This document shows, piece after piece, positions 1 through 64,000 of a stretch of 64,000 nt of DNA. The notes beneath the pieces were generated by a model. The model was given only the letters and a program-made list of their open reading frames with translations, ran no database searches and had not been told where the DNA came from. The translations under genes and the position numbers were made by a program. This stretch comes from Paenibacillus sp. PvR098 (GTDB lineage Bacteria > Bacillota > Bacilli > Paenibacillales > NBRC-103111). Location: contig NZ_JAFIBU010000001.1 of assembly GCF_017833255.1 (NCBI RefSeq), positions 434,001 to 498,000 of the forward strand, read 5' to 3'. Position 1 is the first letter of the stretch. Each line of letters opens with the position of its first letter.

Positions 1-1
1 C

Positions 2-1861
2 ATCGAAGGGACGACACTGAATGAGCTGATCAAGGAAAAATCCCCCTTGCAGGTAGAGGAAGCCGTTCACATCGCGGGGCAGATTTGCGATGCGCTGGAT
101 CATGCGCATCATAATCAAATCATTCATCGCGACATTAAACCTCACAACATCCTGATCGGCAAGAACGGCCGTATCAAAGTCACCGACTTCGGGATTGCCC
201 GCGCCGTTACCTCCTCCACCATCACTCAAACCGGCTCCGTGGTCGGTTCGGTGCATTATTTTTCACCAGAGCACGCTAAGGGAACGCCGACAGGAGAACA
301 GTCGGATCTCTATTCTTTGGGAATCGTCATGTATCAAATGCTGACTGGGCGTCTGCCGTTCCTCGGGGAAAGTCCGATCAGTGTAGCGCTGAAGCATTTG
401 CAGGAAGACGTAGAGGAGCCGCGCAAGGTCAATCCGCTCATCCCGCAGAGCGTCGAGAACATTATATTACGCGCTATGCGCAAAAGCACCTCGGAACGGT
501 ACCGTTCGGCCAAAGACATGATGGATGACTTGGAATCGTGCCTGCTTCCGCACCGGAAGGGCGAGCCGAAAGCGAGCTTCTTGGACGATGACGAGCTGGA
601 TGAAGAGCGTACCCGAGTCATGCCGGCCCTGCGACCAGGGCAATATACGGTTATGGGGGATGAAGAAGAGGGCGTTGAGGATGAGGAGCGCACAGTAAAA
701 GGAAAAAAGAAGAAAAGCTGGGGAAAGCCGTTCGTTTGGTTTATCATCCTGACGGCGATGCTCGGCTTAATGTGGTATTCCGTAGGCTATGTCAAGGAAA
801 TGATAGCCGTCGCTCCCGAGGTGGATGTGCCCAACGTCGTCAATATGCCTCTGGATCAGGCTAAGCAAGAACTGGAGAACAAACAGCTTGAAGCGCTGGT
901 GGAGTATATGGAATCGCCGGATGTTCCTAAAGATGTCGTTGTCAGGCAGAATCCTTCGGACATGAAGGTCAAGCCCGGACACAAGGTAACGCTGTATGTC
1001 AGTGAAGGACCGGTAAAGCAAAACATGCCGGATGTGGTCAAATCCAAGCTGAGCGATGCCAAAGAACGGCTTACACAGCTTGGGATAAAATCGGAAAACA
1101 TCACGATCGATCAACAGTTTATGGACGAGGAGCCCGACACAGTGATGACGCAGACTCCAGCGGTGGGCGAGGAGTTTACCGATCCGGCGGCTGTTAAGGT
1201 CAAGCTGCTCGTTAGCAAAGGCAGAGAAACGTTCAAGATGCCGAATCTGATCGGGAAGACGGAAAAAGAAGCGCAAAGCATGATCATGGTCAACAATTTG
1301 AAGCTGGCCAGCGGCGACATCAGTTATGAGGCGAGCTATAAGCAAACCAAAGGCCGTGTCATCAAGCAGTTTCCGTATGAACCGGGTGATGACGTATCCC
1401 CGGGCTCGGAAATCAAGCTGATCGTCAGCTCCGGACTTCCTGAGGAGGCTGGTCCTATGTCGGTTAATGTGTCTGTCAAGCCGGCAAGTGAAGGGAAGCC
1501 TTCAACGATCAAAATCCTATTAAGCGACGCCCAGCACGATAACTACGAATACCAAACGCTGAACAACGTGATCATGACGGAAACGCTCGAGGTTAAGCTG
1601 GTCGTCTCTCCGGAAAAGAACGCGGTCATCCAGGTCAAAGTGGATAACAATACCGCCGATGTGATTACGGTGACATATCAAGATTATTTGGCGCAAAAGA
1701 ACGGTGTGATGCCGGGAACCGGTACAACGCCGGAAGCTCAGGGAGATGGGCCTGCGCCTCAAGGCGCAGCTCCGGGAACCGATAATACCGGACGCGGCAC
1801 AAGCCCCGCGCCGGCGGGTCCGGCCGGAGGAACCTCAGGTACAGGAGGACGAAATTCATAA
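2..1861 (+). CDS. prkC: Serine/threonine protein kinase with PASTA repeats (PrkC), 5' end missing
   Basis: The frame is open to the left edge, so the first part of the kinase lobe lies outside the window. Visible are the catalytic HRDIKPHN loop, the DFG motif and the SPE of the activation segment. After a charged linker comes one membrane span, about 228-250 residues after the TTG at 47. Three PASTA repeats follow (about 260-323, 325-393 and 397-461), then a Gly/Pro/Ala-rich tail. This is the layout of PrkC/PknB kinases, which sense muropeptides outside the cell and phosphorylate cytosolic targets in growth and spore germination. A Lys-rich stretch just before the span fits the inside-positive rule. 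The stop overlaps the rsgA start by one base, and the prkC-rsgA order matches B. subtilis. Confidence 0.95.
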   Translation: MEGTTLNELIKEKSPLQVEEAVHIAGQICDALDHAHHNQIIHRDIKPHNILIGKNGRIKVTDFGIARAVTSSTITQTGSVVGSVHYFSPEHAKGTPTGEQSDLYSLGIVMYQMLTGRLPFLGESPISVALKHLQEDVEEPRKVNPLIPQSVENIILRAMRKSTSERYRSAKDMMDDLESCLLPHRKGEPKASFLDDDELDEERTRVMPALRPGQYTVMGDEEEGVEDEERTVKGKKKKSWGKPFVWFIILTAMLGLMWYSVGYVKEMIAVAPEVDVPNVVNMPLDQAKQELENKQLEALVEYMESPDVPKDVVVRQNPSDMKVKPGHKVTLYVSEGPVKQNMPDVVKSKLSDAKERLTQLGIKSENITIDQQFMDEEPDTVMTQTPAVGEEFTDPAAVKVKLLVSKGRETFKMPNLIGKTEKEAQSMIMVNNLKLASGDISYEASYKQTKGRVIKQFPYEPGDDVSPGSEIKLIVSSGLPEEAGPMSVNVSVKPASEGKPSTIKILLSDAQHDNYEYQTLNNVIMTETLEVKLVVSPEKNAVIQVKVDNNTADVITVTYQDYLAQKNGVMPGTGTTPEAQGDGPAPQGAAPGTDNTGRGTSPAPAGPAGGTSGTGGRNS

Positions 1862-2769
1862 TGCCAGCGGGATTTATCGTAAAAGCGTTAAGCGGTTATT
1901 ATTATGTGCTGCCGGAAGATTCGCAAAGTGCTGAATCGATTCAATGCCGGGCGCGGGGGATCTTCAAGAAGCGGGGAATTTCTCCTCTGGTAGGAGACCG
2001 CGTGATCTTCGAGCTGACGGAGAACGGAGAGGGGACGGTGGATGAAATATTGCCCCGCTCCACCGAGCTCATCCGTCCGCCGGTTGCAAACGTAGATCTT
2101 GTCGTATTGGTATTCTCTGTAGATGAGCCTGCGCTCAATCTTCCGTTGCTGGATAAATTTCTCGTGCATACGGAAAGCGCCGGACTGGATACGCTCATCT
2201 GCTTGACCAAGCGTGACTTGCTCTCGGGTTCTCAGGTGGGAAGCCATCCTTCGGATCTGGAGCCAGTGGTCAAACTGTACGAATCGATCGGTTATTCGAT
2301 CCTAATCACAAGCGCTAAGGAAGGCATCGGCGTAGATAAGGTCATGGATCAGCTCTCCGGCAGGATCAGCGTATTTGCCGGACAGTCTGGGGTAGGCAAA
2401 TCATCGCTGCTGAATGCTATGGTTCCGGGGCTTCAGCTGGAAACGAATCAAATCAGCATGAAGCTCGGCCGCGGGAAGCATACGACGCGTCATGTCGAGT
2501 TGATTCGCCTGCAGAACGGCGGCATCGTAGCGGATACGCCCGGCTTCAGCCAGCTGGATTTCCTGCAGGTGGATGCCGAAGGTTTGAGCGGCTGTTTTCG
2601 TGAATTCGCGTCCTATGCCGCAGACTGCCGCTTTCGCGGATGCATGCATCTTCATGAGCCGGATTGCAGGGTTCAGGAAGCCACAGAAAACGGGTTCATC
2701 GCAGCAACGCGCTACGAGAATTATTTGCATTTCCTAGGGGAAATCCGGGATAAAAAAAGGAGGTACTGA
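1861..2769 (+). CDS. rsgA: Ribosome small-subunit-dependent GTPase A
   Basis: A 302-residue circularly permuted GTPase that assists late maturation of the 30S subunit. The permuted motif order is visible: the NKxD-like TKRD near residue 115 comes before the P-loop GQSGVGKSS near 173 and DTPG near 224. An N-terminal OB-fold precedes it and a C-terminal zinc site follows ([14 protein letters not shown], about 255-270). The ATG overlaps the prkC stop (TAATG), so translation is probably coupled. Length and context match RsgA/CpgA, whose gene is next to prkC in B. subtilis. Confidence 0.96.
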
Positions 2770-2770
2770 C

Positions 2771-3427
2771 ATGCTGCGGATTGCTCCTTCCATTTTATCC
2801 GCCGACTTTTCTATGCTTGCACAAGAAATCGCCGATGTGGAGCGCGGAGGGGCGGACTGGATTCATGTGGACGTTATGGACGGGCATTTTGTCCCGAACA
2901 TTACGATCGGACCGTTAGTCGTCGAAGCCATTCGGCCTAAGACGAAGCTGCCGCTCGACGTGCACCTGATGATCGAACAGCCGGATCGGTATGTTCCCGC
3001 ATTCGCCAAAGCGGGTGCGGACCTGATTTCGGTACATACGGAAGCCTGCGTTCATCTTCACCGGACGCTTCATTTGATTAAGGAGCAAGGTGTGAAGGCC
3101 GGTGTCGTGCTTAACCCGGCCACTCCTCTATCCGTCCTAGAGCATGTGATGGACGATGCGCTCGATCTGGTGCTGCTGATGACCGTCAATCCGGGCTTTG
3201 GCGGACAGAATTTCATAACCGGGATGCTGCCCAAGATTGCGAAGCTGCGGGAAATGCTGAATGCTCGGGGGCTTCAAGCTGTGGATATCGAGGTGGACGG
3301 CGGAATCAATGAGGAAACGGCTAAGCTTGCTGTCGAAGCCGGAGCTAATGTACTGGTGGCCGGCAGTGCGGTATTCAATCGGCCCAACCGTGCGGATGCG
3401 ATTCGCGCGATTCGCGGGCTGCTTTAA
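2771..3427 (+). CDS. rpe: Ribulose-phosphate 3-epimerase
   Basis: A 218-residue TIM-barrel enzyme that interconverts ribulose-5-phosphate and xylulose-5-phosphate in the pentose phosphate pathway. The family segments are present: the SILSADF start, [12 protein letters not shown] near residue 33, a VNPGFGGQ phosphate loop near 141 and DGGIN near 177. The start follows an AAAGGAGG Shine-Dalgarno at the end of rsgA, one base after the rsgA stop, so rsgA and rpe should be co-transcribed. Confidence 0.97.
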
Positions 3428-3502
3428 CACGCGAATATTAAATGTCATAGGCTTTACCTGTATGCAGCAATTCAGTTTTTTAAAAGATATGAGATCCTCG
3501 GT

Positions 3503-3598
3503 ATGAAAATTGCTTTCGTATTGACTACGGTCTTATTTTTATTTCATCTACTCGGTATTTATTCGGTCTATCTGTTTATCGTACAGCAGGAGGCGTAA
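3503..3598 (+). CDS. Possible 31-residue hydrophobic peptide
   Basis: A short frame starting MKIAF and ending VQQEA is almost entirely one hydrophobic helix (LTTVLFLFHLLGIYSVYLFI). It lies between rpe and an intrinsic terminator, in the same direction. No good Shine-Dalgarno precedes the ATG, so expression is doubtful. I do not recognise the peptide; it could be a small membrane protein or chance. Confidence 0.3.
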   Translation: MKIAFVLTTVLFLFHLLGIYSVYLFIVQQEA

Positions 3599-3636
3599 GC
3601 AAAAACAGCATATTTTGCCCGGGCTGGGCATAACAT

Positions 3637-3677
3637 GGTTACAAAAGTATGGCTTACTTTTGTAGCCTTTTTGTTTT
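3637..3677 (+). terminator. Intrinsic terminator after rpe
   Basis: A 14-bp stem with one G-U pair (GGTTACAAAAGTA against TTACTTTTGTAGCC) is followed directly by TTTTTGTTTT. It ends the prkC-rsgA-rpe transcript and separates it from spoVM. Confidence 0.88.
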
Positions 3678-3764
3678 ATCGGAATAACGGTTGTCAGGCA
3701 CGTTTTGACGGAAGCAGTAATATACTGGTTAGGCGAGGCTGATTTGCCGGGAGGAGGGTACTGA

Positions 3765-3845
3765 ATGAAATTTTATACGATTAAGCTTCCGAAGTTCTTG
3801 GGTGGGTTGGTGAAGGCTGTACTGAATACTTTTAGTAAAAACTGA
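3765..3845 (+). CDS. spoVM: Stage V sporulation protein SpoVM
   Basis: A 26-residue amphipathic peptide beginning MKFYTIKLPKFLGG and ending NTFSKN. It is almost residue for residue the SpoVM of B. subtilis, which sits on the convex face of the forespore outer membrane and anchors the coat ATPase SpoIVA. A strong Shine-Dalgarno (GGGAGGAGGG) precedes the ATG. Its place between rpe and rpmB is the same as in B. subtilis. This is direct evidence that the organism forms endospores. The promoter, probably sporulation-specific, was not resolved. Confidence 0.95.
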   Translation: MKFYTIKLPKFLGGLVKAVLNTFSKN

Positions 3846-3996
3846 AGGTATGAGAGCACGTACTTATGAGTTTGCTGTATGCCGCGCGCAGCAAACCAGG
3901 GATAAACGGCTGCGCCGTCCTTCATGGGACGTGAGCGTTTGTCAAGGTGATTCAGAAACAAGTATAGAGCCGCTGGAGATCTATGTTCTGAAACAC

Positions 3997-4026
3997 TAAA
4001 AAAAGCACCTGTAACAGGTGCTTTTT
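3997..4026. terminator. Bidirectional terminator between spoVM and rpmB
   Basis: The stem AAAAAGCACCTG/CAGGTGCTTTTT has a three-base loop and A/T runs on both sides. It can end the minus-strand rpmB transcript and read-through from spoVM. Confidence 0.85.
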
Positions 4027-4040
4027 GTCTGCAGAGCAGA

Positions 4041-4229
4041 TTAAACGCGAGTAACTTTGCCGGATTTCAAAGCCTTAGTGCTTACCCAAACACGCTTAGG
4101 CTTGCCGTCGACCAGAATGCGAACTTTTTGAACGTTGACGCCCCAAGTGCGTCGAGACTTGTTGTTCGCATGGGATACGTGGTTTCCGGTACCCGGGCCT
4201 TTACCAGTAATAAAACATTTGCGGGACAT
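4041..4229 (-). CDS. rpmB: 50S ribosomal protein L28
   Basis: A 62-residue basic protein of the large ribosomal subunit with the typical start [20 protein letters not shown]. It is the only core gene of its neighbourhood on the minus strand, the orientation also seen in B. subtilis. A strong AAGGAGGTG Shine-Dalgarno precedes the ATG. It has two Cys residues at most and no CxxC pairs, so it is probably the zinc-free form. Confidence 0.97.
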
Positions 4230-4420
4230 TGTTACACCTCCTTAAAGCATACACGCTTCAAAAACACACTTGAATATCATATCACAGTAGAATAAACGCC
4301 GTCAACGAAAGAACGTGGTTTTTCTTCCGCTTTGTCTAAAGTTTGTTTATTTCTTGTGGTAATTATAGTACAATGTAACATAGTCCATCCTAATCTTGAT
4401 TAAAAGGAGCTGTTAGAGAG

Positions 4421-4783
4421 ATGGCTATCGAGCTGAATACACAATATGGCAAAGTATACGTAACGGATGAAGTGATTGCTGTGCTCGCAGGGTCAGCTGC
4501 TTTGGATTGCTATGGACTCGTGGGAATGGCTTCGCGCAATCAATTCAAGGACGGGATCGCCGAGCTGCTGCGTCGGGATAATTTGAGCCGGGGTGTGGAG
4601 GTTCATCGTGACGAGCAGGGTGTACTGACCATTGATTTATATATCGTCGTCAGCTATGGCACGAAAATTTCGGTCGTGGCCCACAATGTTCAGACCAAAG
4701 TGAAGTACATGCTCGGAGAAGTGGCGGGACTTCAGGTGGATTCTGTGAATATTTTCGTTCAAGGCGTGCGGATAGCGCAATAA
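4421..4783 (+). CDS. yloU: Asp23/Gls24 family envelope stress protein (YloU)
   Basis: A 120-residue cytosolic protein of the Asp23 (DUF322) family. Typical features are the start with a short beta segment (YGKVYVTDEVIAVLAG), a central GTKISVVAHNVQTKVKYML and the end VNIFVQGVRI. The exact role is unsettled; family members associate with the membrane and with envelope stress. In Firmicutes the gene is paired with the DAK-type kinase fakA/yloV, as here. An AAAAGGAG Shine-Dalgarno precedes the ATG. Confidence 0.92.
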   Translation: MAIELNTQYGKVYVTDEVIAVLAGSAALDCYGLVGMASRNQFKDGIAELLRRDNLSRGVEVHRDEQGVLTIDLYIVVSYGTKISVVAHNVQTKVKYMLGEVAGLQVDSVNIFVQGVRIAQ

Positions 4784-4862
4784 GACTGACATACAACAGG
4801 TGTCGCCGAACAGATATACTGAGACGCCGACAGGGTGTTAACGGGGAAGGAGATTGGTCTTT

Positions 4863-6668
4863 TTGGGTAAGCGCTTAATTGAAATTAATGGACAAGACTT
4901 TATCCGAATGGTGGAGGCCGGGGCGCATGCATTGAAAACGAACGTGGATCGAGTCAATGCGTTGAACGTCTTCCCGGTGCCGGACGGCGATACGGGAACA
5001 AATATGAACCTGACGCTGACCTCCGGGGTGGAGGAACTGCGCCGCAGGCCATCGGATCATATCGGTAAAGCGGGGGAAGCACTGGCCAAGGGGCTTTTGA
5101 TGGGCGCTCGCGGCAACTCCGGCGTCATCCTTTCCCAGCTGTTCCGCGGCTTTGCGAAGGCTGTGTCGGATTTGAATTCCGTGAATGCGCAGCAATTCGC
5201 CGCAGCCTTCCAGAATGGCGTCGACATGGCGTATAAAGCGGTAGTTAAGCCGGTGGAGGGTACGATACTGACCGTAGCCAAGGAAGCGGCGAAGCAAGCC
5301 GTGAAGACGGCAGGACGACAGCCGGATATCCGAATCGTCATGGAGGAGCTGCTTAAGAAATCGCGGGAAACGCTCGCGAAAACGCAAGATATGCTCCCCG
5401 TACTGAAGCAGGTCGGTGTAGTAGACTCTGGGGGTCAAGGTCTTGTACTTATATATGAGGGGTTTATGTCTGCGTTGGGATCCGAGATGATGGAAGAATC
5501 TTCGGATATACCGTACACTGCTTTCGGGGCCGTACAGCCGCTGGATGAGGTATTGGAATACCATGGACATTACGCTCCCAATACGCTAGAACATGCTCAC
5601 AGGGAGCTACATAGCGCTCAGGCGAAGCTGGCTACCGAAGATATTGAATTCGGGTACTGTACGGAGTTCATGGTGACATTAAGCACTGCAAAAGAGGCAA
5701 GCCGAACATTCGACGAGCACCGCTTCAGGGAAGAGCTGTCCGCGTTCGGCGACTCTTTGCTCGTCGTTGCAGACGACGATCTCGTGAAGGTGCACATTCA
5801 TGCGGAGTACCCGGGCAGCGTTATGAATCTGGCACAGAACTACGGCGATTTGAGTCGCATCAAAATCGAGAATATGCGCGACCAGCATACTCATATTTTG
5901 ATGGAGGAAGCGGAGCATTTGTATGGAACGGAAACGGGGATAGCTGCACGGGTTTCCTCGGGTCAGGAAAGTGCCGGCGGCTCGCTGGCCGAGGCCGATC
6001 AAGAGCTTAAACGCTATGGATTCGTTGCGGTTTCTGCGGGAGAAGGCATTTCCGGCATCTTTACGAGTCTCGGAGTCGATCGGGTGCTGCATGGCGGACA
6101 AACGATGAATCCGAGTACGGAGGACATTGTGCATGCGATCTCGGGAGTTGGAGCACAGACGGTCTTTGTTCTGCCGAACAACTCCAACATTATTCTCGCC
6201 GCGCAGCAAGCGGTGGAGCTCGTGGAAGACAAGCAAGTGATCGTCATTCCGAGCAAGTCGATTCCTCAAGGGATTGCGGCGGTGATCGCCTTCCAAGAGG
6301 ATACGGCGCCGGAGGAGAATGCCGAGGAGATGCAGCAGGCGCTGAAACAGGTGCAGGCGGGGCAAGTGACCTATGCCGTGCGCGACACGCAGATGGACGG
6401 GATGGACATCAAGCAGGGCGATTATATCGGCATACACAATGGTCGTATCGTCACTGCCGAGCCGGACATCCTCGCTTCCTGCCGGAAGCTTATTGACAGT
6501 TTGGTCGAAGGCGGCGCCGAAATCGTTACGCTGTATACAGGAGCGGATGCGGAGCAAGTTCAAACGGAGCAGCTTGCAGCCTATATAGAACAAACGTACG
6601 CGGATGTGGAAGTAGAAGTGCACGAGGGCGGTCAACCGCTGTATTACTACATCATCTCCGCGGAATAA
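4863..6668 (+). CDS. fakA: Fatty acid kinase catalytic subunit FakA (YloV, DAK family)
   Basis: About 600 residues. The N-terminal DhaL/DAK2 kinase domain shows the metal and ATP motif PVPDGDTGTNMNL near residue 38 and GARGNSGVILSQ near 80; the C-terminal half is the DAK phosphatase-like domain. FakA phosphorylates fatty acids bound to FakB, giving acyl-phosphate for phospholipid synthesis. A DegV/FakB-type gene follows 47 bases downstream. The start is uncertain: TTG at 4863 lies 12 bases after AAGGAG, while an in-frame TTG at 4854 lies only 3 bases after it. I prefer 4863 for its spacing and because the homology begins at GKRL. Confidence 0.93.
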   Translation: MGKRLIEINGQDFIRMVEAGAHALKTNVDRVNALNVFPVPDGDTGTNMNLTLTSGVEELRRRPSDHIGKAGEALAKGLLMGARGNSGVILSQLFRGFAKAVSDLNSVNAQQFAAAFQNGVDMAYKAVVKPVEGTILTVAKEAAKQAVKTAGRQPDIRIVMEELLKKSRETLAKTQDMLPVLKQVGVVDSGGQGLVLIYEGFMSALGSEMMEESSDIPYTAFGAVQPLDEVLEYHGHYAPNTLEHAHRELHSAQAKLATEDIEFGYCTEFMVTLSTAKEASRTFDEHRFREELSAFGDSLLVVADDDLVKVHIHAEYPGSVMNLAQNYGDLSRIKIENMRDQHTHILMEEAEHLYGTETGIAARVSSGQESAGGSLAEADQELKRYGFVAVSAGEGISGIFTSLGVDRVLHGGQTMNPSTEDIVHAISGVGAQTVFVLPNNSNIILAAQQAVELVEDKQVIVIPSKSIPQGIAAVIAFQEDTAPEENAEEMQQALKQVQAGQVTYAVRDTQMDGMDIKQGDYIGIHNGRIVTAEPDILASCRKLIDSLVEGGAEIVTLYTGADAEQVQTEQLAAYIEQTYADVEVEVHEGGQPLYYYIISAE

Positions 6669-6715
6669 ATAGCCTTTGGAAGTGATTAGTTAAGAGACGG
6701 ACGGGGGGAGCTTTT

Positions 6716-7567
6716 TTGAGTCAAGTTCGAATTGTGACGGACAGCACGGCGGACATACCAGCCGAACTGCGAGAGAAGCTTGGTATCGCGATGGTGCCGC
6801 TGAAGGTGCTGTTTGGTCAAGAGGTGTTCCGGGATGCGGTAGATATCGGGCCGGAGCAGTTTTATGCCAAGCTGGCGGAGTCAAGCGACATACCGACTAC
6901 CTCCCAGCCATCTCCTGTGGAGTTTCAGGAGATGTATCAGAAACTGGCGGAAGAAGGGGACGGTCCGATCATTTCGATTCATTTGTCATCTAAGATGAGC
7001 GGGACTTACCAATCTGCGGTGTTGGCAAAATCCATGATCGAAGGCGATGCGGATATTGAAGTGGTGGACAGCCGTTCGGCCTCTTACGGCAACGGGTTGC
7101 TCGTCGTAGCGGCTGCGGAAGCAGCGAAGCAAGGCAAGAGTAAGAAAGAAATATTGGAGCTGATTACGAAGCTGCGCCAAGAGCAGCGGCTGTATTTTTT
7201 GGTTGACACGCTGGAATATCTGCAGAGAGGCGGCCGCATCGGCAAAGCGGCTGCGCTGTTCGGATCTCTGCTGAACATTAAGCCTATTCTGTCCCTTGCG
7301 GCGGAAGGGGAAGTATATTCTGTAGATAAAATACGCGGACAAAAGAAGGCGATGAACCGGATTGTCGATCTGCTTCAGCAGGATATGGGGGGCAAGCCGA
7401 TTCACTTGATTCTAGGGTATACGACCGAACGGGAAACGGTGGAAGAGCTGAAGTCGCTCATTTCACAGCATTTTACCTTAGAGAGCGTGCATTACACGCA
7501 CATCGGCCCGGTGATCGGCACCCATGTCGGGCCTGGAACCGTAGCGGTATTTGCGGTCCCTGTCTGA
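6716..7567 (+). CDS. DegV family protein, likely fatty-acid-binding FakB
   Basis: A 283-residue DegV-fold protein. The family start IVTDSTADIP is at residues 5-14, and the ligand-binding segment SIHLSSKMSGTYQSA is near 85-100. A GGRIGKAAALFGSLLNIKPIL block near 172 is also typical. DegV proteins bind a fatty acid and present it to FakA. Adjacency to fakA makes this the natural partner, but the lipid specificity cannot be read here. A TTG start follows GGGGGGAG. The B. subtilis neighbours at this place are serine dehydratase genes, so this pairing differs. Confidence 0.9.
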   Translation: MSQVRIVTDSTADIPAELREKLGIAMVPLKVLFGQEVFRDAVDIGPEQFYAKLAESSDIPTTSQPSPVEFQEMYQKLAEEGDGPIISIHLSSKMSGTYQSAVLAKSMIEGDADIEVVDSRSASYGNGLLVVAAAEAAKQGKSKKEILELITKLRQEQRLYFLVDTLEYLQRGGRIGKAAALFGSLLNIKPILSLAAEGEVYSVDKIRGQKKAMNRIVDLLQQDMGGKPIHLILGYTTERETVEELKSLISQHFTLESVHYTHIGPVIGTHVGPGTVAVFAVPV

Positions 7568-7568
7568 C

Positions 7569-9623
7569 ATGACAGTTGATTTATATTCGCTTCCGGTCAC
7601 GAAGGTGTCCGGCGTCAAAGGCAAGAAGCCTGAGGAGCTGCTCGCGCTTGGTATTACGAGCGTCGGGGAGCTCCTTGATTATTATCCTTTCCGCTACGAG
7701 GATTACACGCTTCGCGATTTGACGAACGTGAAGGACGGCGACAAAATTACGGTGCAAGGAACGATAGCAGGAGTCCCCCAGGTCCAAATGTATGGACGGA
7801 TCAAATCGCGTATGAGCTGTAAAATCGTCGTCGACGGTTTGTTTATTACGGCCGTTTGGTTCAATCGGCATTACCTGAAGGACAAGCTGACGGCAGGCAG
7901 CGAGATTGTACTGACGGGCAAATGGGATCAAAAAAGGCTGCACCTGACCGTGTCGGAAGTGGAATTTCCGGGCCGCGGCACTTCTCTGATCGACACGTTG
8001 CAGCCTGTTTATTCGGTGGCTGGATCGATGACGCAAAAGTGGTTCCGGCAAGTGACGAGGCAAGCGCTGCTGCAGTTCGGTGAAATGATTCCGGAGGTGC
8101 TTCCCGCCGAGCTGCTTCGCAAATACGATCTGCTCCCAAGAAAGCAGGCCGTTTCTTTACTGCATTTGCCCGGATCCATGGAACAGGGCCAGCGGGCCAG
8201 ACGCAGGATGGTGTATGAGGAGCTCTTTTTGTTTCAGCTCAAGATGCAGGCCTACCGCGCACTCCATCATGAACGAGCGGACGGGATAGCGCATCCCGTC
8301 GATTTACCAGGCGTACGGGCCTTTGTTCGAGCGCTGCCGTTTACGTTGACGGAATCGCAGAAAAATGTGTTGGCTGAAATTTTGCATGACTTACAGCAAA
8401 ACTATGCGATGAACCGGCTTCTGCAGGGCGATGTCGGCGCCGGTAAAACGGTGGTGGCGGCAGCCTCTTTGTTCGCCGTAGTAAAAGCAGGCTATCAAGG
8501 GGCGCTTATGGTGCCTACGGAAATTTTGGCGGAACAGCACAAACGTTCACTTGATCGCTTGTTCGAGCCCTACGGTATTCAAGCCGCCTTGCTCACCGGA
8601 AGCTTGACGGGCAAGCAGCGGCGTGAGACGCTTGCCTCCTTGCAGATGGGTCTCACCCACGTCGTGATCGGTACCCATGCGCTGATTCAGGAGGACGTGT
8701 TCTTTCGGACCCTAGGGCTTGTGGTGACGGATGAACAGCACCGTTTCGGCGTTCAGCAGCGGAGTATTTTGCGCCGCAAGGGTTTAAATCCCGATGTGCT
8801 AACCATGACGGCAACCCCGATTCCGCGCACGCTGGCGATCACTGCTTTCGGGGATATGGACGTATCCACACTGAGGGAGCTGCCGAAGGGTCGTAAGCCG
8901 ATCAAGACGTATGCGGTATCGCACAATATGCTGGAGCGAGTGCTAGGTTTTATTCGCCGTGAAGTCACTGCCGGCCGGCAAGCCTATGTTATTTGCCCGT
9001 TGATTGAAGAATCGGAGAAGCTGGATGTGCAAAATGCGATTGACGTGCACGCTCAGCTGCAGTATGCATTTCCTGATTATCGGGTCGGTTTGCTCCACGG
9101 CCGGATGACGCCTGGCGAGAAGGACGGAGTAATGCGCGAATTCAGCGCTGGACAAGTACAGGTACTCGTATCTACCACAGTCATTGAGGTTGGCGTCGAT
9201 GTGCCTAACTCCACACTGATGGTTGTATACGATGCCGACCGGTTCGGACTGTCCCAGCTGCACCAGCTTCGGGGGCGTGTCGGGCGTGGCGAGCACCAAT
9301 CGTATTGCGTGCTCATTGCTGATCCGAAGAACGAGGTCGGGAAGGAACGGATGAAGGCGATGACGGAGACGAACGACGGATTCGAAATCGCGCGGCGGGA
9401 TTTGGAGCTGCGGGGCCCCGGAGATTTCTTCGGTACGAAGCAAAGCGGTGTCCCGGATTTTCGGGTTGCAGATATGGTGACGGACTTTGAAATCATGGAG
9501 CAGGCGCGCGATGACGCTGCCGAGCTGGTGCGCCGTCCTGACTTTTGGACCGGGGCTGGCTATGCGCCGCTTCGCGAATATTTGCAGCGTGAACACATTT
9601 TCAATAATGAAATGATGGACTGA
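7569..9623 (+). CDS. recG: ATP-dependent DNA helicase RecG
   Basis: A 684-residue superfamily 2 helicase that remodels stalled forks and branch-migrates Holliday junctions. The order is an N-terminal wedge/OB domain (about 60-145), Walker A GDVGAGKT near residue 287, the DEQH box followed by RFG near 387, TATPIPRT, and the C-terminal GRVGRGEHQSYC near 569. The ATG begins one base after the degV stop and gives the usual family length. An upstream in-frame TTG inside degV would add six residues of no family character. Confidence 0.96.
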   Translation: MTVDLYSLPVTKVSGVKGKKPEELLALGITSVGELLDYYPFRYEDYTLRDLTNVKDGDKITVQGTIAGVPQVQMYGRIKSRMSCKIVVDGLFITAVWFNRHYLKDKLTAGSEIVLTGKWDQKRLHLTVSEVEFPGRGTSLIDTLQPVYSVAGSMTQKWFRQVTRQALLQFGEMIPEVLPAELLRKYDLLPRKQAVSLLHLPGSMEQGQRARRRMVYEELFLFQLKMQAYRALHHERADGIAHPVDLPGVRAFVRALPFTLTESQKNVLAEILHDLQQNYAMNRLLQGDVGAGKTVVAAASLFAVVKAGYQGALMVPTEILAEQHKRSLDRLFEPYGIQAALLTGSLTGKQRRETLASLQMGLTHVVIGTHALIQEDVFFRTLGLVVTDEQHRFGVQQRSILRRKGLNPDVLTMTATPIPRTLAITAFGDMDVSTLRELPKGRKPIKTYAVSHNMLERVLGFIRREVTAGRQAYVICPLIEESEKLDVQNAIDVHAQLQYAFPDYRVGLLHGRMTPGEKDGVMREFSAGQVQVLVSTTVIEVGVDVPNSTLMVVYDADRFGLSQLHQLRGRVGRGEHQSYCVLIADPKNEVGKERMKAMTETNDGFEIARRDLELRGPGDFFGTKQSGVPDFRVADMVTDFEIMEQARDDAAELVRRPDFWTGAGYAPLREYLQREHIFNNEMMD

Positions 9624-9635
9624 TCATGTTCTCAT

Positions 9636-9681
9636 AAAAAAGCATCTCAACAGACACTTGTCTGCTGAGATGCTTTTTTTC
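9636..9681. terminator. Bidirectional terminator between recG and a convergent small gene
   Basis: A 21-bp stem with one internal mismatch (AAAAAAGCATCTCAACAGACA against TGTCTGCTGAGATGCTTTTTT) has a tight loop. A and T runs flank both sides, so it can stop recG and the minus-strand 58-residue gene. The mismatch is A-C on the plus transcript but a G-U pair on the minus transcript. Confidence 0.9.
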
Positions 9682-9693
9682 ATGGATGTAAGT

Positions 9694-9870
9694 TTAGCGC
9701 TTGTCTTTCCAAGGAAGAGAACGGTACAACCATGTTTTTCTTCGTCTATGCCGCTTTGATCTAGGAATAAACGTACTGGTGTCTACCGGTTCAAACGATT
9801 CCCTATGGTTTTTGGGATCATTGGATAGAAGCAGAGAAAGTTCTTCTTTAGTAACTCCACCGTTGTCCAT
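9694..9870 (-). CDS. Hypothetical basic protein, 58 residues
   Basis: I do not recognise this protein. It begins MDNGGVTKEELSLLLSND and ends in a strongly basic stretch (RSKRHRRRKTWLYRSLPWKDKR). The chosen ATG follows AAGGCGG at good distance. An in-frame ATG upstream would add 14 residues (MIEFTEYYRKRR...) but lacks a ribosome site. The gene converges on recG and shares its terminator, which supports it being real. There is no signal peptide or membrane span. Confidence 0.55.
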   Translation of the reverse strand: MDNGGVTKEELSLLLSNDPKNHRESFEPVDTSTFIPRSKRHRRRKTWLYRSLPWKDKR

Positions 9871-10062
9871 ATCTTTCCGCCTTTTTCGATAGTATTCGGT
9901 AAATTCTATCATACTGTATTTGTTTGGATATGAAAACCTGAATTCAAGGTTTTAGAATGCCCTTCTTTGTCAGAAAAAGTTTAGCTGCTGTATTCCTCTA
10001 TATGAGATGCCCCTATACAAGGGCCCTTTAAGCAGGTTTAAAATCATGTATTAAGATAGATA

Positions 10063-10100
10063 GTTCCAATGAGACGATTCGATTTTTTCTATGTTCCAAT
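10063..10100 (+). repeat. Two GTTCCAAT direct repeats upstream of the TRAP promoter
   Basis: GTTCCAAT occurs at 10063-10070 and 10093-10100, exactly 30 bp apart (about three helical turns), the second ending 25 bp before the -35 box. This spacing suits an activator that binds one face of the DNA, possibly the LysR regulator of the same block. The link is inference. Confidence 0.4.
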
Positions 10101-10124
10101 CGGGCGTCAATAGAAAAAACCAAT

Positions 10125-10153
10125 TTCACAGAGTGAGAAATTCAATTTATACT
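10125..10153 (+). promoter_or_regulatory. SigA-type promoter of the TRAP transporter genes
   Basis: A -35 box TTCACA and a -10 box TATACT are separated by exactly 17 bp. The predicted +1 is near 10160, giving a leader of about 115 bases before the transporter lipoprotein start. Confidence 0.7.
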
Positions 10154-10166
10154 GAAAGCGATTTCA
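10153..10166 (+). promoter_or_regulatory. CcpA cre site over the TRAP transcription start
   Basis: The sequence TGAAAGCGATTTCA matches the Bacillus cre consensus TGWNANCGNTNNCA at every defined position. It begins at the last base of the -10 box and covers the predicted +1, a position known to give repression. The transporter is therefore probably shut down on preferred sugars. Confidence 0.7.
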
Positions 10167-10276
10167 AATATTTGTAAACTAATTTTCCTTCATTTTAAGA
10201 TGGGGGTGGTGGGATTCATAGGTCCGGCTGAGGCGAGTAAGACGGTTTGGAACGACAATAAAAGGAGTTGGTTGAG

Positions 10277-11329
10277 TTGGTAAAAAAAATGGTTTACCCT
10301 TCATTCATTTTTTTATTGCTTGTTTCTTTGGTAGCTGCGTGCAGTAACAGTACCAGTTCTCGGCCTTTATCCGATTCGAACACACCGAATGCCAAAAAAG
10401 AGGAGCAAGCAACAGCAGTAAGAATCGGGACATCCAGTTCCGGCAGTCCGTTTTATGTCCTGTCTGTTGGCATGAGCGAGATCATCAAAAAGCATACGAA
10501 TATGAATGCTACCGTTGAACCTGTGGGCGGTTCGGATCCGAATGTTTTTGCTATCGAAGCGGGTAAGGTAGACCTCGCTATGCTCACGGCCTACTCTGCT
10601 TCTAAGGGTTACTATGGCGAAGATCCGTTTAAAAAGCCTGTCGATTTGAAATTGCTGGCACAGGGACAGAAATCGCTTCGGCAGGTTGTGGTCACCAAAA
10701 AATCAGGTATCAAAAAACCGGAGGATTTGGCAGGCAAATCGATTATCGCGAAGCGTCCGGCTTTACCTGAAATCGAATTGGTAGCCAATGCTTTGTTTGA
10801 TGCCTATAGTATCCCTAAAGATAAAGTGAAAATCATTTCGACGGCGGAAACGAAGGAAGCGGTTGAAGCGTTGAACCTGGGTAGCGTGGATGCCGCAATC
10901 CTGCCGGCGGGATTAGGCGCAGCAGACTTGATGCAATTGTTACAGGAAGGTAAGGTGGAGTTTCTAAGCATTGACAAAGATAAGCAGACTGAAATGCTGA
11001 AAAGCTTGCCGAAATCCATATTTACCACAGTCATTCCCGCAAACACGTATAAAAACCAAGAACAAGATATTAATGTTTTTGCCTTTAACGCAAATCTTGT
11101 AGCTAGCAGCAGCCTGTCCGAACAGACGGTATATGAAATAACGAAGGCGGTACTTGGAAATACGGAGGAATATAAAAAAGTGCATAAGGAAGCGGCTGAA
11201 TGGACGGTGGAAAACTCACTAAAAGCACCGAGTCTGCCATTTCATCCTGGGGCCATAAAATACTACAAAGAAATTGGAAAGTGGGACGGGAAGCTGGATG
11301 AGCTCCAGAAAAGCTTGGAAGCAAAGTAA
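10277..11329 (+). CDS. TAXI family TRAP transporter solute-binding lipoprotein
   Basis: A 350-residue extracytoplasmic binding protein. The lipoprotein signal is a Lys-containing N-terminus, a hydrophobic core and the lipobox LVAAC near residue 20. The mature part begins with the TAXI-family pattern VRIGTSSSGSPFYVLSVGMSEI and shows the KPEDLAGKSI segment common to periplasmic binding folds. It should capture a solute, probably an organic acid, for the membrane protein encoded next. Start chosen: TTG at 10277, nine bases after AAAGGAG; a TTG at 10268 directly abuts the ribosome site. The ligand cannot be told from sequence. Confidence 0.92.
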   Translation: MVKKMVYPSFIFLLLVSLVAACSNSTSSRPLSDSNTPNAKKEEQATAVRIGTSSSGSPFYVLSVGMSEIIKKHTNMNATVEPVGGSDPNVFAIEAGKVDLAMLTAYSASKGYYGEDPFKKPVDLKLLAQGQKSLRQVVVTKKSGIKKPEDLAGKSIIAKRPALPEIELVANALFDAYSIPKDKVKIISTAETKEAVEALNLGSVDAAILPAGLGAADLMQLLQEGKVEFLSIDKDKQTEMLKSLPKSIFTTVIPANTYKNQEQDINVFAFNANLVASSSLSEQTVYEITKAVLGNTEEYKKVHKEAAEWTVENSLKAPSLPFHPGAIKYYKEIGKWDGKLDELQKSLEAK

Positions 11330-11367
11330 ACCAACATTCACTCCATTTACTTGAGAGGGGCTTATGG

Positions 11368-13302
11368 ATGAAAAGAAGTACAATCATTGGTTGGTTGTCT
11401 GTCATCATCGCAGTGTACCACATTGTGGTTGCAGGGAGATTCTTGTCCTGGTTCGATATCTTTATTCCCGCCCAATTACATCGATCCATCAGTCTGGCCA
11501 GCGCCCTTGTCGTCATATTTATTTTGTTTCGGGCGAAAGAGGTGCAGGGTGAGGAAATCATAGAAAAAAATGAAGCCAAACCGGATAAAGTGCCATGGTA
11601 CGATTATATCCTTATGGCGTCTGCCCTATTGGGCGCAGGCTTCATCGTTTTATTTTACGAAGAAGGCCTAAAGTACAGCATGTACGGATTTTTGGATACA
11701 AAAGGTATGATTCTCGCTTTATTACTGTCCGTGCCTCTATTGGAAGCTTCCCGCCGTATGAGCGGCTGGTCTTTCCCGATCATTATCCTATTTTTTGTCT
11801 TCGCCACTTTGTTTCAAAGCTACTTGCCCGGCATTTTGAACGGACAGGGTTATTCCATGGACCGTTTGTTATTTAGTTCCTATATCGGTACAAGCGGAAT
11901 TTTCGGTCTTCCGTTAGGCGTTGCGTCGAGTATCATCTTTATCTTTATGATTTTTGGGTCCTTGCTTCAGCTTTCAGGAGCAGGGAAATGGTTTATTGAT
12001 TTGGCTTTAGCCATAACCGGCAGGTCACGAGGCGGCCCTGCTAAAGCAGCGGTGGTTTCCAGCGCATTGTTTGGTATGATTTCCGGTTCTCCTTCCGGAA
12101 ACGCAGCGACCATCGGAGTATTTACGATTCCGATGATGAGAAGAGTAGGATACACTCCAAAATTTGCCGCCGCGGTAGAAGCTACCGCCTCCACGGGCGG
12201 ACAAATTCTTCCGCCGGTCATGGGCGCGATCGCATTCGTTATGGCTGAGTGGATTGGCGTCCCTTATTCGGAAGTTGCGCTTGCGGCGGCGATTCCGGCA
12301 GCGCTGTACTTTGTGATCTTATTCATTTCTGTGCATCTTCAAGCGCATAAGGATGGGATCAAACCGATGTTGCGAAGTGAACTTCCTCATTTTTGGGCCG
12401 TGTTTAAAGGCGGATGGTTTTATTTAATCCCTATGGTCGCGTTGACTTATTTTCTTTTGTTTAAACATTATGACCCCGAGATGGCCTGTATTTATTCTCT
12501 GCCGTTCTTAATTATCAGCAGTTATTTGGCAAAAGACCGGAGCTGTTGGATCAACCTGGCCAAAATAAAAATGTCCTTTCAAAGCGCGATTAAAAGCTGG
12601 GTGGGAATTGCAGCCATTACCGGCGCGATTGGAATTATGGTTGGCGCCCTTGAGCTTAGCGGGCTCGGTATTAAATTCTCCGGTTTTACACTCGATATTT
12701 CCGGTGGAAATCTGCTGCTTACGCTGTTGCTCGTAGGCATTGCATGCTTGATTATCGGCACCGCTTTGGATTCCATCCCGTCCTACATTATTTTGGCCAC
12801 ATTAATGGCGCCAGCGCTCATTGACATGGGGGTTCCGATTATGGCCGCCCACCTGTTTGTCGTGTATTGGGGCCTCGCTTCTTTCATTACACCGCCTGTG
12901 GCGCTGTCGGTTTTTGTGGCATGCGGCATCAGCGGCAGCAAAATATGGGAAACCGGTTGGGTAGCGATGAGAATCGGTATAGCAGCTTATTTGGTTCCTT
13001 TTGCCTTCGTGTTAAGTCCGGGATTGATGCTCAACGGCACGCCCATGGAGATCATTTGGGCTACCTTAACGGCAATGATCGGCTGTGCACTGCTGACTTG
13101 CGGAACGAGCGGATTTGCGCTTACCCATATGAATGTGACTCAAAGGATTCTCATGGCTGTTTCCGGTTTATTATTCATTTCACCTCATCTGTATCTGGTC
13201 GCGCTGGGATTAGTCATTGCGGTTATTGTTTTAGCATGGCAATGGGGTACTCGAGACAAAAATTCCAAGAAATCGCTGGGAAATCCGCCGGCCTTGGTTT
13301 AA
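11368..13302 (+). CDS. TRAP transporter fused permease, TAXI-associated
   Basis: A 644-residue polytopic membrane protein with roughly 16 hydrophobic segments, in which the small (DctQ) and large (DctM) TRAP subunits are fused, as is usual for TAXI systems. Motifs typical of the large subunit are GMISGSPSGNAATIGVFTIPMMRR, EATASTGGQILPPVMGAIAFVMAE and the late FITPPVALSVFVACGISGS repeat. It uses an ion gradient to import the solute delivered by the upstream lipoprotein, 38 bases away. The start ATG follows GAGAGGGG. Confidence 0.93.
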   Translation: MKRSTIIGWLSVIIAVYHIVVAGRFLSWFDIFIPAQLHRSISLASALVVIFILFRAKEVQGEEIIEKNEAKPDKVPWYDYILMASALLGAGFIVLFYEEGLKYSMYGFLDTKGMILALLLSVPLLEASRRMSGWSFPIIILFFVFATLFQSYLPGILNGQGYSMDRLLFSSYIGTSGIFGLPLGVASSIIFIFMIFGSLLQLSGAGKWFIDLALAITGRSRGGPAKAAVVSSALFGMISGSPSGNAATIGVFTIPMMRRVGYTPKFAAAVEATASTGGQILPPVMGAIAFVMAEWIGVPYSEVALAAAIPAALYFVILFISVHLQAHKDGIKPMLRSELPHFWAVFKGGWFYLIPMVALTYFLLFKHYDPEMACIYSLPFLIISSYLAKDRSCWINLAKIKMSFQSAIKSWVGIAAITGAIGIMVGALELSGLGIKFSGFTLDISGGNLLLTLLLVGIACLIIGTALDSIPSYIILATLMAPALIDMGVPIMAAHLFVVYWGLASFITPPVALSVFVACGISGSKIWETGWVAMRIGIAAYLVPFAFVLSPGLMLNGTPMEIIWATLTAMIGCALLTCGTSGFALTHMNVTQRILMAVSGLLFISPHLYLVALGLVIAVIVLAWQWGTRDKNSKKSLGNPPALV

Positions 13303-13344
13303 TAAAGGCTTTGAAATGGCTGCCTATGATTAGAAAACATCGAT

Positions 13345-13373
13345 TTCACAATTCGTTTTTATTAAATTAGAAT
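13345..13373 (+). promoter_or_regulatory. Promoter of the LysR regulator and oxygenase genes
   Basis: TTCACA and TAGAAT are separated by 17 bp, with +1 predicted near 13380. The -35 hexamer and spacing are the same as at the TRAP promoter 3.2 kb upstream. Confidence 0.6.
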
Positions 13374-13378
13374 CACAT

Positions 13379-13392
13379 TGTAAGCGCTTATG
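13379..13392 (+). promoter_or_regulatory. cre-like site upstream of the LysR gene
   Basis: TGTAAGCGCTTATG matches the ideal cre TGTAAGCGCTTACA in 12 of 14 positions; only the last two bases differ. It lies on the predicted +1 of the lysR promoter, the same geometry as the cre before the TRAP genes. Confidence 0.55.
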
Positions 13393-13415
13393 AGGATGAG
13401 GGGAGTGAACCAGAT

Positions 13416-14336
13416 TTGGATTTAAGAAATGTTCAAACGTTTGTGCTCATCGCCAGGGAGCTAAGCTTTGCCAAGGCCGCCCAAATCCTTCATTTAAGTC
13501 AGCCTTCCGTTACGGCAAGAATACAGGCGCTGGAATCGGAGCTCGGCAAATCATTGTTTATCAGACAGCATCGCGGGATCCAATTAAGCAAGGAGGGCGA
13601 AGCATTTTACTCTTTTGCCCTGCAGATGCTGGAGATCGAAAAAGCGGCGGAAGAGAAGCTGAAAAGTCTTAACAATGAATTGCAAGGAAAAATCATAATC
13701 GGCGCGACGGCAACCTGTTCGGTATACCTGCTTCCTGAAATACTGGCTAAGCTATGGCAAAAGCACCCTCAAATCGAATTTCAAGTCGTCACAGGTAACA
13801 CTTCCCATATTACAGAAATGCTGATGCAAAATCAGGTTGATTTGGGCATGGTCTCATCGGATGTGAAAAAGAAACAAATTAAGCAGATCAACTTATGCCT
13901 TCACGATTTTGATTTGGTATGCGGCGCTAATCACCCCCTTGTTAAAAAGGGGAACGTATCTATTGAAGAGCTGGTTGAAATGCCGTTTGTCACCTACGAA
14001 CAGAATTCAGACGTATGGAAAAAAATAAAAAAGCTCTTCGCCCAGCACGATGCTTCCCCCAATGTGGTGATGCAATTAAATCAGATTGAGGCGGCTAAAG
14101 AGATGGTTCATGCCTCCTCATGCTGCATGGGTATGTTTCCGCATCTCAGTGTGAAGCGTGAATTGTCTCTAGGGCGACTAGTGAAGCTCAAGGTCAAGGA
14201 GCTGGAAGTCATTAAACAATATTCGTCCATGATTTATATGGAAAAGAAAGAATTTTATCCTTTGATGGAGCTGATGATCAACACCTTTTTAAACCATTTC
14301 AATCCGGATTCATCTCATATAAAGACTACAGGTTAA
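13416..14336 (+). CDS. LysR family transcriptional regulator
   Basis: A 306-residue regulator. The N-terminal winged helix (residues 1-60; MDLRNVQTFVLIARELSFAKAAQILHLSQPSVTARIQ) is followed by a linker helix and a substrate-binding domain beginning GKIIIGATATCSVYLLPEIL. It sits between the transporter and the oxygenase in the same direction, so it most likely controls this block in response to its substrate. The start is TTG after GAGGGGAGTG. Unlike many LysR genes it is not divergent from its neighbour. Confidence 0.93.
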   Translation: MDLRNVQTFVLIARELSFAKAAQILHLSQPSVTARIQALESELGKSLFIRQHRGIQLSKEGEAFYSFALQMLEIEKAAEEKLKSLNNELQGKIIIGATATCSVYLLPEILAKLWQKHPQIEFQVVTGNTSHITEMLMQNQVDLGMVSSDVKKKQIKQINLCLHDFDLVCGANHPLVKKGNVSIEELVEMPFVTYEQNSDVWKKIKKLFAQHDASPNVVMQLNQIEAAKEMVHASSCCMGMFPHLSVKRELSLGRLVKLKVKELEVIKQYSSMIYMEKKEFYPLMELMINTFLNHFNPDSSHIKTTG

Positions 14337-14373
14337 TGAATACCAAAATAAGTTGTTACGAGGAGGAGCGCAT

Positions 14374-15693
14374 ATGTTATCAAGCGAAGAGAATGAATTA
14401 TTGACTAGAACCGGTCCGGGCACACCAACAGGAGAGTTATTGCGTCGTTATTGGCTACCGGCCATGATTTCCGATGAGCTTCCCCATCCGGATTGTACAC
14501 CGGTTAGGGTGAAGCTGCTCGGGGAGCAGCTGCTGGCGTTCCGGGATACGAACGGGAATGTCGGTCTGATTGATGAATTTTGCCCGCACCGCAAAGTTTC
14601 TCTGTACTATGGAAGAAATGAAGAATGCGGCCTTCGCTGCGTTTATCATGGCTGGAAATTCGATACCAGCGGACAGTGTGTAGATATGCCTTCGGAGCCC
14701 CCGGAAAGCAGTTTTAAGGATAAAGTGAAAATTACATCGTACCCATGCCGGGAGCGGGGCGGTGTCGTATGGACGTATATGGGACCGCCTGAGCTTATGC
14801 CGGAACTGCCGGAATTGGAATGGGCTTTGGTTCCTGACAGCCACCGTTATACGACCAGAAGAATACAGGAGTGCAACTACTTCCAAGCGATTGAGGGGGG
14901 ACTGGATTCGAGTCATATCTCTTTTCTTCATCGCAATTCAGGCGGTCAAGGGTTTATGGGTACGAAAGCATATGATAAAAGTTCGGCTCCATCCTATTTA
15001 ACCCATGATACCGCCCCGAAATTTGAAATTGAAAAAGCGGATTACGGAATGATGGTTGGGGCCAAACGTAACGCAGACCCCGGACACCTGTATTGGAGAA
15101 TCACCCAATTTCTGATGCCTTTTTACACGATGATCCCGCCTTTTGAGCATGCTCCTCGCGGTGCTCATGCCTGGGTTCCGATGGATGACGAACATGTCTA
15201 TACCTGGAACATCAACTGGAACCCCCTTCGTGCGCTGACGGAGGAAGAACGGGATATTTTAAAGCAGGGCCGGGGCATTCATATGGAGCTTATCCCGGGT
15301 ACGCTGAGACCGGTACAAAATAAGGATAACGAGTACCTGATTGATCGCGAGCAGCAAGCTTCGGGCAAATCGTTCACCGGAATCAAAGGAATCGGCGCGC
15401 AGGACAGCGCAGTACAGGAAACGCAAGGAACGATTGCCGACCGCAGCGTGGAAAGATTGGGCACAAGCGATGCAGCGATCATTGCTGCCCGAAGAATTAT
15501 GCTGCAAGCGGTGAAAAATCTGCAGGAGGGAATGGAGCCGCCCGCTCTTGACCCTAAATCCCATCACGTCCGCTCCGTATCGCTTGTGCTTCCGGAGGGA
15601 GTGGCTTTCCAAATCGGCGCAAAAGAAAAACTGGTTACGCAGCCGGGCGATTACATTGATGTAGAATCTGTGCAGCAATCGGATGCTGTTTAA
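14374..15693 (+). CDS. Rieske non-heme iron oxygenase, phthalate dioxygenase-like large subunit
   Basis: A 439-residue oxygenase alpha subunit. The Rieske [2Fe-2S] ligands are CPH near residue 69 and CVYH near 88. The mononuclear iron site follows as LDSSHISFLH near 176-186 (one Asp and two His). The start (ENELLTRTGPGTPTGELLRRYWLP) resembles aromatic-ring oxygenases of the phthalate 4,5-dioxygenase type, so the substrate may be an aromatic acid. The ATG follows AGGAGGAG; an in-frame TTG at 14353 lies before that ribosome site and is rejected. No ferredoxin or reductase partner is encoded nearby. Confidence 0.9.
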   Translation: MLSSEENELLTRTGPGTPTGELLRRYWLPAMISDELPHPDCTPVRVKLLGEQLLAFRDTNGNVGLIDEFCPHRKVSLYYGRNEECGLRCVYHGWKFDTSGQCVDMPSEPPESSFKDKVKITSYPCRERGGVVWTYMGPPELMPELPELEWALVPDSHRYTTRRIQECNYFQAIEGGLDSSHISFLHRNSGGQGFMGTKAYDKSSAPSYLTHDTAPKFEIEKADYGMMVGAKRNADPGHLYWRITQFLMPFYTMIPPFEHAPRGAHAWVPMDDEHVYTWNINWNPLRALTEEERDILKQGRGIHMELIPGTLRPVQNKDNEYLIDREQQASGKSFTGIKGIGAQDSAVQETQGTIADRSVERLGTSDAAIIAARRIMLQAVKNLQEGMEPPALDPKSHHVRSVSLVLPEGVAFQIGAKEKLVTQPGDYIDVESVQQSDAV

Positions 15694-15719
15694 TACAGTC
15701 TTGAAGGGAGACGATATCA

Positions 15720-16811
15720 TTGATAACAGCGACTGCTGCCGTTCAGATCGGCGCTTTGACGACGGAAATACGGGAATTTCAACTGCCGGACATTGCGCCT
15801 GATGCGGGTCTGCTCAAAGTGGAGTTATCCGGCATATGCGGAAGCGATTGGCCGGATTATAAAAAGGATGAAGGCCCCCGGATTCTCGGGCATGAGGTCG
15901 TGGGACGAATCGTCAAGATGGGCAAAATGGCAGAAAAGCGGTGGGGTTTAAAGGAGGGTGATCGGGTAGCCCTTGAGGAATATTTACCCTGCGGTTATTG
16001 CGATCGATGCAGAACAGGGGAGTTCCGCCTATGCGATTTTACGGATAAATGGATGGGCGGAATACGGTATGGCTCGACGAATACAACCATCGAACCGTCG
16101 TTATGGGGAGGATACAGCCGATATCTTTATCTTCATCCGAATTCAGTTTTCCACAGGGTTCCTGAACAGGTTCCGGCAGAAGAGGCAGCGCTTGCTCTCC
16201 CGTTAGGAAACGGAATCGAATGGACGGTAAATGAAGGCGGCGTGGGCATAGGCAAAACGGTCTTGATTCAGGGTCCCGGACAGCAGGGCTTGGCTTGTGT
16301 CTTGGCTGCGAAGCAGGCCGGTGCGGATTTGGTTATCGTGAGCGGACTTACGGCGGATAAAGAACGGTTTGAAATTGCCAAGCGTTTCGGCGCCGATGTT
16401 ACGATAGATGTCTCTGCCGAGGATGTAAAGGAACGAATCCGAGAGGTTACGGCAGGAAAAATGGTCGATGTCGTTATCGATGTGGCCTCCGGAGGTCCCT
16501 CAACGGTTACAACCGGAATAGATGTTGTGAAAAAACGGGGCACGGTGATCGTAGCCGGCAAGAAAAATACAGAGATACCTCATTTCATGAGCGATGTCCT
16601 GGTATCCAAATATGTGGCGCTCAAAGGAGTTCGGGGTCACAGCTACGGTGCGGTGGAGCAGGCTATTCAATTTATGGCCTCCGGTAAATTTCCTCTTCAT
16701 GAGCTTTGCACGCATACATTCAGTTTAGATCAGGTGGACTTGGCGCTCAAAACGGTTGGGGGACAAGGAGTGCCGGGAGCGATCCATTGCTCTATCGATC
16801 CGTGGAACTAG
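15720..16811 (+). CDS. Zinc-dependent alcohol dehydrogenase family oxidoreductase
   Basis: A 363-residue medium-chain dehydrogenase. The catalytic zinc ligands are the Cys of GICGSD near residue 40 and the GHE motif near 59. The structural zinc loop is PCGYCDRCRTGEFRLC near 90-105. The nucleotide-binding turn is GPGQQGLACVLAA. It probably oxidises or reduces an intermediate of the pathway served by the Rieske enzyme, 26 bases upstream. The TTG start follows AAGGGAG. Confidence 0.92.
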   Translation: MITATAAVQIGALTTEIREFQLPDIAPDAGLLKVELSGICGSDWPDYKKDEGPRILGHEVVGRIVKMGKMAEKRWGLKEGDRVALEEYLPCGYCDRCRTGEFRLCDFTDKWMGGIRYGSTNTTIEPSLWGGYSRYLYLHPNSVFHRVPEQVPAEEAALALPLGNGIEWTVNEGGVGIGKTVLIQGPGQQGLACVLAAKQAGADLVIVSGLTADKERFEIAKRFGADVTIDVSAEDVKERIREVTAGKMVDVVIDVASGGPSTVTTGIDVVKKRGTVIVAGKKNTEIPHFMSDVLVSKYVALKGVRGHSYGAVEQAIQFMASGKFPLHELCTHTFSLDQVDLALKTVGGQGVPGAIHCSIDPWN

Positions 16812-16826
16812 AGGGGGCAGACTCCA

Positions 16827-17063
16827 TTGACAGGTAAACAAGAACAAGATGTCGATCTTTCGTATTTTAAAGGGAAAACGGTAGCCATCCTTGGATATGC
16901 CGATCATGGCAAGGAGCATGCTCTTAAACTAAGAAATAACGGAATTAACGTTGTGGTGGCCTTAAGGCATGAAGTCGCCTCGACGGGTTGGGTGGAAGAG
17001 GGCTTTAGGGTCGTATCTGTATATGAAGCGGTTGACGAAGCGGATGTCATTCAGGTGTGGTAA
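16827..17063 (+). pseudogene. Truncated ketol-acid reductoisomerase (IlvC N-terminal fragment)
   Basis: A 78-residue frame matches only the start of the NADP-binding domain of IlvC: a DLSYFKGKTVAILGYADHGKEHA segment, then GINVVVALRH and a final EADVIQVW before a stop. Whole IlvC is about 330 residues and continues from DVIQ into LLPDE; none of that follows in any frame here, and the Lys-rich and knotted C-terminal domain is absent. The glycine pattern GYGSQGHAHA of active enzymes is altered to GYADHGKEHA. It has a TTG start 15 bases after the dehydrogenase stop. It could be a decayed copy or a small domain protein kept for another use. Confidence 0.7.
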
Positions 17064-17178
17064 CTCACGAATCCATGGTCATAATAAATAGGTACACATG
17101 GCCAAGCTCTCCGTCATAGACTTACTGTATGTGGGATGGAAGTCCACTCTACTTACGTAAATGCGGAGGTGCAGCGGA

Positions 17179-17466
17179 ATGAGCTATACAAAGTACGGTT
17201 TTGATCCCGCGCAGGTGGAGAGGATCAAGCTGAAGATGAAAAACCCGGAAACAAAGGAACGCGTCAAGATGATTTTGAAGGGTGTGAATAAGTACGATCT
17301 GCAGGACCGTGTAAAGGTACGCCGTTTTGTCGGGATGCTGACCAAGGCTCTCGGCGAGAAGGTGACGGAACAGCAGACGGAGCATTTGGTCAATTTCATT
17401 ATTACTCAAAAAATCGATCCGAACAATACGTTCCATCTGATTAAGCTGTGGGGCATGTTCCGCTGA
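17179..17466 (+). CDS. SpoVIF-like sporulation protein
   Basis: A 95-residue helical protein. The middle, RVKVRRFVGMLTKALGEKVTEQQTEHLVNFI, resembles the core of stage VI sporulation protein F, needed for late coat assembly. The assignment is from pattern memory, so the family is likely rather than sure. The ATG at 17179 follows GGAGGTG; an in-frame ATG at 17161 lies before this ribosome site. The stop codon lies inside the loop of the terminator that ends the gene. Confidence 0.6.
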   Translation: MSYTKYGFDPAQVERIKLKMKNPETKERVKMILKGVNKYDLQDRVKVRRFVGMLTKALGEKVTEQQTEHLVNFIITQKIDPNNTFHLIKLWGMFR

Positions 17467-17487
17467 GCGGGACGTGTTCTTTTTTTT
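17454..17487 (+). terminator. Intrinsic terminator overlapping the end of the SpoVIF-like gene
   Basis: A 10-bp stem (CATGTTCCGC/GCGGGACGTG with two G-U pairs) has the stop codon TGA as its three-base loop, followed by TTCTTTTTTTT. The terminator thus overlaps the last four codons. Confidence 0.8.
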
Positions 17488-17510
17488 GCGCCGCTCGAAA
17501 GAAGGATGCA

Positions 17511-17539
17511 TTGTCAAGCGCCGCAGCAAAAGCTATAAT
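17511..17539 (+). promoter_or_regulatory. SigA-type promoter of the beta-helix protein gene
   Basis: TTGTCA and TATAAT are separated by 17 bp, with +1 near 17546 and a leader of about 34 bases ending in the AGGAGGAG ribosome site. Confidence 0.75.
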
Positions 17540-17579
17540 TTTGAATAGATTGCTAGTTTTTGTCATAGGAGGAGAAAGG

Positions 17580-18917
17580 ATGTCACATTCGGAAAAGCCA
17601 GAGCAAGACAACAAAGGGTTAACGCGCCGTCAACTGTTAGCCACGGTCGGTTCAGCCACCGCGGGTATCATGCTGGCAGCCGGTACGGGCTGGGGCACGG
17701 CGTCGGCTGCTGCACCACTGCCGGGCGGCGTCCAGCGCGCGGAGTCGCCGGCTTGGCACAATGTGAAGGATTACGGAGCGGGCAGCGGACGATACGACCT
17801 AGACGATGCGCCTTTCATCCAAGCTGCCTTGAATGCGGCCGTGAGGAATGGGGGAACCGTTTATTTTCCTGCAGGCATCTATTATCTCAAGACGAATCTT
17901 GTGCTTTATTCCAAGGTCAAGCTGCTTGGCGATTCCGCTCAAGCTTCGGTGTTGAAGGCGGTTCAGCGTCATCTGACTCTGCTGGTTGCCAACGGGGTGG
18001 AGCACATCGAAGTGGAAGGTCTCGGGTTTGAGGGAACTGGAAATTTATATCAGGAAGTATATGCGGAACCGGAGCGGGGGATGCAGCTTAAGGATTGTAA
18101 GCATGTTCGGATTCGGGATTGCGCGTTCGTCAAAATTACCAACGGTATCCGAATGACAGATTGCCGTCATATCACGGTGAGCGGCTGTCTGTTTGCTTCT
18201 CTGCTTGCAGCTGAAAATGACAATGAAGGTTACGGCATCGTGGCCGAGTCCGGGGGAGAGCTTCGGATTACGGGAAACCGTTTTGTACAGCTGCCCAAAA
18301 CCTGCATCTACTTGTCTGCGGGATGCTCCTACTCGACTGTATCCGGCAACACGGCGGAGAAGTGCAAGGACGCTTTTGTGATCGTTTCCTCGAGGCTCAA
18401 GCCCTGCTCACATAACCGGATTGAAGGAAACACGGTCTCCAGCGCCGGGCTGGTAAAGAACGAAAGCAGCTGTACCCATGGCATCTTGCTGCGGCACTAC
18501 AGCACGGACAACCTGGTCCTGCACAATATCATCTCCCGGGCATCGGTTAGGGGTATTACGCTCGAAGGAGAAGGAACGACAGAGCTCGAGCGTCCGGCGG
18601 GTAACCTCATATCCGGCAATAAGCTCGACGGTGCTCCGGGAGGCATCGTGCTGTTGAACAGCGACGGAAACGCCGTAACAGGCAACGACGTCCGTCGTGT
18701 GCAAACCGGTATCCTGCTGGACACGAAGGGTGAGGGCGGCGGATCCCGGTGCCGCAGCAATCTGGTGTCGGGCAATACGCTGTTTAACTGCTCCTCGGCG
18801 GCGATCCGGCTCAGTACCGCCCGCTGCGAAAACAACACGGTGTACGGTAACGCCGGTGCAGGGAATGGAGAAGCCCTTGTGGATAAAGGGACGGACACGG
18901 GCAAAGGCGGATTCTAG
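17580..18917 (+). CDS. Tat-exported parallel beta-helix protein (pectate lyase superfamily)
   Basis: A 445-residue secreted protein. The N-terminus has a twin-arginine signal (LTRRQLLATVG, then a hydrophobic stretch ending in ASAAAP). The mature part opens with WHNVKDYGAGSGRYDLDDAPFIQAALNAA and GGTVYFPAGIYYL, the hallmark of pectate-lyase/GH28-type right-handed beta helices. Repeated NxIxGN-like rungs (SGNTAEKC, IEGNTVSS, ISGNKLDG, VTGNDVRR, VSGNTLFN, VYGNAGAG) build the rest. It probably acts on a polysaccharide outside the cell, but no catalytic set can be assigned. An ATG after AGGAGGAGAAAGG is the start; the gene has its own promoter. Confidence 0.85.
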   Translation: MSHSEKPEQDNKGLTRRQLLATVGSATAGIMLAAGTGWGTASAAAPLPGGVQRAESPAWHNVKDYGAGSGRYDLDDAPFIQAALNAAVRNGGTVYFPAGIYYLKTNLVLYSKVKLLGDSAQASVLKAVQRHLTLLVANGVEHIEVEGLGFEGTGNLYQEVYAEPERGMQLKDCKHVRIRDCAFVKITNGIRMTDCRHITVSGCLFASLLAAENDNEGYGIVAESGGELRITGNRFVQLPKTCIYLSAGCSYSTVSGNTAEKCKDAFVIVSSRLKPCSHNRIEGNTVSSAGLVKNESSCTHGILLRHYSTDNLVLHNIISRASVRGITLEGEGTTELERPAGNLISGNKLDGAPGGIVLLNSDGNAVTGNDVRRVQTGILLDTKGEGGGSRCRSNLVSGNTLFNCSSAAIRLSTARCENNTVYGNAGAGNGEALVDKGTDTGKGGF

Positions 18918-19055
18918 CGGTATAGGCTTCAATTGATCGGAAGCTTTTCTATAAGTCGCACATGTGCATCCCCTCATTTTTGAGTACTTGGTTTATTGAA
19001 ACACAAGGATCAGAAACGAGAGGATTTTTCCTGCTGCGATAACAGGCGGTCTGCC

Positions 19056-19400
19056 TTACAGAAGCTCGGCGCCGATCAAATCGGGAAGCCTTACCCACGT
19101 GCTGCCTTCGCTGCAGCGCACCTTCATCCGCTGCAGGTGCAGGTCTACGTGCAGGATCACGCAGTCGATCGACGTGCGTTCGCCGTTATCATACAGCGTT
19201 ATTCGCAGCGCTGCGGCTTCATGGAGCGCGATGCCGAGCGTCTGCCCAAGCTCCTCAAGCCCCTGTTCGTCGAGTGTTGGCTTCTCTTGTACGCCGAGCT
19301 CGCGGCGGTGCCGGAGCAGCCGCTCCTTATGCTCGGGCAGCATCATGCGGGAGGATTCCCAGAGGATGTTTTTGCCTGGGGTCAACTTGTTATCCTTCAT
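19056..19400 (-). CDS. YolD-like protein
   Basis: A 114-residue protein of the YolD family, recognised from its start KLTPGKNILWESSRMMLPEHKERL. YolD-like genes accompany Y-family polymerases (UvrX/YqjW) in Bacillus genomes and prophages; the function is unknown, perhaps a polymerase accessory factor. Its ATG overlaps the stop of the polymerase gene by four bases, so the two form one SOS-controlled unit. Confidence 0.88.
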   Translation of the reverse strand: MKDNKLTPGKNILWESSRMMLPEHKERLLRHRRELGVQEKPTLDEQGLEELGQTLGIALHEAAALRITLYDNGERTSIDCVILHVDLHLQRMKVRCSEGSTWVRLPDLIGAELL

Positions 19401-20683
19401 TTATAGTGTCCTCCGATTTTCATGGATCTCTCCGTGGCTTGGCCGGCTGCAGTTAGCGAGGAAGCCCGCACGATTGCTGCGCTGCCATATCGGTCTTTTA
19501 TAAAGTCAGTCACTTTCTCCAAAGACCTGGTTTTTTCTTGATCCTCGAATAAGGTAAGCTGATAATCCTGATCGTTCGTCAGCTGGCTTAAGGTTACTCC
19601 GAGGCGCCGTACCGGTATCTGGTCCCAAAACTGATAAAAAAGCTTCTTTACTGCTTTGAATACCGTGTTCGTATGGTTCGTAGGGTCAGGCATCTTCATT
19701 TGGCGCGAGAATCCGATCGGCGCTTCGTAAGGGCTGCACATGCAGTTGACTGTAACTACAGAGCCCATATATCCTTTGCGCCGGCAGTCGCGGCAGACTT
19801 CCTCCGTGAGCTCAAGCAGTATGGTGTCTACCTCTGTTTGTTTCGTGTAGTCTTTGGGTAAAGTCATCATGTGACCAACGGATTTGGGCGGTGCATCAAA
19901 GGTTCTGGGGGTGACATGGCTCTCATCTAAGCCGTTGGCCGTTCGCCACATCACTTCGGCATGAATATCGGATTGTTTGCCAAAGTAGGCACGGAATTTA
20001 TCTTTAAGGCGCGGCAGCGGCGTTCTTGCGATATCGCCGATGGTTTTCATGCCAAGTCGAGTAAAATGACCTGTCATACGGGAGCCGACTCCGAACATCT
20101 TATTTACGGGTTGCGGCCACAGCAAGGCTTCGACTTCTGAAGCCGGCAGGGTAAAGATGCCGCTCTCATTCTTTTTTGCCCAGATATCGGTTGCAATTTT
20201 GGCCAGCATTTTATTTGAGCTTATTCCGATTCTTACCCATACCCCGGTTTGACTTAGGATTTTCTGTTGAATCGATCGTGCAATCGTTACAGGGTCTCCA
20301 AAAATGGACAGACTGGAAGAAACATCCAAAAATTGCTCATCGATACTAAAGACCTCAACAAGGTCCGTATATTCTTCATATATTTTTGTGATCATGAGCG
20401 AAACATCGATATAATGCTGCATGCGGGGACGTACGACGACCAGATCCGGGCACTTGCTCAGAGCTTCGCCCAGCCGTTCGGCTGTGGTCACTCCATAGCT
20501 TTTGGCAATAGGACAAGCGGCCAGAATGATTCCAGACCTGCGTGCGGGATCTCCGGCCACAGCAACAGGTTTATTCTTGTATTCCGGGTGATCTGCCTTT
20601 TCTACGCTGGCATAAAACGATTGACAGTCCGCCAGCATGATGGTGCGCTTGCTCTTGTTTGAAGTTGAAACGGAAGTCAGCAT
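19397..20683 (-). CDS. Y-family translesion DNA polymerase (UvrX/YqjW-like)
   Basis: A 428-residue error-prone polymerase for bypass of DNA damage. The palm motif MLADCQSFYASVEKA (metal-binding Asp and steric-gate region) is near residue 16 and the catalytic FSIDEQFLDVS near 110. A helix-hairpin-helix thumb (FGVGSRMTGHFTRLGMKTIGDIA) and a little-finger domain follow. The UvrX group is distinguished from DinB by QSFYASVEKA with HPEYKNKPVAVAGD and by its YolD partner. The ATG after GAGGGTG is preferred to one ten codons upstream, which lies on a LexA box. Confidence 0.93.
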   Translation of the reverse strand: MLTSVSTSNKSKRTIMLADCQSFYASVEKADHPEYKNKPVAVAGDPARRSGIILAACPIAKSYGVTTAERLGEALSKCPDLVVVRPRMQHYIDVSLMITKIYEEYTDLVEVFSIDEQFLDVSSSLSIFGDPVTIARSIQQKILSQTGVWVRIGISSNKMLAKIATDIWAKKNESGIFTLPASEVEALLWPQPVNKMFGVGSRMTGHFTRLGMKTIGDIARTPLPRLKDKFRAYFGKQSDIHAEVMWRTANGLDESHVTPRTFDAPPKSVGHMMTLPKDYTKQTEVDTILLELTEEVCRDCRRKGYMGSVVTVNCMCSPYEAPIGFSRQMKMPDPTNHTNTVFKAVKKLFYQFWDQIPVRRLGVTLSQLTNDQDYQLTLFEDQEKTRSLEKVTDFIKDRYGSAAIVRASSLTAAGQATERSMKIGGHYK

Positions 20684-20705
20684 ATGATGTTCACCCTCGC
20701 TTATA

Positions 20706-20757
20706 GAACGCATGTTCTTATTGTACTTAGAATAGCGAACAAATATTCGTATTTCAA
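20706..20757 (-). promoter_or_regulatory. SOS promoter of the polymerase-yolD genes with two LexA boxes
   Basis: On the minus strand TTGAAA (20757-20752) and TATTCT (20734-20729) are 17 bp apart. One LexA box, CGAATATTTGTTCG (20736-20749), lies in the spacer and differs from GAAC-N4-GTTC at one base. A second, the perfect GAACGCATGTTC (20706-20717), lies just past the -10 over the transcript start. Two operators on one promoter imply tight repression by LexA until DNA damage. Confidence 0.85.
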
Positions 20758-20919
20758 GAGAATTCTTCAGGTAAAATTTTCTGGAATCTGATTTTGGGGT
20801 AATAAGGTATCAGACATAAGCGATAAAATAGGTTGGGGAGCGCTCGGATTTCTATTTCTGCGGCTCTAACGAGGAGTTATAATACCGGTGGAAGAGAATG
20901 GATTAGGGGAGATAAAGCG

Positions 20920-21891
20920 ATGCTGGATGTGCTGAAAGGGAATATCGCGTATACACACGTCAAATGGTTTACCGGAGAGGACCAAACGATGCCGCTGCCG
21001 TTGTCGGAGGTGCTGACGACGTCGTTTATGTTCTGGCTCGGGGTGACGTTGGTCGGGCTGCTGCTGTCGGCCCTGTTCAATGAACCTCTGCAGCGGGTCG
21101 GGTTCATTCGGCGAATACATGAGGTGCTGGACACATGGAAGCCATACGTCACGGTCATTTTGCGGATCGGGCTGGGCGCCGGGCTGCTTATGCAGCTCGT
21201 CACCTCGACTTACCTGGCTCCGGAGCTTGAAGCGGACGCCTTGTGGATCAAAGCCGTGGTCGCCATTGCCTTAGCAGGGCTCCTGCACCGAAGGTGGCTT
21301 ATCCTTAGCGGTGCCGCTCTGGCGGTATTGTATGGATATGCACTGTTTGAGTACGGACTGTTCCACGCCCTGGATTATATGTTCTACATCGGCATTGTGT
21401 ATTACCTGTTCGTAGCAGGGACGAAGTGGAGGCCGACGGCCACTCCGGTGCTGTATTTGTTTACGGGATTGTCCCTTGCTTGGGTGGGCCTGGAAAAAAT
21501 GACGATGCCCGAAATGGCATATGACATAATTCATAAATTCGGTATTCCTACGTTCGGCTTCAGCATAGAGGATTTTGTGCTGATCAGCGCATTCATCGAA
21601 CTGGGACTGGCCTGGACCTTCATCGTTGGCATACTGAACCGATTTATTTCGATCATCGTCACATTTGTGTTTATTACGACTACAACCGTATTCGGCTTCA
21701 AGGAAATTGTCGGGCATACCATCGTGCATACGCTGCTGCTGATGTTCTTGATTGTAGGTGAAGGCGTCTTCAGAACGCCGTTCGAATTTCACCGTTCGCC
21801 GCTTTGGCGTTGTTTGTTTGTGCTCGTGAACTTCTGCGTGCTGTTATTTGGTCTGATGATATTGTATGTATGGATGGGTTATAACCTGTGA
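20920..21891 (+). CDS. DoxX-like membrane protein
   Basis: A 323-residue protein with about eight hydrophobic helices, for example FMFWLGVTLVGLLLSALF near residue 30 and the late LFVLVNFCVLLFGLMILYVWMGY. The segment YLFTGLSLAWVGLEKMTMPEMAYDII resembles the DoxX/DoxD quinone-oxidoreductase-associated fold. No catalytic residues are evident and the physiological role is unknown. The chosen ATG follows GGGGAGA; in-frame codons further upstream have no ribosome site. It diverges from the SOS polymerase genes. Confidence 0.7.
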   Translation: MLDVLKGNIAYTHVKWFTGEDQTMPLPLSEVLTTSFMFWLGVTLVGLLLSALFNEPLQRVGFIRRIHEVLDTWKPYVTVILRIGLGAGLLMQLVTSTYLAPELEADALWIKAVVAIALAGLLHRRWLILSGAALAVLYGYALFEYGLFHALDYMFYIGIVYYLFVAGTKWRPTATPVLYLFTGLSLAWVGLEKMTMPEMAYDIIHKFGIPTFGFSIEDFVLISAFIELGLAWTFIVGILNRFISIIVTFVFITTTTVFGFKEIVGHTIVHTLLLMFLIVGEGVFRTPFEFHRSPLWRCLFVLVNFCVLLFGLMILYVWMGYNL

Positions 21892-22214
21892 GGAGGGTGA
21901 AACATAGATTGTGTTCGAAATCCGGTGAATGCCATTCAAAGCATGTAAACGCCGCAGGGCACTTCCTGAAGGAAGGAGCCTGCACATCAATATATGGCGG
22001 AAACACCCTTGGATCAACACATGGGACGGGCGTTGGCCCTTGATTCCTCCAGCTATATGGCATTGCCATTTTTGAAAACTTGAAGGCATTGGATCGTATT
22101 GCCGGAGAGTCTTTTTTTATCGGTTTTCAACTTAAGATTAAAGGCGGCTTCGGCTCGCCGATTCGAGCGGTCGCTTAGGTTCCGAAGAAATAAGCAGGAG
22201 GTTGCCCGTCCATC
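21892..22214 (+). other. Gene-free stretch with a nested hairpin
   Basis: No supported gene here. It contains a nested stem-loop, GCAGG...CTTCCT-GA-AGGAAG...CCTGC (21954-21983), not followed by a T run, so not a terminator, and a UUCG-capped stem (GGCGGCTTCGGCTCGCC). It might be a structured RNA leader of the decayed VOC gene that follows, but I match it to no known riboswitch. Confidence 0.35.
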
Positions 22215-22468
22215 ATGCTGAATATCAACAAATTACATCACGCCTCCATCATTTGTTCCGACTACGCGAAATCCAAAACTTTTTATAAGGAGGTGCTCGG
22301 TTTGCCCGTAATCCGCGAAACGTATCGGGCTGAACGAAACTCCTAGTTCAACAGCTGCAATCTCAGGGCGTTTCTGTTGAGCCGATCCGTATCGACGAAA
22401 CGACGGGAAAGCGGTTCACCTTCTTTTTCGACCCGGCTGCCCTTCCGCTAGAGCTTTATGAAAAATAA
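22215..22468 (+). pseudogene. VOC/glyoxalase family gene with an internal deletion
   Basis: The first 43 codons encode a normal VOC start (KLHHASIICSDYAKSKTFYKEVLG, then ETYRAERNS) and then hit a TAG. Eleven bases later, in another frame, comes the family end: QSQGVSVEPIRID, then GKRFTFFFDP and LPLELYEK before TAA. Compared with YaeR-type proteins of about 128 residues, roughly 45-50 central residues are missing, including a metal-ligand strand. The junction lies near 22344-22350. An AGGAGG ribosome site still precedes the ATG. The product would be inactive. Confidence 0.85.
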
Positions 22469-22574
22469 CGAACTGAGAAACCGAAACCAGCCGAACCGAT
22501 ATGTCGATCAAAGCGACATTGATCAAGAAGACGGTTCGTATCCGGGTTACGGTCAACTAGTCGAGGAATCATAA
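22458..22574 (+). CDS. Possible 38-residue hydrophilic peptide
   Basis: A frame starting inside the last codons of the VOC remnant encodes MKNNELRNRNQPNRYVD and ends GQLVEES. It has no clear ribosome site, but it is followed directly by a terminator, and its composition is protein-like (polar, Asp/Gln/Asn-rich). Not recognised; it may be chance. Confidence 0.3.
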   Translation: MKNNELRNRNQPNRYVDQSDIDQEDGSYPGYGQLVEES

Positions 22575-22592
22575 GGGCTCCTTGCGGCGGGC
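22573..22592 (+). terminator. Hairpin between the VOC remnant and a minus-strand gene
   Basis: An eight-base stem AAGGGCTC/GGGCCCTT with one G-U pair, loop CTTGCGGC, is followed by TTTCATTTATG and, further on, TTTTTTT. It may stop transcripts from both sides. Confidence 0.6.
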
Positions 22593-22596
22593 CCTT

Positions 22597-22740
22597 TCAT
22601 TTATGTTGTTTTTTTAAGTGGTCCATGTTTTTGAACAGCACTTCTAATTCTTTCTGCAGCACCTCCATATCCTTGAACATTTGAGTCATGTCTTTATCTT
22701 CCGTAAGCACCTTCAGAGCATGTTCAAACATCTTGTTCAT
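22597..22740 (-). CDS. Small coiled-coil protein, 47 residues
   Basis: Begins MNKMFEHALKVLTEDKDM and continues as a Leu/Met/Lys/Glu helix (KDMEVLQKELEVLFKNMDHLKKQ), a likely coiled coil. An AAAGGACGG ribosome site lies at good distance before the ATG. I do not recognise the family. It is followed by the hairpin shared with the plus-strand VOC remnant, which supports a real gene. Confidence 0.6.
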   Translation of the reverse strand: MNKMFEHALKVLTEDKDMTQMFKDMEVLQKELEVLFKNMDHLKKQHK

Positions 22741-22833
22741 CGCGATCCGTCCTTTCGGTATTTGTAATCAGTTTACGCCGAAAGGATGAATCGGTGTCCG
22801 CGCTTGTACAAGATCCTTGAATATTACAAATCT

Positions 22834-22995
22834 TTATTTTTCAACCGAATCTCCTTCGAATGTGTGCTGTATATTGTCCATCGTTTTTTCAACGAAATCA
22901 TTCAGCATATCGGTTGCGGCGCAATCCTGCCGATCGGGTGGTGTATTAATGCCAGCAATGGTATTGGATGTTTCATTGAGGTAATCTTTTTCCAT
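22834..22995 (-). CDS. Small acidic hypothetical protein, 53 residues
   Basis: Starts MEKDYLNETSNTIAGINTPP and ends NIQHTFEGDSVEK. A GAAAGGAAG ribosome site precedes the ATG by nine bases. There is no membrane span and no recognised motif. The plus strand also has a 163-codon open frame here, but that one is Phe/Cys-rich without a ribosome site and looks like a shadow. Confidence 0.45.
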   Translation of the reverse strand: MEKDYLNETSNTIAGINTPPDRQDCAATDMLNDFVEKTMDNIQHTFEGDSVEK

Positions 22996-23205
22996 TGGAA
23001 TCGTCTTCCTTTCAGGGATGTTTATTTCTTTGTATTGTGTTCAGAGCAAATCCTTTTTATGTGGTTCTGTAGCGGCAAGTACTCCCCGAGACAAATAATA
23101 ATGGTCATTGCCGGTGTGCGTTCAGTCGCAGCCTTTTTCTATGATGGAGCAGGAAAATCCAACCTGGAAGGGATAGCTGTCTGGAACCTTATATGTACCT
23201 TTGGT

Positions 23206-23239
23206 AAAAAAAGAACACCTCTCTATTTGAGGGCGCTCT
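23206..23239 (-). terminator. Terminator of the holin-like gene
   Basis: On the minus strand GAGCGCCCTC pairs with GAGGTGTTC (two G-U pairs and one bulge), followed by TTTTTTT. It lies 19 bases past the holin-like stop. Confidence 0.6.
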
Positions 23240-23258
23240 ATGTGAAGGCTCCTGCTGA

Positions 23259-23444
23259 TTATTTTTCCTTACCATGATCCATAAAAATAGATATGACAAC
23301 GAGCACAGCGCTGATTCCGTTTGCAATTTCGTTTATCGTTTCATCGGGAATATTCATTCCCATGCTATCCAAAGCGAGCTTGACTGCGCCAAGAACACCC
23401 AAAATTAATCCGGGTTGTTTCAGTTTCGTAAGCATATGCTTCAT
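23259..23444 (-). CDS. Holin-like small membrane protein
   Basis: A 61-residue protein with two hydrophobic helices (PGLILGVLGAVKLAL and ISAVLVVISIFMDHG) separated by an INEIANGISA turn. This pattern is common in small phage holins of Bacillus-group phages. No endolysin lies beside it, so it is either a prophage remnant or a host protein with a holin fold. AGGAAAGGGG precedes the ATG; an in-frame ATG three codons later is also possible. Confidence 0.65.
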   Translation of the reverse strand: MKHMLTKLKQPGLILGVLGAVKLALDSMGMNIPDETINEIANGISAVLVVISIFMDHGKEK

Positions 23445-23595
23445 CCCCTTTCCTTAGTAGAGTTAATATATTAAATGATTCCTCCAATTGTATTGCTTGG
23501 ACAAATAAAAAAAAGGACGTAAACACAAATTGTTTTTGCACAATGGCGGCAAAATAGTATAAGATAGTACCCACAACCAAAGGAGGAATATGGAG

Positions 23596-23859
23596 ATGGC
23601 AATAGAAGTTGGGGAAGTGTTTACCCTTGTAGACGAAGAAGAAGTCGAGCAAGAGGTTGAAGTCCTAGGTGCGCTGGATATCGAGGCTCAACATTACATA
23701 GCTGTGGCTTACTTGGACGATTTGGAAGAAGAAAACAGGGAAGACGATGTCGATATCTTTTTCTTACGCGTTGACGATAACGATGAGCTTTCTGTCATTG
23801 AAAGCGATGAGGAATTCGAGAAGGTGTCCAACGCATTTGAAGCGGCTATGGAGCAATAA
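23596..23859 (+). CDS. DUF1292 family protein
   Basis: An 87-residue strongly acidic protein (start AIEVGEVFTLVDEEEVEQEVEVLGALDIE; end SDEEFEKVSNAFEAAME). The pattern is that of DUF1292 (YrzB-like) proteins, small cytosolic proteins of unknown function common in Firmicutes. Of two candidate starts, ATG 23596 lies nine bases after AGGAGG, while ATG 23590 is only three away. A weak promoter candidate, TTGCAC (23536) with TATAAG (23558) 16 bp apart, lies upstream. Confidence 0.85.
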   Translation: MAIEVGEVFTLVDEEEVEQEVEVLGALDIEAQHYIAVAYLDDLEEENREDDVDIFFLRVDDNDELSVIESDEEFEKVSNAFEAAMEQ

Positions 23860-23866
23860 CCATTCC

Positions 23867-23915
23867 AAAAAAGAAGGAGTGCCTCTCATGAAATATCGAG
23901 AGCACTCCTTCTTTT
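23867..23915. terminator. Bidirectional terminator after the DUF1292 gene
   Basis: A long stem (AAAAGAAGGAGTG and CTCTC against GAGAG and CACTCCTTCTTTT, one bulged C) is flanked by A and T runs on both sides. It can also end the minus-strand 71-residue gene. Confidence 0.85.
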
Positions 23916-23988
23916 GTTATGTTAAAACAGACTCCATGAAGCTGGCGGATACCGATGGGACGTGGGGATACTTATGCAATGGATCGAT

Positions 23989-24204
23989 CTAAGATTTATC
24001 GTAGAGTATAGCTGCTTCATCGTCCTTCCAAACGGCGGGTTTGGTTTGAGGTTTATTGTTTGATATCCAATGGAGTATTCTTTCTATCCTGGTCCTGCTT
24101 TTCTTTTCTTTTAGGATCGCTTTAAGTTCTTGCATCAGAAAGTATAAGCGGTCGTCTTCTACTTTTTGTGTTTTTCGTAATTGTTCATACATGTTGGATT
24201 TCAA
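23989..24204 (-). CDS. Hypothetical helical protein, 71 residues
   Basis: Not recognised. The product is charged and mostly helical (YEQLRKTQKVEDDRLYFLMQ, then LKAILKEKKSRTRIERILHWI). The TTG start lies six bases after AAGGTGG; an in-frame ATG four codons later has a poorer context. It converges on the DUF1292 gene and shares its terminator. Confidence 0.5.
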   Translation of the reverse strand: MKSNMYEQLRKTQKVEDDRLYFLMQELKAILKEKKSRTRIERILHWISNNKPQTKPAVWKDDEAAILYDKS

Positions 24205-24642
24205 ACTATGACCACCTTGTTTGAATTTGTCGATAAAATAGAACTTTAGAACTAGTTATATTGTACCATTTAAACATTGAATGGACAGACATATGGGTTA
24301 TTTTATTCATGAAATATTTTTATGATTTTAATAGATTTTATTTATGGTTTTGTTTTTGCATAAAAAATGAACAAAAAGCAAACCATATCTTTTGACGGTG
24401 AAAAGAGAGGTGTGGTTCCGTTGGAGCATCTAACGAGAAATACCAAGGGAAGTTGTTATTGAATCTAATTAGATAGTGAGGGGATGTGCCTTCAGCACGT
24501 TAATGTAGTATCCGTACTGCAAAAGTGTGGGATAGGTAAGAACCAAACTTTCGTGGGGTTCAAAGCAGTAGTACCATTTAATTCATCGTCAAAAGAACTC
24601 CGAAAGGGGTTCTTTTTCTATTTGGCAGGTTTTGGCTACAGT
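24205..24642. other. AT-rich gene-free stretch
   Basis: No gene can be supported. It is clearly more AT-rich than the flanking core genes. A 68-codon open frame starting at 24484 has its ribosome site fused to the ATG and an unnatural composition, so I leave it out. A stand-alone terminator lies near its end. Confidence 0.5.
24593..24615 (+). terminator. Stand-alone intrinsic terminator
   Basis: A 10-bp stem AAAGAACTCC/GGGGTTCTTT with a GAAA tetraloop is followed by TTTC. No convincing coding gene lies upstream, so it may end a short RNA or an unrecognised gene. Confidence 0.7.
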
Positions 24643-24683
24643 AATAATGAAGGGCCCCATCTCGCGACGAGGTCCCTTCATGG
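24643..24683. repeat. 41-bp palindromic repeat, copy A
   Basis: Matches copy B at 26132-26172 in 36 of 41 bases, same orientation, with an identical GGGCCCC and TCTCGCGACGAGG core. Each copy folds as an inverted repeat. The pair brackets the ymaF-like and LexA-like genes. Confidence 0.75.
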
Positions 24684-24954
24684 AATATAAGCATTAGTTC
24701 TATGCGACTCTATCTTCCCGTGGCCAAAGGTATATAAGTATTTAACAGGAATCTGGGCAATAAGTAGAGCTGGCCGACATGAAGCTGGCAATACAGCGAC
24801 AGATTCAAGCGCTGGACATGGGTTATAAAGGAAATGATTCAGGAGGTTTGAGGTTCAGGAAGAGGACTTTAAATAATGGTTCAGTTGCCCAACACATCAC
24901 GATCCAACTTTTAATAAAATATCCTTGAAGTTAACCGACTTTAAGGAGATGAAT

Positions 24955-25311
24955 TTGTCATTGAAAAAACAAGTATCAAGAAGAAAGATAACAAGAAAGC
25001 GGCAGACGCATGTACATGAATTTGAAGGCAGTACTAAATTAGCAGAACAAGGTGCAGATAGACATAATCATCGATTTGCAGGTGTTACCGGTCAAGTGAT
25101 TCCTAAAGGTAACAGTCATGTCCATGAAATAGACCTCACGAATACGGATTTTATTAACCATTTTCATAATCTCAAAAAAATAAGGACAGGACCTGCCATT
25201 CCTGTTGGTAATGGCAAGCATGTACATTTCGTAACAGGAATGACTACGTTAAATGATGGACATAGACATCAATTTAATTTTGCAACTTTAATTCAAAAAC
25301 CGCTTGTATAG
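24955..25311 (+). CDS. YmaF-like His-rich protein
   Basis: A 118-residue protein full of HxH motifs in regular positions: THVHEF, RHNHRF, SHVHEI, NHFHNL, KHVHFV and HRHQFNF. This is the pattern of the YmaF family, whose role is unknown; the His pairs suggest metal binding. The TTG at 24955 lies six bases after AAGGAG; in-frame codons further upstream lack a ribosome site. It is followed by two tandem hairpins. Confidence 0.75.
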   Translation: MSLKKQVSRRKITRKRQTHVHEFEGSTKLAEQGADRHNHRFAGVTGQVIPKGNSHVHEIDLTNTDFINHFHNLKKIRTGPAIPVGNGKHVHFVTGMTTLNDGHRHQFNFATLIQKPLV

Positions 25312-25329
25312 ATGGACACGAATAAATAA

Positions 25330-25381
25330 GGTGGGGCATTATGCCCCACCAGTGAAGGGTGTAGAACCCATCCACCCTTCA
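25330..25381. terminator. Two tandem hairpins after the YmaF-like gene
   Basis: First GGTGGGGCAT-T-ATGCCCCACC (25330-25350), then TGAAGGGTG/CACCCTTCA (25353-25381) followed by TATTTT. The T runs are weak, but two strong stems in a row would slow or stop polymerase. Confidence 0.6.
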
Positions 25382-25537
25382 TATTTTAGTGAAAATTAAT
25401 CAGTAATAGCGGTGACTTCTACTCTTCTTGTTCCTTGAGCACAGTTTGTTATTAATTCCTCTGGATTCTATCCCTTCACCGTAGTTCAGAATACCTATAA
25501 ATGGAATCGAAATGGACATGAAAATCCTAAATAAGTT

Positions 25538-25569
25538 AACGTACAACATATATGAATTGTTGTAACGTT
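25538..25569. repeat. Inverted repeat upstream of the LexA-like gene
   Basis: AACGTACAACA and TGTTGTAACGTT form arms that are complementary except for one extra T, separated by nine bases. The centre is about 60 bp before the -35 box of the LexA-like gene; it could be an operator for that protein or another regulator. Confidence 0.45.
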
Positions 25570-25611
25570 CAAATTTCGCTCCGGTGAATAATGTAAGAGG
25601 TAATTATACAC

Positions 25612-25640
25612 TTGAAAAAGAGAACTAATGTTCTTATATT
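25612..25640 (+). promoter_or_regulatory. Promoter with a LexA/SOS box in the spacer
   Basis: TTGAAA and TATATT are 17 bp apart, and the spacer holds the palindrome AGAACTAATGTTCT, i.e. GAAC-N4-GTTC (25622-25633). This is the same geometry as the SOS promoter of the polymerase gene at 20.7 kb. The +1 would be near 25647, 22 bases before the TTG of the LexA-like gene. Confidence 0.75.
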
Positions 25641-25668
25641 GAAATGAGTAAGATTGGAGGGGTTAATC

Positions 25669-25932
25669 TTGCTTGAAGATATAGAGCGAAAAGTTTTGCG
25701 AATCCTTGGTAACTATTCTAGTGTCCGCCGGAGAATGCCAACCCTTAAAGAACTTCGAATTAAGACTGGCCGAAGTCAACGCGGGGTATTATTAGTTCTG
25801 TCTACCTTAGAAAAGGAAGGCTATATATTGTGGAAGGAAGATGATCCTGAGAACATCGTTATCATAGAAGCTTGGGAAAGAAGATCCAGTTTGCCCCCCA
25901 CAAGATTTAATCCTGATCGATTTATGGATTAA
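25669..25932 (+). CDS. LexA DNA-binding-domain-like protein without peptidase domain
   Basis: An 87-residue winged-helix protein. The helices LEDIERKVLRILGNY, PTLKELRIKTG and SQRGVLLVLSTLEKEGYI followed by a short wing (ENIVIIEAW) parallel the N-terminal DNA-binding domain of LexA (PxxREI, STVHxHLxxLExKGxI, RAIEI). The C-terminal self-cleaving Ser/Lys domain of LexA (about 120 residues) is absent; the protein ends in a short Pro-rich tail. The TTG start lies six bases after GGAGGGG. The promoter has a perfect LexA half-site pair, so the gene is probably SOS-induced and may compete with or mimic LexA. A generic phage-type repressor is the alternative. Confidence 0.65.
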   Translation: MLEDIERKVLRILGNYSSVRRRMPTLKELRIKTGRSQRGVLLVLSTLEKEGYILWKEDDPENIVIIEAWERRSSLPPTRFNPDRFMD

Positions 25933-26376
25933 TAAGAGCTAAATTAAGGAGTTTTGGCAATTGAATCGTTTGAGTTTTTGCGGTCAAGCTAGAGAGATAA
26001 TGTTTCCTATACATAGAATTCGGTCCCCATTTCGTCCCCAACACTATTTTTTAAATGTGTTACTATAGAGAATAAAAAACTTTTTTGTACAGAAAAACCC
26101 TTTAAAATAAAGGGTTTAGAGAAGTCGTTACAATAATTCAGGGCCCCGTCTCGCGACGAGGCCCTTTCATGGGAGAGGAGAAACCGGACGAAGAGCTTAT
26201 GGGGAACGTAAGTCTTCTCCGCGGTTGTCTACGACATTTTCGGATGTCGATGATATAAGGATGACCTTTTACGAACAAAGATATACATGAGAGGAAAAAA
26301 ATTTTGGATTTTTTGTGCAAAAGATTTCGTTTATGGTACGATAGCATTACTACACAGGTAAAGGAAGGCTGTAAGA
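25933..26376. other. Gene-free stretch before rsmD
   Basis: No gene is supported. It holds an AT-rich hairpin AAACCCTTT/AAGGGTTT (26095-26117), copy B of the 41-bp repeat, and a candidate rsmD promoter: TTGTGC (26313-26318) and TACGAT (26337-26342), 18 bp apart. Confidence 0.5.
26132..26172. repeat. 41-bp palindromic repeat, copy B
   Basis: Direct copy of the element at 24643-24683 with five mismatches; the palindromic core GGGCCCCGTCTCGCGACGAGGCC could act as a terminator, but no T run follows. Confidence 0.75.
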
Positions 26377-26937
26377 ATGAGAGTCATATCGGGCAGTGCC
26401 AAAGGCCGGCCGCTCAAAGCGGTGCCGGGTACGGGGACAAGGCCCACAACGGATAAGGTGAAGGAAGCAGTATTCAGCATGATCGGGCCTTATTTTGACG
26501 GTGGACAGGTGCTGGATTTATTCGCTGGTACGGGCGGTCTTAGTATTGAAGCGCTTAGCCGGGGGATGGATCAGGCCGTACTCACGGATATGGACAAGAA
26601 AGCGATTGACACGATACGTCACAATCTGCAGGCTACCGGCTTGTCAGATCGGGCTGAGGTGTACCGCAATGACGCCCTACGCGCCATCAAAGCGCTTTCC
26701 AAGCGGGAAGCGCAGTTTGATTTGGTTTTTATGGATCCGCCATACAAGCTTAAGATCATAGGGGAGCTGTTGGAGCAGCTGCAGCAGGACGGTTTGCTTG
26801 CAGAGGGGGCGCGTGTCGTCGTCGAGCATGACGCAGAAGACCGGCATGAAGAAAGCTACGGGTCTTTGGAGCAGGTGCGCCGGGCGGAATACGGCGATAC
26901 GGCAATAACGATTTACCAAAGCCGTGCAGGGGTATAG
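26377..26937 (+). CDS. rsmD: 16S rRNA (guanine(966)-N(2))-methyltransferase
   Basis: A 186-residue S-adenosylmethionine-dependent enzyme that methylates G966 of 16S rRNA. Visible are the start MRVISGSAKGRPL, the SAM loop VLDLFAGTGGLSIEALSRG near residue 45 and the catalytic DPPY near 120. The rsmD-coaD-ylbJ-ylbL-tmcAL-yceD-rpmF order is that of B. subtilis ylbH to rpmF. Confidence 0.96.
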   Translation: MRVISGSAKGRPLKAVPGTGTRPTTDKVKEAVFSMIGPYFDGGQVLDLFAGTGGLSIEALSRGMDQAVLTDMDKKAIDTIRHNLQATGLSDRAEVYRNDALRAIKALSKREAQFDLVFMDPPYKLKIIGELLEQLQQDGLLAEGARVVVEHDAEDRHEESYGSLEQVRRAEYGDTAITIYQSRAGV

Positions 26938-26957
26938 AAACATATAGGCAACGTTAG

Positions 26958-27515
<558 letters not shown>

Positions 27516-27545
27516 AACGTTCCCGTGACTTCTGCCGAACATCAT

Positions 27546-28811
27546 CTATAGAGGACCATGCCTTTGGCGTCCACGGTAAAACAGAAAGGCCGAAAACACC
27601 GAAAGCACCAGAAGGATTAGGATGATGGTTCCGAACTGGAGCATCATCGGACTGATGAACGGCCAGAGGCTGCTGTTTCCGTCACTCCAACTAGAGCTGG
27701 CGGCACGGTAGTTGGCGAGTACGGGCTGTTCCTGACTCGTCCAACCGATCAGCGGCTTCCACGAGAGCAGCGTCAGCACGAAGGCAATACCTCCATGGTG
27801 GATACGCGACAGTACAAAACGCGAGTACCGAAGGTCCGTTGAGGCGGTCAAGCTTTTGACTTGTGCGTGGGTGGATAAACCGCCCCAAGCCAGCATCAAG
27901 CTGAGAAGCGCATAGAAGAAGGAGCTGTGCGATGCGCTGGCAGCCTGTGCCATCGCGTAAGCGCCTAAATGCGGTTCGAAGAAACCGGTGATTAGCGCGG
28001 AGACTAATGATAAAGCGTCGTTAGAACGGGTTCCGAGCAAGGAAACGGCGGAAGCAAGCGCCTCCTGCAGGCCGGAAAGGGATAGGGCATGGATCATCAC
28101 GGAGAACATCATCATGCACCCGCCTATGATGAAAAGCTGCTGCACGCCGAAAAAGACGGCATCACCCAGAAGCTTACCGAAAGTCCGTCCGTCGCGAGCC
28201 TTCGCTTCATAAAACGCTTGAAAGCTGTGTGAGAGCCAGCCTTTCCTAGCGTATTTTTTTACGGAAGCGTGCCTTCCGGCATCGAAACGGTGAAGGACAG
28301 CCATCAGTAAAGCCGCGGTATAATGGATTATGGCGAGCGAAAGTCCAGCCGCAGGACTGCCAAGGAAACCTACGCCGACAACGCTGACCATAAATACCGG
28401 GCTAGATATATGGGAGACGGCCAGCAGCCGTTCGCCTTCTTCCCGTGTCAGAAGCCCGTCCGTGCGAAGTGTACCTACTGCTGCGGCTCCGGCAGGCATA
28501 CCCGCTGTGAAGCCAAGGGAGAGCACCCAGCCTCCGATGCCGGGGAGCCGAAGAAGGATGCGCAGCAATGGTTCCATCAGTGCGCCGAGGCCGTGCAGGA
28601 CTCCCATGCCGCGCAGGAGCTCTGTGACGATCAGGAACGGCAGCAGCGCCGGAAAGACAAGCTTCCACCAGAGGTTCAAGCCTTGAAGGGAGGCTTGAAA
28701 CGCTTGTGCGGGAAACAAAATAATGCTGATCACTAAAGCAAGCGCCGCAGCGCCTAAGAATAACGTAGTCAAGCGTGGGGAGAGAAGGGCCTGCAATGCT
28801 TTCGCTTTCAT
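27546..28811 (-). CDS. ylbJ: Sporulation integral membrane protein YlbJ
   Basis: A 421-residue polytopic membrane protein with nucleoside-recognition (Gate) domains: LWWKLVFPALLPFLIVTELL near residue 45 and GFTAGMPAGAAAVGTLRTDGLLT near 95 are typical. YlbJ is needed for spore formation, probably as a transporter in the engulfed forespore. It is the only minus-strand gene between coaD and ylbL. The ATG lies six bases after GGAGTG; a GTG three codons upstream overlaps that site and is less likely. Confidence 0.92.
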   Translation of the reverse strand: MKAKALQALLSPRLTTLFLGAAALALVISIILFPAQAFQASLQGLNLWWKLVFPALLPFLIVTELLRGMGVLHGLGALMEPLLRILLRLPGIGGWVLSLGFTAGMPAGAAAVGTLRTDGLLTREEGERLLAVSHISSPVFMVSVVGVGFLGSPAAGLSLAIIHYTAALLMAVLHRFDAGRHASVKKYARKGWLSHSFQAFYEAKARDGRTFGKLLGDAVFFGVQQLFIIGGCMMMFSVMIHALSLSGLQEALASAVSLLGTRSNDALSLVSALITGFFEPHLGAYAMAQAASASHSSFFYALLSLMLAWGGLSTHAQVKSLTASTDLRYSRFVLSRIHHGGIAFVLTLLSWKPLIGWTSQEQPVLANYRAASSSWSDGNSSLWPFISPMMLQFGTIILILLVLSVFSAFLFYRGRQRHGPL

Positions 28812-28931
28812 CCGAATCACTCCAGCTTCAATCAGATTGGTACATGTTTACGCTTTGTCCGCATGGATTAGACCAGGCCGGCGTACCATACAGAGATATA
28901 CATATTATACGAACGGGTGGGGGAACGCTCT

Positions 28932-30035
28932 ATGGGAGATGCTCGGCATATGAAACGGGCGTCACGCATCGTTTTTTCGGTTTTCACTGCCATAGCTTTG
29001 TTGTATCTGATTTACTTCATGCCACTGCCATTATATATTTTCAAACCGGGTACGGCGGATGTTATTGAGCCTATGGTTCAAGTGGAGCAGTCCGCAGCTG
29101 AAGATAAAGGGCAGTTTATGCTGACGACAGTTGCGGTAAGCGATGCAACGGTATACGGGTACCTGATGTCGTTCATACGCCCTTATCAGGAGCTGCGTTT
29201 GAAGGAGGACCTGCTGCGCAGGGGAGAGACAGAAACGGAGTACACCCAGCGGCAAGCGGTCGTCATGATGACATCGCAGGCGGATGCGATTCAGGCTGTC
29301 TATAACAAGCTGAACATTCCATACCGAATCAACCATGACGGAGTCGTCATTGAACATATCTATCCTGATTTTCCGGCTCAAGAGGTACTGCGGGCCGGGG
29401 ATAATATCGTCAAAATTGATGATAAGCCGATTGCAACAGCGGATGAGCTGCGGTCGTCGTTAGCGAATAAAAAAGTAGGGGATACGGTTGCCATAAGCTA
29501 TAAGCGGGGGAATGTGACCCGGACGGACAACGTCGCTTTGGCTGTTTTGCCGAGCGAGGAGACTTCTGCTCCGGCACCAGCTGCCGAGCCGCAAAGAGCC
29601 GGGCTTGGTATCGTTCCTGTAGAAGTACACAGCATTCAGGCGGAATCCGAAGACAAACAAGTGGCGATTAAGGCGGGGAACATCGGGGGGCCCTCCGCTG
29701 GACTGATGTTTTCACTGGAGATTTTCAACCGTTTCGTACCTGAGGATATATCGAAAGGATATAAAATTGCAGGTACAGGAGAGATTGACCGGGATGGGAA
29801 TGTTAGAGTCATCGGGGGGATCAAGCACAAGATCGTGGCGGCCGACCGGGTGGGAGCCGATATTTTCTTCAGCCCCAAAGATTACCGCACTCCGGACGGA
29901 CGAACGATCCCGAACTATTCGGATGCGAAGCAGCGCGCCGAAGAAATCGGGACGGATATGACCATCGTCCCGGTAGGGACGTTGGATGAGGCTTTGCAAT
30001 ACTTGGCCGGGCTGCCGGTCAAGCCGAGCAGTTAG
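28932..30035 (+). CDS. ylbL: PDZ and Lon-like protease domain protein (YlbL/SepM type)
   Basis: A 367-residue membrane-anchored serine protease. The order is one N-terminal membrane span (FSVFTAIALLYLIYFMPLPLYIF), a PDZ domain (about 120-200, with AGDNIVKIDDKPIATADELR) and a Lon-type S16 domain with the catalytic Ser in GGPSAGLM near 252 and Lys in GGIKHK near 296. Such proteins process peptides outside the membrane. ATG 28932 is chosen because GGGGGA precedes it at good distance; GTG 28917 and ATG 28950 are alternatives. It diverges from ylbJ. Confidence 0.92.
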   Translation: MGDARHMKRASRIVFSVFTAIALLYLIYFMPLPLYIFKPGTADVIEPMVQVEQSAAEDKGQFMLTTVAVSDATVYGYLMSFIRPYQELRLKEDLLRRGETETEYTQRQAVVMMTSQADAIQAVYNKLNIPYRINHDGVVIEHIYPDFPAQEVLRAGDNIVKIDDKPIATADELRSSLANKKVGDTVAISYKRGNVTRTDNVALAVLPSEETSAPAPAAEPQRAGLGIVPVEVHSIQAESEDKQVAIKAGNIGGPSAGLMFSLEIFNRFVPEDISKGYKIAGTGEIDRDGNVRVIGGIKHKIVAADRVGADIFFSPKDYRTPDGRTIPNYSDAKQRAEEIGTDMTIVPVGTLDEALQYLAGLPVKPSS

Positions 30036-30036
30036 G

Positions 30037-31272
30037 TTATGTACGAATGGGCGCTTCGTAATAATCGCGGAACCAATCGTCGGGCGTCGGCAGCGCGTAT
30101 CCCAAGGAGTATACGGATGTCGCGCGGAGGTCCAGCTCCAGGAGCGGGGAGGTTACTGTCGTCACTTTGGTGACGATGGGGACCTTCGCCGTTTTTTTCA
30201 TCCGCTTGAGCAGCTCCTGCCCTCTTGGACTGAAGCCGAGCACGCGTAAATACGGCACGCCCTGTCGAAGAGTATCGGAGGACAAGTCCTGTTTCGTATG
30301 ATTCAGCAGGATACGCAGCAGGGTCCGCTGCAGCTTGGTGCGCGTGTAACGTTTCGTTTTGAGCCTGCCGATCAGTGCTTCCACCAGAGCTCCTTGAGAA
30401 TCTTCTGGACGAATATCAGCCAGCGCTTTCCGGATACGGTGCTCGAGCCCTTCGTTCACCTCGTGAAAGGATGTGAGCTGCTGCGGACTGTGATGCATCA
30501 GTTGCAGCAGCAGCGGCCTGGCTAAGCGCTCCCAATCGATCGGACCGCGACCGGCTTTCCATTCGCGGGTCATAATGTCCAGCGTCGCGGCGGGTACGAA
30601 GGGACGGATGCCCTCCAGAGAACGGTCCGTCATCAGGATTCGGCGGATAGCTGTAGCGCTTGCAATCTGTTTATCCGTGATATCGGGTTGGTGGTAGTCT
30701 GCTTTCGTTCTCGTGATGGTCAGAGGTTCGATGCTGCTTTGCAGACGACGTAATGCGATCAGGTAGTGGAGACCGAGCGTATTGTTCGGCTTCGCCAGTT
30801 CTTCCTCATTGGCCTCGGGCAAGAGATGAGCTACCGCTCTGCTGTAAGCCGCCGGATACGGGATGCCTGTTTTCAGCTCGAGCTGCAGCAGCCGGGTAAG
30901 CTCTTCAGGCTCCTCGTGCAGCTTGTCAGCAGCTGCTTTAAGCCAATCGATCCTGCCACTCTCGCAGCCAAAGCACAGGCTGTCCACGACGCCCGTAGCG
31001 TCTAAGGCGGATACCGCACCGTAAGCGAACCATTCGGCGGGCTGAGCGGAGAAAGCGACTGGCAGTTCCAGCACGAGATCCGCGCCCATTCGCAGCGCCA
31101 TTTCAGCGCGAGCCCATTTATCAACGATGGCGGGCTCGCCCCGCTGAAGAAAATGACCGCTCATGACACAAATTGCACTGTCCGCTCCCGATACCTTTTT
31201 GGATTGTTGGTAATGATAGTAATGACCGTTATGCAGCGGGTTATATTCGACAATCAAACCGACCGTTCGCAT
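30037..31272 (-). CDS. tmcAL: tRNA(Met) cytidine acetate ligase
   Basis: A 411-residue nucleotidyltransferase-fold enzyme (YlbM) that activates acetate with ATP and acetylates C34 of elongator tRNA(Met). The ATP-binding NPLHNGHYYH is at residues 11-20 and the substrate segment SGHFLQRGEPAIVDKWARAEMAL near 38. The second ATG (31272) lies nine bases after GGAGG, the first (31278) only three, so I prefer the second. Only one base separates its stop from the ylbL stop. Confidence 0.94.
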   Translation of the reverse strand: MRTVGLIVEYNPLHNGHYYHYQQSKKVSGADSAICVMSGHFLQRGEPAIVDKWARAEMALRMGADLVLELPVAFSAQPAEWFAYGAVSALDATGVVDSLCFGCESGRIDWLKAAADKLHEEPEELTRLLQLELKTGIPYPAAYSRAVAHLLPEANEEELAKPNNTLGLHYLIALRRLQSSIEPLTITRTKADYHQPDITDKQIASATAIRRILMTDRSLEGIRPFVPAATLDIMTREWKAGRGPIDWERLARPLLLQLMHHSPQQLTSFHEVNEGLEHRIRKALADIRPEDSQGALVEALIGRLKTKRYTRTKLQRTLLRILLNHTKQDLSSDTLRQGVPYLRVLGFSPRGQELLKRMKKTAKVPIVTKVTTVTSPLLELDLRATSVYSLGYALPTPDDWFRDYYEAPIRT

Positions 31273-31355
31273 AGGCATAGTCCTCCGTTCTTGCCGTACA
31301 GTGCATTTTCACAACATAGACACATGATTATTCACTATAGCACGAACTGAAAATG

Positions 31356-31385
31356 TTGACAAAATGTAACGGTTGTCGATATAAT
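31356..31385 (+). promoter_or_regulatory. SigA-type promoter of yceD-rpmF
   Basis: A perfect -35 TTGACA and a perfect -10 TATAAT are separated by 18 bp; +1 lies near 31392, 21 bases before the yceD start. A strong constitutive promoter, as expected for a ribosomal protein gene. Confidence 0.85.
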
Positions 31386-31412
31386 AATCTTTGTTTGTTT
31401 GGGGTGATACTC

Positions 31413-31940
31413 ATGTTCATACATTTAAAGGACTTGGCTGCAAAAGGCACGATGCGGCTGGAAGGCACTGAGGATTTGACCGAGGTTCTTCCGAAGTCAG
31501 GAAGCTTACTGGGCTGCGGCCCCCTGCACGTTCGACTGGATGCGCAGAATAAAGCCGGCGGTGCAGAAGTCTCGGGAGAGCTGGAAATCGATGTGGAACA
31601 AGCTTGTTCCCGATGTCTTGCTCCAGTGGCTGAGCATTTGACAATTCCGTTTCACGAAACGTTTGTCAAAGGCGAAGAGAAGGCGCTGGAAGCATCCGAT
31701 GACGAAGAAGAGAACGTGGAAGACGTGCTTTATGTCTCAGAGGATCGAATAGAGCTCGAGCCTTATCTGGTCGAGAGCGTGATGCTCGCCATGCCGTTCA
31801 TTCCGCTGTGCAGTGAAGATTGTCAAGGTCTGTGTCCCGTTTGCGGAACCAACAAGAACGAGCAGGCTTGCGGCTGCAAGCAGGACAAGGTGGACCCGCG
31901 TCTGGCCGGACTGGCGGATTTCTTTAAAGATCAATCGTAG
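31413..31940 (+). CDS. yceD: YceD (DUF177) family protein
   Basis: A 175-residue protein. It has a CSRC pair near residue 65 in EQACSRCLAP and a Cys-rich end (PLCSEDCQGLCPVCGTN, then ACGC) that probably binds zinc. DUF177 proteins are linked to 23S rRNA maturation and nearly always precede rpmF, as here. The ATG follows GGGGTGA. Confidence 0.92.
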   Translation: MFIHLKDLAAKGTMRLEGTEDLTEVLPKSGSLLGCGPLHVRLDAQNKAGGAEVSGELEIDVEQACSRCLAPVAEHLTIPFHETFVKGEEKALEASDDEEENVEDVLYVSEDRIELEPYLVESVMLAMPFIPLCSEDCQGLCPVCGTNKNEQACGCKQDKVDPRLAGLADFFKDQS

Positions 31941-31976
31941 GCAAGCAGCATTGAATTCGTTGAAGGAGGTGGGAAT

Positions 31977-32150
31977 ATGGCAGTACCTCAAAGGAGAACA
32001 TCCAAAACGCGCCGTGACAAGCGTCGTACTCACTTTAAATTAGAAGTTCCAGGCATGATTAAATGCGATAATTGCGGAGAGTTGAAAATGGCTCACCGTG
32101 TATGCAAAGTTTGCGGTCATTACAAGAAAAGAGAGATCGTAAACCAGTAA
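31977..32150 (+). CDS. rpmF: 50S ribosomal protein L32
   Basis: A 57-residue zinc-binding ribosomal protein with the classic start [20 protein letters not shown] and two CxxC pairs (KCDNC and VCKVC). It is the zinc-containing paralogue type. A strong GAAGGAGGTGGG ribosome site precedes it. Co-transcribed with yceD. Confidence 0.98.
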
Positions 32151-32169
32151 TCGCATACGGGTTTAAAAG

Positions 32170-32206
32170 ATAGTGCTTCCCTTTTGGGTGAGGCGCTATT
32201 TTTTTA
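32170..32206 (+). terminator. Intrinsic terminator after rpmF
   Basis: A ten-base stem (ATAGTGCTTC with GAGGCGCTAT, two G-U pairs) is followed by TTTTTTTAT. It ends yceD-rpmF before the FapR-controlled operon. Confidence 0.85.
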
Positions 32207-32216
32207 TTCGGCTAAC

Positions 32217-32267
32217 TTCCATTTTGTGCGGGAATCCTTTATACTTTTCTTTATGACTAGGTCATAA
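32217..32267 (+). promoter_or_regulatory. fapR promoter with a FapR-type operator
   Basis: A -10 box TATACT (32240-32245) lies 17 bp after a weak -35 TTCCAT. Just past it, over the expected start, is the palindrome TTATGAC-TAG-GTCATAA (32251-32267). Position and shape match the FapR operators that control fapR-plsX-fab genes in Bacillus, although the bases differ from the B. subtilis form. Malonyl-CoA would release FapR. Confidence 0.65.
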
Positions 32268-32371
32268 GATGAAGTGGTCAGATGGTTGGCAGCATAAGCC
32301 AATGCTTTTGGCAAATGCACTGCTATAAAAGGACTAAAGAATATGAAGCTATTCGTACATATGTTAAAAAG

Positions 32372-32980
32372 GTGGTGCTCGTCATCGAACGCATTCCGAA
32401 ACGACAGCGCCAGCAGCAGTTGGCCAAAGCGATTGAAGAGAACCCTTTTATTACGGATGAAGAATTGACGAGATTGTTCCAAGTCAGTATCCAAACGATC
32501 CGGCTGGATCGGCTCGAGCTCGGCATTCCCGAGCTGCGCGAGCGAATGAAGCTGATGGCGGAGCAGTCGTACGATCAGGTGCGTTCTCTTCCCCTGCATG
32601 AAGTCATTGGGGATGTGATCGATCTGCAGCTTGACAAGAGCGGGATTTCGATGTTTGAAATCAAAGAGGAGCATGTGTTTTCCCGAACGAAAATCGCGCG
32701 GGGGCATCATATTTTCTCACAAGCGAATTCTCTAGCCGTAGCACTAATTAACGATCAGGTGGCACTCACAGCGGCGGCGGATATCCGTTTCGTACGACAG
32801 GTCCGATTAGCGGAGAAATGCATCGCGAAAGCGTATGTCCGCTCCATTTCCAAAGGGAAAGCGAAAGTAGAAGTATTCACCTACGTCGGAGACGAAATGG
32901 TTTTCCAAGGGAATTTCATTATTTATCATTCGAATAAAGACCGCTCTGAAGGAGGAGAAGTTCATGCGGATCGCGATTGA
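32372..32980 (+). CDS. fapR: Fatty acid and phospholipid biosynthesis repressor FapR
   Basis: About 200 residues. The N-terminal DeoR-like helix-turn-helix (FITDEELTRLFQVSIQTIRLDRLELGIPELRERMK) is followed by a hot-dog domain that binds malonyl-CoA (VIGDVIDLQLDKSG to GNFIIYHS). FapR senses malonyl-CoA and represses lipid genes including its own operon. The start is unclear: homologues begin ERIPKRQRQ. GTG 32372 and GTG 32375 overlap the ribosome site AAGGTGG, while the codon eight bases after it is ATC (32384). I give the first GTG. The end overlaps plsX by 17 bases. Confidence 0.93.
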   Translation: MVLVIERIPKRQRQQQLAKAIEENPFITDEELTRLFQVSIQTIRLDRLELGIPELRERMKLMAEQSYDQVRSLPLHEVIGDVIDLQLDKSGISMFEIKEEHVFSRTKIARGHHIFSQANSLAVALINDQVALTAAADIRFVRQVRLAEKCIAKAYVRSISKGKAKVEVFTYVGDEMVFQGNFIIYHSNKDRSEGGEVHADRD

Positions 32981-33962
32981 TGCGATGGGCGGAGACCATG
33001 CGCCGCAAGCGGCGATGGAGGGAGCCGCTGCCGCAGCTAAGGAATGGTCGGATATCACCGTCATTGTGGTAGGGGATACCGCCCGGCTGGAGCCTCTGCT
33101 TCAAGGAAACAAGCCGGCCAATCTGGAACTTCGGCATGCCTCCGAAACGATCGAAGCCGATGACGAGCCTGTCAAGGCCGTTCGGCGCAAAAAAGACGCC
33201 TCCATGGTCGTTGCCGGCCGCATGGTGAAGGAGCAGGAAGCCGATGCGATGATCTCGGCGGGCAATACAGGTGCGCTCATGACGACGGGGCTGCTCGTGG
33301 TCGGCCGGATTGAAGGCATTGAGCGCCCGGCGCTGGCCCCGATGCTGCCGACTACGGATGGAGAAGGCATACTGGCCCTTGATCTTGGAGCCAACATGGA
33401 TGCGACTGCAGAACAATTGGTGCAGTACGCCATCATGGGCAGCTTGTACCGGAGTAAAGTGCATGGGCTTAGCGAGCCGCGCGTTGGCCTGCTGAACGTC
33501 GGGACTGAGGCGATGAAGGGCAATGAAGTAGCCAAAGCGGCTTATCCGCTGCTTGAACAGGCGCCGATCCGGTTTGTGGGCAACGTGGAATCCAGGGATA
33601 TACTGCGGAAGCCTTGCGACGTCGTCGTCTGTGACGGCTTTGCGGGGAACATCATGCTGAAGTCGATGGAAGGCACGGCATCGGTTATTTTCTCAGCGCT
33701 GAAGGAAGAGTTCACCCGCACTTGGTATACTAAGATTGCCGCCGCGATTGTGAAGAAAGGGTTGGGCCAATTCCGCAAAAAGCTGGATTACACGGAACAC
33801 GGGGCAGCCCCGCTGCTTGGCATTAACGGCCTGGTGCTGAAAAGTCACGGTTCCTCCAATGCGGTGGCTTTCAAAAATGCAGTTCGGCAGGCACGGATCG
33901 CCTTAAAGAACGATTTGGTCCGAAGCATATCTGCGGAAATCAGTAATGGAAGCGAGTTGTAA
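32964..33962 (+). CDS. plsX: Phosphate acyltransferase PlsX
   Basis: A 332-residue enzyme that converts acyl-ACP and phosphate to acyl-phosphate, the donor for PlsY. Typical segments are the start MRIAIDAMGGDHAP, ISAGNTGALM near residue 93, LDLGANMD near 138 and CDGFAGNIMLKSMEG near 217. It overlaps fapR and is translated from GAAGGAGGAG. Confidence 0.96.
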   Translation: MRIAIDAMGGDHAPQAAMEGAAAAAKEWSDITVIVVGDTARLEPLLQGNKPANLELRHASETIEADDEPVKAVRRKKDASMVVAGRMVKEQEADAMISAGNTGALMTTGLLVVGRIEGIERPALAPMLPTTDGEGILALDLGANMDATAEQLVQYAIMGSLYRSKVHGLSEPRVGLLNVGTEAMKGNEVAKAAYPLLEQAPIRFVGNVESRDILRKPCDVVVCDGFAGNIMLKSMEGTASVIFSALKEEFTRTWYTKIAAAIVKKGLGQFRKKLDYTEHGAAPLLGINGLVLKSHGSSNAVAFKNAVRQARIALKNDLVRSISAEISNGSEL

Positions 33963-33966
33963 ACAA

Positions 33967-34953
33967 ATGAGCTTATTGCCTGTAGGCATTATTGGAACAG
34001 GAAAGTATGTGCCCGAACGGGTACTGACCAATCAAGAGCTGGAACAAATGGTAGATACGAACGACGAGTGGATCGTTACCCGCACAGGGATACGTGAACG
34101 TCGGGTGGCTGCTCCTGAGCAAGCATCGTCCGATTTGGCTTATGAGGCTTCTCTGCAAGCGCTAAAGAGTGCAGGGATTACGGCGGAACAGATCGATCTG
34201 ATCGTTGTGGCGACGGTCACGCCGGATATGGCCTTCCCATCGACGGCCTGCATCCTGCAGGAAAAGCTGGGTGCGAAGAAGGCTGCCGCATTCGACTTGT
34301 CTGCTGCGTGCACAGGATTTATTTATGGTCTGGCCAATGCGGCGAATTTCATAGCGACCGGGACATATAAATATGCGCTTGTGGTCGGCGCGGAATGCCT
34401 GTCGAGAATCACCGATTATACCGACCGAAATACATGCATTTTGTTCGGTGACGGAGCGGGGGCCGTTGTCCTTGGAGTCGTACCGGAAGGCCGCGGTTTT
34501 AAATCGTTCGAGCTTGGTGCCGATGGCACAGGGGGGCAGCTCCTTAAAGTGCCTGGCGGCGGATCCCGTTATCCCGCAACTCCTCAAAGCCTGGAAGGCA
34601 AGCAGCACTTTATTTTTATGGCCGGGGCGGAAGTATTTAAATTTGCCGTGCGGGTCATGGGCAGTGCGGCGGAGGAAGCGCTCCGCAAAGCGGGAATGGA
34701 TAAGTCCGAGGTGGATCTGCTTGTACCGCATCAAGCGAATATCCGTATTATTCAATCAGCGCTGAACCGGCTGAACCTCAGTGAAGACAAATGCATGATC
34801 AACCTGGACAAATACGGGAACGTTTCTGCGGCTTCGATCCCGATCGCCCTCGCGGAAGCGGTGGAATCGGGCAGGGTCAAGGAAGGCAACAAGTTGGTGC
34901 TGGTCGGCTTCGGCGGCGGGCTGACTTGGGGAGCTTCCGCATTGGTGTGGTGA
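33967..34953 (+). CDS. fabH: Beta-ketoacyl-ACP synthase III
   Basis: A 328-residue thiolase-fold enzyme that starts fatty acid synthesis from acyl-CoA and malonyl-ACP. The active triad is visible: Cys in SAACTGFIYG near residue 112, His in PHQANIRI near 254 and Asn in YGNVSAASIP near 284. ATG 33967, four bases past the plsX stop, gives the usual start LLPVGIIGTGKYVPE; an ATG at 33946 inside plsX would add seven residues and is less likely. Confidence 0.96.
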   Translation: MSLLPVGIIGTGKYVPERVLTNQELEQMVDTNDEWIVTRTGIRERRVAAPEQASSDLAYEASLQALKSAGITAEQIDLIVVATVTPDMAFPSTACILQEKLGAKKAAAFDLSAACTGFIYGLANAANFIATGTYKYALVVGAECLSRITDYTDRNTCILFGDGAGAVVLGVVPEGRGFKSFELGADGTGGQLLKVPGGGSRYPATPQSLEGKQHFIFMAGAEVFKFAVRVMGSAAEEALRKAGMDKSEVDLLVPHQANIRIIQSALNRLNLSEDKCMINLDKYGNVSAASIPIALAEAVESGRVKEGNKLVLVGFGGGLTWGASALVW

Positions 34954-34998
34954 TGAACTGCCCGCGGACGGAGCGGGAATGAAAGGAGTTGTTCTGAC

Positions 34999-35940
34999 AT
35001 GGGGAAAATTGCATTCGTGTTCCCAGGTCAAGGTGCCCAGGCCGTAGGCATGGGCAAGGATATCTATGAAGCCGAAGCGGCGTCGCGATCGATCTTTGAA
35101 GCGGCCGACAAGGCATTGGGCCTCCGTTTGACGAACATCATTTTCGAAGGACCCGAGAACGAACTGAAATTGACGTATAATACGCAGCCTGCGCTGCTGG
35201 CGACAAGCATTGCTTACCTGGAGCTGTTCCGTTCCCGTCACGGCCTGCAGCCGGACTATGCAGCGGGGCACAGCTTGGGAGAGTACAGCGCGCTTGTAGC
35301 GGCCGGTGTGCTCCATTTCGAGGACGCGGTTCGCACCGTGCGGTCGCGCGGCGAGTTTATGGACGCTGCCGTGCCTGCCGGGCAAGGAGCCATGGCTGCG
35401 GTGCTCGGAGCGGAGCGCGAGGCTTTGCAAGCGCTGTGCGCCGAGGTAAGCCGCGGGGGTGCGGTGGCAGAGCTGGCAAATCTGAACTGCCCTGGACAGA
35501 TCGTCGTCTCCGGCAGTAAAGAAGGCGTGCAGGCCATTGTTGAACGCGGTAAGGAAGCTGGAGCGAAGCGCGTCATTCCGCTTGAAGTGAGCGGGCCGTT
35601 CCACTCCTCTTTGATGAAGCCTGCTTCCGAGCGCCTGTCCAGCGTTCTCACCGGTGTGGAGATGAATCGGGCGAGCATTCCTGTCGTAGCAAACGTGACG
35701 GCAAAGCCTGTGCAGGAACCGGGTGAGATCCGGCAGCTTCTGGTCGATCAGGTTCATTCGTCAGTGCTTTGGGAAGATAGTGTGACTTGGCTGATCGAGC
35801 AGGGTGTGGATACGTTCGTGGAAATCGGAAGCGGCACGGTGTTGGCCGGGCTGATCAAGAAAATCGACCGCAACGTAAAAGTGTATTCGGTGAACAGCCT
35901 GGAATCGATTGAAAAGTTTCAACTGGAAACAAACGTATAA
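34999..35940 (+). CDS. fabD: Malonyl-CoA:ACP transacylase
   Basis: A 313-residue enzyme that loads malonyl groups onto ACP. The [12 protein letters not shown] oxyanion segment is near residue 9 and the nucleophile motif [14 protein letters not shown] near 90; the His is in GPFHSSLM near 202. The ATG follows GAAAGGAG. Confidence 0.96.
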
Positions 35941-35963
35941 CCTGTATGGGAGGGGTTGAGCTT

Positions 35964-36704
35964 ATGCTTACAGGTAAAGTGGCATTGGTTACAGGAGCTT
36001 CACGCGGCATCGGCCGGGCAATCGCTCTGTCGCTGGCGGATGCCGGCGCGGACGTGGCTGTCAACTATGCAGGAAGCGAAGCGGCTGCAGCAGAAACGGT
36101 GCAGCAAATCGAATCGATGGGACGTAAAGCAATCAAGGTAAAAGCGAACGTCGGCTCGGTTCAAGAGGTCGAGGATATGTTTAAGCATGTTTTGGAGACG
36201 TTTGGCCGGATCGACATTTTGATCAACAACGCGGGCATTACGCGCGATAACCTGATCATGCGCATGAAAGAGGAAGAATTCGATCAAGTCATCGAAACGA
36301 ATCTGAAGGGCGTATTTAACTGCCTCAAGGCGGCAAGCCGCCCCATGATGAAGCAGCGTTTCGGGCGCATCATCAATATTTCGTCCGTTGTCGGCGCGCT
36401 TGGCAATGCCGGACAAACCAACTATGTGGCAGCTAAGGCCGGGGTTATCGGTATGACGAAATCGGCGGCTAAGGAGCTTGCTTCCCGTGGAATTACGGTG
36501 AACTGTGTGGCTCCCGGATTTATTGAAACGGATATGACCGACAAACTGTCAGGCGAGATGAGAGAGCAGCTGCTGAAGCAAATCCCGCTTGCCCGTCTGG
36601 GACAGCCGGAGGATATCGCCAAGGCGGTACGTTTCTTGGCTTCCGAAGACTCCTCGTACATGACCGGTCAAACGATCCATGTCGATGGAGGCATGTATAT
36701 GTAA
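35964..36704 (+). CDS. fabG: 3-oxoacyl-ACP reductase
   Basis: A 246-residue short-chain dehydrogenase that reduces 3-ketoacyl-ACP with NADPH. It shows TGASRGIG near residue 10, NNAGI near 88, Ser in NISSVVG near 139 and the YVAAK catalytic pair near 152. ATG 35964 lies eight bases after GGGAGGGG; an ATG at 35946 precedes that site. Confidence 0.96.
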
Positions 36705-36867
36705 TCCTTCCCGGGGCAACAACTAGACAGTGCGCCTTTTGGGATCGATATGCATAGGCTACTGAGGGCCAAGGATATGGTGTTCAATTGTTTTTTTCTG
36801 CGTCACAAAGGTGACTATGGCAATTTGTCCATAAGTTAAGTATAATACCAAAGAGGAGGTGAACCGG

Positions 36868-37101
36868 ATGTCCGATGTAATGGATCGTGTAAAACGCATC
36901 GTAGTGGACCGTCTCGGTGTTGATGAGGCGGAAGTGTCGCTTGAAGCATCTTTTAAAGATGATTTAGGTGCCGATTCTCTCGATGTTGTAGAATTGGTTA
37001 TGGAATTGGAAGATGAGTTTGATATGGAAATCTCTGATGAAGATGCAGAGAAAATTACTACTGTAGGTCAAGTAGTTGAGTACATAAAATCTCATACCTA
37101 A
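36868..37101 (+). CDS. acpP: Acyl carrier protein
   Basis: A 77-residue acidic carrier. The phosphopantetheine Ser is in [14 protein letters not shown] near residue 36. The ATG follows GAGGAGGTG. The 163-base gap after fabG holds a TATAAT (36841-36846) with no good -35 and an inverted GTCAC/GTGAC, so a separate promoter for this highly expressed gene is possible. Confidence 0.97.
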
Positions 37102-37108
37102 GCGTTGT

Positions 37109-37137
37109 AAGTCCCGTTTCTTTTAGTGACGGGACTT
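37109..37137 (+). terminator. Hairpin between acpP and fabF
   Basis: A nine-base perfect stem AAGTCCCGT/ACGGGACTT without a T run. It probably protects the acpP mRNA end or partly terminates transcription ahead of fabF. Confidence 0.55.
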
Positions 37138-37221
37138 ATCTCCATTCCAAACGGTTTTATCTTTCAAGTTATTCAAGAAGAAATAAATAACGAAAGTTAT
37201 TTTTAATAGAGGTGGGTTAAA

Positions 37222-38460
37222 GTGAAACAAAGAGTCGTTATTACGGGTCTCGGCGTGATGTCCTCGCTCGGGCGCGATCTTGAAACCTTTTGGGCAAGCC
37301 TGCTCGCCGGCAAGTCCGGAGTGAGCCCGATTGAATCCTTCGACGTAAGAGAATATCCTACGCGCATTGCTGCCGAAATTAAAGACTTTAATCCTGAGGA
37401 ATACTTCGATAAGAAGGAAGCCCGCCGGATGGACCGCTTCGTACAGTTTGCCGTGGCGGCCTCTTTGATGGCATTGAAAGACTCGGGACTGAATATTAAG
37501 GAACAAACTGACCCGGAGCGCGTAGGTGTTTATGTGGGTTCCGGTATTGGCGGTCTGTCCACTTGGGAAGAGCAGCATAAAATACTGCTTGAAAAAGGGC
37601 CGAAACGGGTGAGTCCTTTCTTTATTCCAATGATGATCGCGAATATGGCTTCGGGCCAAATTTCCATGATGACAGGAGCCAAGGGTCCGAACAGCACGGC
37701 GGTGACCGCCTGTGCTACGGGTACGCATTCCATTGGCGACGCCTTCAAGAAGATCCAGTATGGCGACGCGGATGTGATGATTTGCGGCGGTGCGGAAGCA
37801 ACGATCAGCCCGACCGGCGTAGCCGGCTTTTGTGCATTGCGCGCGATGTCAACACGTAATGACGAGCCGGAGAAGGCGAGCCGCCCGTTTGATACCGGAC
37901 GCGACGGCTTCGTGATGGGGGAAGGCGCAGGTATCCTCATCCTCGAATCGCTAGAGCATGCAACACAGCGCGGCGCTCGGATTTACGGCGAGGTGATTGG
38001 CTACGGAATGAGTGGGGATGCCCACCACATGACGGATCCCGATCCAGACGGCGCAGCCCGCTGTATGGTCAAAGCGATCCAAGACGCAGGCATCCCGTTT
38101 GAGGCCATCGATTACATTAACGCGCATGGCACCTCGACACCGGTAGGTGACAAATCCGAGACTACGGCCGTAAAGAAAGCGTTCGGCGATCACGCCTATA
38201 AGCTGGCGGTGAGCTCGACCAAGTCGATGACAGGTCATCTTCTCGGCGCTGCGGGCGGGGTGGAAGCACTCATCTGTGCGCTTGCATTGAAGCATGGAAC
38301 CATCCCGCCAACGATCAATCTGGAGGATCAAGATCCGGAATGTGATTTGGATTATGTGCCGAATGTTCCGCGTCAAGCAGATCTTCATGTGGTCATGTCC
38401 AACTCGTTCGGCTTTGGTGGACATAACGCCACTCTTATATTAAAGAAATTCGAAGCATAA
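37222..38460 (+). CDS. fabF: Beta-ketoacyl-ACP synthase II
   Basis: A 412-residue condensing enzyme for chain elongation. The Cys-His-His triad is in [13 protein letters not shown] near residue 164, [11 protein letters not shown] near 301 and [12 protein letters not shown] near 338. The GTG start follows GAGGTGGG. Confidence 0.96.
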
Positions 38461-38493
38461 TGGACTCACGCGGTTGTCCATACTAAACTATTG

Positions 38494-38524
38494 TTTCGTG
38501 GAACTTGTTGTTCGTTCCACGAAA
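38494..38524 (+). other. Perfect hairpin in the rnc leader
   Basis: The stem TTTCGTGGAAC/GTTCCACGAAA is 11 bp with a nine-base loop and no T run. It lies 28 bases before the rnc start. It may be a weak terminator for fabF, or a double-stranded target in the leader of the RNase III gene. Confidence 0.55.
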
Positions 38525-38552
38525 TCATCCGCTCACACGAAGGTGATAAGAC

Positions 38553-39257
38553 ATGCATCGCAACCTGAAGCAGCTTCAATCGGAACTGCACTTGCCTTTT
38601 AAGAATCCCGATCTTCTTCGGCAGGCATTTACGCATTCCTCTTACGTGAACGAACACCGCGTAGGTCAATACAAGGATAATGAACGTTTGGAGTTTTTGG
38701 GGGATGCTGTTCTGGAACTGACGGTGTCGGAGTACTTGTTTGAGAAGTATCCCGATCGTCCGGAAGGGGAACTCACCAAATTGAGAGCTTCAATCGTTTG
38801 CGAGCCATCGCTTGTCGGCTTTGCCGAACAGCTCGATTTCGGATCTTATGTGCTGCTCGGCAAAGGAGAAGAGCTGACCGGCGGAAGAACCCGTCCGGCA
38901 TTGCTTGCAGATGTGTTCGAGTCATTTATCGGCTCATTGTATCTGGATCAGGGCTTGGAAACGGTAAGGGCGTTTTTGCAAAAGCATATGTTTCCTCATC
39001 TGCCTCAGCAAGGAAAATTGCTGACGGCCGATTTCAAAACGTATTTGCAGGAGCATACGCAGCAGCATAACATGGGTCCGCTGGAATATAAAATCGTAGA
39101 CGAGCGGGGACCAGCTCACGAGCGGGAATTTGTCGCGGAGGTTTACCTTCACGATCAGCTGCTCGGTCAAGGAACGGGGCGTTCCAAAAAGGAAGCGGAA
39201 CAGCAAGCGGCGGCGGAGGCACTAACCACGCTAAAGGTAAAGGTTCAGAAGCCATAA
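38553..39257 (+). CDS. rnc: Ribonuclease III
   Basis: A 234-residue double-strand-specific endonuclease. The signature [14 protein letters not shown] is near residue 44 and the second metal-binding segment [18 protein letters not shown] near 116. A double-stranded RNA-binding domain fills 160-230 (LQEHTQQ..., [18 protein letters not shown]). It processes rRNA and the SRP RNA whose protein partners are encoded downstream. Confidence 0.96.
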
Positions 39258-39266
39258 AGGAAATGC

Positions 39267-39309
39267 GAGCGTAAGTGGCGGCCGATCAACGGGTCGTCGC
39301 TCTTTTTTT
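39267..39309 (+). terminator. Terminator after rnc
   Basis: GAGC/GCTC and GGCGGCC/GGTCGTC (two G-U pairs) form a two-part stem, followed by TTTTTTT. Confidence 0.75.
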
Positions 39310-39378
39310 GTTCGTTTAGACCGCGGTATCTACTAAGGCAGGGGAATATGATACAATAGCCGTAAGAGGTGAGCCAAT

Positions 39379-42300
39379 TTGTTTTTGAGACGTATCGAGC
39401 TTTCGGGCTTTAAATCGTTTGCGGACCGGACCGAGTTGGAGTTCGTACAGGGCATAACCGCAGTGGTAGGCCCTAACGGCAGCGGGAAGAGTAATATCTC
39501 CGACGGCATTCGTTGGGTGCTGGGGGAGCAGAGTGCAAGGTCGCTCCGCGGAGGCAAAATGGAAGACATCATTTTTGCCGGCAGCGACGCCCGCAAAGCG
39601 GTCAATTACGGGGAAGTATCGCTAACGCTGGACAATGCCAGCCAATCGCTGCCTCTAGAATATAATGAAGTGACGGTGACCCGGAGAGTCCATCGAAGCG
39701 GTGAGAGCGAGTACCTCATAAATAAGCAGCCTTGCCGGCTGAAGGATATTACAGAGCTGTTCATGGATACAGGGATCGGGAAGGAAGCTTATTCGATCAT
39801 CGGACAAGGACGGATCGAGGAAATATTGAGTACGAAGTCGGAGGATCGCCGGGGTATATTTGAGGAAGCTTCGGGGATTGTGAAATATAAATCGCGTAAG
39901 AAAGAAACAGAAAAAAAACTGCAGGAAACCGAGCAAAATTTGTTGCGGATCCATGACCTCGTAACAGAGCTGGAGGACCAATTGGACCCTCTGCGCATCC
40001 AATCGGAGAAGGCTGTTCGATTCAAGGAGCTAAAGGAGCAGTTGAAATCCAGTGAAATCGCGATGTATGTGTACCAAATCGAGCAGATTTATGCAACATG
40101 GACCGAAACGAATGCCCAGCTCGAAGAGCTGCGTCAAGCTCAGCTGGAGCTCTCGGGTTATGTAAGTGTGCACGATGCCCAGCTCGAGACCGATCGCTTG
40201 GAAACGAGACAGCTGGAGGAAAGCATCGAGCAGCTTCAGGAGCATCTGCTGCAGCTCAGCGAAGATTTCGAGAAGTGCGAAGGTCATGGAGAAGTATTGA
40301 AGGAGCGTAAAAAGAATTACGCGGCCAACAGGAATCAGCTCGAGCTCACTGTTCGGCAGCAAGAACAGCGGCTTCTGGATAAAGAAGCGGAAATCGCCGG
40401 GCTGCGGGACAAGCTCGAGGTGATTGCAGGGCGCCTTTCCGAAACAGAGGCAAAACTGAAGGCGGAGGAAGACCGTTTGCTTGGGGTTACCGGGGGGCTC
40501 AGCAGTGCTGAAGAAGACCGGCTCAAGAGCGAGCTGCTAGAGGTGCTGAACGATGCCGCAAATGCACGCAACGAAGCGCGCTATGCTGAACAGCAGCTTG
40601 AGACGCTAACCCGCCGGATGGACCGGCTGGGTGACGAGCACCGGAAGTGGGCTGAGCAGCAAAAGAGCATTACGGAGCGCAAGGCGAAGCTGGAACAACG
40701 GCTGCAGGAGGCTGTCGATGGGATAGCCGAGGTGCGTAACCGGTATTTGGAACTGAGTCAAGGACTTAAGGCAAAGCAGGCCTTGTCGGAAGAGGCCCAG
40801 GCGACCGTGCGTAAATGGGAGCAAAAGCTGGATGCTATGGTGTCCCGGCGCGATACGATGCGTGAGATGGCTAACGATTACGACGGGTTTATGCACGGCG
40901 TTAAAGAGGTGCTGAAGGCGAAGAACCGCAGCGATTTGCGCGGCATTCATGGTGCTGTCGCCGAGCTAGTGATGGTACCTGCGCATATAGAGCTAGCGGT
41001 GGAGACGGCGCTAGGGGGCGCACTTCAGCATATCGTTGTGGATAACGAGGTGAACGGGCGGGAAGCGATAGCTTTCCTCAAGCGCCGTCAGCTTGGCCGT
41101 GCTACGTTCCTACCTCTTGATGTGATCCGGGGACGATCAATTTCGGAAAGCGAACAACGTCAGGTGCAAGGAATGGAAGGGTTTGTCGGAATTGCGGTCG
41201 ATTTGGTGCAGTTCGACGAGCCTTATCGTCAGATTGCCGGCAGCTTGTTGGGCAATGTCATTATCGCGCAGTCGCTGGAGGTGGCCAACCGGATCGCGGC
41301 AAGAGTGCAGTACCGCTATCGCGTTGTGACGCTGGAAGGCGACGTCGTTAATCCCGGGGGGTCGATGTCCGGAGGAAGCCAGCAAAAGAAAACGACAAGT
41401 TTGCTTAGCCGACAGCGTCAGATCGAGGACATGGACAAGGAGATTGCTCAGTCCGAGTCGCAGCTTCGGAACCTGCGCGAGAAAGCGGAACAGATGCGTC
41501 GCGAGATTGGAGAAGCGTCCAAAGAGCTGGATGAGCTTCGCGCGCTTGGCGAGAGCCGCCGGATTGAAGAACAGCAGGTTCGGGCTATGCTGGAACCGCT
41601 GAAGAATGAGGCGAAGCAGGTGACTGAGCAGCTTGCGCTGTATGGCGAAGACGGACAGTCGCTAACAGAAGAGCGAACTGAGCTAGAGAAGCGCCGGGTT
41701 GTCGCGCTGGAGACGCTGGAGCGACTGCAGGGCGAGGAGGCGGCGATGCAGAAAGCCATTCGCGAGGCGGAAATCCATCGGAAGGCGAGTGAATCTGCGA
41801 AGGAAGAGCTGCAGACGCAGTTGACCGATCTCAAGGTAACCGTGGCTTCCCAATCGCAGGAAAAGCAGTCGCTGCAGGAGCAGGATCGCCGTTTGCGGAT
41901 GGAGCGCGAAGCGCTGAAAGCGGAGCTTGAGGCCAATCGGAAGCTGCGGCATCAGCTGGAGTCGGACATGGCGAACCACGACCAGGAAAGCGTGCTTCAA
42001 ATCGAGCAGTTGAACGATTTGAAGCTGAGGAAGCAGTTGTGCGCCGAGCAGCTGGATATGAAGCGTGCAGAGCGCGCGGGGTGGATCGCCAAGCTGGAAG
42101 CGGAAGAAAGCAAAACCAAGGAGCAGCGGACGAAGCTTCGTCAAGTGGAGGAGCAGCTGCACCAGACGGAAGTACGCGTGAACCGTTTGGACGTGGAGCT
42201 GGAGAATCTGCTCAAAAAGCTGTCGGAGGACTACGAGTTAAGCTACGAGTTGGCCAAGGTACGTTATCCGGTTCCGGAGGATGTACTCGGCACGCAGAAC

Positions 42301-42954
42301 AAAGTTCGCGAGCTGAAACGCGAAATCGCCATTCTAGGCGAGGTGAATCTCGGCGCGATCGAAGAGCATCAGCGCGTCAATGAGCGCTATCAATTTCTGT
42401 CTGAGCAGAAGAACGATCTTGTGGAAGCAAAAACTGCACTGTATATGGTAATTCGCGAGATGGATGAAGAGATGGGAAAACGGTTCCGATTGACCTTCGA
42501 TGCGATTCGTTCGCACTTCGTCGTTGTCTTTGCGAAGCTGTTCGGTGGCGGCCGGGCGGATCTTATCTTGTCCGAGCCTGATAACCTGCTTGACACAGGC
42601 ATCGAGATCGTAGCGCAGCCTCCAGGCAAAAAGCTGCAAAATCTGCAGCTGCTTTCCGGCGGTGAGCGTGCGCTGACCGCCATCGCACTGCTGTTCTCCA
42701 TCATTCGCGTCAAGCCGGTGCCGTTCTGCGTGCTGGATGAAGTGGAAGCGGCGCTGGATGAAGCCAACGTCGCGCGCTTTGCCGAGTATTTGCGGGAGTT
42801 TTCGCAGCAAACGCAATTTATCGTCGTTACACATCGCAAAGGGACGATGGAGGAAGCGGACGTGCTGTACGGCGTCACGATGGAGGAAGGCGGCGTCTCC
42901 AAGCTCGTTTCCGTTCGTTTAGAGGAAGATGAGGCAATCATGGAGGCTGGCTGA
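39379..42954 (+). CDS. smc: Chromosome segregation protein SMC
   Basis: A 1191-residue condensin ATPase. Walker A GPNGSGKSN is near residue 31, a long coiled coil is interrupted by a hinge (about 520-655, with FLPLDVIRGR and GNVIIAQSLE), and a second coiled coil leads to the signature LSGGERALTAIALL near 1093 and Walker B FCVLDEVEAALDEAN near 1118. It organises newly replicated origins with ScpA/ScpB. The TTG start follows AGAGGTGAG. Upstream TGATACAAT (39349-39357) is an extended -10 promoter without a good -35. Confidence 0.97.
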   Translation: MFLRRIELSGFKSFADRTELEFVQGITAVVGPNGSGKSNISDGIRWVLGEQSARSLRGGKMEDIIFAGSDARKAVNYGEVSLTLDNASQSLPLEYNEVTVTRRVHRSGESEYLINKQPCRLKDITELFMDTGIGKEAYSIIGQGRIEEILSTKSEDRRGIFEEASGIVKYKSRKKETEKKLQETEQNLLRIHDLVTELEDQLDPLRIQSEKAVRFKELKEQLKSSEIAMYVYQIEQIYATWTETNAQLEELRQAQLELSGYVSVHDAQLETDRLETRQLEESIEQLQEHLLQLSEDFEKCEGHGEVLKERKKNYAANRNQLELTVRQQEQRLLDKEAEIAGLRDKLEVIAGRLSETEAKLKAEEDRLLGVTGGLSSAEEDRLKSELLEVLNDAANARNEARYAEQQLETLTRRMDRLGDEHRKWAEQQKSITERKAKLEQRLQEAVDGIAEVRNRYLELSQGLKAKQALSEEAQATVRKWEQKLDAMVSRRDTMREMANDYDGFMHGVKEVLKAKNRSDLRGIHGAVAELVMVPAHIELAVETALGGALQHIVVDNEVNGREAIAFLKRRQLGRATFLPLDVIRGRSISESEQRQVQGMEGFVGIAVDLVQFDEPYRQIAGSLLGNVIIAQSLEVANRIAARVQYRYRVVTLEGDVVNPGGSMSGGSQQKKTTSLLSRQRQIEDMDKEIAQSESQLRNLREKAEQMRREIGEASKELDELRALGESRRIEEQQVRAMLEPLKNEAKQVTEQLALYGEDGQSLTEERTELEKRRVVALETLERLQGEEAAMQKAIREAEIHRKASESAKEELQTQLTDLKVTVASQSQEKQSLQEQDRRLRMEREALKAELEANRKLRHQLESDMANHDQESVLQIEQLNDLKLRKQLCAEQLDMKRAERAGWIAKLEAEESKTKEQRTKLRQVEEQLHQTEVRVNRLDVELENLLKKLSEDYELSYELAKVRYPVPEDVLGTQNKVRELKREIAILGEVNLGAIEEHQRVNERYQFLSEQKNDLVEAKTALYMVIREMDEEMGKRFRLTFDAIRSHFVVVFAKLFGGGRADLILSEPDNLLDTGIEIVAQPPGKKLQNLQLLSGGERALTAIALLFSIIRVKPVPFCVLDEVEAALDEANVARFAEYLREFSQQTQFIVVTHRKGTMEEADVLYGVTMEEGGVSKLVSVRLEEDEAIMEAG

Positions 42955-43019
42955 CGCTTGAGCTGGCAGATTCGGACTGACCTATAGTCCATATTGAACA
43001 TAAAGGCAGGTGCTCAGAA

Positions 43020-44024
43020 GTGAGCTTTTTCAAACGGTTAAAAGAAACGATTTCGACCAAAACAGAAGTAGTAACCAATAAATTTAAAGAAGGTTTGGCG
43101 AAAACGAGGGATGTGTTCGTTGAGCGGGTGGAGGATTTGTTCTCGCGCCGCAAAAAAATCGACGAGGACTTCTATGAGGAGCTTGAGGAAATTTTGATCG
43201 GCGCCGATGTGGGCGTGAACACAGTGCTGAAGCTGATCGATGATCTGCGCAGCGAGGTTCGCAAACGTAAAATCGAGAGCCCCAGCGAGCTTCAGCCGAT
43301 TCTGTCTGAAATGCTCATTGCGCTCCTGAAGGGCAACGAGCAGGCGGAGCTCAAGATGGCAGACAGCGGGCTAACGGTCATCTTGTTTGTCGGCGTGAAC
43401 GGCGTGGGTAAAACGACCACGATCGGCAAAATGGCACATATGCTGAAGTTGCAAGGCAAAAAGGTGCTTCTTGCGGCTGGCGACACCTTCCGGGCAGGCG
43501 CAATCGAGCAGCTGGAGGAATGGGGGCGCCGAGTCGGCGTGGACGTCATTAAACAGCAGGCGGGCTCCGATCCGGCTGCAGTCATGTTCGATGCGCTGCA
43601 GGCCGCCAAATCACGTGGCGTGGACGTGCTGCTTTGCGATACGGCCGGACGGCTTCAAAACAAAGTCAACCTGATGGAGGAGTTGAACAAGATTTATCGC
43701 GTTATTCGCCGCGAAGTGCCGGAAGCGCCGCATGAAGTGCTGCTGGTGTTGGATGCCACGACGGGCCAGAATGCCATGACCCAGGCGAAGTTATTCGACG
43801 AGAAATCAGGGCTCAGCGGTCTTGTGCTCACGAAGCTGGACGGAACGGCCAAAGGCGGGATCGTCGTGGCGATCCGTCAAGAGCTGAAGCTGCCAGTCAA
43901 ATTCGTCGGTCTAGGTGAGAAGATGGACGACCTGCAGCCGTTCGATTCCGATCAATTCGTACATGCTTTGTTCAGCAAATGGATCGCTGAATCGGACAAG
44001 GACCAGGAACAGGCGGAGAGTTGA
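43020..44024 (+). CDS. ftsY: Signal recognition particle receptor FtsY
   Basis: A 334-residue SRP GTPase that receives ribosome-SRP complexes at the membrane. It has a short N-terminal amphipathic part (SFFKRLKETIS) instead of the long acidic domain of enterobacteria, then the NG domain with GVNGVGKTTTIGK near residue 125, DTAGRLQNK near 208 and TKLDGTAKGG near 274. The start is GTG after GGCAGGTG. The order smc-ftsY-ylxM-ffh is that of B. subtilis. Confidence 0.96.
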   Translation: MSFFKRLKETISTKTEVVTNKFKEGLAKTRDVFVERVEDLFSRRKKIDEDFYEELEEILIGADVGVNTVLKLIDDLRSEVRKRKIESPSELQPILSEMLIALLKGNEQAELKMADSGLTVILFVGVNGVGKTTTIGKMAHMLKLQGKKVLLAAGDTFRAGAIEQLEEWGRRVGVDVIKQQAGSDPAAVMFDALQAAKSRGVDVLLCDTAGRLQNKVNLMEELNKIYRVIRREVPEAPHEVLLVLDATTGQNAMTQAKLFDEKSGLSGLVLTKLDGTAKGGIVVAIRQELKLPVKFVGLGEKMDDLQPFDSDQFVHALFSKWIAESDKDQEQAES

Positions 44025-44101
44025 GTCTTTGCATTACAGGTAGTGCAGGCGGCTCTCCATATCCCGTCCTGTAAGGCGTTTGTGCTGACAAGGACAAATG
44101 C

Positions 44102-44130
44102 TTGACAACGATCTGCGAATTCAGTATGAT
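44102..44130 (+). promoter_or_regulatory. SigA-type promoter of ylxM-ffh
   Basis: TTGACA and TATGAT are separated by 17 bp, with +1 near 44137 and a leader of about 47 bases. Confidence 0.8.
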
Positions 44131-44183
44131 AAGTGAAGTTGCTTTGCTGTAAAGTGTTTTACCTTAACGGAGGTGAGGCACGA

Positions 44184-44534
44184 ATGACGGAGGAAACCGT
44201 CCTTTCGAAGACGACCCGGATCAATTTGCTGTTCGATTTCTACGAACGGCTGCTGACGGAAAAGCAGCAAATATTTTTGAAGCATTACTTTCATGATGAT
44301 TATTCGCTTGGGGAGATTGCGGCGGAATTCAGCATTAGCCGCCAAGCGGTATACGAACATATTAAACGGGCCGAATCCGTGCTGGAGGATTGTGAATCGA
44401 AGCTGCAGTTGCTCGCCAAACACGAGGAGCGACGGAAGCTTCTCCAGCAGCTTGAGCTTGTAGTCCAAGAGTTGTCCGCGCCGAAACAAGCGGAAGCGAA
44501 GGCTATAACGGAACGCCTGTATGAACTAGACTAA
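44184..44534 (+). CDS. ylxM: YlxM/p13-like helix-turn-helix protein
   Basis: A 116-residue DNA-binding-like protein with a sigma-4-type helix-turn-helix ([22 protein letters not shown]) near residue 42 and a helical tail. YlxM proteins are encoded immediately before ffh and are thought to modulate SRP. The ATG follows GGAGGTGAGG; in-frame codons upstream lie before that site. Confidence 0.93.
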
Positions 44535-44562
44535 AATTCCCTTCGGAAGGTGGTAACGCCCT

Positions 44563-45930
44563 ATGGCATTCGAAGGATTATCCAGCCGTCTGCAAAGCGT
44601 GTTCAGTAAGCTTAAAGGAAAGGGCAAGCTTACGGAGGACGATGTTAACGAAGCGCTGCGCGAAGTACGCCTTGCGCTTTTGGAAGCGGATGTGAACTTC
44701 AAGGTCGTCAAAGATTTCGTCGCGAAGGTGAAGGAACGGGCGATCGGACAAGAAGTTCTTCAGAGCTTCACACCAGGGATGGTCGTTGTAGACATCGTAA
44801 ACAAGGAACTTGCCGCCTTAATGGGCGGAACGCAGAGCAAGCTTGCGCGCGCAACCAAGCCGCCGACCGTTATCATGATGGCGGGTCTGCAGGGCGCCGG
44901 GAAAACGACGACATCCGGTAAGCTCGCCAAGATGCTGCTTCAGCAAAATCATAGGCCGCTGCTCGCGGCGGCGGACATTTATCGTCCCGCAGCCATTAAG
45001 CAGCTGCAGGTGCTTGGGGAACAGCTCAAAATCCCGGTATTCGCCCTCGGGGACAAAGTAAGTCCGGTGGATATCGCCAAGCAGGCGTTGCAGCATGCGA
45101 AAGACCACAATAACGATTATTTGATCATCGATACCGCCGGCCGACTGCATATTGACGAAAACTTGATGGACGAGTTGAAGCAAATTATCGAAGCCGTGAG
45201 CCCGAACGAAATTTTGCTGGTCGTCGATGCAATGACTGGACAAGATGCCGTCAATGTGGCGGAAAGTTTCCACAAGCAGTTGGAGCTTACCGGTGTCGTA
45301 CTGACAAAGCTTGACGGCGACACGCGAGGCGGTGCCGCGCTGTCCGTCAAAGCGGTCACGGGTTGCCCGATCAAGTTCGCCGCGATGGGCGAGAAGATGG
45401 ATGCGCTCGAGCCGTTCCATCCGGAACGGATGGCTTCCCGGATTCTCGGCATGGGCGATATGCTTACGCTGATTGAGAAGGCGCAAGCGAGCATTGATGC
45501 CGACAAAGCCAAGGAGATGGAACGCAAGCTTCGTACAGCGGAGTTTACGTTCGACGATTTCCTTGATCAAATGGAGCAAGTGAAAAAGCTGGGTCCACTC
45601 GATCAGCTTCTCGACATGCTGCCTGGCGCAGGCAAGATGAAGGGTATGAAGGACATTAAGGTGGACGACCGCCAAATGTCCCGCGTTGCAGCCATCGTCA
45701 AATCGATGACGAAGGAAGAACGGCAAAACCCGGATCTGCTGAACCCGAGCCGACGTAAGCGTTTGGCTGCGGGCAGCGGTAACTCGATTCAAGACGTCAA
45801 CCGGTTCATCAAGCAGTTTGACGACATGCGCAAGATGATGAAGCAGTTCTCCGGTATGATGGGACCCAAAGGGTCCAAGCAGATGAAACAGCTCAAAAAG
45901 CTTGGTCGCGGGATGAAATTCCCGTTCTAG
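44563..45930 (+). CDS. ffh: Signal recognition particle protein Ffh
   Basis: A 455-residue SRP54 homologue that binds signal sequences and 4.5S/SRP RNA. The NG domain has [13 protein letters not shown] near residue 107, DTAGRLH near 190 and [10 protein letters not shown] near 247. The Met-rich M domain (about 320-455) ends in [29 protein letters not shown]. The ATG follows CGGAAGGTGG. Confidence 0.97.
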
Positions 45931-45967
45931 AATGAATAGCTTTTACTCTATTGGGGAGGTGATATGC

Positions 45968-46240
45968 ATGGCAACTCGTATTCGTCTGAAGCGTATGGGC
46001 GCTCACAAAGCTCCTTTTTACCGCGTAGTGGTTTCGGATTCCCGTTCTCCACGTGACGGTCGCTTTATCGAAGAAATTGGCACATACAATCCGGTGGCTC
46101 AACCAGCTATCGTGAATATTGACGAGGAAAAAGCACTAAAATGGCTTCAAACTGGTGCTCAAGCTTCCGATACTGTTCGCAGCTTGTTCAGCAAAGCTGG
46201 AATTATGACTAAGTTTCACGAATCCAAACTGCAGAAGTAA
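45968..46240 (+). CDS. rpsP: 30S ribosomal protein S16
   Basis: A 90-residue protein with the standard start [21 protein letters not shown] and YNP near residue 40. The ATG at 45968 lies nine bases after GGGAGGTG; upstream in-frame codons precede that site. Followed by khpA as in B. subtilis. Confidence 0.97.
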
Positions 46241-46262
46241 TCTGTAAGATTCGGAGGGTACG

Positions 46263-46493
46263 ATGAAGGGTCTTATTACCGTTATCGCTAAGGCGTTGGT
46301 GGATCATCCCGAAGAAGTACGCGTGAATACGGTGGAAGATGAACGGGCTATTACGTTCGAGCTGTCCGTTCACCCGGACGATGTCGGGAAAGTGATCGGC
46401 AAGCAGGGACGTATTGCCAAAGCGCTTCGCACCGTGGTCACATCCGCTGCAGTGAAGGAACCCAAACGGGTTTCGGTTGAAATTGTGTCGTAA
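46263..46493 (+). CDS. khpA: KH-domain RNA-binding protein KhpA (YlqC)
   Basis: A 76-residue single KH domain with the GxxG loop in GKVIGKQGRIAKALR near residue 43. KhpA pairs with KhpB/Jag and binds many RNAs, affecting cell elongation. Its place between rpsP and rimM is conserved. Confidence 0.95.
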   Translation: MKGLITVIAKALVDHPEEVRVNTVEDERAITFELSVHPDDVGKVIGKQGRIAKALRTVVTSAAVKEPKRVSVEIVS

Positions 46494-46504
46494 TGGGAAT
46501 GATG

Positions 46505-46535
46505 AGAGTTAGGAGCTGGCTCCTAACTCTTTTCT
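46505..46535 (+). terminator. Terminator between khpA and rimM
   Basis: The perfect 12-bp stem AGAGTTAGGAGC/GCTCCTAACTCT with a two-base gap is followed by TTTCTTC. Confidence 0.85.
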
Positions 46536-46567
46536 TCTATTTATAAAGTAAAGCTCTGGAGGTAACG

Positions 46568-47092
46568 ATGAGCGAAAAGTTATATACGGTTGGCAAAATT
46601 GTAAATACACACGGTATTCGCGGTGAGCTCAAGATTGTGCTGCAAACCGATTTTCCGGAAGAACGGTTTACCAAAGGCGGCAAACTCGTGTTTTTTAACC
46701 CTGAGCAAGGCAGCACCTTTCCGGTGACCGTAGAATCGTCGCGGTTTCATAAAAATATGATCGTCGCCCGATTCCAAGGCTTCAACGACATCAATGAAGT
46801 CGAGAAGTATAAAGGCTGGCTGTTGAAGGTCGAGGAGCAGTATTTATCCGAGCTGGAGGACGAGGAGTTTTACTACCATGAGATCATCGGATGCCGCGTC
46901 TATACGGAGGAAGGGGAGGAGCTGGGAACCATCAGTGATATTTTATCTCCCGGCGCTAACGATGTATGGGTGGTTGAGCGTTCTAAAGGCAAACCGCTGC
47001 TGCTTCCTTACATAGATGATGTAGTCTTGAGCGTAGACGTGGAGCAAAAACGAGTGATGGTACGTCTGATGGAAGGTCTGCTGGATCTATGA
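46568..47092 (+). CDS. rimM: Ribosome maturation factor RimM
   Basis: A 174-residue 30S assembly factor. An N-terminal barrel ([16 protein letters not shown]) is joined to a C-terminal PRC barrel ([24 protein letters not shown] to [13 protein letters not shown]). Its last four bases overlap trmD, so translation is coupled. Confidence 0.96.
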
Positions 47093-47847
47093 AAATCGAC
47101 GTGCTGACACTGTTTCCGGAAATGTTTGAGGGGGTATTTTCCTCCAGTATTTTAGGCAAGGCTCGGGAAAAAGGCCTGGTTGAGCTCGGTACGGTCAATT
47201 TCCGGGATTATGCGAACAACAAGCATAATACCGTGGACGATTACCCGTATGGCGGGGGTGGTGGTATGGTGCTGAAGCCGGAGCCGATCTTTGCTGCGGT
47301 GGAGGAGCTTACTGCAGGCCTTGTGAAGCGTCCCCGCGTGATTCTAATGTGTCCCCAAGGCGAGCCCTTCACGCAGAAGAAAGCGGAGGAGCTTTCGGGC
47401 GAAAAGCATCTCATTTTTATTTGCGGCCATTATGAAGGCTATGACGAACGGATTCGGGAGCACCTGGTGACCGACGAGCTCTCGATAGGCGATTATGTGC
47501 TGACGGGAGGCGAGCTGCCGGCCATGGTGGTCATTGACAGCGTGGCGCGCCTTCTTCCGGGTGTTCTGGGCAACGAGACGTCGGCTGTCACTGACTCGTT
47601 CAGCACTGGACTGCTGGAATATCCCCATTATACCCGACCGGCCAAATTTCGTGAGTGGGAGGTGCCGGACGTTCTGATCTCCGGACATCACCGCAACATT
47701 GAGGATTGGCGCCGGAAGCAGTCCCTGCTGCGTACGTTGGGGAAGCGTCCCGACTTGTTGGGGCAAGTTACGCTGACCGAGAAAGAGCGCCGTTGGCTGC
47801 AGGACAAGAAGTCGGAAGCCGGGAAGCGCCCTGAAGGCATGGAGTGA
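47089..47847 (+). CDS. trmD: tRNA (guanine(37)-N(1))-methyltransferase
   Basis: A 252-residue SPOUT-family enzyme that prevents frameshifting by methylating G37. The start [14 protein letters not shown] and the trefoil-knot SAM site [34 protein letters not shown] near 130 are diagnostic. It overlaps rimM. The tail is followed by an AT-rich hairpin ACAAATA/TATTTGT (47880-47899) that may be a weak terminator. Confidence 0.97.
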
Positions 47848-47895
47848 CGGGTTTGGTCAGAAGATGTTTATATCAAAACACAAATATCCTATTAT

Positions 47896-47924
47896 TTGTA
47901 TTTTTGATAAAAATATGTTATACT
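47896..47924 (+). promoter_or_regulatory. Promoter of the small-ORF cluster module
   Basis: TTGTAT and TATACT are separated by 17 bp in a very AT-rich stretch; +1 is predicted near 47931, only about 20 bases before a strong terminator-like hairpin. Confidence 0.65.
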
Positions 47925-47930
47925 ACATAT

Positions 47931-47998
47931 ATCTAAAGAAACGTGCGGAAGAACCGCCTTATGTCATGCTTGGTTTGCATGCGTAAGGCGGTTTTTTG
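47931..47998 (+). ncRNA. Candidate small RNA or attenuator ahead of the small-ORF cluster
   Basis: The predicted transcript is about 68 bases. After a 20-base lead comes a stem AACCGCCTTA/TAAGGCGGTT (47952-47993) with an inner CATGC/GCATG pair, closed by TTTTTT. A promoter followed this closely by a terminator fits a small RNA, or an attenuator that lets only some polymerases into the downstream ORFs. No known family is recognised. Confidence 0.45.
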
Positions 47999-48064
47999 TG
48001 TTTGTTAGGCAGCTCCGAGCAACAGCAATCGCACGTTAACATGATACAGATAAGGGGAAGAATC

Positions 48065-48157
48065 ATGTTTCGGAAAAAATGGAGAAAGAAAATGCAGTAC
48101 TGGTTGAAGGAATTGAAAATTCCGATGAGGAGGCACATATGTCCAAGCTTGTGGTAG
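48065..48157 (+). CDS. Possible 30-residue basic peptide, first of the small-ORF cluster
   Basis: Begins MFRKKWRKKMQYWLKEL, an amphipathic basic helix, and ends HICPSLW. AAGGGG lies seven bases before the ATG. The frame overlaps the next small gene, whose ribosome site (GAGGAGG) lies within it, so it may be a leader for coupled translation. Confidence 0.4.
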   Translation: MFRKKWRKKMQYWLKELKIPMRRHICPSLW

Positions 48158-48279
48158 CGGTGCTTATGGCGGTATTACTCACAGGAGCGACACTTTATGT
48201 CATTGGAGCACAGATCGTACCAGCTACGGGCTCGGCGGGAAACCAGACAAGAGTGCAAATCAATAACGCTTTTCAATGA
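48139..48279 (+). CDS. Small single-span membrane protein, 46 residues
   Basis: Starts MSKLVVAVLMAVLLTGATLYVIG, one hydrophobic helix, then a short polar tail (PATGSAGNQTRVQINNAF). GAGGAGG lies five bases before the ATG. Shape (short positive start, long hydrophobic helix, small polar tail) recalls Flp-type pilins, but no cleavage motif is clear. An in-frame ATG at 48079 would extend it by 20 residues without a ribosome site. Confidence 0.6.
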   Translation: MSKLVVAVLMAVLLTGATLYVIGAQIVPATGSAGNQTRVQINNAFQ

Positions 48280-48302
48280 ATAAGAAGGGGGTTGGAAATA
48301 GA

Positions 48303-48476
48303 ATGGGGAGATTAGTGGAAGTCAGCCCCGTCAACGTATGGTCGGGGGAGACTGAAATATTTGCAGCAGGAATCAGGGTTGGGCCGGTGGTAAGAGCGAG
48401 GGCGGCGAGCTTGACCGGCACCACAGTAGCTGATGTCAAGCTGACGAATGGCAGTGTAACGGCTGAGGCTCTGTAA
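48303..48476 (+). CDS. Hypothetical protein, 57 residues
   Basis: Starts MGRLVEVSPVNVWSGETEIF and ends TVADVKLTNGSVTAEAL; probably beta-rich, no membrane span. Not recognised. AAGGGGG lies 11 bases before this ATG. An ATG at 48276 overlaps the previous stop (ATGA) and would add nine residues by coupled translation. Confidence 0.55.
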   Translation: MGRLVEVSPVNVWSGETEIFAAGIRVGPVVRARAASLTGTTVADVKLTNGSVTAEAL

Positions 48477-48478
48477 GT

Positions 48479-48640
48479 ATGAGTAAGCTGATTATTACGT
48501 GTTTGAGCGTTGTTTTAATCCTCGGCATATGTATCACTATTTTTCGACCGCCAGGAGGTCAAGGCATTAGAGAGCAAATCAGAGACGGCCATGTGAGGAT
48601 TTCGGAGAATATCCGCAGCTTTGATTATGTAACGAATTGA
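48479..48640 (+). CDS. Small membrane protein, 53 residues
   Basis: One hydrophobic N-terminal helix (MSKLIITCLSVVLILGICITIF), then a polar tail (RPPGGQGIREQIRDGHVRIS). It starts two bases after the preceding stop. Its N-terminus resembles that of the 46-residue protein (MSKL-), suggesting related pilin-like or secreted peptides. Not recognised otherwise. Confidence 0.6.
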   Translation: MSKLIITCLSVVLILGICITIFRPPGGQGIREQIRDGHVRISENIRSFDYVTN

Positions 48641-48650
48641 TGGTGAATGA

Positions 48651-49118
48651 ATGATGACAAGAGGGGCTTCGATCATACGGGACGAGGAGGGAATGGCTAA
48701 TGTTCTTGTGACTTTATTCATTATACCGATTATTTTGTTCTTATCCTTTGCCATCGTCCCTATTTTCGTTTATGTCATGAAAGGAAATCATTTGAATACG
48801 ATCGCCAATCACGGCTTGAAGGAAGCGGAAGCCATAGGGTATCTGAGCCCTCTTATTGAGGAGAATATGAATACCAGATTAGCCGCATTGGGAATGGGGC
48901 CGGTTAAAGTGGATGGCACCTTATACCCCTCTTACGCAGGTAGCAGCAGTTCGAAGGTCTTTCGGGATATGTCTGACCCAACGGTTACATTGGTTCTGAA
49001 ATATCCCGCTCCCGGCTTATCCAGGATGCTGAATGCCGTGGGAGGCGAAGGCGATAGGGCAGAACACGATGGCTTTTACTATTTGGTGCTGTACGGTAAG
49101 AGCGAAGCTTATGAATAA
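48651..49118 (+). CDS. TadE-like single-span membrane protein
   Basis: A 155-residue protein. The short start RDEEGMANVLVTLFIIPIIL, one membrane helix (about 15-42) and an extracytoplasmic domain match the shape of TadE/pseudopilin proteins. A Gly after the charged start could be a prepilin-type cleavage point, though Glu at +5 is missing. No Tad ATPase or TadB/C membrane proteins are nearby. It is the last gene of the cluster inserted between trmD and rplS. Confidence 0.55.
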   Translation: MMTRGASIIRDEEGMANVLVTLFIIPIILFLSFAIVPIFVYVMKGNHLNTIANHGLKEAEAIGYLSPLIEENMNTRLAALGMGPVKVDGTLYPSYAGSSSSKVFRDMSDPTVTLVLKYPAPGLSRMLNAVGGEGDRAEHDGFYYLVLYGKSEAYE

Positions 49119-49164
49119 TTCATTATAAAATGATTAGAAAAGCTTATTTTTGCAGATCCTTTTG

Positions 49165-49306
49165 TTGAGTTTCTCTTTTATTTATGTTATGATACATAAC
49201 GTTGTGGCATTTTGCTTGAATACGGTGGTCCTCTGCTCGTGACAATGAAGAATTCCTACATCTGATGAGGCGGCAAGAACACCTGTGTGGAAGGAGGGAG
49301 TCATCC
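49165..49306 (+). promoter_or_regulatory. rplS promoter and L19 leader
   Basis: TTGAGT and TATGAT are 17 bp apart (49165-49193). The leader from about 49200 contains ACGGTGGTCCTCTGC, GAATTCCTACATCTGATGAGG and GGCAAGAACACC, which resembles the L19 leader RNA of Bacillus, a ribosomal-protein autoregulatory element. The RNA match is from memory. Confidence 0.6.
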
Positions 49307-49648
49307 ATGAATTTGATCCAAGAGATTACGAAGGAACAGCTTCGCAGCGACATTCCGAGCTTTCGTCCAGGCGACACGTTAAAAGTGCACGTTAAGGTTA
49401 TCGAGGGTACGCGTGAGCGGATTCAGTTGTTCGAAGGTGTTGTAATTAAGCGCCGCGGCGGCGGAATCAGCGAAACGTTCACAGTAAGAAAAATTTCTTA
49501 CGGTGTCGGCGTTGAAAGAACGTTCCCGATTAACACTCCAAAGATCGACAAGATTGAAGTGGCTCGCCGTGGTAAAGTCCGTCGCGCGAAGCTCTACTAT
49601 CTTCGCGGTCTGCGCGGTAAAGCAGCTAGAATTCAAGAAATCCGATAA
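49307..49648 (+). CDS. rplS: 50S ribosomal protein L19
   Basis: A 113-residue ribosomal protein with the standard start [24 protein letters not shown] and the [13 protein letters not shown] segment. The ATG follows GGAAGGAGGGAG. In B. subtilis it directly follows trmD; here about 1.4 kb of extra genes separate them. Confidence 0.97.
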
Positions 49649-49652
49649 GAAC

Positions 49653-49690
49653 AAGAGGGGCTTGCGAACCAAGCTCCTTTTCGTTTTTTC
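49653..49690 (+). terminator. Terminator after rplS
   Basis: AAGAGGGGCTTG pairs with CAAGCTCCTTTT (one G-U pair), followed by CGTTTTTTC. Confidence 0.8.
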
Positions 49691-49719
49691 ACTTAATTGG
49701 CGAAAGGGCAGGAAAGCAT

Positions 49720-50298
49720 ATGGAGCAGGATCAGACAGTTGAAAAAGCGAATCCGATCAAAAACGAAGCTTGGGAATGGATCAAAGCGCTGCTGATTGCA
49801 GCCGCTCTCGTGTTTTTTATACGCTGGCTCGTTTTCGCCCCGTTCATTGTGGAAGGACCTTCGATGGAGCCGAATTTTCACACCGGGGAGAGGCTCATCG
49901 TCAACAAGTTCATTTACAAATTCGATAAGCCGGAACGCGGGGAAGTTCTTGTGTTCCATGCTACTGAAGACAAGGATTACATAAAGCGAGTGGTTGCTCT
50001 GCCGGGTGAGAAAGTGCGGGTAGAAGGCGATCAGGTATTTGTTAACGGAGAACCGCTAGACGAGCCGTACCTGAAGCAGGCTTTGGATGAAGCGGCCGAA
50101 GAGGGGAAACCCTATAACACAAGAAATTATCCGGAGCATACAGTAGCGGAAGGCAGTGTATTCGTGATGGGGGACAATCGGTCCAATAGCTCGGATAGCC
50201 GGGACAGTACTGTAGGCTTTGTTAAATACGAACAAATCGTCGGACGCGCCGATTTGATTTTCTGGCCGTTTGATAAAATAAGTCTGGTCCATTTCTAG
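49720..50298 (+). CDS. lepB: Type I signal peptidase
   Basis: A 192-residue membrane enzyme that removes signal peptides. One N-terminal membrane span (ALLIAAALVFFIRWLVF) precedes the nucleophile GPSMEP (Ser near residue 48); the general base Lys is in DYIKRVVALPG near 89, and MGDNRSNSSDSR near 150 completes the family pattern. It is of the Sip type common in Bacillus. Confidence 0.96.
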   Translation: MEQDQTVEKANPIKNEAWEWIKALLIAAALVFFIRWLVFAPFIVEGPSMEPNFHTGERLIVNKFIYKFDKPERGEVLVFHATEDKDYIKRVVALPGEKVRVEGDQVFVNGEPLDEPYLKQALDEAAEEGKPYNTRNYPEHTVAEGSVFVMGDNRSNSSDSRDSTVGFVKYEQIVGRADLIFWPFDKISLVHF

Positions 50299-50343
50299 AC
50301 CGGAAGATAGATTAAAGAGATGTAAAGTTGAGGTGACCTACCA

Positions 50344-51225
50344 ATGACAATCCAATGGTTTCCGGGTCACATGACACGGGCGCGGCGGCAAATTCAGGAT
50401 AAGCTGAAGCTGATCGATCTGGCAATCGAGCTGCTGGATGCGCGTATTCCTTTGTCCAGCCGTAACCCGATGATTGATGAGATTTTGCTAAATAAGCCCC
50501 GGTTGGTGCTGCTGAATAAAAGCGATCTGGCAGATCCGGCAGTGACGAAGCAGTGGATCGATTATTTTGCGGGGCAGGGACTTCGGGCGCTTCCGATCGA
50601 TTCTGTCCAGGGCAACCCGGTGAAAGAGATCATGCAGCGGAGCAAAGAGCTTATGGCACACAAAATCGAAGCGCAGCAGCGCAAGGGAATCAACCCACGT
50701 GCGATTCGCGCTTTGATCGTAGGCATTCCGAACGTCGGTAAATCGACATTGATCAATCGCATGGCGGGCCGTAAAATAGCGGCCACCGGAGATAAGCCGG
50801 GGGTAACGAAAGGCCAGCAGTGGATCAAAGTTGGAACGGAGATGGAACTGCTGGATACGCCGGGCATTTTGTGGCCCAAGTTTGAAGACCAAACGGTCGG
50901 TTTACGGTTAGCAGCCACGGGAGCGATCAAAGAGGAAATTTTGCATCCGGAAGAGATTGCGTTTTTTGCCGTACGTTATTTGGCCGGGCATTACGGGGAA
51001 GCCGTAAAGGAACGGTTTGGCGTAGATGAACTGCCGGAAGACGTCGATGACACGGATACGATCGTTAAGCTTATGGAGGCGATTGGCCGAAAGCGCGGCG
51101 CATTAATGAGCGGCGGAAGAGTAGACTTGGAGAAAGCGTCTCTCACCATTTTACGTGAGCTCCGAGCAGGGAAGCTTGGAAGGATTAGCATGGAAACTCC
51201 GGATGAAATCACTGTGAGTACGTAA
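50344..51225 (+). CDS. rbgA: Ribosome biogenesis GTPase RbgA (YlqF)
   Basis: A 293-residue circularly permuted GTPase required for late 50S assembly. The permuted order is NKSD near residue 58, [14 protein letters not shown] near 130 and DTPGILWPK near 172, with an N-terminal [11 protein letters not shown] typical of the YlqF group. The lepB-rbgA-rnhB order matches B. subtilis. Confidence 0.96.
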
Positions 51226-51232
51226 TAAGCAT

Positions 51233-51271
51233 GAAGTGGGACTGCCGTGTGCAGTAGCCGCTTCTTTTTTT
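51233..51271 (+). terminator. Terminator after rbgA
   Basis: GAAGTGG/CCGCTTC and ACTGC/GCAGT form a two-part stem with a small bulge, followed by TTTTTTT. Confidence 0.85.
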
Positions 51272-51325
51272 CATCCATTGACTCCTAATGCAAAATGGTC
51301 GGTCTTTCACGGGCGGACGATTCTT

Positions 51326-51613
51326 ATGATAATTGATCATCCCTATCCAACGATAAAAAGCGTTCAAGTAGATTATTTTGATGCCCCTATGTGGATGCTC
51401 CGAATGCCTGGAACTTCGATCGCACCGCTTCATATTTACGAGGGGAGCTTTAAATACGCAAACAAATGGTACTTTCTTTCTTATAAAAAAAGGGAACCTC
51501 TTGTCATACTCGAATTGGAGGGACACGAAAAATATACATATGTTATCTTTCAAATTGATCACCCCACAGAGGTTGCCTCGGCATTGCGCAAACGGATAAG
51601 AGAGTTAGATTAG
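51326..51613 (+). CDS. Hypothetical protein, about 95 residues
   Basis: Not recognised. The translation is protein-like and probably beta-rich (IIDHPYPTIKSVQVDYFD, then SIAPLHIYEGSFKYANKWYF). The reading frame stays open upstream to 51236, but that region is the rbgA terminator. Two starts are possible: TTG 51278, which would add 16 residues (TPNAKWSVFHGRTIL...), and ATG 51326. Neither has a strong ribosome site. I list the safer, shorter form. Confidence 0.6.
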   Translation: MIIDHPYPTIKSVQVDYFDAPMWMLRMPGTSIAPLHIYEGSFKYANKWYFLSYKKREPLVILELEGHEKYTYVIFQIDHPTEVASALRKRIRELD

Positions 51614-51764
51614 GCGTCCCCCATGCAGATTTTTTTGTCAGGGGAGTATTTGCGTAAAATGACTGGATGAGTTTGGTAACTCACCTTAGGGGATAGGCAA
51701 CCTGTGCCGGGTAAGGTATAATGTTACATCATGGCAGAATGTACAACAATTGCAGGTGAAATGT

Positions 51765-52376
51765 ATGCTGGAATACGAACGTGAATTATGGCAGCAGGGG
51801 AAACTTTGTATCGCCGGGGTGGATGAGGTCGGGCGCGGGTGCTTGTTCGGGGATGTGGTTGCTGCAGCGGTCATTCTACCTCAAGGGCTTGTGCTTGAGG
51901 AAGTGAACGATTCCAAGAAACTAAGCGAAAAAAAACGGGAGACTCTGTATGAGATCATCGTGGAGGAGGCTCTCGCCATTGGAGTCGGTATTGTCGATGT
52001 AGCTACGATCGAACGGATAAATATTAAGCAGGCAGCCCGGCTAGCGATGAAAGTAGCTGTGGAAAAACTTGCTTTGGCTCCTGATGTGCTGTTGGTGGAT
52101 GCGGAAAAAGTCGATGTATCCATAGAGCAGCTTGCGATTATCCATGGGGACGCGCTGAGTCAATCGATCGCAGCGGCCTCGATTATTGCGAAAGTGACAC
52201 GAGACCGGATGTGCTTCCAGTGGGATGTGGAGTATCCGGAATACGGGATCGCTATACATAAAGGATATGCAACGAAAAAGCATCGTGAGGCCATTCTGGA
52301 GTATGGACCTTCGCCGCTGCACCGAAAAACATTCCTTAAAAAGATCGTGCATGAGCAGCAGCAGCTGTTGTTTTAG
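51765..52376 (+). CDS. rnhB: Ribonuclease HII
   Basis: A 203-residue enzyme that removes ribonucleotides from DNA and RNA-DNA hybrids. The catalytic Asp and Glu are in GVDEVGRG near residue 19 and a further Asp is in VLLVDAEKVD; NDSKKLSEKKRE and KGYATKKH are typical. It lacks the N-terminal extension of about 50 residues seen in B. subtilis RnhB. The ATG lies five bases after AGGTGA. Confidence 0.95.
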   Translation: MLEYERELWQQGKLCIAGVDEVGRGCLFGDVVAAAVILPQGLVLEEVNDSKKLSEKKRETLYEIIVEEALAIGVGIVDVATIERINIKQAARLAMKVAVEKLALAPDVLLVDAEKVDVSIEQLAIIHGDALSQSIAAASIIAKVTRDRMCFQWDVEYPEYGIAIHKGYATKKHREAILEYGPSPLHRKTFLKKIVHEQQQLLF

Positions 52377-52424
52377 TGAAATGACGGTTGCATGTTGCCG
52401 ATATAAAGAGTAACCGGAAAGATG

Positions 52425-52470
52425 AAGCCGGCAGGGAACGTGAGATACGTGCCCGAGCCGGCTTTGTTTT
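52425..52470 (+). terminator. Terminator after rnhB
   Basis: AAGCCGGC/GCCGGCTT with an inner ACGT/ACGT pair, followed by TGTTTT. Confidence 0.85.
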
Positions 52471-52515
52471 CGTAATGCGTTCATTATATGTATGTACGAA
52501 AGGAGGGCGGCAGCC

Positions 52516-54597
52516 ATGAATATCAGCGGGATGATCCGAGGCCTGATCGGAGAGACGCAGATGTCGGAGCCGAGGGCGCTTGAGCTAAAACCAGGACAGG
52601 TTGTTAAAGGAAAGGTAGTGCAGCTCCTGTCCGATCAGGAGGCGATGGTTCAAATCAACGGCGTGAAGGTACGGGCGCAGTTGGAAACTCCTCTAAGGCA
52701 AGGGGAAGTGACCATGCTTCAAGTTCAGCCCGAATCCTCTGGAGGTCAAGTGACACTGAAGCCGATGCAGTCGTCATCGGTGCAGATTGCAGACGTGTCG
52801 CTCGGAGATGTGTTGAAAGGGGTAGGGCTCCAAGATACACCGGCGAATCGGCAGTTGGTTCAACTGCTGCATCAAGCGGGTGTAGCACTAACCAAGGAAA
52901 ATGTAAGTTCGTTCGTGCAGCTGCAATCGGGCATGCCGTCGCAGATGCCGCCGGAAGACTGGGTACCAACGGCCGTCATTGCTTTTCAAAAAGGTCTTCC
53001 GTTAACGCCGGAGTCGGTTGCTTCCTTACGGCAGGCTATGCAGGGTCCCCCTTTCCATAAAGCATTGGAAAATATAAGCTTGTTGGTACGGCAGGAACTG
53101 GATGGTGAGACGGAGTATTCTCCGCAAACCCGTGCGCTGCTGGAAGGCGTGCGTCAGCTGGTGCAGCAAGTGCGTGATACGGCCGGACAGCTGCTCGGCA
53201 AGGCGGCTGACGGCAGCACAGCAGGCCCAGTTGCGCAGCAGGCGTCGTCGGCGCAGGGCGCGGGCGGCAGCGGTGCGGTAGCAGGAGCGCAGCAGGCGTC
53301 GGTGACGCAGGGCGCAAGCAGCAGCGGAGCGGGAGCAGTAGCGCAGCAGGCGTCGTCGGCGCAGGGCGCGGGCAGCGGCGGTGCAGGCGCAGTAGCGCAG
53401 CAGGCGTCGTCGGCGCAGGGCGCGGGCAGCGGCGGTGCAGGCGCAGTAGCGCAGCAGGCGTCGTCGGCGCAGGGCGCGGGCAGCGGCGGTGCAGGCGCAG
53501 TAGCGCAGCAGGCGTCGTCGGCGCAGGGCGCGGACAGCGGCGGTGCAGGCGCAGTAGCGCAGCAGGCGTCGTCGGCGCAGGGCGCGGGCAGCGGCGGTGC
53601 CGGCGCAGTAGCGCAGCAGGCGTCGGTGACGCAGGGCGCGGGCGGCAGCGGTGCAGGCGCAGTAGCGCAGCAGGCGTCGGTGACGCAGGGCGCGGGCGGC
53701 AGCGGTGCCGGCGCAGTAGCGCAGCAGGCGTCGGTGACGCAGGGCGCGGGCGGCAACGGTGCAGGCGCAGGAACGCAGCAGGCGTCGTCGGCGCAGGGCG
53801 CGGGCAGCAGCGGTGCGTTAGCAGGAGCGCAGCCCCCTGCCGATTCGGTGCCGGTACAGTCTTCGTCGGATCAGCAAGAAGGAGGCCAGCTGCTGGGGCG
53901 GTTGATGAAGGCGTTGGGGATGGATCATGAACATCAAGCTATTAAGCAGCTTGAACGGACTGTGCAGGAGCAGCAGCTGAATGTCGGTTCATTATCCACG
54001 GGTTCGCAAGGGGAGGCGGCAAAGGCGGCTGATTCGCTGAAAAGCGTGCTGATGCAGCTTTCCCAAGCGAATGATGCGCCTCAAAGCTTGAAGGACGTAG
54101 CACAGCAGGCGGTTCAACAAATTACTGGTCAGCAGCTGCTGCTTAGTCAAGATCGAAGCGCCATGTTCTCACATGTGACTTTGTTTGTGCCTTTGATCCA
54201 TGCGAACGGAGAGCAGACCGCGGCCATTCACATTCAGTCCCGCAGGGGGAAGAATGGCAGCTTGGACGAGAGTAACTGTCGGCTTGTTTTTGATTTGCGG
54301 ATGAAGGCACTGGGAGATACCATGGTGGATGTTCAAGTCGTTAACCGCATCGTCAGCTTACATGTTCACAATGATCTGACTTTCACTCGGGAGCTATTGG
54401 AGGCGAACAAAGACGATATAACCCAAGGACTGAATTCCATCGGTTACCAATTTATTTCAATGAAATGCAGCCCCTATCCTTCTAAGACAACGGAAGCTTT
54501 GGAATCCTCCGAAGCGCCGGGTTCGCCAACAAGGGAAGGCAATCTTCAATCCGTTTACACGCAGCAACGTTATAAGGGTGTGGATATTCGCGTATGA
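52516..54597 (+). CDS. FliK-like protein with a large tandem repeat (YlqG-like)
   Basis: A 693-residue protein. The N-terminal part (1-238) carries a short OB-like segment (KPGQVVKGKVVQLLSDQEAMVQING). The middle (239-436) is eleven 18-residue repeats of the VAQQASSAQGAGSGGAGA type. The C-terminal part (about 530-693; FVPLIHANGEQTAAIHIQSR, FDLRMKALGDTMVDVQVVNR) resembles the FliK hook-length control domain. In B. subtilis the equivalent ylqG sits beside the FlhB-like ylqH, as here. Whether it measures length or merely pairs with YlqH is unknown. The ATG follows AGGAGGGCGG. Confidence 0.85.
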   Translation: MNISGMIRGLIGETQMSEPRALELKPGQVVKGKVVQLLSDQEAMVQINGVKVRAQLETPLRQGEVTMLQVQPESSGGQVTLKPMQSSSVQIADVSLGDVLKGVGLQDTPANRQLVQLLHQAGVALTKENVSSFVQLQSGMPSQMPPEDWVPTAVIAFQKGLPLTPESVASLRQAMQGPPFHKALENISLLVRQELDGETEYSPQTRALLEGVRQLVQQVRDTAGQLLGKAADGSTAGPVAQQASSAQGAGGSGAVAGAQQASVTQGASSSGAGAVAQQASSAQGAGSGGAGAVAQQASSAQGAGSGGAGAVAQQASSAQGAGSGGAGAVAQQASSAQGADSGGAGAVAQQASSAQGAGSGGAGAVAQQASVTQGAGGSGAGAVAQQASVTQGAGGSGAGAVAQQASVTQGAGGNGAGAGTQQASSAQGAGSSGALAGAQPPADSVPVQSSSDQQEGGQLLGRLMKALGMDHEHQAIKQLERTVQEQQLNVGSLSTGSQGEAAKAADSLKSVLMQLSQANDAPQSLKDVAQQAVQQITGQQLLLSQDRSAMFSHVTLFVPLIHANGEQTAAIHIQSRRGKNGSLDESNCRLVFDLRMKALGDTMVDVQVVNRIVSLHVHNDLTFTRELLEANKDDITQGLNSIGYQFISMKCSPYPSKTTEALESSEAPGSPTREGNLQSVYTQQRYKGVDIRV
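53230..53823 (+). repeat. Eleven tandem 54-bp repeats inside ylqG
   Basis: Each unit encodes 18 residues. Units 3-5 and 7 are identical at the protein level, unit 6 has one Gly-to-Asp change, units 8-10 form a second type (VAQQASVTQGAGGSGAGA), and units 1, 2 and 11 are diverged edges. The high identity in the centre indicates recent duplication by slippage or unequal exchange; copy number should vary between strains. Confidence 0.95.
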
Positions 54598-54890
54598 CCC
54601 AGAAGCCACAAGGAATCAAGAAGGCGGTTGCTTTAAAATATGCTCCTGAAACCTCGGCGGCACCTAAGCTGATTGCCAAGGGGAAGGGGAAAATTGCCGA
54701 GTCCATCATGGCGAAAGCCAAGGAAAACGATGTGCCGATTCAAGAGGACCCTTCTCTCGTGGAGGTGCTGTCGAAGCTGGATTTGGATCAAGAAATACCA
54801 CCGGAGCTTTACAAACTCGTTGCGGAGGTTTTGAGCTTCATCTACCGTTCCGACCAGAAGGCCAAACAATGGAGGAGGGAAGGCAATTGA
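54594..54890 (+). CDS. ylqH: FlhB C-terminal domain-like protein (YlqH)
   Basis: A 98-residue protein that matches the cytosolic end of FlhB/YscU: AVALKYAPETSAAPKLIAKGKG, then a helical region (IAESIMAKAKENDVPIQEDPSLVEVLSKLDLDQEIP). The NPTH self-cleavage motif and all membrane helices of FlhB are missing, so it is a free-standing domain. Its ATG overlaps the ylqG stop by four bases, implying the FliK-like and FlhB-like proteins act together. Confidence 0.92.
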   Translation: MTQKPQGIKKAVALKYAPETSAAPKLIAKGKGKIAESIMAKAKENDVPIQEDPSLVEVLSKLDLDQEIPPELYKLVAEVLSFIYRSDQKAKQWRREGN

Positions 54891-55261
54891 CTGATTCCCG
54901 GCTAAAACGTAAAGAGCTAGGTGCCCTTGGCGAAGCAGCGGCTGAACAGCGGCTGAACCAGCAGGGATTTCGGCTGCTTGCACGAAATTGGCGATGCAGG
55001 ACCGGAGAGATCGATATTATAGCGATGGACGGTGAAATATTGGTATTTGTTGAAGTGCGTACCCGCAGCGGAAGAGGAGTATTTGGGACGCCTCAAGAAT
55101 CGGTGAATGTCCGAAAGCAGCGGCAAATTGTTGAGACGTCGCAGGTATACTTACATCAGGAGCGGCAGTACGACCGTCAGATCCGTTATGATGTTATTGC
55201 CGTGCAAACGGACCCGACAGGAGCTGTATTGCATATTGAAGAGATCCGCAACGCTTTTTAA
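54887..55261 (+). CDS. yraN: YraN (UPF0102) endonuclease-like protein
   Basis: A 124-residue nuclease-fold protein with the start RKELGALGEAAAEQRLNQQG and the core RTGEIDIIAMDGEILVFVEVRTR near residue 45 (Glu, Asp and Glu in PD-(D/E)XK-like positions; the usual Lys is Arg here). Function is unproven. The TTG start overlaps the ylqH stop; GGAGGGAAGG precedes it. Confidence 0.92.
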   Translation: MTDSRLKRKELGALGEAAAEQRLNQQGFRLLARNWRCRTGEIDIIAMDGEILVFVEVRTRSGRGVFGTPQESVNVRKQRQIVETSQVYLHQERQYDRQIRYDVIAVQTDPTGAVLHIEEIRNAF

Positions 55262-56838
55262 CCAAAGAGCGTGAGCGGATTTATTTTTTTGTCCAAAGCA
55301 CGGTATTGCAGTGCCTCTGCGACATGCTCGAACTGGACCTCATGTTGCCCTTCCAAATCAGCGATGGTGCGGGCGATTTTTAAAATGCGGTCATGAGCTC
55401 GTACGCTTAAGCCCAATACCTCGAAGGAACGCTCCAGCAGCTTAGCCGTCGGATTGTCGATACGAACGTGTTCCCGGAGCATTCTACCGCTTAGCTCACT
55501 ATTAAACAGAAAACCGGAATCAGTGTACCTTTGTAGCTGCATTTGATGCGCGTTCTCTACTATGGTGCGCATCTCGGCTGAAGTCATTTGCTTTTGATCA
55601 GGGACGATATGCTTATACTCAATACGGGGAACCTCTATATGAAGGTCTATACGGTCGAGCAGCGGACCAGATATTTTAGAACGATAATGAGTCACCTTCA
55701 CAGGAGTGCATATGCAGCCTTGATGCTCGGTTTCGGCCCCCCAATAACCACATGGACAAGGATTCATGGAGCATGCCAGCAAAAAATGTGCAGGGAACTT
55801 GTACACGGCCCGTGCCCGGCCAATCGTGACCTCACGGTCTTCCATTGGCTGACGAAGCACTTCCAGAGCCACTCTTGAGAACTCGGGCAGCTCGTCTAGA
55901 AAAAGGACGCCTCGATGAGCCAGACTTACTTCCCCCGGCTTGGGAATTCCCCCTCCTCCTATTAATCCGGCCGCAGAAATGGTATGGTGCGGCATACGAA
56001 ACGGGCGATCGCGGACTAATTGCCTCCGATCCGCAAATTTTCCGGATGCGCTGTAGATTCTGGTCACATCTAGTGATTCCTGCTCGTTCATGGCTGGCAT
56101 GATGGTTGGAAGACGCTTGGCTAACATCGTTTTGCCTGTTCCAGGAGGTCCAATGAGCATGATATTGTGCATCCCTGCGGCACAGATCATCACCGCACGT
56201 TTGACATGCTGCTGCCCGAATACATCGGCGTAGTCCTCTTGGGTGGAAGCGGATTTTGGATGTAATAAATGGACGGAATGATTTATGTGATTTGCTGGAG
56301 GTTCCGGATACGAGGACTCCATGTCCCCCCCTCTTTTTGAATCGAAGACCAGCTCACCCAAATGCCTGATGCCGACAACCTCACAGCCTTGAAACCAATG
56401 GGCCTCTTCCGAGTTGACTGCGGGCAAAACAACTCGAGTGATCCCATGTTCTTTAGCAGTGGCTATCATAGATAAAACCCCGGGGATCGCCCTGACCGAA
56501 CCGTCTAAGGCAAGTTCGCCAATCAGCAGCGTGTTTATAATTCGATCCTGTCGAATCTGTCCGCTTGTTGCGAGAATTCCGGCGGCAATCGCCAAATCAA
56601 AGGCAGACCCTTCTTTACGTACATCCGCTGGCGCCAAATTAACGGTGATGCGCTGAAGTGGAAAGGTAAAACCGCAGTTTTTAATGGCGGCGCGTACCCG
56701 TTCCATGGATTCTTTAATCGCGCTGTCGGGCAAGCCGACAATATTCATTTGAGGCAATCCATTGCTTAAATCGACTTCGACTTCCACCAATTTACCGTCT
56801 ATGCCGTGCAAGCACGCGCTGACTACTTTTCCATACAT
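55258..56838 (-). CDS. comM: YifB/ComM-family Mg-chelatase-like AAA ATPase
   Basis: A 526-residue AAA+ protein. An N-terminal Lon-like domain (VEVEVDLSNGLPQMNIVGLPDSAIKES) is followed by a ChlI-type ATPase with GPPGTGKTMLAKRLP near residue 229, FLDELPEF near 309 and MNPCPCGYWG near 355. ComM is a hexameric helicase that helps recombination in transformation. The stop overlaps the yraN stop by four bases (convergent). The ATG follows GAAGGTG. Confidence 0.93.
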   Translation of the reverse strand: MYGKVVSACLHGIDGKLVEVEVDLSNGLPQMNIVGLPDSAIKESMERVRAAIKNCGFTFPLQRITVNLAPADVRKEGSAFDLAIAAGILATSGQIRQDRIINTLLIGELALDGSVRAIPGVLSMIATAKEHGITRVVLPAVNSEEAHWFQGCEVVGIRHLGELVFDSKRGGDMESSYPEPPANHINHSVHLLHPKSASTQEDYADVFGQQHVKRAVMICAAGMHNIMLIGPPGTGKTMLAKRLPTIMPAMNEQESLDVTRIYSASGKFADRRQLVRDRPFRMPHHTISAAGLIGGGGIPKPGEVSLAHRGVLFLDELPEFSRVALEVLRQPMEDREVTIGRARAVYKFPAHFLLACSMNPCPCGYWGAETEHQGCICTPVKVTHYRSKISGPLLDRIDLHIEVPRIEYKHIVPDQKQMTSAEMRTIVENAHQMQLQRYTDSGFLFNSELSGRMLREHVRIDNPTAKLLERSFEVLGLSVRAHDRILKIARTIADLEGQHEVQFEHVAEALQYRALDKKINPLTLFG

Positions 56839-57010
56839 AAAAACACCTTCCCCATGAGTTTCATGGCCAAAGGTGCTTCCTTATCCGCACATGTATTTAA
56901 TTCTATTGTAGTTCATTTACAGATATTAGGCAATAAATCTAAACTTTTTACCCTTATCTGGGTTACTTTACTGATCTCTTGGCCACAATGATAAACAGAG
57001 GTGAAGAATA

Positions 57011-57268
57011 ATGGAACAAAAACCTTATTTTTGTCCAAATTGCCGTTCCAACCGTATAAAATTCAGCGTAATTTCAAGCTACTCTCAGTGGCTCCTAAAG
57101 GATGCCATAACGGGTTCTGTTCAAGAAGTAAGTGAACCGCAGCAGCTGGAGGAAAGTGAACCGACGATTCAATGTCAGGTTTGTAATTTTACCGGCAACG
57201 AGCAGCGTTTCATCAAACAAGCGGAGCGTGAGCCAAGAACGGCAACCCAGATCAATCCGATCTATTAA
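57011..57268 (+). CDS. Small zinc-ribbon protein
   Basis: An 85-residue protein with two Cys pairs, FCPNC near residue 8 and CQVC near 55, which should hold one zinc ion. No further family features are recognised; probably a conserved Paenibacillus hypothetical. The ATG follows AGAGGTGAAG. It diverges from comM and is followed by its own terminator. Confidence 0.75.
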   Translation: MEQKPYFCPNCRSNRIKFSVISSYSQWLLKDAITGSVQEVSEPQQLEESEPTIQCQVCNFTGNEQRFIKQAEREPRTATQINPIY

Positions 57269-57287
57269 CAAATAATAAATGTACACG

Positions 57288-57327
57288 GCGCATGTTTTCC
57301 TTCATGGGGGGCGATGCGCTTTTGTTT
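57288..57327 (+). terminator. Terminator after the zinc-ribbon gene
   Basis: GCGCAT/ATGCGC with a 20-base loop, followed by TTTTGTTTT. The remaining gap up to sucC holds an extended -10 sequence TGGTACAAT (57479-57487) without a clear -35. Confidence 0.6.
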
Positions 57328-57615
57328 TGGAATGGGGTACATTGGAACGAGGTTTAGCATGATTTTTTTGTAAAAATTGTAGAAACCCAGATTTTGGGAA
57401 TAACCTTTACTTTAGCCTCTTATAAAAAAGATAAATCGCGCCATAAACAAAAATAATAAGGAAACTGGTCGAAAAAAGTGGTACAATGATATAGGTTTGT
57501 CAATCCGGACATGCTAATGGTTGGTTGGCGGATGGTTGTATCGGTTGGCTCTTACTGGAAGTAATAAGGGTCTATACCATATAGGAAGTCACTTACGATA
57601 GGAGGATTTTGCTAA

Positions 57616-58776
<1,161 letters not shown>

Positions 58777-58836
58777 TTAACGAGTTTCCATTTAATTCTT
58801 TTTCTTTAATAATATCAAGGGATGTGAACATAGATC

Positions 58837-59769
58837 ATGAGTATTTTGGTTGATAAAAATACAAAAGTCATTACACAAGGGATTACCGGTTCCGTAGGGA
58901 TGTTCCATACAAAGGGCGGACTTGACTACGGCACACAAATGGTAGGCGGCGTCACTCCAGGCAAAGGCGGCACTAATGTCGACATCACGCTTGAAAACGG
59001 AAACACCGTTTCGGTTCCTGTATTTAACACGGTAGTAGAAGCTAAGGCTGCAACTGGCGCAACGGCTTCTGTTATCTACGTTCCACCGGCTTTCGCTGCA
59101 GATGCTATCATGGAGGCCGTTGACGCAGAGCTGGACCTCGTCATCTGCATTACGGAAGGCATTCCAGTTCTTGACATGGTTAAAGTAAGCCGTTATATGG
59201 AAGGCAAGAAATCCCGTTTGATCGGACCGAACTGCCCTGGCGTCATTACTCCGGGCGAGTGCAAAATCGGTATCATGCCTGGATATATCCACACACCTGG
59301 TCATGTCGGCGTGGTTTCCCGAAGCGGAACGCTTACTTACGAAGCGGTTCATCAGCTGACTACACGCGGAATCGGACAATCTTCTGCTGTAGGTATCGGC
59401 GGAGACCCGGTGAAGGGCTCTGAATTTATTGATATCCTCAAGTTGTTCAATGAAGATCCGGACACCTATGCTGTGATCATGATTGGTGAAATCGGCGGTA
59501 CTGCAGAAGAAGAAGCGGCAGAGTGGATTGCAGCTAACATGAAGAAACCGGTTGTTGGCTTCATTGGCGGACAAACGGCGCCTCCGGGTAAACGTATGGG
59601 CCATGCCGGTGCCATTATTTCCGGCGGTAAAGGTACTGCAGCAGAGAAAGTCTCAACAATGGAACGCTGCGGTATTAAAGTAGCTCCGACACCTTCCGAA
59701 ATGGGTTCCACTTTGGTGAGCGTATTGGAAGAAAAAGGTCTGCTCGAGAAATGCACCACTAAAAAATAA
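58837..59769 (+). CDS. sucD: Succinate-CoA ligase alpha subunit
   Basis: A 310-residue CoA-binding subunit. The Rossmann start [16 protein letters not shown] is near residue 9 and the phosphorylated His is in [15 protein letters not shown] near 258. It forms one operon with sucC, 60 bases apart. Confidence 0.97.
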
Positions 59770-59801
59770 GCTTTTTATTAATTCATATTGAGATAGGCAA
59801 G

Positions 59802-59848
59802 AAGCCTCTCATTTCCGTGGTTTTTACCGGAATTGAGGGGCTTTTTTG
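59802..59848 (+). terminator. Terminator after sucCD
   Basis: AAGCCTCTCA and TTTCCG pair with CGGAA and TGAGGGGCTT, followed by TTTTTT; a strong intrinsic terminator. Confidence 0.9.
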
Positions 59849-59876
59849 CATCTGACCGAAGGAGTGTATATACTAT

Positions 59877-60980
59877 ATGGACAACCGCCTCATGCTATTT
59901 GCCCTGCATCAAATGGAGGGAATAGGTTGGAAGACTGTTTCTAGACTAGTGCGGCAGTTTCCGGTACTCAGCGATATCTTGACATTGAATTATGCGGAGT
60001 GGCTGGAGCTAGGTCTTACGCCGTTACGTGCTGAACAGGTTACAATGGGACTGCAGCAACTGCAATCCGGACGTCCGGACAAGCAGCTCAAGCTATATGA
60101 AGAACGGCAGATCGGTTGGATCAGTGTGTGGGATGAAGACTATCCTGAACTGCTGAAGGAGACGGCTGAACCTCCTTGGATCCTGTATTTTCATGGACGT
60201 CTTGAATTCATTCATAAACCTTGCATAGCTATGGTTGGTACACGTAAACCTACAGCATATGGTAAAGTTACTGCAGAGCGGTTATCGGAATCTCTTTCAT
60301 CCGCCGGAATCTGTGTGGTCAGCGGCTTAGCCCGTGGAATCGATAGTGCAGCGCATGAAGGAGCATTGCGGGAAGCCGGGGGGACGATCGGAGTGCTTGG
60401 GTGCAGCCTAGATGAGGTGTATCCACCCGAGAATAAACTGCTTTATCGCAGAACGTCAGAAAGCGGGCTGCTTCTATCGGAATATCCGCTTGGCACGAAG
60501 CCGCGTCCTGGACTGTTTCCGCAGCGCAACCGGATCATTGCCGGATTGAGTCTTGGAGTCGTGGTCGTCGAGGCGGCGCTAAAGAGCGGTTCATTGATTA
60601 CAGCGGATTTGGCATTGGAGGCGTCACGTGACGTATTCGCCATTCCCGGGCCGATTTCTTCACCGAAAAGTGAAGGGACACTTCATTGGTTGAAGTTGGG
60701 AGCTAAGCTGGTTACGGGTCCTGGTGATATTCTGGAGGAGTACGCCGCCAGAATATCGTTGAAGCAAAAGACAAACATGAATCCTAAAGCCGTTTCGAAA
60801 GCGACACTATCAGCGGATGAGCAGCAAATATATGATTTGCTTACTTCAAAACCGATGAATATTGAGGAGTTATTGTCGCAAAGTCAATATAAATTTGGAC
60901 ATTTGCATTCAGTTCTGATAAATTTACTAATGATGCAGCGAATCGTCGAGCTTCCAGGTTCAGTCTACACAGTACCTTGA
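59877..60980 (+). CDS. dprA: DNA-processing protein DprA
   Basis: A 367-residue RecA loader for single-stranded DNA taken up in transformation. The order is an N-terminal SAM-like domain, a Rossmann-like DNA-binding domain ([10 protein letters not shown] near residue 120, [16 protein letters not shown] near 148, [20 protein letters not shown] near 205) and a C-terminal winged helix. AAGGAG lies 14 bases before the ATG. Confidence 0.96.
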
Positions 60981-61021
60981 TGATCATACATACTTCAATT
61001 GTCGAAGGGGGAAAGACGCCT

Positions 61022-63121
61022 ATGGCCGATTCGTTAGTCATTGTGGAGTCACCCGCAAAAGCCAAAACGATCAGCAAATATCTAGGCAGTAAATATATCG
61101 TTAAAGCGTCTATGGGTCATATACGCGATCTGCCCAAAAGTCAGATCGGGGTTGAAGTCAATAAAAACTTTGAACCCAAATACATCACCATCCGTGGTAA
61201 AGGATCTATTCTCAAAGAGTTGAAGGACGCCAGGAAAAAAGTCAAAAAAGTATATCTCGCAGCTGACCCTGATCGCGAAGGGGAAGCGATCGCATGGCAC
61301 TTGGCACATTATTTGGAGCTGTCCGATCAGGATGCTTGCCGCGTCGTTTTTAACGAAATAACGAAGCAAGCAGTGAAGGATGCTTTTAAAACACCGCGCA
61401 AGATCAATCAGGATTTGGTCAATGCCCAGCAGGCACGGCGTATTCTGGATCGGCTTGTCGGCTACAAAATCAGCCCGCTTTTATGGAAAAAGGTAAAGAA
61501 AGGGCTGTCTGCCGGTCGGGTACAGTCTGTTGCCGTGAAGCTTATTTATGATCGTGAAAATGAGATTAAAGCGTTCGTTCCGGAGGAGTATTGGTCGATA
61601 ACCGCCAAGCTTACTTCAGGAGAAGCCGAATTCGAGGCGAAGTTCTACAGCATCGGCGAGAAGAAGGACCTGAAGAACGAAGCAGAAGTGAACGAAGTCC
61701 TTGCCGAACTGAAGAAATCCGACTTTGTTGTAAGCGAAGTCAAAGAGAAAGAGCGCCAGCGCAATCCTTCTCCTCCGTTCATTACCAGCTCGCTGCAGCA
61801 GGAAGCGGCCCGAAAGCTGAATTTCCGTGCCGCCAAGACGATGTCCGTTGCACAACAATTATATGAAGGAATTGATTTGGGCAGCGAGGGCACCGTCGGT
61901 TTGATCACTTACATGCGTACGGATTCTACCCGGATATCGCCGGTGGCGCAGGAAGAAGCCAAGGAATACATCGTCCATAAATACGGGGAAGCCTATTACC
62001 CTGAAATTCCGCGCAATTATATAAAAAAGAATGTCAATGCTCAGGATGCGCATGAAGCGATCCGCCCAAGCTCCGTGCTGCGTGAGCCAGATCAGATGAA
62101 GGAGTATCTGAGCCGCGATCAATTCCGGTTGTATAAACTTGTTTGGGAGCGGTTTGTGGCAAGCCAGATGGCTTCCGCCGTGATGGATACAATGACGGTG
62201 GATCTGACGGCCGACTCTATCGTGTTCCGCGCGGTGGGCTCTAAAGTGAAATTTCCTGGCTTTATGAAGGTGTATGTGGAAGGGAATGACGATGCTGCCG
62301 CTGATACCGGTGACGAAGATCGGCTGCTCCCTCCACTCAAACAAGGCGATCAGGCTAAAAAGAAGCAGATCGATCCGAAGCAGCACTTCACACAGCCTCC
62401 ACCTCGATATACAGAGGCCCGACTAGTTAAGGCGCTGGAGGAAATGGGGATCGGCAGGCCAAGTACGTACGCTCCGACGCTCGAAACAATCCAGAAGCGT
62501 GGCTATGTCGCCATCGAGGAGAAGAAATTCGTACCAACGGAGCTTGGTGAGCTGGTGATCCAGCAAATGATTGAATTTTTTCCGGAAATTTTGGACGTGG
62601 AGTTCACGGCCCATATGGAGGAAGGACTCGATCATATCGAGGAAGGCAAGGAAGATTGGGTACATGTGCTCAGCGAATTTTACGAGTCGTTTGAGAAGCG
62701 GTTAGAAGTGGCTGAGGAAGAGATGGAGAAGGTGGAAATCCAAGATGAGGTTTCCGATGAAATATGCGAGAAATGCGGACGAAATTTTGTGTACAAAATG
62801 GGACGCTTCGGTAAATTTCTGGCTTGCTCCGGCTTTCCTGATTGTCGCAATACTAAACCGATCGTTAAGGATACCGGTGTGACTTGCCCGACCTGTCACG
62901 AGGGGAAGATTATCGAGCGGAGAAGCAAAAAAGGACGTGTTTTCTACGGGTGCGACCGGTATCCTGATTGCGAATTCGTTTCATGGGATAAGCCTGTTGA
63001 GCAGCCCTGCCCTAAGTGCGGCGCTATGCTGGTAGAAAAGCGAAACAAATTAGGCACGTTCGTGCAATGTGTGGCCTGTGATTTTAAGGAAGAAAAAAAG
63101 GAAGAGCAAGATGGCGATTAA
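61022..63121 (+). CDS. topA: DNA topoisomerase I
   Basis: A 699-residue type IA topoisomerase that relaxes negative supercoils. The Toprim start [14 protein letters not shown] is at residues 4-17, [15 protein letters not shown] near 81 and the active Tyr in [13 protein letters not shown] near 297. Three C-terminal Cys4 zinc fingers follow (CEKC...C, CPTC...C, CPKC...C). The ATG follows AAGGGGGAAAG; an in-frame ATG at 60977 overlaps dprA and lies before that ribosome site. Confidence 0.97.
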
Positions 63122-63171
63122 TCGTGCTCTTATAACAGCTTGATGTAGAAGTCTCAAGGAGGAACAATGCA

Positions 63172-64000
63172 GTGACTGATGTACCGAAAGTGACCGTGAT
63201 CGGCGCCGGGCTCGCAGGCAGCGAGGCCGCATGGCAAATTGCAAGCCTTGGCGTTCCGGTCGTGCTGTACGAAATGCGTCCAGTAAAAAGAACACCGGCT
63301 CATATTTCCGATCAATTCGCCGAGCTCGTCTGCAGCAATTCGCTGCGAGCGAACGGCTTAACCAACGCAGTGGGCGTATTAAAGGAAGAAATGCGTCTGC
63401 TGAATTCCTTGATCCTACGTGCTGCGGATAAGCATGCTGTACCTGCGGGTGGAGCTCTTGCGGTGGATCGGGATGGTTTTTCCGGAGAAGTAACTGCGCT
63501 GCTGCGTAATCATCCGCTGATCGAGGTGCGTAACGAAGAACTGGAGTCGCTGCCTGAAGGCATCGTGGTAGTAGCAACCGGTCCGCTTACGTCCCCTGCT
63601 TTGTCCAAGCATTTGCAGGATTTGACGGGAGAGGACTACCTGTATTTCTACGATGCGGCCGCACCGATTGTAGAGAAAGATTCCATCGACATGAGTAAGG
63701 TATATCTCGCTTCACGCTATGACAAGGGCGAGGCGGCCTACTTAAACTGTCCGATGACCGAAGAAGAGTTTAATCGCTTCTACGAAGCTCTGATTACTGC
63801 AGAGACCGCACCGATAAAGGAATTTGAGAAGGAAATTTATTTCGAAGGCTGTATGCCGATCGAAGTGATGGTAAAGCGGGGGCGGCAAACCGTTCTGTTC
63901 GGACCGATGAAACCCGTTGGCTTGGTTAACCCGCACACCGGCGAGCTGCCTTTCGCCGTTGTTCAGTTGAGACAGGATAATGCGGCGGGCACGCTCTACA
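63172..64000 (+). CDS. trmFO: tRNA methyltransferase TrmFO, 3' end missing
   Basis: The first 276 codons of the folate- and FAD-dependent enzyme that methylates U54 of tRNA. The dinucleotide-binding start [21 protein letters not shown], then VLYEMRP, and [21 protein letters not shown] near residue 51 identify it. The GTG start lies nine bases after AAGGAGG. The frame runs to the window edge without a stop. The topA-trmFO order is that of B. subtilis. Confidence 0.96.

Follow-up and report, generated by a model that had tools for sequence, protein, structure and literature searches.

Several described systems come close to the gene studied here. The gp6 protein of the Bacillus thuringiensis phage GIL01 is reported as a truncated LexA homologue that binds its own palindrome, acts on the late promoter and activates late genes after damage (PMC6182141). 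In PafBC, DriD, CapW and BrxR, a winged helix is associated with a WYL barrel. According to PMC6789036, an HTH precedes the WYL domain within one chain in more than 90% of WYL sequences. PafBC and DriD are reported to respond to DNA damage (PMC6789036, PMC12340889), and the WYL domain of DriD to bind ssDNA (PMC12340889).

The gene described here belongs to Paenibacillus sp. PvR098 and lies in a stretch of 64,000 nucleotides (positions 434001-498000 of the 4.70 Mb genome, called the window below). Its product is, like gp6, a small LexA-like winged helix without the peptidase, and gp6 is made after damage and binds a palindrome rather than LexA boxes. However, gp6 is reported to be 44% identical to the host LexA (PMC6182141), whereas the window protein matches LexA weakly. 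With LexA itself (TIGR00498) it has in common the winged-helix fold of the N-terminal half, but it is devoid of the peptidase half and the LexA recognition residues are not kept. The association of a winged helix with a WYL protein recalls the WYL regulators; yet here the two are separate genes, with the WYL gene first, behind a LexA-type box, and none lies beside the window copy. As in the SOS operons with YolD, many homologues have YolD next to the gene and an SOS-type box in front, although the flanks collected showed no Y-family polymerase and the winged-helix gene is there instead. The sequences suggest that the family is a variant of the LexA-like accessory regulators of mobile elements, associated with WYL-superfamily proteins. 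On balance we think it probable that the gene encodes a LexA-repressed DNA-binding regulator derived from a mobile element, with targets of its own as in gp6, and often placed beside a WYL-superfamily protein.

Table 1. Features of the locus and its surroundings, in window positions
Feature	Position	Strand	Basis
Y-family polymerase gene with YolD after it and two SOS-type boxes in front	19056-20713	-	
5' part of the ylbH leader, duplicated imperfectly over 41 bp	24643..24683	+	
YmaF-family protein (PF12788, E 1.3e-36)	24925-25308	+	
-35 hexamer TTGAAA	25612..25617	+	read from sequence
LexA-type (SOS) box GAACTAATGTTC within the promoter spacer	25622..25633	+	sequence; position and design kept in homologues
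-10 hexamer TATATT, spacer of 17 bases	25635..25640	+	read from sequence
Shine-Dalgarno-like GGAGGGG	25656..25662	+	read from sequence
Winged-helix protein, 87 residues, intact frame from TTG (25669) to a stop ending at 25932; phrog_3502 family, LexA-like predicted fold	25669..25932	+	
Element TTCGGTCCCCATTTCGTCCCCAACA, common to P. rigui downstream of the same gene (4 mismatches)	26019..26043	+	
ylbH (rsmD) leader RNA (RF00516), chromosomal boundary	26086..26224	+	

The promoter that the initial annotation had described, TTGAAA-N17-TATATT with the palindrome GAACTAATGTTC in its spacer, was read directly in the sequence (Table 1). Its likeness to the promoter at 20.7 kb was also correctly seen, because one of the boxes there, CGAATATTTGTTCG (20749-20736, minus strand), lies inside the spacer of a promoter formed by TTGAAA (20757-20752), 17 bases and TATTCT (20734-20729) on the minus strand. 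A perfect box, GAACGCATGTTC, is found at 20706-20717, further downstream of that promoter. Since this second box overlaps the start of the longest frame, the real start of the polymerase gene is probably the ATG at 20683. The host lexA is preceded by a perfect box of this type, which ends 47 bp ahead of the start of the lexA match. By count alone the 12-bp box pattern is not significant. It occurs twice in the window, where shuffling gives a mean of 1.01 (at least two in 27 of 100 shuffles), and 67 times in the genome against 81 for a reversed control pattern; with both counts at the control level, box enrichment was dropped as evidence by itself.

We therefore take the box to be real because homologues keep it and not because of these counts. 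A total of 234 loci were collected: 30 from relatives, 66 from viral contigs, 35 from named genomes, 100 from further places and 3 from named records of phages or plasmids. From the search of relatives, most matches that were partial, contained a stop or were unlisted were left out, and the search of 398 Bacilli genomes contributed only four places. Five loci of fewer than 60 residues were dropped, and clustering of the remaining 229 at 90% left 142, the window copy included. An exact box was located within 300 bp upstream in 66 of these 142 homologues, against 4/134 downstream and 3/142 far upstream control stretches, loci too short for a stretch being excluded from it. When one mismatch was allowed the figure rose to 113/142 (112/141 with the window copy excluded), compared to 16/134 and 20/142 in the respective controls. 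By source, these 113 correspond to 37 of 42 viral homologues, 16 of 17 from named genomes, one of two from plasmids and 59 of 81 from other genomes. The placement is conserved as well, as 43 of 72 exact boxes fall in a -35/-10 spacer, where 0.2 would be expected from shuffled flanks, and a second box often follows 23 bp further on (18 pairs). In P. larvae phage BN12 an exact and a one-mismatch box, 26 bp apart, precede the WYL and winged-helix genes. The box is present in 60/72 homologues with no upstream partner gene, 49/54 with a small WYL protein, 9/12 with YolD and 1/4 with a LexA-type domain, for search lengths of 150, 330, 600 and 330 bp, respectively. The SOS-box promoter proposed by the initial annotation is thus conserved, and the sequences support a winged-helix promoter that would be under LexA-type control.

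The same annotation had described the product as a free-standing LexA-like winged helix without the self-cleavage domain, and the predicted structure agrees with this. The AlphaFold model, built with 59 sequences, shows a winged helix (pLDDT 78) to about residue 65 followed by a tail (pLDDT about 50), and in 87 residues the peptidase half is absent. The nine top PDB folds were all LexA (best E 2.2e-4, TM 0.71); on the viral side, small LexA-like domains of phages and one Tectiviridae domain are among the nearest. In sequence, the best family match was phrog_3502 (function unassigned there; E 7.1e-14, residues 1-72), and the single-sequence resemblance to LexA was weak: E 0.022 for Pfam, 0.0012 for TIGR00498 (score 18.5 against a cut-off of 110.95) and 0.0057 for PDB 3k2z, a LexA structure that the family profile reached at E 0.23 at best. 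Among the 59 members, Pfam matches were to HTH_36 (24), DnaD_N (22), MarR_2 (7) and LexA (5). A profile that mixed LexA with phage LexA-type domains gave an hhalign value of 97.5%, and this high value depends on the phage LexA-type rows: against four bacterial LexA alone it was 79.7%, below the 87.9% of the DnaD_N control, and it rose to 97.4% once the phage domains were added. In structure prediction and HMM searches, suggested earlier as a check, the resemblance to LexA is thus clear for the predicted fold, which is closest to LexA, and weak for the sequence, where members match HTH_36 or DnaD_N more often. Given these Pfam matches, the E value of 0.23 and the hhalign values, 'LexA-like' here refers to the predicted fold and makes no claim about ancestry. 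Conservation within the family peaks at D4, R7, K8, L10, R11, P24, G34, L44, L47 and W55, residues of helix 1 and the core. A search of an anti-phage library with the window protein gave no match.

The family is patchy in distribution. Homologues occur in 83 of 197 relatives and in 63 of 398 Bacilli genomes (17 of 146 genera), and they were also found in 66 viral-contig loci, 9 plasmid records, 20 records of P. larvae phages and, from named genomes of Paenibacillus and Brevibacillus, 35 loci. A protein search of a phage set without GIL01 retrieved Paenibacillus phages only. In the window the gene sits ahead of the rsmD leader. A tblastn search of 25 rsmD loci of the genus, 1.5 kb upstream of each, recovered the window copy and, in one further Paenibacillus genome, a diverged match (L278; 33%, E 1e-5) some 0.9 kb ahead of rsmD. 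An origin as a core gene at rsmD is disfavoured, as the search did not find the gene there in 23 of the 24 other same-genus genomes. A patchy gene that is carried on phages and plasmids and is rare upstream of rsmD looks more like an accessory gene than like a core regulator of SOS feedback.

The surroundings of the window copy are consistent with a gene left behind by a mobile element, as we infer from the sequence. The P. rigui gene (L117), 3 kb downstream of an endolysin gene, likewise immediately precedes rsmD; that of P. filicis (L119) stands 1.2 kb ahead of a serine recombinase gene. An element follows the gene in both the window and P. rigui, and its word GTCCCCA was missing ahead of rsmD from all seven other loci of the genus that were checked; this element may belong to the inserted DNA. 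No second copy of the P. rigui element, which would mark the other end of a prophage, turned up in 52 kb. The core pattern of the 41-bp leader duplicate was found at two places only in the genome, and the duplicate may be an integration scar. The duplicate (24643-24683) and 26131-26172 carry the ylbH leader hairpin as an imperfect repeat in direct orientation; they flank about 1.5 kb, and the flanked stretch holds the YmaF-family gene and the winged-helix gene. A small frame on the minus strand at 23259-23444 has weak holin matches (phrog_297, E 0.016) and is possibly a prophage trace.

The same surroundings could also be those of an inert remnant, the leftover edge of a lost element with no present role in this genome. 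The P. rigui gene at the same site downstream of an endolysin gene, the duplicated leader hairpin, the absence of an adjacent partner gene and a second, partial winged-helix match with an in-frame stop elsewhere in the genome (L152, G000:C1:34864-34992) all point in this direction. However, the frame, ribosome-binding site and SOS-type promoter are intact, and the protein is 58% identical to that of P. rigui and keeps the invariant residues of the family. We regard an inert remnant as somewhat unlikely. The alternatives weighed here overlap, and the likelihoods given to them are not meant to sum to one.

We looked at the genes adjoining the homologues with partner profiles built from the neighbours of the winged-helix family, the YolD of the window and the LexA of the genome. 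Directly upstream on the same strand, the 142 homologues have a mini-WYL protein of about 65 residues in 54 cases, YolD in 12, a LexA-type domain in 4 and none of these in 72. YolD lies downstream on the same strand, within 900 nt, in 53/142, and one locus has it on both sides. Altogether, 101/142 have WYL or YolD on either side and 39/142, the window copy included, have none of these partners: no mini-WYL, YolD or LexA-type partner gene adjoins the window copy. Among these partnerless copies 27/39 have a box within 150 bp, which was counted against the reading that we prefer, as was the low box frequency (1/4) where a LexA-type domain is the partner. In the PvR098 genome a search with the mini-WYL profile, run without a positive control, found nothing, and two YolD matches were obtained, one of them in the window at 19.06-19.40 kb.

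Nearest in fold to the mini-WYL model (pLDDT 92) are the WYL domains of PafBC, BrxR, CapW and DriD, with all Foldseek matches to WYL domains at E >0.001, and mini-WYL proteins match phrog_6785 in 19 of 19 alignment rows. One of them (L142:3668-3859) matches the PADLOC model RTasWYL-YodC (E 9.5e-8). Since hhalign found no similarity between mini-WYL and the YolD of the window, their common superfamily rests on PMC4012209, in which YolD is placed in the WYL superfamily, and on PMC6511836. HTH and WYL are separate genes in 54/142 homologues, unlike the one-chain arrangement of the WYL regulators. Among the matches listed in a search of the open-access literature, none described LexA-controlled genes that encode a winged helix and a WYL protein separately. 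LexA-type domains of about 72 residues were observed directly upstream in loci L049, L055, L063, L067, L071, L074, L077, L089, L173 and L174 (a shorter frame in L174), with an exact SOS-type box ahead of those of L063, L067, L071, L074, L077 and L089. The LexA-type upstream neighbours keep the LexA helix residues S39, S41 and T42 (alignment numbering). True free-standing LexA DNA-binding domains thus exist beside winged-helix genes, as a neighbour and not as the window protein itself. A C-terminal tail ending like YWTQY was seen in 24/35 homologues with YolD downstream and neither WYL nor YolD upstream, 18/39 partnerless copies and 1/12 with YolD upstream; a YolD docking motif in this tail is suggestive at most.

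The frequency of YolD upstream and downstream could also mean that the winged-helix protein is a translesion-synthesis accessory which, with YolD, aids a Y-family polymerase and does not regulate transcription. YolD has been proposed as the counterpart of UmuD (PMC6511836), and in the window the genes for a Y-family polymerase and YolD stand about 5 kb from the winged-helix gene. However, a tblastn search with the polymerase of the window, where the window served as positive control, revealed no Y-family polymerase operon around the homologues in the 234 loci, whose flanks are often only about 1.5 kb, and a winged helix with a variable recognition helix would suit a DNA-binding regulator better. 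We consider a translesion accessory unlikely.

Tum of phage 186 is an SOS-made antirepressor, and Tum-like genes are expected near prophage ends. A protein of this kind would inactivate a phage repressor and induce prophages. The LexA-type promoter of the winged-helix gene fits with this, as does its position on the 55 viral contigs longer than 30 kb: in 32 of them it is no more than 5 kb from a contig end, where about 11 would be expected for 50-kb contigs, with the limit that a contig end need not equal a prophage end. Trans-acting antirepressors have been described (PMC3121763). Yet the gene is found on plasmids too, and the conserved winged helix would point to a DNA target, which makes an antirepressor quite unlikely.

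The recognition helix bears on what the protein might bind. In LexA the helix reads ASSSTVHGHL in all 30 loci examined, of 57 matching genomes, whereas the window protein has RSQRGVLLVL and does not keep the recognition residues of the host LexA. Within the family few regions vary as much as this helix: the octapeptide at 36-43 (SQRGVLLV in the window) has 124 versions in 139 sequences, and mean entropy is 3.03 bits at seven helix positions (36-39, 41-43) against 1.72 at the other positions up to 70. With so many versions, one operator shared by the whole family is not expected. The proposal of the initial annotation, that the protein occupies LexA boxes after LexA cleavage and so shuts off or reshapes the SOS response, has in its favour the predicted LexA-like fold, the LexA-type promoter and a helix that resembles Thermotoga LexA in the alignment (RG and LL in common), but this helix, invariant in the LexA of relatives and variable in the family, disfavours competition for LexA boxes and, with the patchy gene and its rarity upstream of rsmD, makes the proposal very unlikely.

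A regulator derived from a mobile element and with its own targets is supported by the gene itself, its conserved promoter, the LexA-like predicted fold, the occurrence on mobile elements and the linked genes. The gene was probably brought by a mobile element, within a family of Paenibacillus, Brevibacillus and some other Bacilli. LexA would bind and repress the winged-helix promoter, and upon DNA damage LexA would be cleaved and the winged-helix protein made. The winged helix would most likely bind its own DNA sites and not LexA boxes, and by analogy with GIL01 gp6 it may switch phage or host promoters. We infer LexA binding, damage induction, DNA binding, the targets, activation rather than repression, and the formation of a complex. 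The mini-WYL or YolD neighbour may pair with the winged helix as a two-chain WYL regulator in which, where present, the WYL-type neighbour may be the sensing half, by analogy with the reported ssDNA binding of the DriD WYL domain. More tentatively, the family could be a mobile split WYL regulator, with two chains under LexA and production only upon loss of LexA, a LexA-like winged helix that is constant but for its variable reading surface, and a mini-WYL, YolD or genuine free-standing LexA DNA-binding domain as companion. It is possible, and again tentative, that such a split regulator would join both known bacterial ways to sense DNA damage.

If the preferred reading is true, mobile elements of Paenibacillus and Brevibacillus would carry second-wave SOS regulators whose DNA targets differ per copy. 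A single small gene would then make the damage-timed control of mobile elements open to test, and a role other than in polymerase complexes would become possible for YolD and solo WYL proteins.
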